Shown here one piece after another: positions 1-25,097 of a DNA stretch of 25,097 nt. The DNA comes from a virus. Both the position numbers and the translations under genes were made by a program. The first letter of the stretch is position 1, and the number at the start of each line of letters is the position of its first letter. The DNA lies in IMG/VR virus record IMGVR_UViG_3300010885_050290, positions 1 to 25,097 of that record. The stretch is one strand, 5' to 3'. The notes under the pieces were generated by a model. The model was not told where the DNA came from. It searched no databases and saw nothing but the letters and a program-made list of their open reading frames with translations.

Positions 1-2171
1 CCGCCGGTGACTAAAAAATACGGATCTCCTAAAATTTCTATCTCACATGTGATCATATCAGTATTAGTTATGACAGCATCATGCATGGACTTTACTAATG
101 CATTATATGTTAAATTAGAAAGACTTGTATTTTCTCCTTTGGCCAATCCAGATGATAAAGTTGGATCTGATATTTTGGCAGGCAATGGTATAGTTCCTCC
201 CTTAAGGCTAGATCCGGGGTATGGTTGTATACCAATGAAGGAATCTCCATTTGATTGAATTTGTCCCCAATTTTTTAAAGAAGCACCGTTAGGAGTTGGA
301 TTACTATTTGCTCTTGGATATCCTTGATAAAATAAATGGTTGAATTGAATATTAAAAGATCGAATATCAACATTTTGTCCCATATACAAATATTTGTATT
401 GGCGTTTTGTATGTCCTCTTAATGCATTATAATCAGATATATTACCGTAACCTTGGAATAATGGAATCCTAGAATGGTGCATATCATATGGTAATATTGT
501 ATATTTGTAATCATAGGTATAATCATTCCGTGTAGCATTCCATGCTTTTGGAACTGTTTCAACCGCTACATGTGCATACGGAACTGTTTGATCGTTTATA
601 GCTTCAGTTTTCTTTTTTAATATATCTTTTCCATAATTACTATCTCTAAGTATTGATGATATTAAATCAACTATTTTAGAATTGGTTGGAAATTGTAGTG
701 TGACTTTTGATCTATCTAATTTAAGATTAGGTGTATTAACAAATCCCGAAGGACACTCATCTCCAATAAACTGGGTTGTATAAGCATTTGGTACATTGGG
801 ACCGGGTTTTGGAAATGCATAAACCGCAGGGCCCTCTAGATCATCTATTATTTTTTTATCAAATATTTCTTTATTGTTAGAAGAATAGTTATATGGTCCT
901 TGACCATTGTTAGGGGGTGAAGGTGCTACAATTGTATATGTATCATGATTTCCAAGTGAGTCATCACTTTTACTGTTTGGCGATTTTTCTTTCTTCCATG
1001 CTTTTTCAGCAGCCTTAGTAAGTGTCTTTCCAAGATTTGTGAGCACTTCTCCAACATTTGCACCGTTAACTTTTATAGTATCTTTAGTATTATTGTGATC
1101 GCCGTAGGCTAATTCACTTAACGGTATTGCAGTACATTTATACGTTGTTCCATTTTCATTTGTTGATATTTCCATTTTTGTAAATTTAATTATAAAATAT
1201 CTAGTAGTATAAGGTATGTTAACTGCTTGGCCGTTAAAAACGTTTTCTCCGTCCCTATCATCTACATAGCCTTTGAATTCAATTTTTAAAATAAATGGTG
1301 CTGACAGATAAGACACATTGCCCGCTGCCTTAGCTGTAAAATATAATGCCTCTCTAAATCCATCAAATGAGTACGGTTCAACTACATCAAATCTTATTTT
1401 TGTACCCATTGCTAAATTTGTGTTTTTACTAAATCCCATTATAGTATCTATCTCTACGTTATTAATAAACATATCAAATTTACCGGGATTACTTTCATTA
1501 AATGATTTTATATAGTCTGTTTCTTCGAAAGAAGAAGAAGAAATTCCCGCCGCGCTCTTTCCGGCTGATTTAATTATAGCAAAATCTTCGGTATATGTCC
1601 ACATAAGTTTAGGATTGTCGGCAGCTAATTGCACAGCAGTATGTGGTATTGCAGATAATGTAAAAAGATAATTAAAACTCCTAAACTGATGTAAAGGATT
1701 TATTTCCGGAGTAGCAGAAGCACCAGCTGTATTAGATTTTATACTTTGAGGAGATACTGGAGCGGGTGCTGAGGCGGGTGCCGGGGCGGGTGCCGGAGCA
1801 GACGCTCGAGACAACGGGGGGAATACCGGGGATACCGAGGATACCGGGGATACCGGGGCAGGTACTGAAACACTTGGATTGGATTTTCCTTGAATAACAG
1901 TTTTTTTCTCAACGGTTACTCCCTGTTTTGCAGGAGTAACAGAACTAGATTCAACCGCGGCACGGGCGGCAGTAGCTTCTTTTGCACGAGCTGCTTGAAA
2001 ATCTTGCTCATCTAATGCCGTGTACAGTTTGGTATTAAGTCTTTTTAACCGTGCTGTTTCATTTGCCCGCGCATTGTCAGCACGAACTTTTTCTTCACCA
2101 GCCCATTGGGGCCAGACCCAGGCGGCTGGTACTCCGTTTGAATTTCTTTTTAAGTCATCCCAAAAAGACAT
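1..2171 (-). CDS. Large baseplate hub-like virion protein, C-terminus beyond window
   Basis: This is an open frame of 723 codons read from ATG at 2171 to the left edge with no stop, so the C-terminus is missing. It begins MSFWDDLKRNSNGVPAAW, has a charged Ala/Arg-rich stretch, then a low-complexity Pro/Ala/Ser/Val linker at about residues 100-145. After the linker comes an ordered region starting NPLHQFRSFNYLFTL. A later segment (KFTKMEISTNENGTTYKC followed by AIPLSELAYGD) resembles the beta-domain of T4-like and other phage baseplate hub proteins such as VrlC-type proteins of cyanophages; that is family memory, not a search. It starts 1 base after the gp53 stop and shares its transcript, which supports a baseplate role. 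An AGGA ribosome site lies inside the end of gp53. The gene frame is certain; the exact baseplate role is an inference. Confidence 0.75.
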   Translation of the reverse strand, partial: MSFWDDLKRNSNGVPAAWVWPQWAGEEKVRADNARANETARLKRLNTKLYTALDEQDFQAARAKEATAARAAVESSSVTPAKQGVTVEKKTVIQGKSNPSVSVPAPVSPVSSVSPVFPPLSRASAPAPAPAPASAPAPVSPQSIKSNTAGASATPEINPLHQFRSFNYLFTLSAIPHTAVQLAADNPKLMWTYTEDFAIIKSAGKSAAGISSSSFEETDYIKSFNESNPGKFDMFINNVEIDTIMGFSKNTNLAMGTKIRFDVVEPYSFDGFREALYFTAKAAGNVSYLSAPFILKIEFKGYVDDRDGENVFNGQAVNIPYTTRYFIIKFTKMEISTNENGTTYKCTAIPLSELAYGDHNNTKDTIKVNGANVGEVLTNLGKTLTKAAEKAWKKEKSPNSKSDDSLGNHDTYTIVAPSPPNNGQGPYNYSSNNKEIFDKKIIDDLEGPAVYAFPKPGPNVPNAYTTQFIGDECPSGFVNTPNLKLDRSKVTLQFPTNSKIVDLISSILRDSNYGKDILKKKTEAINDQTVPYAHVAVETVPKAWNATRNDYTYDYKYTILPYDMHHSRIPLFQGYGNISDYNALRGHTKRQYKYLYMGQNVDIRSFNIQFNHLFYQGYPRANSNPTPNGASLKNWGQIQSNGDSFIGIQPYPGSSLKGGTIPLPAKISDPTLSSGLAKGENTSLSNLTYNALVKSMHDAVITNTDMITCEIEILGDPYFLVTG
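1761..1862 (-). repeat. Two GC-rich micro-repeat arrays coding a Pro/Ala/Val linker
   Basis: Within the hub-like gene, about 1761-1798 repeats a 12-base unit close to GCGGGTGCCGGG, and about 1821-1862 repeats a 9-base unit close to GATACCGGG (plus-strand reading). They encode PAPAPASAPAPV and VPAPVSPVSSVSPV type sequence. The local GC content is far above the rest of the gene. Such arrays can gain or lose units by slippage, which would change linker length without breaking the frame. Confidence 0.8.
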
Positions 2172-2172
2172 A

Positions 2173-2469
2173 CTATAATCCTATTGCTTTTAATGTATTA
2201 AGTTGTGGTAGCTTAATACGTTGTCCTGCATATAAATCATATACAGGATCTTTGATTATATCTTTATTACGAACAGCAAATACCCACCATAGTCTAGAAT
2301 CACCATACAAATCGTATGCTAATAAATCTGGTCTATTAGTGTGTTGTGGTAATATTTCATATTCAACATCATTTGCCAAGTATGGAATTTGTCTAAGTTG
2401 TAAAGTTTCAAGATAATTGTCCATAACAGTAGTATATGCGTATGGACTTGTTGAAGCGTAAAAAGACAT
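2173..2469 (-). CDS. gp53: Baseplate wedge protein gp53
   Basis: A 98-residue protein whose core RPDLLAYDLYGDSRLWWVFA plus VRNKDIIKDPVYDLYAGQRIKLP is the hallmark of the T4 gp53 family, a baseplate wedge component. The C-terminal half resembles a LysM-like fold with the conserved DxLWW and 'AG..I.LP' ending. T4 gp53 is about twice as long (196 residues), so this is a compact version, as is common in marine T4-like phages. Its ATG overlaps the gp48 stop by one base (TAATG) and the next gene begins 1 base after its stop, giving a tightly coupled gp48-gp53-hub operon. It should act in virion assembly when wedges join around the hub. Identification is confident from the motif; the short length is seen directly. 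Confidence 0.9.
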   Translation of the reverse strand: MSFYASTSPYAYTTVMDNYLETLQLRQIPYLANDVEYEILPQHTNRPDLLAYDLYGDSRLWWVFAVRNKDIIKDPVYDLYAGQRIKLPQLNTLKAIGL

Positions 2470-3260
2470 TATAGATATCCTTGTGGTTTAGCAGATCCGT
2501 TTAGATAGTTAGTAACTTGTGCCTGTGCCAATAATTCTCTTCTACTATAAGTTGGTAATAATATTATAGATATAGTAGAAACTGTCGGAACCATATTATA
2601 TTCTGCATATTCTACCTGTCCAGGAGTTCTAGGAGAGTCGCTAGGCAATCCTTTTGTCGAATAATAATCAACATCAGAGGGTAATTCCATTTTAAAAGAT
2701 TGTATAACTACCGGAACATTACTATATTGATGATTTCCGTATGCATTAAATCTGCATATAGGAGGTGGGGCGCCTGCATTAGTATCTTGTCCAAATCTCA
2801 TTTTCATTAACGATCTAAGTAAATGAACAGTGGCTAACCAAATTCGTGCTTCGGGATCATTTTGAACTGTAAATTTTCCAGAAATTGTTATTGGTCCGGG
2901 TGTACTACCTTTGTAAAAATTAAACGAATAATTAGAATGTGTTGGATTAACTGTTGTATAACTTGCTGAAAAATCTTGAGATATTGTAGGAGTATAAGGA
3001 AATACAATATCCTTAAGAAAAAAAGGACCAAATTGATCACCAAGTTTATGACTTTTTGGTAATATTAGTTTTACTCTAAAATCTTGTTTGTCATTCATAT
3101 TAACAGTGAATGACGGACTAACATCACCGGGAGTAGTTTTTTGTCGCCCTAATCTCTCTTTTTGAGATAAACCTAATGTGCTATTAAATAGTCGAGTCAC
3201 TCCAGTTTTTTCATCAATTTTAGAAGCTGTGTCGAGTAGAAAACGAGTTAAATTTGCCAT
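2469..3260 (-). CDS. gp48: Baseplate tail-tube cap protein gp48-like
   Basis: A 263-residue protein with the pattern of the T4-like tail-tube cap/initiator family (gp48, related to gp54). It has FPYTPTISQDFSASY, then THSNYSFNFYKGS, then ISGKFTVQNDPEARIWLATVHLLRS, then GAPPPICRFNAYGNH, and a late MELPSDVDYYSTKG. In T4, gp48 sits on the hub dome and starts tail-tube polymerisation. T4 gp48 is longer (364 residues). Assignment to gp48 rather than gp54 rests on resemblance to marine phage gp48 proteins from memory. It is first in the minus-strand baseplate operon. An AAGGA ribosome site lies about ten bases before the ATG, and a GGTAAATA late-promoter box lies just upstream. Confidence 0.75.
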   Translation of the reverse strand: MANLTRFLLDTASKIDEKTGVTRLFNSTLGLSQKERLGRQKTTPGDVSPSFTVNMNDKQDFRVKLILPKSHKLGDQFGPFFLKDIVFPYTPTISQDFSASYTTVNPTHSNYSFNFYKGSTPGPITISGKFTVQNDPEARIWLATVHLLRSLMKMRFGQDTNAGAPPPICRFNAYGNHQYSNVPVVIQSFKMELPSDVDYYSTKGLPSDSPRTPGQVEYAEYNMVPTVSTISIILLPTYSRRELLAQAQVTNYLNGSAKPQGYL

Positions 3261-3283
3261 AGTTCATTAATTCCTTAATAGCA

Positions 3284-3291
3284 TATTTACC
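3284..3291 (-). promoter_or_regulatory. Late promoter box GGTAAATA for the gp48-gp53-hub operon
   Basis: The minus strand reads GGTAAATA here, matching the 3' six bases of the T4 late box TATAAATA. Using T4 spacing the transcript would start near 3278, giving an 18-base leader with AAGGA before the gp48 ATG. The same GGTAAATA recurs before the genes at 14209 and 19721. A plus-strand AATAAATA at 3293-3300 faces gp55 and may be a divergent late box. Confidence 0.55.
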
Positions 3292-3322
3292 CAATAAATA
3301 ATGTAGGTAGTTAACTAATCGG

Positions 3323-3351
3323 TTGACTTTTCTTCTCAAATAATCTAAACT
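3323..3351 (+). promoter_or_regulatory. Sigma70-type promoter for gp55
   Basis: TTGACT at 3323-3328 and TAAACT at 3346-3351 are separated by 17 bases, an ideal sigma70 spacing. The predicted start near 3358 places the Shine-Dalgarno AAGGAGG (3359-3365) at the very 5' end of the mRNA, followed by ATG at 3377. This suits early or middle transcription by host RNA polymerase. Confidence 0.6.
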
Positions 3352-3376
3352 AGATAAAAAGGAGGTCTCGCTAAGA

Positions 3377-4291
3377 ATGACCACAACTACAACAACATCA
3401 TTGTCCACCGGACGTAAAGTAAAATATCTCAATAATAGAGATCTATTAGCAGAAATACATAAAAGTAAATGTTCATTTAGCAGCTTTGTTAGCCCGGACT
3501 ATAAACAACATGACATTATATTAAGCAATTTAGATAAAATTAATATCAGAACAATAGCAGATGCTAAACGTGCTAGAGCAAAAAGAAAAGGTTTAGAAGC
3601 ATTTATTGCCGCTAGACTATCAGGTGATAAAAAAATAAAACTATTAGAATGCACACCCGACTATAAAACTATTCTTAAAACTGATATTGTCATAAGAATT
3701 ATGACATTCGATCATATTCCCCTGGCTCCGGGTAGAAAGAAAACTGTTAAAAGTACAGCAGATAATCACGAAAAAGTAAATTTTCCTCCTTTTCAACATT
3801 GGAAATTTAATGATCAAGATGAACTAATTTGTATTGCAAAAAGCCACTGGAAAGGCCCATTAGATACTGGTGTGTTTAGCAAAGATCACGGCAGGATTAC
3901 AGAAAATCTAGGAAAGATGTATATTAAATTATCAGAGAGATATGCTCAACGTAGCAACTGGAGAGGATATACATATGTAGAAGAAATGCGGGGACAAGCA
4001 GTTTTGCAATTAAGTCAAATTGGTCTTCAGTTTGATGAATCTAAATCAGAAAATCCATTTGCATATTATACCGCAGCAGTAACCAACAGCTTTACTAGAG
4101 TATTAAATTTAGAAAAGAAAAGTCAAAATATCCGTGACGATTTATTAGAAATTGCAGGACTAACTCCTAGCTTAACTCGTCAATCTGCTGCATTGTTTGC
4201 TGAAGAAAATGCAAGACAGGCTGAATTGTATAAAAATATAAGAATGCCAAAAAGTGAAGAAACTAGCATCGAAGATGAAGAAGATACTTGA
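3377..4291 (+). CDS. gp55: Late-transcription sigma factor gp55, enlarged
   Basis: A 304-residue homologue of T4 gp55, the sigma-like subunit that lets RNA polymerase recognise late TATAAATA promoters. Residues 17-31 (YLNNRDLLAEIHKSK) match the gp55 N-terminus. Residues from about 172 hold the region-2-like core: YAQRSNWRGYTYVEEMRGQA, QIGLQFDESKSENPFAYYTA and TNSFTRVLNLEKKSQNIRDD. T4 gp55 has 185 residues; here about 125 extra residues lie between these two blocks, containing a basic AKRARAKRKG stretch and an ordered-looking FPPFQHWKFNDQDELIC section. The N-terminus is a threonine run and the C-terminus an acidic EETSIEDEEDT, without the hydrophobic clamp-binding end of T4 gp55. An AAGGAGG site and a sigma70 promoter precede it. 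Identity is strong; the role of the insert is unknown. Confidence 0.9.
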   Translation: MTTTTTTSLSTGRKVKYLNNRDLLAEIHKSKCSFSSFVSPDYKQHDIILSNLDKINIRTIADAKRARAKRKGLEAFIAARLSGDKKIKLLECTPDYKTILKTDIVIRIMTFDHIPLAPGRKKTVKSTADNHEKVNFPPFQHWKFNDQDELICIAKSHWKGPLDTGVFSKDHGRITENLGKMYIKLSERYAQRSNWRGYTYVEEMRGQAVLQLSQIGLQFDESKSENPFAYYTAAVTNSFTRVLNLEKKSQNIRDDLLEIAGLTPSLTRQSAALFAEENARQAELYKNIRMPKSEETSIEDEEDT

Positions 4292-4317
4292 CCTCCATGA
4301 TACATATTTGCTATACT
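4288..4317 (+). promoter_or_regulatory. Extended -10 sigma70 promoter for gp47-gp46
   Basis: TTGACC (4288-4293) overlaps the gp55 stop codon, and TATACT (4312-4317) follows after 18 bases, preceded by TGC, which makes an extended -10 element. The start would fall near 4324, so the AGGAG at 4324-4328 again lies at the mRNA 5' end, eight or nine bases before the gp47 ATG. This is the strongest promoter-like sequence in the window. Confidence 0.7.
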
Positions 4318-4337
4318 GTATCTAGGAGAGTCTGTTG

Positions 4338-5351
4338 ATGTCATTATTTAAAAAAGTAGCATGTTTTACCGATATACATTTTGGTTTAAAATCAAATTCA
4401 TCAACCCATAATCAAGATTGTGAAGATTTTGTAGATTGGTTTATTGCTAAAGCAAAAGCTGCTGGTGCTGAAACTGGTATTTTCTTAGGAGATTGGCATC
4501 ATAATAGAAATTCTATTAATTTAATTACCTTAGATTCTAGTTTGCGATGTTTAGAAAAACTAGGCGCAGCATTTGAACAGTTCTACTGGTTTCCGGGAAA
4601 TCATGATCTGTTCTATAAGGACAAGCGTGACATTCACTCGAGTGCTTTTGGTAGGCACGTTCCAGGCGTTACTATTGTAGATAGTGTTACAACCCGGGGT
4701 GATGTTACTCTTGTGCCTTGGTTAGTAGGTGACGAATGGAAAACTATTAGTCAAATTAAAAGCAAATATATGTTTGGTCATTTCGAACTACCTTTGTTTT
4801 TTATGAATGCAATGGTACAGATGCCCGATCACGGTGAACTACAATCTAGTCACTTTAAACATCAAGACTATGTGTTCAGCGGACATTTCCATAAACGTCA
4901 ACAACGAGATAAGATTGTTTATATAGGTAATCCGTTTCCTCACAATTATGCCGATGCATGGGATGATGACCGGGGAATGATGCTATTAGAATGGGGCGGT
5001 TCTCCAGAATTTATTAATTGGGACGATGCTCCCAAGTATAGAACTATTACTTTAAGTAGATTAATTGACGAAAAAGACGACATAATGAAATCGAAGATGT
5101 ATCTTCGTGTTAATTTAGACATTGATATTACATATGAAGAAGCAAATTTCATTAAAGAAACGTATATAAAAGAACACGACATTCGTGATATTACGTTAAT
5201 ACAAGAAAAAAGTAATATAGAAAATAATTCTACAGATAATCTCGATGCTTCATTTGAAAGTGTAGATCAAATTGTTTCTGAACAATTACTAAGCATTACA
5301 TCAGATAGTATTGATTCAACAGTATTGTTAGAAATTTATAATAGCCTATGA
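4338..5351 (+). CDS. gp47: Recombination endonuclease subunit gp47 (Mre11-like)
   Basis: A 337-residue metallophosphoesterase, nuclease partner of gp46 in T4 recombination-dependent replication and host DNA breakdown. T4 gp47 is 339 residues. The five motifs are visible: D12-x-H14 (FTDIHFG), GDWHHNR with D52, GNHD at 87-90, GHFE with H148, and SGHFHKRQ with H183 and H185. Together they bind two metal ions. An in-frame TTG lies one codon upstream at 4335, but the ATG at 4338 has the better spacing (8-9 bases) from the AGGAG at 4324-4328. The stop overlaps the gp46 start in an ATGA, so translation of the two subunits is coupled. Confidence 0.95.
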   Translation: MSLFKKVACFTDIHFGLKSNSSTHNQDCEDFVDWFIAKAKAAGAETGIFLGDWHHNRNSINLITLDSSLRCLEKLGAAFEQFYWFPGNHDLFYKDKRDIHSSAFGRHVPGVTIVDSVTTRGDVTLVPWLVGDEWKTISQIKSKYMFGHFELPLFFMNAMVQMPDHGELQSSHFKHQDYVFSGHFHKRQQRDKIVYIGNPFPHNYADAWDDDRGMMLLEWGGSPEFINWDDAPKYRTITLSRLIDEKDDIMKSKMYLRVNLDIDITYEEANFIKETYIKEHDIRDITLIQEKSNIENNSTDNLDASFESVDQIVSEQLLSITSDSIDSTVLLEIYNSL

Positions 5352-7129
5352 TTCACATTAAAAATATTACAGTAAAAAACTTCTTATCAGTAGGAAATCA
5401 AACTCAGGCAGTTGAATTTGACAAGCAACCACTTACATTGGTATTAGGTGTTAACTTAGATCTAGGCGGTGATGATAGCGGTAGCAGGAACGGAACTGGC
5501 AAAACTACTATAGTAAATGCAATATCATATGCACTTTACGGACAGGCGTTGACCAATATTAAAAAAGAAAATCTAATTAATAAAACTAACGGTAAGGCCA
5601 TGCTTGTTACCGTTGAGTTTGAAAAAGATGGAACTTTATATAGGATTGAACGAGGTCGTAAACCTAATGTAATGCAACTGTTTGTCAATGATAACGAGAA
5701 AAAATCGTCAAATGAAGATGATGAAAGTCAAGGCGATAGCAGAGAAACACAAAAATATATTGATGATGTTTTAGAAATGAGTCACACTATGTTTAAGCAT
5801 TTAGTTGCGTTAAACACTTATACAGAACCATTTCTAAGTATGAAGGCCGCAGATCAACGAGAAGTAATCGAACAACTACTAGGTATTACTATACTGAGTG
5901 AAAAAGCCGAAGTACTAAAAGCTGAAGTTAAAATTAATAAAGATAACGTCCAAACTGAGACATTTAAAATAGAAAGTATCAAAGCAGCCAACGAAAATGT
6001 ACAGAAAAGCATTGATAGTTTAATACTTAAAAGCAAAGCGTGGGATAACAAAAAAGATTCTGATATTGAAAATATCGGACGAGCTATGATGCGATTAGAA
6101 ACTGTAGATATTGAAGCAGAATTGGCAGCACATACAGAACTTAAACTATGGAACGATCATAATACTAAAATACAAGGGTTGAATAAACAAAAGGCAACAT
6201 TAGATGCTGCCCTTGGACAAGCTGAAAAAACTGTTAAGAAGTATGAACAAGAATTAAAAAGTCTAGAAAACAAAACATGTCATGCTTGCGAACAAGAACT
6301 TCATGATCATAAACATGAAGAAATGACTAATAATGCTACAACACATCTAACTGAGTCAAAGAAATATTTTGATAAAGTATCGCAAGACTTAGAAAAAATT
6401 ACAGATGAAATAGGTGATGGTGATGTGCCTCGCAGACCTAATACATTCTACGATACCGAAGCAGAAGCATTGGGACATAAGAACAATTTAGATGGACTTG
6501 AAAAAAGTTTGACTACAAGAGCAGACGAACCTAATCCTTATCAAGAACAAATTGACGAATTACGTAAGACTGCACTACAAGATATTTCTTGGGACACAAT
6601 AAATTCTCTTGTTAAACTTAAAGATCATCAAGAATTTTTATTAAAATTGTTAACAAATAAAGATTCATTTATTCGTAAAAAAATAATTGATCAAAATTTA
6701 ACTTATTTGAATAAACGATTAGGATATTATATTGATAGATTAGGATTACCCCATCAAGTTGTTTTTCAAAATGATTTAACTGTGGAGATTACACAGCTAG
6801 GACAAGATTTAGATTTTGATAATTTAAGTCGAGGTGAACGTAATAGATTAATATTGAGCATGAGCTTTGCATTTCGAGATGTTTGGGAAAACTTATATCA
6901 AAGTATAAATCTACTCTTTATTGATGAGCTAATTGATGCCGGAATGGATGCTGCTGGTGTAGAGGCGGGCATTGGAGTATTGAAAAAAATGGCCAGAGAG
7001 AGAAATAAGAATATATACTTAATATCACATAAAGATGAACTTATCGGAAGAGTTAATAATGTCTTAAGAGTAACAAAAGAGAATGGTTTTACCAGTTACT
7101 CAAACGATGTGGACTATGTTGAGGCATAG
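5348..7129 (+). CDS. gp46: Recombination endonuclease subunit gp46 (Rad50/SbcC-like ATPase)
   Basis: A 593-residue SMC/Rad50-type ATPase that forms the gp46-gp47 complex, resecting DNA ends for recombination. The N-terminal P-loop reads SRNGTGKTT with K52. Long coiled-coil arms flank a zinc hook CHAC (C311 and C314). The C-terminal lobe has the ABC signature LSRGE (493-497), Walker B LLFIDE with D526 and E527, and the H-switch LISHKDE with H561. T4 gp46 is 560 residues, so this is full length. It overlaps gp47 by four bases and is followed six bases later by a small basic protein gene. Nothing is missing from the catalytic set. Confidence 0.95.
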   Translation: MIHIKNITVKNFLSVGNQTQAVEFDKQPLTLVLGVNLDLGGDDSGSRNGTGKTTIVNAISYALYGQALTNIKKENLINKTNGKAMLVTVEFEKDGTLYRIERGRKPNVMQLFVNDNEKKSSNEDDESQGDSRETQKYIDDVLEMSHTMFKHLVALNTYTEPFLSMKAADQREVIEQLLGITILSEKAEVLKAEVKINKDNVQTETFKIESIKAANENVQKSIDSLILKSKAWDNKKDSDIENIGRAMMRLETVDIEAELAAHTELKLWNDHNTKIQGLNKQKATLDAALGQAEKTVKKYEQELKSLENKTCHACEQELHDHKHEEMTNNATTHLTESKKYFDKVSQDLEKITDEIGDGDVPRRPNTFYDTEAEALGHKNNLDGLEKSLTTRADEPNPYQEQIDELRKTALQDISWDTINSLVKLKDHQEFLLKLLTNKDSFIRKKIIDQNLTYLNKRLGYYIDRLGLPHQVVFQNDLTVEITQLGQDLDFDNLSRGERNRLILSMSFAFRDVWENLYQSINLLFIDELIDAGMDAAGVEAGIGVLKKMARERNKNIYLISHKDELIGRVNNVLRVTKENGFTSYSNDVDYVEA

Positions 7130-7135
7130 GGATAA

Positions 7136-7429
7136 ATGACTGAGTTAGAGCAATATAGAGAGTTGTATAATAAATTTATTTCGTTACTTGCAGAATTGCA
7201 TAATTGTAATGTTAGATTTAGCAAACAACCAAGTAACGAAACTGGATTTTTTCTTAGAAAAATTCTAAGAAAAATAAGGGACGCGGAAAAAGAACTATGG
7301 GGTTCGGCAGTCCGCGCAAGTAAGGAAGCTAAGGCTAACAAGAGAGCAAAATTACTGCAAAAGCAGAAAGATGCGGAATATAGAAAATTAAATCCCCCTA
7401 AACGGGGTAGACCAAAAAAGGAAAGATAA
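7136..7429 (+). CDS. Small basic protein with C-terminal AT-hook-like motif
   Basis: A 97-residue, very basic protein. The first 45 residues look helical (ELEQYRELYNKFISLLAEL). The middle has LRKILRKIRDAEKEL and an Ala/Lys-rich helix (RASKEAKANKRAK). The end reads PPKRGRPKKER, whose RGRP core is the AT-hook that binds the minor groove of AT-rich DNA. The pattern F-S...LRK-x-L followed by a Lys/Ala helix resembles the next gene, so the two may be paralogues. It starts six bases after gp46 with an AGGGA ribosome site. A role in coating or bending phage or host DNA is an inference; no enzymatic motif is present. Confidence 0.7.
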   Translation: MTELEQYRELYNKFISLLAELHNCNVRFSKQPSNETGFFLRKILRKIRDAEKELWGSAVRASKEAKANKRAKLLQKQKDAEYRKLNPPKRGRPKKER

Positions 7430-7430
7430 T

Positions 7431-7625
7431 ATGAACAATACAATAGAACAACTAAAAGCACAATTTGAAGATTTCTTAAAAGAAGATGCAAAATTTACAG
7501 CCGGTAATGCTTCCGCAGGTACAAGAGCACGTAAGGCATTGGGCGAAGTTGGTAAATTAGTCAAGGCACGCCGTAATGAAATTACTGCTGAAAAGAATGC
7601 TCGTAAAGAAGCCAAGGTTGCTTAA
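7431..7625 (+). CDS. Hc1-like histone-type small DNA-binding protein
   Basis: A 64-residue protein: an N-terminal helix (TIEQLKAQFEDFLKED), then FTAGNASAGTRARKALGEV, then a basic helix ending ARRNEITAEKNARKEAK. The 'GN-x-A-A/S-G-T-R-x-R-K-x-L' pattern is the one I know from the small Hc1-like histone proteins of Bacteroidetes and Chlamydia (family match from memory). Its function would be binding DNA without sequence preference. It starts one base after the previous stop, with an AAGGAAAG ribosome site inside that gene's end, and the next gene starts immediately after its own stop. This tight packing shows it belongs to the gp46/gp47 operon. Confidence in the gene is high; the family call is moderate. 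Confidence 0.75.
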   Translation: MNNTIEQLKAQFEDFLKEDAKFTAGNASAGTRARKALGEVGKLVKARRNEITAEKNARKEAKVA

Positions 7626-8366
7626 ATGAATCTCACAGTAAACGATAGATATGTAGGGCTACGTTGCAAAGTTTGTAACGGATCTACTTCTATTTTAGGT
7701 GTTTGTGATTTTAATAAAACATGTGAAGAAGAAAAACAAATCTTAATATTTGATTGGATAGGACATCCTATCTATTATCATCAATGTGACGATTGCAGGT
7801 TTATTTTTACAATTGACTTAGATCATTGGACTAAAGATGATTTCATTTCAAATGTTTATAATGACGAATACATTAAAGTAGATCCAGAATATGCAGGTGA
7901 TAGACCTAAAAAATGTATCAATTGGTTTAGTCCGATGCTTGCAGGCGATAAAACAATTTCAGTTCTAGATTATGGTGCAGGTAACGACCTATTCAGTAAA
8001 GAACTTAGAAATTCTGGGTACAATGCAGTAGGTTGGGATACTATGTGGCAAACCGAACCAACGTTTGATAAAACAAAAAAGTTTGATGTTGTAACAGCAT
8101 TTGAAGTATTAGAACATACTCCCACTCCTTGGGAAACAATGACCGAACTATTAGAGTTTGTTAATCCTCAGTCAGGACAAATTGTATTCAGTACATTAGT
8201 TAATGATATTATAGGAGAGCAAGGAGCATATTATTGGTATCTTGCTCCTAGAAATGGACATGTATGTATGCATTCTCAACGAAGTTTAGAACTTATGTTT
8301 GACAAAGTAGGCATGACCATACAAAGTTTTAGTCCAAGTCAGCATGTTGCTAGTTGGAAAGAATAA
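7626..8366 (+). CDS. SAM-dependent methyltransferase with N-terminal zinc ribbon
   Basis: A 246-residue class I methyltransferase. A probable zinc ribbon comes first: C14-x-x-C17 and C54-x-x-C57, with further cysteines at 27 and 33. The SAM-binding motif I is VLDYGAGN (from residue 113), followed by the acidic end of motif II (GWD) and the post-motif FDVVTAFEVLEHTPTP, typical of the Methyltransf_23 family often seen in sugar or nucleotide tailoring. The substrate cannot be read; small-molecule/sugar, peptide or nucleic-acid methylation are all open. There is no DNA-methylase NPPY/DPPY motif, so DNA base methylation is less likely. It abuts the Hc1-like gene and its stop overlaps the next start by one base. 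Confidence 0.8.
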   Translation: MNLTVNDRYVGLRCKVCNGSTSILGVCDFNKTCEEEKQILIFDWIGHPIYYHQCDDCRFIFTIDLDHWTKDDFISNVYNDEYIKVDPEYAGDRPKKCINWFSPMLAGDKTISVLDYGAGNDLFSKELRNSGYNAVGWDTMWQTEPTFDKTKKFDVVTAFEVLEHTPTPWETMTELLEFVNPQSGQIVFSTLVNDIIGEQGAYYWYLAPRNGHVCMHSQRSLELMFDKVGMTIQSFSPSQHVASWKE

Positions 8367-8794
8367 TGACATGGTACCATAAAGGTTCTATAATTACAGA
8401 ATTGCCCGAAGATTGCGTGGGATTTGTTTATCTTATTTCATGTAATCTAACAGGCAGGATGTATATTGGTAAAAAGTTAGCAAAATTTAGTAAAACGACC
8501 TACAAGACTGTAAAGTTGAAGAACGGCACCAAGAAGAAAAAGAAGATCAGAAGCAAAATAGACAGCGACTGGCAAGAATATTATGGCTCAAACATAGAAC
8601 TTAACAAAGATGTTGAGTTACACGGCAAAGAAAACTTCACAAGAGAAATATTACATTATTGTAAAAGCAAAGCAGAAACATCGTACATTGAGGCCCGTGA
8701 ACAATTCGACCGCAAAGTATTAGAATCAAAAGAATATTATAACGGACAAATATCTGTCCGTGTCCATGGCTCACACATTATAAACAAAATTTAA
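8366..8794 (+). CDS. SegE-type GIY-YIG homing-like endonuclease
   Basis: A 142-residue protein with a GIY-YIG-type nuclease core: GFVYLISC (the GIY strand) and MYIGKK (the YIG strand). A lysine-rich stretch then precedes DWQEYYGSN, followed by HGKENFTREIL and an EAREQF helix that would supply the metal-binding Glu. This layout matches the SegE-like branch of free-standing T4 nucleases. The ATG at 8366 overlaps the methyltransferase stop (TAATG); a TTG at 8354 is a poorer choice. Codon choice in the middle (many AAG, ATC, AGC, GGC) differs from neighbours that prefer AAA and ATT, suggesting separate acquisition. It is shorter than T4 SegE (about 205 residues) but the catalytic core appears complete. 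Such genes spread by cutting related genomes that lack them. Confidence 0.8.
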   Translation: MTWYHKGSIITELPEDCVGFVYLISCNLTGRMYIGKKLAKFSKTTYKTVKLKNGTKKKKKIRSKIDSDWQEYYGSNIELNKDVELHGKENFTREILHYCKSKAETSYIEAREQFDRKVLESKEYYNGQISVRVHGSHIINKI

Positions 8795-9225
8795 TCGGTT
8801 CACAGCTCGCACCTGCTAATTTCGGGTGCCCGTATACCTGGATCTAGGATCACAGGGAGGGAAATCTCTTGCCGATAAGAGTGCTCATCTACTACCCGAA
8901 AGGATGAAGATCGTAAAATGCTTACGGTTTGGATGTTTGAAGATAAAGAATAAGCAAAAAGAAGGGATAGTATTCCCTACGTTTACAAATATGTTAGTGT
9001 ATATTTGTAAGCTGCCGCTGGATAAAGACGCTGCTCGTGGTACAGGCCAACCGCCACTGTAATGCAGTAACACTAAGTGACATATGTTCGACTCGAATAA
9101 TGTTTCTTTGCCCTGCTCGGGCAAAGTGTGACTGAACGATCTGAATAATATTATATCATCTTCGATGAGAAACAATGCTTCAAGCGATAGCGTAGAAGCA
9201 AATGAGCGTTAGCTCATTTCATATC
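8795..9225 (+). ncRNA. Gene-free, hairpin-rich region; candidate structured RNA
   Basis: This 430-base stretch has no credible gene: the two short frames in it show no family features and no ribosome sites. My hand count gives about 42% GC, clearly above its surroundings. It folds into a series of local hairpins: 8866-8870 with 8877-8881; 8885-8889 with 8903-8907; CGTAA/TTACG around 8912-8925; AGGGA/TCCCT around 8963-8978; a ten-pair stem about 8983-9010; nested CTGC/GCAG and GTGG/CCAC at 9031-9067; an eight-pair stem 9106-9113 with 9119-9126; 9156-9160 with 9164-9168; 9176-9181 with 9195-9200; and an eight-pair stem 9200-9207 with 9212-9219. It is not recognisable as tRNA, tmRNA, RNase P RNA or a group I/II intron. 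The strand is assumed from the upstream operon. Confidence 0.45.
9200..9219. terminator. Perfect hairpin between convergent operons, possible bidirectional terminator
   Basis: AAATGAGC (9200-9207), loop GTTA, GCTCATTT (9212-9219) form an eight-pair perfect stem placed between the plus-strand endonuclease operon and the end of the minus-strand operon (stop at 9232). The flanking T-run is short on both strands, so termination strength is uncertain. Confidence 0.4.
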
Positions 9226-9231
9226 AATAGG

Positions 9232-9459
9232 TTAAAAGAAAGGAAGTTTAGTTTTATTAGTAGTTTCTAAATTTGATTCTATTAATTTACTAATTACTTC
9301 TATATCTTCTCTATCTAGATTATAGGCTTGTTCGATATTGAGACCACCACGCATATACCAACAGAGTTTAAACAAATTATCTTTTACGGCTCTTATCTCT
9401 TTTTCCATCTTTGAAACTAGTTCGTTAATTTCTTCTAAACTAAGAGTTAAGAGCCTCAT
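9232..9459 (-). CDS. Small tail/hub-assembly partner protein (T4-like, unnamed)
   Basis: A 75-residue protein with a helical N-terminus and the segment LFKLCWYMRGGLNIEQAYNL, ending TTNKTKLPFF. The 'CWYMRGG' box and 'LPF' ending are familiar from a small protein that always follows the gp26-like hub protein in marine T4-like phages. Its start overlaps the stop of the 286-residue gene by four bases (ATGA), which implies translational coupling and probably a shared complex. Because the operon faces the tape measure gene across a shared promoter region, a chaperone role for the tape measure or hub is a reasonable inference, similar to the paired chaperones next to tape measure genes in other phages. 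No enzyme motif is visible. Confidence 0.7.
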   Translation of the reverse strand: MRLLTLSLEEINELVSKMEKEIRAVKDNLFKLCWYMRGGLNIEQAYNLDREDIEVISKLIESNLETTNKTKLPFF

Positions 9460-10316
9460 ACGAAAAAATTAGTCTGATCAAATGTTATAGGAACTTCTAT
9501 GATCTCAGGAGATCCAGCTGCTATCATTTCTGGAGTTGCATTGATTAACATTGGCTTGATGGCGTTTTTAGTTCTCATCTCATCTAACCGATTTTTAACT
9601 GCATCATAAATGTCTTTATCGCAATTATTCATAAATTCTTTGATAAATTCAGGATCGTCAGTTGTACCAGCTGAACTTTCTATCCTGTAAACAGAATTAT
9701 TAATAATGCCCACTGTTAAATCAGTTAACTTTTTGAGACTATCTCTAAATGCTGAAATCTTTTGTTCTTCAGTTAACACTGAATTATTTAATAAATTCAT
9801 TATTTTTTGAGTTTCAAAGTTTTGTTGATTTGCTTGGCTTATAACTTTATAATTAACGGGCTTGACAAATATTGCCAAACTGTCACCAAAGTTAATTTGT
9901 TCATCCCAAGTTACTGTTTCGTATAGTGAATCTAAAATAGTTCTTAAATCTACTGAATACGTAAGTTCATCTTTTCCGATAGTCATTTCCATTTGTGTAC
10001 CATACGTAGCTAAACGTAGTGCTACTAAGATAACATCTAAGTCTATATTGGGAATTTCCCATGCATTATGAATAGCTGGAATACAATTTTGTATAACATC
10101 TACAATTGCTTGTCCGTTTAGTAATGAATCAGGAGTTTTAAGTAATAACTCATCTCTAGCAGTCATGGAAAACACAGCATATTCTCCATTTGGAGATATA
10201 TCTAATGCACCCTCTGGCCAAAATTTTCCTTGACTAGGCAGTTTAATGTATATTTTAGGTTGCCTCATTAAACTGATTAGAGGGTTAACTTTAAGTTTTT
10301 GATCAATAGAATCCAT
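9456..10316 (-). CDS. gp26: Baseplate hub/tail assembly protein gp26-like
   Basis: A 286-residue protein with the signature of the cyanophage-type 'gp26' hub protein: NPLISLMRQPKIYIKLPSQG near the start, then FWPEGALDISPNGEYAVFSM, TARDELLLKTPDSLLNGQA, NAWEIPNIDLDVILVALRLA, LTDLTVGIINNSVYRIE and PEIIEVPITFDQTNFF at the end. T4 gp26 has 208 residues and acts in hub assembly; equivalence of this longer marine family to T4 gp26 is by annotation custom and not certain. The family often resembles tail-assembly chaperones. GGAG at 10324-10327 is the ribosome site, and a CATAAATA late box lies 45 bases upstream. It is first in a two-gene operon. Confidence 0.75.
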   Translation of the reverse strand: MDSIDQKLKVNPLISLMRQPKIYIKLPSQGKFWPEGALDISPNGEYAVFSMTARDELLLKTPDSLLNGQAIVDVIQNCIPAIHNAWEIPNIDLDVILVALRLATYGTQMEMTIGKDELTYSVDLRTILDSLYETVTWDEQINFGDSLAIFVKPVNYKVISQANQQNFETQKIMNLLNNSVLTEEQKISAFRDSLKKLTDLTVGIINNSVYRIESSAGTTDDPEFIKEFMNNCDKDIYDAVKNRLDEMRTKNAIKPMLINATPEMIAAGSPEIIEVPITFDQTNFFV

Positions 10317-10329
10317 GGTGTATACTCCG

Positions 10330-10337
10330 AATAAATA
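10330..10337 (+). promoter_or_regulatory. Late promoter box AATAAATA for the tape measure gene
   Basis: AATAAATA on the plus strand matches T4 late TATAAATA at seven of eight bases. The expected start is near 10343, giving a leader of about 50 bases before the ATG at 10395. It lies inside the leader of the divergent minus-strand operon. Confidence 0.55.
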
Positions 10338-10360
10338 AGATGGGACGAATCTGGTGATAG

Positions 10361-10368
10361 TATTTATG
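10361..10368 (-). promoter_or_regulatory. Late promoter box CATAAATA for the gp26-like operon
   Basis: The minus strand reads CATAAATA, seven of eight bases of the T4 late box. The start would be near 10355, so this transcript and the divergent one from the box at 10330-10337 would overlap at their 5' ends by about 12 bases. Confidence 0.55.
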
Positions 10369-10394
10369 TATGCATATAATTAGGAAAAATAACA

Positions 10395-12458
10395 ATGAGT
10401 ATTGAAACAGCAGCAATGGAAAAAATCCTCGCTGATCTTTACAAGGCCACACAGGCTCAGGGAAAAGCTCAGGCTGCTGCATTTGAAAAATTAGCCAAAG
10501 CATCGGGACTAGATCCTAAAATTGTAAAACAGACTAATGATAATGTTAAGGATCTCGGAAACTCATCAGGTGATGCGGCTGAATCTACAGGCAAATTAGC
10601 TAGAGCTGGTAATCTAGTCGGTTCTGTCCTTGCTGACTTAGTTGGAGGAGTAGCGGCTACTACGGGCAATTTAGTTAAATTTGGATTCTCAACACTATCT
10701 GGCACGGCTAAGATGAGCGACCTTATAGGAGCATTTAAAGATCTTCCTATTATCGGAACAGTTGTTGGATTATTTGCATCTTTACAAAAGATACAAGAAC
10801 AAAACTTGAACATGTATAGAAGTTTATCCGCTAGTGGTATAAATTTTGGAACTGGTTTACAAGCGTTACAAGGTGATTTTTTAAAATTAGGATTAACGTC
10901 TGACGAATATGTTAAAACATTGACATCAAATACTGATATTTTTACATTAATGGGTAATAATGTAACTGCTGGTGCTAAGAATTTTAAAACTCTTAATAAA
11001 GAATTATTAGATAATCACAGTGAATTGTTAAGTTTAGGTTTTAGTTATCAAGAAATTTCTAATGTGGTTACTAGTTTTTCTAGAGTAACTGCTGGATTAA
11101 ACAAACAGCAACAACAAGATACTAAGGGTACTGCTGATGCTATGGCCGCATATGCTAAAGAAATAGATTTATTAGCTAGATTAACTGGTGAATCTAGAGA
11201 AGCTACACAGAAAAAATTAGAAGCAGAACAACAAGAAGCTAGTTGGCAAGCATTCTTAGCAACATTACCTAAGGATTTAAAAGCCGCCCACGAAAAAGGT
11301 CTAGCAATAGCACAAGCATCTGGAGTTGCTGGTGCTGCGGATATTTATAAAGCAAGTACATTGGGAATAACTGCGGTTAGTGAAGGAGCCGGACTTGCAT
11401 ATAGTATGCAATCAGAAGGTGTAGCAGCTATTGATGATATGGTTAGTAAAATTAAATCAGGAACGTTAACTGCAACGGAATTAAACAGGACGTTTGGTCA
11501 ACGAGTTAGTACTATGCAATTTCAAGCTACTCAAGGTTTAAAAGATATGGGTATAGAGTTTATGGCAGTATTAGGACAAGCAGATAGGTCATTTGTTGCA
11601 CACTTTGATCAATCTTTAAAAAACTATGCTATATTAGAAAATGGTCAAATAGATTCACATGAAGCAGCTATGACTCGAGGACAAGAAGCACAAGCTCAGC
11701 AAGATATTGCTGCTAAACAAAAGAATGCAGAAATTCAAGCACAGCTCGAAAGTGAGAGAGTAATAAGAAATCTAGCATATACAATATCTGTTGAATTGCA
11801 ACCTGTTGTTACTGGTCTGTTAGTTCCTGCATTAAAATGGTTAGCTAAAAATACTGATCAAGTTACCGAATGGGTTAAAAAATTCGGTCAAGAGTTAGAA
11901 ATTTGGGTACCAAGATTATTTTCTGAAGAAGGTCGTAAAAAAATAATTGATGCACTTGCTGACGGATTTTTGAAAATACTCGAAATTGTAAAAAATAAAA
12001 TTGTAAATTCTGAAACATACAAAAGTGCTGTAAACACAGCAGGAAATACTGCAATTGGTGCAGGTGCAGGGGTAGGTGCAGTCGGTTTAGGATTAATTGC
12101 GGCAGCATTACTAGGAGCAGTTCCATCAGGTGGTTTATCATTAGGACTGTTAGCAGCCGGCGGTCTTGGAGGCGCATATGCTGGATATAATTATGAGAGT
12201 ACTACCCTAGGTGCTACAGGTAAACCATTTGAAAATTATGGAAATGGTGCTCCTGCTACGTTGCACGGAACTGAAGGTGTTTTCAAACCCGAACAAATAT
12301 CTTCATTGATTACTAACTCTAGAGCAGAAACTATGGCGATGGCTGTAGAACTGTTAAATAACAATAATAATCAAATGATCAGTGTTTTAAGAGAAATAAA
12401 TGAAAACACTAGAAGAAATGTTGAAGCAACCAGAACGATGAATAATGCGTTTGGTTAA
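10395..12458 (+). CDS. gp29: Tail tape measure / tail length protein gp29-like
   Basis: A 687-residue, mostly helical, Ala/Gln-rich protein. Long amphipathic helices fill residues 1-540. A glycine-rich hydrophobic stretch lies at about 544-600 (AGVGAVGLGLIAAALLG, GLSLGLLAAGGLGGAYAG), the kind of membrane-active segment found in tape measure proteins. The end has LHGTEGVFKPEQISSLI and a final helix NNQMISVLREINENTRRN, a common C-terminal pattern of tape measures. T4 gp29 is 590 residues and sets tail length while threading the tube. It is followed 13 bases later by the portal gene and faces the gp26-like assembly operon. The residue count would predict a tail of ordinary T4-like length, a little longer than in T4. 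Confidence 0.8.
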   Translation: MSIETAAMEKILADLYKATQAQGKAQAAAFEKLAKASGLDPKIVKQTNDNVKDLGNSSGDAAESTGKLARAGNLVGSVLADLVGGVAATTGNLVKFGFSTLSGTAKMSDLIGAFKDLPIIGTVVGLFASLQKIQEQNLNMYRSLSASGINFGTGLQALQGDFLKLGLTSDEYVKTLTSNTDIFTLMGNNVTAGAKNFKTLNKELLDNHSELLSLGFSYQEISNVVTSFSRVTAGLNKQQQQDTKGTADAMAAYAKEIDLLARLTGESREATQKKLEAEQQEASWQAFLATLPKDLKAAHEKGLAIAQASGVAGAADIYKASTLGITAVSEGAGLAYSMQSEGVAAIDDMVSKIKSGTLTATELNRTFGQRVSTMQFQATQGLKDMGIEFMAVLGQADRSFVAHFDQSLKNYAILENGQIDSHEAAMTRGQEAQAQQDIAAKQKNAEIQAQLESERVIRNLAYTISVELQPVVTGLLVPALKWLAKNTDQVTEWVKKFGQELEIWVPRLFSEEGRKKIIDALADGFLKILEIVKNKIVNSETYKSAVNTAGNTAIGAGAGVGAVGLGLIAAALLGAVPSGGLSLGLLAAGGLGGAYAGYNYESTTLGATGKPFENYGNGAPATLHGTEGVFKPEQISSLITNSRAETMAMAVELLNNNNNQMISVLREINENTRRNVEATRTMNNAFG

Positions 12459-12471
12459 CTGGAGTTAATAC

Positions 12472-14190
12472 GTGAGTTGGAAAAGATATTTTACACCTGT
12501 TAATACATCAGGACAACTAAGCCCCATAGCAAATGGCGGAAGTAGACCTAGCATGTCTAGAAGTAACTACAGCAGTTATTTGCCCGACGTGTATTCCGGA
12601 CATCCTAACAGATTAGAACGATACGGTCAGTACGATTCGATGGATACTGATAGTGAAGTTAATGCAGCATTTGACATTTTGGCTGAATTTTGCACCCAAA
12701 TGAATGATGAAAATGGAACTCCTTTTCATGTATTCTTTAAAGAACAAGCAACTAGTACAGAAATTAAAGTTATTAAAAAATATCTTCAACAATGGACTAA
12801 GGCAAACAAGTTTCAAACTAGAATTTTTAAAATAGTTCGTAATACATTTAAGTACGGCGATGTATTTTTTGTAAGAGATCCTGAAACTCAAAAGTGGTTT
12901 TATATAGATCCCAGCAAAGTTGATAAAGTAATTGTTAACGAAAGCGAAGGTAAAAAACCCGAACAATATGTTATTCGTGACCTAAATGTTAATCTACAAA
13001 ACTTAACAGTTACACAAATTAACCCAACTAATCAAAATGTAACACCTGGTGGTACTGCATACTTAACAGGCGGCGCACAACAAAAAGGCATGGTAGGAGC
13101 ATATCCTACGGCCAACAGTTCTAGATTTCAACAAAATGTAAATCAACATGCAGTTGATGCTAAACATGTAATTCACATTAGTTTAAGTGAAGGTTTAGAC
13201 AATAATTTCCCATTTGGCAACAGCCTAATGGAAACAATCTTTAAAGTTTATAAACAAAAAGAACTATTAGAAGATGCAATTATCATTTATCGTGTACAGC
13301 GAGCTCCGGAACGTAGAGTTTTCTATATCGATGTAGGTAATATGCCAAGCCATTTGGCTATGGGATTTGTTGAAAGAGTTAAAAATGAAGTAAATCAACG
13401 TAGAATTCCTAGTGCAGGTGGTGGCGGTTCTACAATGATTGATGCTGCATATAATCCGTTAAGTATTAACGAAGATTACTTCTTCCCACAAACGGCAGAA
13501 GGGCGTGGTAGTAAAGTTGAAATTCTTCAAGGTGGACAAAACTTAGGAGAGATCGACGACCTTCGCTACTTTACCAATAAATTGTTTAGAGCGTTGCGTA
13601 TTCCCAGCAGTTATCTGCCTACTGGTGCAGATGACGGCGGAAGCAGCTTTAACGACGGCCGTGTTGGAACAGCCTACATACAAGAATTGCGATTTAACAA
13701 GTATTGCGAACGACTACAATCATTAATGCACGAGCAATTTGATACAGAATTTAAACTATACCTGTATACAAAAGGCGTTAATATAGATAACAATTTATTT
13801 GATTTACAGTTTAATCCACCACAAAACTTTGCTGCTTACCGTCAAGCAGAGATGGATACAGCCCGTGTTAACACATTTGGTACAATGGTTGCTATTCCTT
13901 TTGTTAGTAAGCGTTATGCTATGAAGAGATTCTTAGGATTAACCACAGAAGAAATTGCAGAAAATGAAAAAATGTGGAGAGAAGAGAACATTGATCAAGG
14001 TGCAAATCTAAGTGCTCAAGCAGAATTACGTAGTGCAGGCATCACTGCAAGTGGTATTACTGGTGATTTAGATGATATATCTTCTGCCACACAACCACCA
14101 GAAGGCATGGAAGGCGAAGCAGGATCCGACGTTGATGCAGGATTACCTACAGGAACTTCATCACCTACCGCCCCTGCTCCGCAGCCTTAA
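12472..14190 (+). CDS. gp20: Portal vertex protein gp20
   Basis: A 572-residue T4-type portal, the dodecamer through which DNA is packaged and ejected and on which the prohead is started. Recognisable segments are LERYGQYDSMDTDSEVNAAF, DILAEFCTQM, IVRNTFKYGDVFFVRDP, KHVIHISLSEGLDNNFPFG, VYKQKELLEDAIIIYRVQRA, PERRVFYIDVGNMP and KLFRALRIPSSYLPTG. T4 gp20 is 524 residues. The start codon is GTG at 12472, with GGAG at 12461-12464 seven bases before it, and the sequence MSWKRYFTP fits the family N-terminus. The C-terminal 50 residues are Pro/Thr/Gly-rich and acidic and probably flexible. Confidence 0.95.
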   Translation: MSWKRYFTPVNTSGQLSPIANGGSRPSMSRSNYSSYLPDVYSGHPNRLERYGQYDSMDTDSEVNAAFDILAEFCTQMNDENGTPFHVFFKEQATSTEIKVIKKYLQQWTKANKFQTRIFKIVRNTFKYGDVFFVRDPETQKWFYIDPSKVDKVIVNESEGKKPEQYVIRDLNVNLQNLTVTQINPTNQNVTPGGTAYLTGGAQQKGMVGAYPTANSSRFQQNVNQHAVDAKHVIHISLSEGLDNNFPFGNSLMETIFKVYKQKELLEDAIIIYRVQRAPERRVFYIDVGNMPSHLAMGFVERVKNEVNQRRIPSAGGGGSTMIDAAYNPLSINEDYFFPQTAEGRGSKVEILQGGQNLGEIDDLRYFTNKLFRALRIPSSYLPTGADDGGSSFNDGRVGTAYIQELRFNKYCERLQSLMHEQFDTEFKLYLYTKGVNIDNNLFDLQFNPPQNFAAYRQAEMDTARVNTFGTMVAIPFVSKRYAMKRFLGLTTEEIAENEKMWREENIDQGANLSAQAELRSAGITASGITGDLDDISSATQPPEGMEGEAGSDVDAGLPTGTSSPTAPAPQP

Positions 14191-14193
14191 ATA

Positions 14194-14201
14194 GGTAAAT
14201 A
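14194..14201 (+). promoter_or_regulatory. Late promoter box GGTAAATA just upstream of the 83-residue gene
   Basis: GGTAAATA ends eight bases before the ATG at 14209. With T4 geometry the transcript would begin about two bases before the start codon, so the mRNA would have practically no leader. Confidence 0.5.
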
Positions 14202-14208
14202 TAACATT

Positions 14209-14460
14209 ATGTTATTACAAGAGTTCATTTATTTTGAAAAAGACAAAGCAGGGCCGGTAGAAAACGACCGTTATGACTCTGATCACGACACTAGTGTAAT
14301 AACCAATAAAGACAATAGAAAAAGTCGTTTAACGCTCAAAATGTTAAATTCTCTAAGAAAAGCAGGTGATGCTAGAGAAATAGAAACTAGAGAAGATTTA
14401 GAATTAGTTAGGGTTATGTATGCAGCACCAGCTGAAGAAGAGTCAGCAGCACCTGCATAA
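14209..14460 (+). CDS. Small prohead core-region protein (gp67/gp68 position)
   Basis: An 83-residue protein located where T4 has genes 67 and 68, between the portal and prohead genes. It starts MLLQEFIYFEKDKAG, has an acidic region with YDSDHDTS, then a basic helix RKSRLTLKMLNSLRKAGDAR, and ends Ala/Glu-rich. The 'DNRKSRLTLKxLxxLRKAxDxR' segment resembles small proteins annotated as prohead core in marine T4-like phages (from memory). By position it likely acts with the scaffold, being packed into the prohead and later cleaved by gp21. No clear ribosome site precedes the ATG, in line with the promoter box directly upstream. Confidence 0.65.
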   Translation: MLLQEFIYFEKDKAGPVENDRYDSDHDTSVITNKDNRKSRLTLKMLNSLRKAGDAREIETREDLELVRVMYAAPAEEESAAPA

Positions 14461-14488
14461 TATATAAAGTTAATTATATTTCTCTAAA

Positions 14489-14496
14489 ACTAAATA
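14489..14496 (+). promoter_or_regulatory. Possible late promoter box ACTAAATA
   Basis: ACTAAATA matches the TAAATA core in the 186-base gap between the small core protein and the acidic core protein. It is weaker evidence than the box at 14594-14601 because a hairpin lies between it and the gene. Confidence 0.3.
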
Positions 14497-14520
14497 TTTT
14501 TGAACAAAACACATCAAAAG

Positions 14521-14543
14521 AAACTCAATTTTTTCGAGTTTTT
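14521..14543 (+). terminator. Terminator-like hairpin
   Basis: AAACTC (14521-14526) pairs with GAGTTT (14536-14541) across a nine-base T-rich loop and is followed by a short T-run. The stem is AT-rich, so it would be a weak or partial terminator, allowing readthrough from the portal operon. Confidence 0.4.
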
Positions 14544-14593
14544 ATCAAAACGAGCCGTTTTAGGCGTCTTTCACATAAGTATAACATCTTGGC

Positions 14594-14601
14594 TGTAAAT
14601 A
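14594..14601 (+). promoter_or_regulatory. Late promoter box TGTAAATA for the core-protease-scaffold-capsid run
   Basis: TGTAAATA matches TATAAATA except at the second base. A start near 14607 would give a 40-base leader with AAGGAGAA (14633-14640) before the ATG at 14647. No TAAATA box was seen before gp21, gp22 or gp23, so this may drive all four genes. Confidence 0.5.
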
Positions 14602-14646
14602 CACCATATGACAGCCTTGCCGCATCTAAATTAAGGAGAACCCGCA

Positions 14647-15633
14647 ATGTCTAAAAAGTTTGAACAACTGTTAGATCTTCTAGTCAATGAAGAAATGGAT
14701 AAAGCCAATGAGCTTTTTCATGAAATCGTTGTAGAAAAATCTAGAGAGATTTATGAAAATATGATTGCTGAAGAAACAGCAGAAGAAGAGATTGAAGAAG
14801 AAGTCGACGAAGAAGTCGACGAAGAAGTCGAAGACGAATCAATTGAAGAAAACTTTGGAGCCTACGAAGAAGAAGGCGACGACGAAACCGCTATGACCAT
14901 TGGTGGTGAAAACGACCCAGGTGATAGTTTACCAGGCGACGTAATGGATCCCCACGCTGATAGCGACATGGGAGACGAAGAAGGGTCTGGTGAAATGAGT
15001 TCTGGTGAAGAACAGATCATTGATATTCTTTCTCAACTAAAAGCTGAGTTCCAAGATATTGTACAAAAGCATTCCGGCGGCGAAGAAGAGCCAGCTGAAC
15101 CATCTTTTGGTGATGACAGTGAAGAAGCTGACGACGAAGAAGGCGAAGAAGCTGACGACGAAGAAGATGAAAGCATGGGCATGCCAATGCGTGAATATGT
15201 TGAAAAAGTTGGTAATGACTGGGATAAAAACAGCATGAAAACTCCACGTCCAGTTGGACATGGCACAGGCGACTTAGCTGGTCAAGCTACTGAAACAAGT
15301 ACAAAAAGCGTAGGTTTGCAAAATCCTAAGCGTATTACTACATCAGCAAGCGCTCATAACATCTTAGGCGACAAGAGCCAAGGTGGTGCAAATACTGGAA
15401 CAAGCCCACACGGTAAAGCTGGCGGATTAGCCGGTAGTGTTAAAGGCAAATTTACAGGTGCTGGTACACATAACGTAGACAATGTACGTTCTGGTATCAA
15501 AACTGTAACTAAAGTTGCACAAAACAGTAAAACACCAGGTCCAGTAGGTTCTGGTTCAGGTGACAAAGCAGGACAAACAAGCGTCGGTAAGGTAACAAGC
15601 CCAATCAACGGTGCACCTGGTCGTCACGCTTAA
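14647..15633 (+). CDS. Acidic prohead core protein, gp67-like N-terminus, enlarged
   Basis: A 328-residue protein in three parts. Residues 1-45 (KKFEQLLDLLVNEEMDKANE, then LFHEIVVEKSREIYENMI) form a helix resembling the start of T4 gp67, an internal prohead core protein of only 80 residues. Residues about 46-180 are extremely acidic, with Glu/Asp runs coded by short DNA repeats. Residues about 185-328 are Gly/Thr/Lys-rich and basic, with a duplicated motif: TPRPVGHGTGDLAGQ at 199 and TPGPVGSGSGDKAGQ at 296. It lies before the gp21 protease gene, as gene 67 does in T4. A role as scaffold filler that is cut up by gp21 is inferred. The size and the basic C-terminal half are not T4-like. Confidence 0.7.
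   Translation: MSKKFEQLLDLLVNEEMDKANELFHEIVVEKSREIYENMIAEETAEEEIEEEVDEEVDEEVEDESIEENFGAYEEEGDDETAMTIGGENDPGDSLPGDVMDPHADSDMGDEEGSGEMSSGEEQIIDILSQLKAEFQDIVQKHSGGEEEPAEPSFGDDSEEADDEEGEEADDEEDESMGMPMREYVEKVGNDWDKNSMKTPRPVGHGTGDLAGQATETSTKSVGLQNPKRITTSASAHNILGDKSQGGANTGTSPHGKAGGLAGSVKGKFTGAGTHNVDNVRSGIKTVTKVAQNSKTPGPVGSGSGDKAGQTSVGKVTSPINGAPGRHA
14797..14832 (+). repeat. Three 12-base tandem units coding Glu/Val/Asp
   Basis: GAAGAAGTCGAC occurs at 14797-14808 and 14809-14820, with a near copy at 14821-14832. It encodes EEVD repeats in the acidic part of the core protein. Confidence 0.9.
15121..15168 (+). repeat. Two 24-base direct repeats coding an acidic run
   Basis: A 24-base unit beginning GAAGAAGCTGACGAC at 15121 is repeated at 15145 with changes only in the last bases. 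It encodes EEADDEEG followed by EEADDEED. Confidence 0.9.
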
Positions 15634-15646
15634 TTAGAGAATCTAG

Positions 15647-16276
15647 ATGAAATTATCTTATCTAAGAGAACACCTAAGTTTTGATCAATCCGGCATCGTA
15701 ATGGAGTCGGATGACAAGGATGGCAAAAGCCTTTACCTAAAGGGCATTGCTATTCAAGGCGGTATCCGTAATCAGAATCAACGTGTATATCCTGTAAGAG
15801 AAATCGAAACTGCTGTTAATACCCTTAATGATCAAATCAAAGAAGGTTACAGTGTTTTAGGTGAAGTAGATCATCCGGATGATTTAAAAGTGAATTTGGA
15901 CCGAGTAAGCCACATGATAACACAAATGTGGATGGAAGGTCCTAATGGTTATGGCAAGATGAAAATTTTGCCAACACCTATGGGCAACTTAGTTCGTACT
16001 ATGCTTGAAAGCGGCGTAAAACTTGGCGTAAGTTCTAGAGGCAGCGGCAACGTTGATGATAGAACTGGTGAAGTAGCAGAGTTTGAGATTATCACAGTAG
16101 ATATAGTTGCACAGCCTTCGGCGCCAGGAGCTTACCCCACACCGGTTTATGAACATCTCTTAAATGCAAGAGGTGGGAATAGAGCGTTTAGGGTGGCGCA
16201 AGAAGTTAAAGAAGATCCCAAAGCACAGAAGCACCTCAAAGAGGCTATGCTTCACATAATAAACGGTTTGAAATAA
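15647..16276 (+). CDS. gp21: Prohead maturation protease gp21
   Basis: A 209-residue T4-type prohead protease (T4 gp21: 212 residues), a serine protease of the herpesvirus-assemblin-like fold that cleaves scaffold and capsid proteins after L/I-x-E. The catalytic His lies in VLGEVDHPDD (H76) and the catalytic Ser in LGVSSRGSG (S130). Other family marks are GIRNQNQRVYP, RVSHMITQMWMEG and EIITVDIVAQPSAPGAYP. It starts 13 bases after the core protein gene with only a weak ribosome site (AGAGAA), consistent with a protease needed in few copies. The following scaffold gene starts 17 bases after its stop. Confidence 0.95.
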   Translation: MKLSYLREHLSFDQSGIVMESDDKDGKSLYLKGIAIQGGIRNQNQRVYPVREIETAVNTLNDQIKEGYSVLGEVDHPDDLKVNLDRVSHMITQMWMEGPNGYGKMKILPTPMGNLVRTMLESGVKLGVSSRGSGNVDDRTGEVAEFEIITVDIVAQPSAPGAYPTPVYEHLLNARGGNRAFRVAQEVKEDPKAQKHLKEAMLHIINGLK

Positions 16277-16293
16277 CCGGATAGGAGATAGTG

Positions 16294-17379
16294 ATGTTGG
16301 ACGCATTCAAACAACTAGTTGAAAGTGGTGTAATGTCAGAAGACGTAAAGTCTGTGATTGAAACTGCTTTCTCTAAGAAAATCCAAGAGAATCGCGACCA
16401 GGTCACCGCTCAACTTCGAGAAGAATTTGCTCAAAAATACAATCATGATAAATCAATCATGGTTGAGGCAATCGACAAGATGTTAAGCGAGAGATTGGCC
16501 GCTGAAATGGCTGAACTAGTAGAAGATAAAAAAGCATTAGCGGAAGCTAAAGTTGCTTATCAACACAAAATGAAATCTGACAGTAAAATGTTAGAATCAT
16601 TTATGCTAGGACAGTTAGGAAAAGAATTGGTAGAATTCCAAAACGATCGTAAGAAAGTTACAGAAAACTTCCACAGCCTTGAGCAATTTGTAGTACACGC
16701 ATTGTCCAAGGAAATTAAAGAATTTGCAATTGATAAACGTGATTTAGCTGAAACGAAAGTTAAGTTAGTCCGTGAAGCAAAAACACAATTCGCAGCTATT
16801 AAGAAGCAATTCATTAATCGTAGCGCAGAGGTTGTTCAAGAAACTGTTAGCAAACAATTAAAATCTGAAATTAAGCAATTAAAAGAAGATATTGATTCTG
16901 CTCGCGAGAACAATTTTGGTCGTCGATTATTTGAAGCGTTTTCACAAGAATTTTCTACATCATACTTAAACGAAAAATCTGAAACAAGTAAATTGTTAAA
17001 GGTTTTAGCTAAGAAAGATGAAGAAATTGCTGAAGCAAAAAATGCTCTAGACGAGAAAACAACAATCGTTGAATCTAAGGACCGCGAAATTCGCATTACT
17101 AAAGATTTGATGGAACGTAAGTCTATTATGGGCGAAATGTTAGCACCTTTAAGTGCCGACAAAAGAGAGGTTATGCAACAACTTTTAGAAGGTGTGAAAA
17201 CATCTAATTTAAGAGGTGCATACGACAAATACCTACCAGCAGTTATCGATGGCGAGAAACAAAAAGTAATGAAAGTTGCTTTGACAGAAAGCACTGAGAT
17301 CACTGGCGATAAACAAGTTAAGCCAGGGGTAGGCTTAGATAATATTTTAGATATCCGCAAATTAGCGGGCCTAAAATAA
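16294..17379 (+). CDS. gp22: Prohead scaffold protein gp22
   Basis: A 361-residue, highly charged helical protein, the major scaffold around which gp23 assembles. Heptad-like coiled coil runs through most of residues 25-290. RENNFGRRLFEAFSQEF is the conserved T4-family gp22 box. The C-terminus (KPGVGLDNILDIRKLAGLK) is probably the capsid-contacting end. T4 gp22 is 269 residues, so the core helices here are longer. An in-frame GTG at 16291 precedes the ATG at 16294; the ATG is chosen because AGGAG at 16283-16287 is then six bases away. Its place between gp21 and gp23 matches T4 exactly. Confidence 0.9.
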   Translation: MLDAFKQLVESGVMSEDVKSVIETAFSKKIQENRDQVTAQLREEFAQKYNHDKSIMVEAIDKMLSERLAAEMAELVEDKKALAEAKVAYQHKMKSDSKMLESFMLGQLGKELVEFQNDRKKVTENFHSLEQFVVHALSKEIKEFAIDKRDLAETKVKLVREAKTQFAAIKKQFINRSAEVVQETVSKQLKSEIKQLKEDIDSARENNFGRRLFEAFSQEFSTSYLNEKSETSKLLKVLAKKDEEIAEAKNALDEKTTIVESKDREIRITKDLMERKSIMGEMLAPLSADKREVMQQLLEGVKTSNLRGAYDKYLPAVIDGEKQKVMKVALTESTEITGDKQVKPGVGLDNILDIRKLAGLK

Positions 17380-17400
17380 TTTTAATTCAAGGAGACATAA

Positions 17401-18600
17401 ATGTCACAACTATTAAATGAAAGATGGTCGGAGACCAAAGAAGCTCTGCTTGAAGGCCTATCAGGTGTCCGCAAGTCAAGCATGAATGTATGTTTAGAAA
17501 ACACACGCAAATATCTAGCAGAAAGCGCATCCGCAGGTGCTACAACAGCAGGTAATATTGCAACACTTAACCGTGTTATTCTTCCAGTAATCCGTCGTGT
17601 TATGCCGACAGTTATTGCAAATGAAATCATTGGTGTTCAACCAATGACTGGACCAGTTGGTCAAATCCACACTCTACGTGTACGTTATGCTGATACATCA
17701 GCTAATGACCAAGTAGTTGCTGGAGATGAGGCACTAAGCCCATTCAAGATCGCTGCTGGTTATTCTGGTAACAACCAAAGTACCAACACTACCGCTGCTA
17801 ACAGCTCCAAAGCTGCTAACACAGCAGTATTAGAAGGTTCTGCAGGTAAGCGTATGAGCATTCAAATCTTGAAAGCACCAGTCGAAGCTAAGTCTCGTAA
17901 ACTAAGCGCTCGTTGGACTTTCGAAGCTGCACAAGATGCACAAAGCCAACAAGGCATTGACATCGAAGCAGAAATCATGGCTGCTCTAGCACAAGAAATC
18001 ACAGCTGAAATCGATCAAGAAATCCTAAATAGCTTACGTCTATTGGCTTCCGTCGAACAATCATATGACCAGTCCCTAGTGTCTGGTACAGCTACATTCG
18101 TTGGTGACGAGCACGCTGCTCTAGCTATCCAAATCAACCGTGTTGCTAACTTGATTGCTCAACGTACACGTCGTGGCGCAGCTAACTGGGCTGTTGTTTC
18201 TAACCAAGCATTGACAATTCTACAAAGTGCTACTACTTCTGCTTTTGCTCGCACTACAGAAGGTACATTCGAAGCTCCTACAAACACTAAGTTTGTTGGT
18301 ACATTGAATGGCGCAATGAGAATTTATGTTGACGCATATAAGACAGATACTGATGACAATAATCAAGTTCTAGTCGGATACAAAGGTACTAGCGAAGCAG
18401 ATGCTGCTGCGTTCTATTGCCCATACATTCCTCTAATGAGCTCTGGTGTTGTATTAGATCCTAATACCTTTGAGCCAGTAGTTGGCTTCCTAACACGTTA
18501 CGGTTACGTTGAATTAAACAACACCGCTAGCAGCTTAGGTAACGCTGCTGACTATCTAGGTAAAGTATCGATTGCTAACTCTACAGTTAGTTTCCGTTAA
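17401..18600 (+). CDS. gp23: Major capsid protein gp23 (short form)
   Basis: A 399-residue T4-family major capsid protein. Family segments are TLNRVILPVIRRVMPTVIAN, IIGVQPMTGPVGQIHTLRVRY, SRKLSARWTFEAAQD, GIDIEAEIMAALAQEITAEI, RRGAANWAVVSNQALTIL and YCPYIPLMSSGVVLDP. gp21 cuts after L/I-x-E; candidate sites are LLE at 16-18 and LAE at 39-41, the latter giving a mature chain of 358 residues. T4 gp23 is 521 residues and most cyanophage forms are also longer, so the loops or insertion domain are reduced. An AAGGAG site precedes the ATG at 17401, codon choice is the most GC-rich among the genes here (high expression), and a strong terminator follows. Confidence 0.95.
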   Translation: MSQLLNERWSETKEALLEGLSGVRKSSMNVCLENTRKYLAESASAGATTAGNIATLNRVILPVIRRVMPTVIANEIIGVQPMTGPVGQIHTLRVRYADTSANDQVVAGDEALSPFKIAAGYSGNNQSTNTTAANSSKAANTAVLEGSAGKRMSIQILKAPVEAKSRKLSARWTFEAAQDAQSQQGIDIEAEIMAALAQEITAEIDQEILNSLRLLASVEQSYDQSLVSGTATFVGDEHAALAIQINRVANLIAQRTRRGAANWAVVSNQALTILQSATTSAFARTTEGTFEAPTNTKFVGTLNGAMRIYVDAYKTDTDDNNQVLVGYKGTSEADAAAFYCPYIPLMSSGVVLDPNTFEPVVGFLTRYGYVELNNTASSLGNAADYLGKVSIANSTVSFR

Positions 18601-18626
18601 TCTTTAGTTAGATCAAAACGCAAATT

Positions 18627-18651
18627 AAAAACCCGCTTCGGCGGGTTTTTT
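18627..18651 (+). terminator. Strong intrinsic terminator after gp23
   Basis: ACCCGC (18631-18636), loop TTCG, GCGGGT (18641-18646), then a T-run to 18651, with A's upstream. It is a GC-rich six-pair stem with a stable UUCG tetraloop, a textbook rho-independent terminator. Confidence 0.95.
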
Positions 18652-18659
18652 GTTAAATA
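18652..18659 (+). promoter_or_regulatory. Late promoter box GTTAAATA
   Basis: GTTAAATA begins directly at the end of the terminator T-run. A start near 18665 would give a leader of about 65 bases to the ATG at 18730, which has AAGGAG upstream. Confidence 0.5.
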
Positions 18660-18729
18660 TAGTGTCTAGATTATTATGCGGTTCCCGCCGCGTAGAGCCT
18701 AGAACGCTCATAACATCAAGGAGAAACAA

Positions 18730-19665
18730 ATGGGACGTCCAATTAATAAAAAGTATTTCGGAAATACAAACGCAGGCTCTGCAAGTACATCATCTGATAA
18801 CGGTATCGGCGGTGAAGGTATTTCGAGCATATCAATTTCAAACAGTGGTACACTATATTCACAAGGAATAACTGCTACCATTTCAGCGCCACAACTCCCA
18901 ACAGGTGTTCGTGCATTAGTAACTCCAATTGTTCAAGCAACTGGTGCATTAGCTGGCCAAATAACAGGATTTAGCATTTCAGAACGAGGATCTGGTTATA
19001 CAAGTGCATCAATTACAATAACAACTGCTACTGCTGTAACATCAGCTTCCACTGGTACAAGTGGTGTTGCCACTATCTATCCAGCTAGCACAACAGGCAT
19101 TTATGTAGGCATGAAAGTAATTGGTGCTAATATCAGTTCTAGTTCTACATATGTTACTGGGGTAACAAACGGTGCAGTTGGATTAACATGGGTTAATGCA
19201 GGTACGGTTAATGCTTCAATTAATTTTGTTAGTGTAGGTTCTGGTTTTGCAGGCACAGTTAGTTTACAAAGTGTAAGACAAAATGCTATTGATTTCTTAG
19301 CATGGGTACCTATTGCAACTGGCGGTTCATTGAATACAGGCGGAAGTGCTGTATTAGGTGATATTGTTAAACAACAAGGTACAAGACGTTATTATGTAAA
19401 AACTGCTCAAGGATACGGAGTATGTTCTTTAACTTCTAGTACTGTTGTTAGAGGAACACTGAGCATTATTGCATCTGACTGGAATGGTAACACATATTGG
19501 GTTACTAGATTAGAAAGTCGTAAAGCACGTCTATGGCGCAAAACACAAAATGGTGCAAGTGCTTGGGTATATGCATCTGGTGATTTAGCTAGATGGTCAT
19601 TAACTGCTGCTACAGGAACTAACAAAACAGTTATTGGCACATTGGTTAATATTCCTAGCGTATAA
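18730..19665 (+). CDS. Virion surface/structural protein, MGRPINKKYFG type
   Basis: A 311-residue protein with the start MGRPINKKYFGNTNAG, a phrase shared by structural proteins of marine T4-like phages. The middle is Ser/Thr/Gly-rich beta sequence with 'ISERGSGYTSASITI' and 'SVGSGFAGTVSL' repeats as found in phage decoration and fibre proteins. The end (GDIVKQQGTRRYYVKTAQG, then RKARLWRKTQNGASAWVYA) looks like a compact beta domain. It stands as its own unit between two strong terminators, just after the capsid gene, which suggests high expression and a capsid-decoration or tail-surface role. The function is not recognised. Confidence 0.7.
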   Translation: MGRPINKKYFGNTNAGSASTSSDNGIGGEGISSISISNSGTLYSQGITATISAPQLPTGVRALVTPIVQATGALAGQITGFSISERGSGYTSASITITTATAVTSASTGTSGVATIYPASTTGIYVGMKVIGANISSSSTYVTGVTNGAVGLTWVNAGTVNASINFVSVGSGFAGTVSLQSVRQNAIDFLAWVPIATGGSLNTGGSAVLGDIVKQQGTRRYYVKTAQGYGVCSLTSSTVVRGTLSIIASDWNGNTYWVTRLESRKARLWRKTQNGASAWVYASGDLARWSLTAATGTNKTVIGTLVNIPSV

Positions 19666-19678
19666 TTATAGGAACAAG

Positions 19679-19706
19679 AAAAAGCTGCTTCGGCAGCTTT
19701 TTTTTT
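19679..19706 (+). terminator. Strong intrinsic terminator
   Basis: AAAGCTGC (19681-19688), loop TTCG, GCAGCTTT (19693-19700), then T's to 19706. An eight-pair stem with UUCG loop ends the single-gene unit upstream. Confidence 0.95.
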
Positions 19707-19707
19707 A

Positions 19708-19715
19708 GGTAAATA
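19708..19715 (+). promoter_or_regulatory. Late promoter box GGTAAATA abutting a start codon
   Basis: GGTAAATA starts two bases after the terminator T-run and ends five bases before the ATG at 19721. T4 spacing would put the mRNA 5' end at or next to the ATG. Confidence 0.5.
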
Positions 19716-19720
19716 TTATC

Positions 19721-20692
19721 ATGGCATCATCTTGGACATCACCTAAATCTATTTCTCAATCTGCAGAATTAGAAACTCATATACCTTGGAATTCTAATTT
19801 TTCTAGTATTCAATATGATGACGGTACTCGACTATCAACTACCACTCCCCTATCGCATATTGCTAATTCATATGCCGGCGATAGAGTAATGAAAACTTAT
19901 TATTTGTATGCAACTGGATTTAATTTTGGTCGCTGGGATTACAATAAGAACACTATTGCAGGTATACAACTTAAATTAAAATCAGAAAGAACTGGTCGGA
20001 TTGTAGACGATACTATTCAACTAGTTCTAAATGGAGCAGTTATTGGTAAAAATAACGCCAGCATAGAAATTGATCAAAACAAATATTACGGAATTTCAAC
20101 TCCTTGGGAAATAACTTTAAACACTACTGCTACAAATTCAATAGTTCAAGATCCCACATTTGGAGTATGTATTAGATTTCAAAGTCATCCAAATTGGCCC
20201 CATAGAGAAAGTCCATCAATCGAACACGTAGCACTAAGGCTGTTAACATCAGATGATTTAGCAAATGGAGAACCATTAGATAGTAGTTCACCAAATGTTG
20301 GGTCGAGTAGAAATTCAATTCTATATCCCGGGAATGTACGATTAAAAAAGAGAGATGGACTCGATTTGCCAGGCGATGAGTTTGGTCAAGGCGGTGGCGG
20401 TGGTAACGGATATCAAGGTAGCGGCGAGTTTTATATGGGCAGCGGCGGATATACAAGTAGCGGTGGTGGTTATATTGGTAGTTGGGGTTATGTAGGATCA
20501 TTCATAACATCATATTTAGGATCATTTGTAACACATAATTATTACACAGGGTCAATAAGCAATAGAACTAGTTTCTTACCTAATAAATCAGAAATTCCTC
20601 AAATAATTGAACAATGGTCGGGAGATTTAGTAGGCACGTTTGATGATTATCAATTGTATGTATGGACTGGTACTGACTGGATCTTATTCTAG
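19721..20692 (+). CDS. Virion structural protein with Gly/Tyr/Ser-rich linker
   Basis: A 323-residue protein with no assigned function. The N-terminal 200 residues are a beta-rich domain (GRWDYNKNTIAGIQLKLKSE, PTFGVCIRFQSHPNWPHRES). Residues about 222-268 are a linker of G-Y-x-G-S type repeats (GYQGSG, YMGSGGY, YIGSWGYVGS), related in feel to the collagen-like GYTGS repeats of cyanophage fibres. The C-terminus (PQIIEQWSGDLVGTFDDYQL, then YVWTGTDWILF) is a small domain found at the ends of phage fibre proteins. No Shine-Dalgarno sequence stronger than AGG (19707-19709) precedes the ATG. It is likely a surface fibre or its connector. Confidence 0.7.
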   Translation: MASSWTSPKSISQSAELETHIPWNSNFSSIQYDDGTRLSTTTPLSHIANSYAGDRVMKTYYLYATGFNFGRWDYNKNTIAGIQLKLKSERTGRIVDDTIQLVLNGAVIGKNNASIEIDQNKYYGISTPWEITLNTTATNSIVQDPTFGVCIRFQSHPNWPHRESPSIEHVALRLLTSDDLANGEPLDSSSPNVGSSRNSILYPGNVRLKKRDGLDLPGDEFGQGGGGGNGYQGSGEFYMGSGGYTSSGGGYIGSWGYVGSFITSYLGSFVTHNYYTGSISNRTSFLPNKSEIPQIIEQWSGDLVGTFDDYQLYVWTGTDWILF

Positions 20693-20703
20693 TACCGTTA
20701 AAC

Positions 20704-20711
20704 GATAAATA
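20704..20711 (+). promoter_or_regulatory. Late promoter box GATAAATA
   Basis: GATAAATA matches TATAAATA except at the first base. The start would be near 20717, leaving about 12 bases to the ATG at 20729, with the AAAGG site (20716-20720) at the mRNA 5' end. Confidence 0.55.
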
Positions 20712-20728
20712 TCAAAAAGGAAACGTTG

Positions 20729-21736
20729 ATGGGAACTGTTAATATTGTTAGACAATCAGGAGATTACCAACTACAAGCTAAAAATGGCGGTATAGTTTTC
20801 GACGTCACTAGCGGAAATACAACATATTCTGCAAATACAGGAACAGTTACTATATACGGTAATTTAGACATCATAGGTAATTCTACATACGTTGAAAGTA
20901 CCGCTACAAATATAAAAGATAACATTATCTTTTTAAACGCTGGTGAAACTAATAACTATGTTACTATGGGAACTTCCGGAATAGCAATTTCTAGAGGTTC
21001 GATAAGTACGTTATCCAATGCAGCAAGTGTACTATATAATGATTCAGCATACTGGTCATTTGATAATATTACTAACAATCGAGGAGTTTGGCAATTATCT
21101 TCTAGTGATCAGACTAGTGCGATTAAAGTTAATGCTATTAGAGTATCAGCAGCTCAAAATACTTTAAATTTGTTTGGAAAAGAAAATCCTAATGCAGTTT
21201 TGAATGTTAGGGGCACTACTGATTATGAAAATAATGTAGTAGATGACGATGATATTCCTAATAAAAAATACGTTGATTCAAAAGCATATGCAGGGGAAGA
21301 ATTTACTAAAAAGATAAAAGTAGGAAAGTCATTTATTGAAATTAATGATAATAGTTTAAATCCACTTGATCCTTATTATCGATCTAATAATAGAATTTTT
21401 GGAACACTAGGAACCTCAACGAATGTTGTATTTCAATTCCAAGACACATCTGCATTATTACAGGGATTGACTATATCAGATACTAATATTCTTGTTAACG
21501 CTGGAAGATATAGTAATACAATAGCAATAACTCCCCAAAGTACAGGAACAGTACAGATTAACTCTGCTCTTAGTTTATCTAATGTCTCTGCTCCGACTCC
21601 TGTAAATTATGTTACGCACATTTACAGTACTTCAACAGTGGGTGGCGGTGGAACAGGTCTGTATTTTGTAAATACAACAAAAAGCGATGAACTAGTTAGT
21701 AGACGCCGTTCGATAATTTATGGAATAATTTTTTAA
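20729..21736 (+). CDS. Beta-rich fibre/baseplate-associated structural protein
   Basis: A 335-residue protein. The start shows short repeating beta strands (GDYQLQAKNGGIVFDVTSG, TVTIYGNLDIIGNSTYVES) of the sort that form shafts of trimeric fibres. The middle includes DDDDIPNKKYVDSKAYAGEE, where 'PNKKYVDS' is a frequent phrase in phage fibre proteins marking a linker before the next domain. The ending is VSRRRSIIYGIIF. The start is taken as ATG at 20729 because the AAAGG site is eight bases upstream; a TTG one codon earlier is less likely. It shares style with the large fibre gene at 22719 (both use 'NLDIIGN'/'GNITADG' type strands), so they may form one structure. Confidence 0.7.
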   Translation: MGTVNIVRQSGDYQLQAKNGGIVFDVTSGNTTYSANTGTVTIYGNLDIIGNSTYVESTATNIKDNIIFLNAGETNNYVTMGTSGIAISRGSISTLSNAASVLYNDSAYWSFDNITNNRGVWQLSSSDQTSAIKVNAIRVSAAQNTLNLFGKENPNAVLNVRGTTDYENNVVDDDDIPNKKYVDSKAYAGEEFTKKIKVGKSFIEINDNSLNPLDPYYRSNNRIFGTLGTSTNVVFQFQDTSALLQGLTISDTNILVNAGRYSNTIAITPQSTGTVQINSALSLSNVSAPTPVNYVTHIYSTSTVGGGGTGLYFVNTTKSDELVSRRRSIIYGIIF

Positions 21737-21746
21737 GGTTAACAAA

Positions 21747-22082
21747 ATGTCAATAAAAAATACATTAGTTGCATCAGCAAACACAACAAATATTTTTACA
21801 GCATCTACTGGTACGGAATATGCAATTACTACTATGATTTTCTGTAATACCGATGCAACAGTATCAGCATCATTAAATTTATGGGCAGTGCCGTATGGCT
21901 CAGTTGCCGGAGGAGCCATCAATAGATTATTGAATAATGTTGTTATTCCTCCAACAGAAACATTTATTATGGATAGCGAAAAACTTATATTAGGTGATAG
22001 AGATGCTCTGTGGGCGCAGGTACTTGAACCTGGGGCCGATCAACGTATCAATGCATGTGTTAGCTATGTTACAATATCATGA
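21747..22082 (+). CDS. Small beta-sandwich virion protein
   Basis: A 111-residue protein with TGTEYAITTMIFCNTDATVSA, SLNLWAVPYG and VIPPTETFIMDSEKLILGDR. The pattern 'T-x-I-x-x-CN-x-x-x-x-x-x-x-x-L-x-x-VP-x-G' is common in small structural proteins of marine phages, probably a jelly-roll-like decoration or fibre-attachment protein (from memory). It follows the previous gene after ten bases with an AAGG site and overlaps the next by four bases (ATGA), so the two are made together. No specific function can be assigned. Confidence 0.7.
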   Translation: MSIKNTLVASANTTNIFTASTGTEYAITTMIFCNTDATVSASLNLWAVPYGSVAGGAINRLLNNVVIPPTETFIMDSEKLILGDRDALWAQVLEPGADQRINACVSYVTIS

Positions 22083-22600
22083 AATTTGTTAAAAGATTAC
22101 CTATAAGCAGATCAGATCCGATGAGCGATAAGTTTGCCGTGTTGGCCGACGATAGAATCATTACTAATACTAAAGTTGCCATGTCCGTACCTGTTGGAAC
22201 TAATGCAACTAGACCTACAGTATATCTTAACGGACAAATTAGATTTAATTCAATTACTAATGATTTAGAAACTTATAATATTAGTAACTTAGGATGGGAA
22301 CTTATTCGAACAGTACGACCTGCTCCTATTACTCAACAAACATTAGGACCTGGTGACTATACCGGAACTGATTTTGGACCATTACGTTATTCTAGCGGCG
22401 AATACTACACAAATTATAATAATCCACAAAACGTTTTTGTTTTTATTGAGAATGTGTTTCAAATTGCTAATACAAATTATACGTTAATTCAAGGATCTGG
22501 TAATGTTTATATTAGGTTTTCAGAGCCGCCACCAGATGGAAAATATATTACCGTATTATTAGGATACGATGGATATTTTCCACCGTTTCCAGCAGCGTAA
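22079..22600 (+). CDS. Virion structural protein of unknown role
   Basis: A 173-residue protein coupled to the preceding small gene by an ATGA overlap. It starts MKFVKRLPISRSDPMSDKFA, has a segment RPTVYLNGQIRFNSITNDLE plus TYNISNLGWELIR resembling the small 'display' repeat found near the ends of phage fibre proteins (residues about 42-75), and finishes with NVFVFIENVFQIANTNYTLI and VLLGYDGYFPPFP. The latter half resembles a beta domain repeated in marine phage structural proteins. It could be a tail-surface or fibre-tip protein. Function not recognised. Confidence 0.7.
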   Translation: MKFVKRLPISRSDPMSDKFAVLADDRIITNTKVAMSVPVGTNATRPTVYLNGQIRFNSITNDLETYNISNLGWELIRTVRPAPITQQTLGPGDYTGTDFGPLRYSSGEYYTNYNNPQNVFVFIENVFQIANTNYTLIQGSGNVYIRFSEPPPDGKYITVLLGYDGYFPPFPAA

Positions 22601-22629
22601 TTTAAATAAAATCTATTTTTAAATAAATA
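22601..22629 (+). promoter_or_regulatory. Cluster of late promoter boxes before the giant fibre gene
   Basis: TTTAAATA at 22601-22608, TTTAAATA at 22618-22625 and AATAAATA at 22622-22629 lie in a 29-base run. The last has the best match and would start RNA near 22635, exactly at the base of the first leader hairpin. Confidence 0.55.
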
Positions 22630-22635
22630 ACTTGA

Positions 22636-22713
22636 TGCCAAAAATGGCAGAACAAACTGTGGTAAAACCCGCAATGTAAGGTGGTTCTAGGGTGAAAGTC
22701 CCTTGTCAAGGAG
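22636..22713 (+). promoter_or_regulatory. Folded 5' leader RNA before the giant fibre gene
   Basis: The leader holds four pairings. TGCCA/TGGCA with an AAAA loop (22636-22649) sits at the RNA 5' end. AGAAC (22649-22653) pairs with GTTCT (22684-22688) and encloses TGTGG/CCGCA with a short loop (about 22658-22673). GGG...TCCC closes a TGAAAG loop (about 22690-22702). CCTT (22701-22704) can pair with AAGG (22708-22711), which is the ribosome site of the gene. The last two helices share bases and exclude each other, as in a translational switch. The element is not a riboswitch class I can identify. Confidence 0.4.
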
Positions 22714-22718
22714 CATAA

Positions 22719-25097
22719 ATGGCTATTGGTCGCATATCAGGTCCGTTATTAGCAGCAAATTTATTTCGTAATGATCGCGACATAGCTTTCTATAATAATT
22801 CTAGTTCGGAAGATCCTGTACTGTATCTTGACATAGTTAATACCAGAGTTGGTATCAAAACTAAAACACCTCAGTATTCTTTAGATGTTAAAGGAACAAT
22901 CAATGGTGATGTTCTAAGAATAGTTGAAACTACTGCCGGTACTGGTAGAGGAACTATTGGAAAAATCTTTATTTCTACTAATACTATTTCTAGTTTAGTA
23001 GGTCCTATAAACATTCGACCATCTGGAAACGATGACATTAACTTATTAAGTAATGTATTAGTTGATGGCAGCTTACATGCTACTGGAAATATAACAGCAG
23101 ATGGTGATATTGCATTAGGTAATGTACCTACTGATAGACTAAGATTTAATGCTGAAATAGATAGCAATATTATTCCGGCAATTGATAATACATATAATAT
23201 TGGATCAAGTACAGCTACATGGTCAGCTGGATATTTTCAAGATTTAATAGCAAATAAAATTTCTAGTACTGCTGGATCAATTAATATTAATCCAGCAGAC
23301 GGACTATTAGAAATTAATGGACAATTAAGAGTTAACGGAAATCATAAACCTCTTGGCACAGCACCAGTAGTTACTAATGTATTGTATGTTACTATGGACG
23401 GTGATGATACTAACGACGGTGCTGCTATGGACGAAACTAGAGCATGCCGCACGATTAGCGGTGCAACTAAGAGTCCATTATATACTCAAGGTACTGCTAT
23501 TAAAGTTGCTCCTGGTAGATATTACGAAAATAATCCTATACTAATGCAACCATATACTAGTATTATAGGTAGTGATTTAAGAACAACATTTATTGAACCT
23601 ATTAATAAAACACAAGATTTATTCCATGTTCAGTCTGGTTGCTATATTGCACAACTACAAATGAGCAACGGACGTAGTGGATTACTACCAATAGAAAATG
23701 CTTCAGGTTATAATCGTGGAGCATATGCAACAGCATTTCCTCCTAGTGTAGACGGAGAAAAGATAGACGTATTCCATTCTCCATATATTCAAAATTGTAC
23801 CAATCAGAGTGGCCCGTGGTTAAAAGACGGCACTATGTTTGTTCCTAATCAAACTGTTCAAATTCCTAAAGCAGTAGGAACAGGAACGTGGGTAGCTAAT
23901 ACAAGTACACTAGTATTAACATTGTCTACTGGCACTATTGCAATAGGTGATAGTATAAATTCAGGCCCACAAAATTTAGGATTCTTTGACGCTAGGACAT
24001 TAGTATTAGCCAATAAATCATTCATTCAAGAGCAAGTAATTAACTATATTAGTAACAGTATTTCAAGTGCGTCGCCTGGATCTATATGGTATAATTTTAA
24101 TTATAATAGAGAAAAATGTCGAAGAGATGTTGGTATAATTTTAGAAAATATTGCGTATGATACTACATTTGGCGGTAATGAAAAATCTATAGAAAGTGGT
24201 AAATCATATTATCAGGGAGTAATTAGTGTAATTGCAGGGCAAGAGTTACAAACTGTTGCTGCAATTAATTATATTAATACAGTTACCCAAAAAGTTATTA
24301 TAAATTCAACAAGCTCAGTTTACGGAGTTGTAACTAATCCGCAAATTTTTAATAGAAATTTAAAGAACGGAGCAATTGCTAGCCAAGCATTTACAAAAAA
24401 CATTAATATCATTACAGATATAATTAAAAACGGTCCTGATAGTGCTCCTGACATATATAAGAGTTCGGGTCCCGATGCTTATGCAGTTAGTGCTGAAATA
24501 CTATTACAAACTAATAGAAAATTTATTCAAAACGAAGTAACTGCTTATACTGATTTTACATATTCTGGTATAAATTATAATGTTAATAAATGTAAGAGAG
24601 ACTTAGGATTGATTGTAGATTCAATTGGTCTTGACATATTGTATCCAACTAGTTCTGCTTCACAAAGTACATTTACTGGCTTACAATATTGGAATCAAAA
24701 TTCGTATACAGGATTAATTGCTACAGAATTAACGACTACTACTAATGCTATAAGATACGTTAGCTCTCTTGCACAAGAAGTTATTCAAAATATTACATCC
24801 GGTCAACGATATCAATCAGTATATAATCAGAATACTAGTCTAACAGCAGGTTCTGAATCTGAAGCAGCTATTATATCTGAAGAATTTGGATTAATAGTTG
24901 ATATAATACTTAACGGAACTGATTCGATAACTGATAAGATTATTCCTAATAGTGTATCAACTTCTACAGTTTCATCTGTAATAAATGCTTTTAATTTATT
25001 AGTAGCAAATAAATCGTATATACAAGAAGAAGCAGTTGCGTATGTAGAATCAAATAAAACTACTGGATTTACTTATACTACTTCTACATGCAAACGC
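22719..25097 (+). CDS. Giant tail fibre/beta-helix protein with tandem domains, C-terminus beyond window
   Basis: An open frame of 793 codons from ATG 22719 to the right edge, without stop. Residues 1-210 are fibre-like strands (GTINGDVLRIVE, DGSLHATGNITADGDIAL, IGSSTATWSAGYF). Residues about 225-330 carry VLYVTMDGDDTNDG, TISGATKSPLYTQGTAIKVA and PYTSIIGSDLRTTFIEP, a pectate-lyase-like right-handed beta-helix start seen in large fibre proteins of marine T4-like phages. From residue 432 a unit of about 166 residues begins ANKSFIQEQVINYI and contains KCRRDVGIILENIAYD; it recurs at 599 (NRKFIQNEVTAY, KCKRDLGLIVDSIGLD) and at 764 (NKSYIQEEAVAYV, then TCKR). It has AAGGAG five bases before the ATG. 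It is most likely a host-binding fibre or baseplate spike. Confidence 0.8.
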   Translation, partial: MAIGRISGPLLAANLFRNDRDIAFYNNSSSEDPVLYLDIVNTRVGIKTKTPQYSLDVKGTINGDVLRIVETTAGTGRGTIGKIFISTNTISSLVGPINIRPSGNDDINLLSNVLVDGSLHATGNITADGDIALGNVPTDRLRFNAEIDSNIIPAIDNTYNIGSSTATWSAGYFQDLIANKISSTAGSININPADGLLEINGQLRVNGNHKPLGTAPVVTNVLYVTMDGDDTNDGAAMDETRACRTISGATKSPLYTQGTAIKVAPGRYYENNPILMQPYTSIIGSDLRTTFIEPINKTQDLFHVQSGCYIAQLQMSNGRSGLLPIENASGYNRGAYATAFPPSVDGEKIDVFHSPYIQNCTNQSGPWLKDGTMFVPNQTVQIPKAVGTGTWVANTSTLVLTLSTGTIAIGDSINSGPQNLGFFDARTLVLANKSFIQEQVINYISNSISSASPGSIWYNFNYNREKCRRDVGIILENIAYDTTFGGNEKSIESGKSYYQGVISVIAGQELQTVAAINYINTVTQKVIINSTSSVYGVVTNPQIFNRNLKNGAIASQAFTKNINIITDIIKNGPDSAPDIYKSSGPDAYAVSAEILLQTNRKFIQNEVTAYTDFTYSGINYNVNKCKRDLGLIVDSIGLDILYPTSSASQSTFTGLQYWNQNSYTGLIATELTTTTNAIRYVSSLAQEVIQNITSGQRYQSVYNQNTSLTAGSESEAAIISEEFGLIVDIILNGTDSITDKIIPNSVSTSTVSSVINAFNLLVANKSYIQEEAVAYVESNKTTGFTYTTSTCKR

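What the first reader, a model, noticed from the sequence alone, without database searches (positions are those of the whole stretch)
8795..9225. Unassigned hairpin-rich, GC-raised intergenic region behind a GIY-YIG endonuclease gene
In a genome packed to overlapping start and stop codons, 437 bases without a gene stand out. GC content is about 42% by hand count against roughly a third nearby, and at least ten local stems are perfect, including eight- to ten-pair stems. This density and the GC-rise in an AT-rich genome are what structured RNAs show. T4 itself makes stable RNAs (C and D) of unknown role, and marine phages carry several orphan RNA classes. It lies just after a mobile-type nuclease, so it may also be a cargo or target of that element.
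Basis: partly seen in the sequence, partly recalled or inferred. Interest (0 to 1): 0.68.

Follow-up and report, generated by a model that had tools for sequence, protein, structure and literature searches.

The report
Large pseudoknotted RNA beside phage nuclease
The gap is one roughly 430-base structured RNA, of which databases know only the first third; it sits behind the same nuclease gene in every virus of a group of large aquatic bacteriophages where the site could be read, comes in swapped versions, and carries two copies of a short tag that always change together.

Summary
Window 8795-9222 is one conserved structured RNA. Rfam knows only 8804-8938 (RF01718 Polynucleobacter-1, 104.9 bits). 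Aligned homologues support 89 pairs in 18 helices, five of them pseudoknot helices: 92% of cells paired, covariation 0.347 against 0.157 shuffled and at most 0.083 slid. The RNA lies just behind a SegE-type GIY-YIG gene in all 55 loci recruited by an unrelated baseplate protein that reach the site. There it exists in three mutually exclusive classes: A (this window), B (larger, not in Rfam) and C. All share a 3' module. In that module two 7-base direct repeats, 48 bases apart, are identical in 131 of 132 class A sequences, although they changed about 43 times on the RNA tree. RNA divergence follows the phage backbone (gp46 r=0.52) rather than the adjacent nuclease (r=0.22; partial 0.04). That argues against a guide-RNA and nuclease pair. 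It favours an RNA that belongs to the phage, in a slot that a homing-type endonuclease keeps open to exchange. What the RNA does is inferred, not shown: most likely a trans-acting, multi-pseudoknot RNA comparable to GOLLD/ROOL, whose paired repeats dock two copies of one partner. No transcript data were available.

The parts
8366..8794 (+). SegE-type GIY-YIG endonuclease gene; start codon overlaps the stop of the methyltransferase gene 7626-8366
   Evidence: PF19835 E 1e-31; active-site columns (V25, Y26, Y37, G39, E113, N130 in the numbering) invariant in 116 of 116 homologues; confident AlphaFold model, pLDDT 94.7
8795..9222 (+). whole class A RNA, about 430 nt
   Evidence: conservation ends at the GIY stop and at the 3' hairpin; 89 pairs in 18 helices
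8804..8938 (+). part known as RF01718 Polynucleobacter-1
   Evidence: cmscan 104.9 bits, gathering 37, E 4.5e-22 for the window, 8.6e-24 for the region
8795..8799 (+). P0 5' strand; pairs with 8871-8875 inside hairpin P3 (pseudoknot; its 5' strand lies outside the Rfam model)
   Evidence: 96.8% of cells paired, 3 of 5 pairs with double changes (helix 1)
8804..8817 (+). short pseudoknot 8804-8806/8815-8817 with the loop of hairpin P1
   Evidence: 90.2% paired, 2 pairs with double changes (helix 2)
8871..8875 (+). P0 3' strand
   Evidence: helix 1
8886..8935 (+). stem P4 (8886-8891/8930-8935), enclosing P5 and P6
   Evidence: 100% of cells paired, 4 of 6 pairs with double changes (helix 7)
8920..8955 (+). 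weaker pseudoknot: P6 loop 8920-8922 with 8953-8955
   Evidence: double changes at all 3 pairs, but only 66.7% of cells paired (helix 11)
8981..9012 (+). hairpin P8, 12 pairs
   Evidence: 93.1% paired, 12 of 12 pairs with double changes (helix 13)
8994..9076 (+). P8 loop 8994-9000 pairs with 9070-9076 (7-bp pseudoknot)
   Evidence: 96.8% paired, 7 of 7 pairs with double changes (helix 14)
9017..9051 (+). pseudoknot 9017-9021/9047-9051 crossing the stem 9030-9034/9064-9068 and 9037-9041/9053-9057
   Evidence: 95.1%, 97.6% and 100% paired (helices 15-17)
9095..9101 (+). repeat M1 (GAATAAT, after CTC)
   Evidence: identical to M2 in 160 of 161 loci over 10 variants and in 53 of 53 scored loci of a second set, all classes
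9106..9126 (+). hairpin P11 between M1 and M2
   Evidence: 87.8% paired (helix 18; alignment is loose here)
9143..9149 (+). repeat M2 (GAATAAT, after TCT)
   Evidence: as M1; about 43-44 changes on the RNA tree, both copies together
9176..9219 (+). two terminal hairpins, the last one terminator-like
   Evidence: covarying columns 9176-9181/9195-9200; in 86 of about 230 loci the T4-type late promoter TATAAATA starts only just after this point; it is absent from this window

Best explanation
The region encodes one large noncoding RNA (about 430 nt, at least four well-supported pseudoknots and a weaker fifth) that belongs to the core of a group of T4-like, probably jumbo, phages. Shown: the structure, single copy per large contig, fixed genome slot, constant partnership with an upstream SegE-type GIY-YIG gene, exchange of RNA classes A, B and C in that slot, and two concerted 7-base repeats in the shared 3' module. 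Inferred: it is transcribed together with the nuclease gene, ends at the terminal hairpin and works in trans; the changeable 5' domains fold as a scaffold while M1 and M2 present the same tag twice, so that one partner (a phage protein dimer or a second RNA) binds both. Inferred: the GIY-YIG enzyme acts as a free-standing homing endonuclease that cuts relatives at or near this slot, so that RNA versions are exchanged while the slot stays occupied.
For: Covariation over the full length. Relatives recruited only by a baseplate protein carry the RNA at the same place and strand, from 193 down to about 15 bits; every recruited locus that reaches the site has nuclease plus RNA. One copy per contig in 9 of 9 contigs of 113-345 kb. 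Synteny gp47-gp46-small genes-GIY-RNA-variable gene-baseplate-portal. RNA class needs 10-12 changes on the nuclease and baseplate trees, and in closely related pairs identity runs up to the nuclease stop codon, breaks in the RNA and resumes in the 3' hairpins. RNA distances follow gp46 (r 0.52) and baseplate (0.45) more than the nuclease (0.22-0.28). M1 = M2; the differing CTC and TCT flanks speak against simple copying. T4 free-standing GIY-YIG genes are known to drive inheritance of neighbouring regions, SegB even of a tRNA region (PMC2988022).
Against: No transcript or binding data. No partner of M1/M2 was found: no third column in the RNA covaries with them, their complement is not enriched within 1.5 kb, and they do not follow nuclease residues strongly. 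A selfish endonuclease is expected to be missing in some relatives; here none lacks it, which hints at a real function for the pair. The trees are quick ones, and counts of changes can be inflated by tree error.
Confidence: 0.45

Rival explanations
1. The RNA is a cofactor of the adjacent GIY-YIG nuclease, a ribonucleoprotein that works like the OMEGA systems (IscB, TnpB), with M1/M2 or another segment choosing the target.
For: Constant adjacency on the same strand, nuclease stop codon at the RNA start; nuclease plus RNA form one conserved island; the enzyme is little more than a catalytic domain with a very basic stretch.
Against: RNA class changes on nearly the same nuclease (L287 B and L292 A, 90% identical DNA over the gene); partial correlation RNA-nuclease given gp46 is 0.04; no hypervariable guide-like stretch beyond 7 nt stands out in the alignment; related SegE-type genes in Melnitz and phiN3 have only short gaps behind them.
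Confidence: 0.15
2. It is a cis-acting 3' untranslated region of the nuclease mRNA that controls its stability, translation or processing.
For: No late promoter between nuclease and RNA; direct abutment; T4 endonuclease messages are known to be controlled by RNA structure (PMC2988022).
Against: Far more structure than known controls of this kind; RNA diverges with the backbone rather than with the nuclease; several loci have another gene between the two.
Confidence: 0.17
3. It is a regulator or riboswitch of the downstream gene.
For: Table 1 of PMC2864571 lists Polynucleobacter-1 with 'y y ?'; the column meanings were not read here, and I take them from memory to rate RNA, cis-regulation and switch.
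Against: The downstream gene belongs to many families and in this window runs on the other strand; a terminator-like hairpin and often a late promoter separate it from the RNA.
Confidence: 0.04
4. A group I intron or other self-splicing element with its homing endonuclease.
For: A homing-type nuclease next to a pseudoknotted RNA.
Against: No match to any Rfam intron model even at E up to 5; the helix order found does not follow the group I P3-P7-P8 layout as I know it; the region runs from a stop codon to a terminal hairpin with no exons seen.
Confidence: 0.03
5. An eroded protein gene.
For: ORFs of 78 and 96 codons cross the region.
Against: 89 covarying or conserved pairs and length changes in loops; class B and C at the same site are also noncoding in appearance.
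Confidence: 0.01

Closest known systems
Polynucleobacter-1 RNA (RF01718)
   Same: Full-length model match at 8804-8938, far above the cut-off
   Different: The Rfam entry is only the 5' third; it lacks the P0 pseudoknot strand and the whole 3' two thirds with the repeats; here the RNA is viral (only four chance-level hits in 84,980 bacterial and archaeal genomes)
GOLLD and ROOL ornate phage RNAs
   Same: Large, phage-borne, many pseudoknots, unknown function; [quoted passage not shown]
   Different: No Rfam match; no tRNAs in the window; constant neighbour is a GIY-YIG gene; assembly into cages untested
HEARO / OMEGA RNA with IscB or IsrB
   Same: Structured RNA permanently next to a nuclease gene
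   Different: Nuclease is GIY-YIG; RNA follows the gene instead of preceding it; no model match; RNA and nuclease do not diverge together
T4 free-standing GIY-YIG endonucleases (SegE, SegB)
   Same: Same Pfam family PF19835; single nuclease gene in an exchangeable slot; SegB sits beside RNA genes
   Different: T4 SegE lies between inh and uvsW and targets uvsW (PMC2988022), with no such RNA reported there

Membership tests
Polynucleobacter-1 (RF01718) | Covariance model score above gathering cut-off | tested here: met
   104.9 bits against 37, whole model 1-141
Polynucleobacter-1 (RF01718) | RNA is about 141 nt long | tested here: not met
   Conservation and pairing run from 8795 to about 9200; the entry is a fragment
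SegE GIY-YIG endonuclease (PF19835) | Profile match and intact active site | tested here: met
   E 1e-31 over 123 of 123 positions; invariant GIY, YIG, E, N
Free-standing homing endonuclease | Cuts relatives and is inherited preferentially | not testable with these tools
   Exchange at the site is seen, cleavage is not
HEARO/OMEGA | RNA model match | tested here: not met
   No hit at E up to 5
HEARO/OMEGA | RNA matched to its nuclease | tested here: not met
   Partial correlation 0.04 given gp46 and 0.19 given baseplate; class swaps on one nuclease background
HEARO/OMEGA | Variable guide segment | tested here: inconclusive
   Only M1/M2 (7 nt) vary as units; no target found
GOLLD/ROOL | RNA model match | tested here: not met
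   No hit
GOLLD/ROOL | Forms homo-oligomeric cages | not testable with these tools
   Needs cryo-EM or mass photometry
Group I intron | Model match and P3-P7 core | tested here: not met
   No hit at E up to 5; helix order differs

The most novel reading that the evidence does not exclude
A GIY-YIG nuclease that depends on a large exchangeable RNA, with the paired concerted repeats setting specificity: the first RNA-dependent system built on a GIY-YIG enzyme.
Probability: 0.12. Interest if true: 0.95.

Novelty: new variant of a known kind. Interest (0 to 1): 0.72.

Why it matters
It turns an orphan 141-nt motif listed in 2010 into a complete 430-nt RNA with a defined structure, genome place, relatives and partner gene, so its function can be tested. 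The concerted double repeat (about 43 joint changes) is an unusual evolutionary signal that points to a specific partner waiting to be found. The three swapped classes at one site beside a nuclease gene offer a natural experiment on how phages exchange RNA genes.

Tried and rejected
Intramolecular partner of M1/M2: none in mutual-information scans. Complement of M in flanking DNA: not enriched over swapped labels. Coevolution of M with nuclease residues: weak, mostly at the linked C-terminus and other clade-marking sites. M1 and M2 as an antiparallel symmetric loop: considered and set aside, since it would not demand identity. The same RNA in named phages: blastn found none; R1 found none in 11 phage genomes, among them the nearest by capsid protein (Vibrio 2.275, Phosso, PA5oct, GAP32, CBB). 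Cellular copies: only 4 chance-level pattern hits. Other Rfam families, tRNA or tmRNA: none. M-like motif in GAP32: present in one copy only, not taken as homology. Formal covariation of class B by RNAalifold was weak (20 pairs, 3 with double changes), so class B rests on conservation and a few covarying stems. Fold search of the nuclease model in the PDB gave no significant match. No paper on this RNA beyond PMC2864571 was found in the held library. Apparent gene-poor ends of the window proved to be run-off genes.

Full report
CHECK OF THE OBSERVATION. The gap 8795-9231 is real, GC-raised (42.7% against 31-35% around it) and folds better than every shuffle. cmscan finds RF01718 Polynucleobacter-1 at 8804-8938 with 104.9 bits; nothing covers 8939-9225.

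RELATIVES. The first set includes chance hits; 88 places passed a second motif check. Alignment shows that conservation runs through the whole region. In the bacterial and archaeal collection the core pattern gave only four hits, about what chance predicts. Similarity of the major capsid protein (up to 69%) places the window phage with large T4-like phages such as Vibrio phage 2.275.O, PA5oct and GAP32, although none of these carries a detectable copy.

STRUCTURE. Mutual information on 119 sequences gives standard pairs at almost every top position. For 41 full-length sequences, 89 pairs in 18 helices are formed in 92.0% of cells; 54 pairs have double changes; the covariation score is 0.347 against 0.157 +/- 0.005 for shuffles and at most 0.083 for slid partners. 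In the 3' core with 67 sequences the score is 0.420 against 0.168, slid at most 0.094. The structure was drawn from these data, so the slid control favours it somewhat, but the gap is very large. Pseudoknots: 8795-8799/8871-8875; 8804-8806/8815-8817; 8920-8922/8953-8955 (weaker, two thirds of cells); 8994-9000/9070-9076; 9017-9021/9047-9051.

NEIGHBOURHOOD. A SegE-type GIY-YIG gene ends within about 50 nt of the RNA start in about 180 loci; most of the 13 without it end near the contig edge or are chance matches, and a few have the gene further off. Upstream lie gp47 and gp46, downstream a variable gene, then baseplate and portal genes. Among 83 non-redundant loci, similarity forms an island from about -420 to +430 around the nuclease stop codon, with almost none just outside. 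Large contigs hold one copy. T4-type late promoters (TATAAATA) are found just after the RNA in 86 of about 230 loci and nowhere in the 1.2 kb before that point; this window lacks an exact one.

INDEPENDENT RECRUITMENT. To avoid searching with the RNA itself, relatives were fetched with an alignment of the baseplate protein. The 3' model finds the RNA at the expected place and strand in most, with scores sliding from 193 to about 15 bits. Wherever the contig is long enough the nuclease is present. Reading the low-scoring ones revealed a second, larger RNA (class B, absent from Rfam) and an intermediate (class C). Of 55 loci 30 are A, 21 B (one assigned by eye) and 4 C. On both the nuclease and the baseplate tree the class changes at least ten times. 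L287 (B) and L292 (A) share 90% identity up to three bases past the nuclease match end, then nothing until the terminal hairpins.

THE CONCERTED REPEAT. The 3' module holds M1 (after CTC) and M2 (after TCT), 48 nt apart in the window. The 7-mers are the same in 160 of 161 loci spread over ten variants, in 53 of 53 scored loci of the second set including class B and C, and in 131 of 132 non-redundant RNAs whose tree, built without this region, needs 44 and 43 changes. Because the flanking triplets stay different, copying of one repeat onto the other is unlikely; shared recognition by one partner is the simplest reading. A second, weaker identity pair (9024/9123, 82%) may mark alternative pairing with 9106-9109. 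No partner was found in the RNA, the flanks or the nuclease.

WHICH PARTNER DOES THE RNA FOLLOW? Pairwise distances of class A RNAs correlate with gp46 at 0.52, with baseplate at 0.45, with the nuclease at 0.22 (113 loci) and 0.28 (84 loci). The partial correlation with the nuclease is 0.04 given gp46 and 0.19 given baseplate; the latter exceeds all 500 permutations, so a weak link to the nuclease remains. The RNA behaves mainly as a phage gene. The nuclease keeps its active site in all 116 proteins and models confidently as a single domain.

READING. A large phage RNA in a slot opened to exchange by a homing-type nuclease explains fixed place, swapped classes and separate histories. It does not by itself explain why no phage lacks the nuclease; a functional link, up to a ribonucleoprotein, is therefore kept as a rival. 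Steps shown: structure, distribution, exchange, repeat identity. Steps inferred: transcription, action in trans, docking, homing.

COMPARISON. The RNA contains RF01718 but is three times longer. It resembles GOLLD in size, phage origin and a conserved 3' with changeable 5' part (PMC12286853), but matches neither GOLLD nor ROOL models. It differs from HEARO/OMEGA in nuclease type, gene order and lack of joint divergence. T4 provides the precedent for GIY-YIG genes driving exchange of neighbours (PMC2988022), and nuclease genes have been reported at borders of genetic exchange between phages (PMC10448857).

Noticed in passing
window 18656-18732: freshwater-2 RNA (RF02980, 56.5 bits) between the major capsid gene and the next gene: a second orphan RNA in the same genome.
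   Followed up: no
L246 2988-3793 (GAP32): In the same gp46-to-baseplate slot of Rak2-like jumbo phages lies an 800-nt apparently noncoding region, conserved in 31 phage records and present in about five copies in GAP32, without Rfam or tRNA match.
   Followed up: partly
L240 1985-3330 (PA5oct): The same slot in PA5oct-like Pseudomonas phages holds a 1.3-kb stretch with only very small annotated ORFs; pieces of it recur at two other places in the genome.
   Followed up: partly
L302, L304, L291, L297, L323, L335, after the GIY-YIG gene: Several class B loci carry a further small gene between nuclease and RNA (protein with ..LGIH..HNW.., and a CxxC pair).
   Followed up: no
L013, L020, L326 and others, gene after the RNA: The gene downstream often starts with MxIxxLLxE-like residues, reminiscent of the capsid-targeting signals of T4 internal head proteins; resemblance recalled, not tested.
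   Followed up: no
window 9024 and 9123: Second identity-type covariation (82%), possibly two strands competing for 9106-9109, a sign of a conformational switch.
   Followed up: partly
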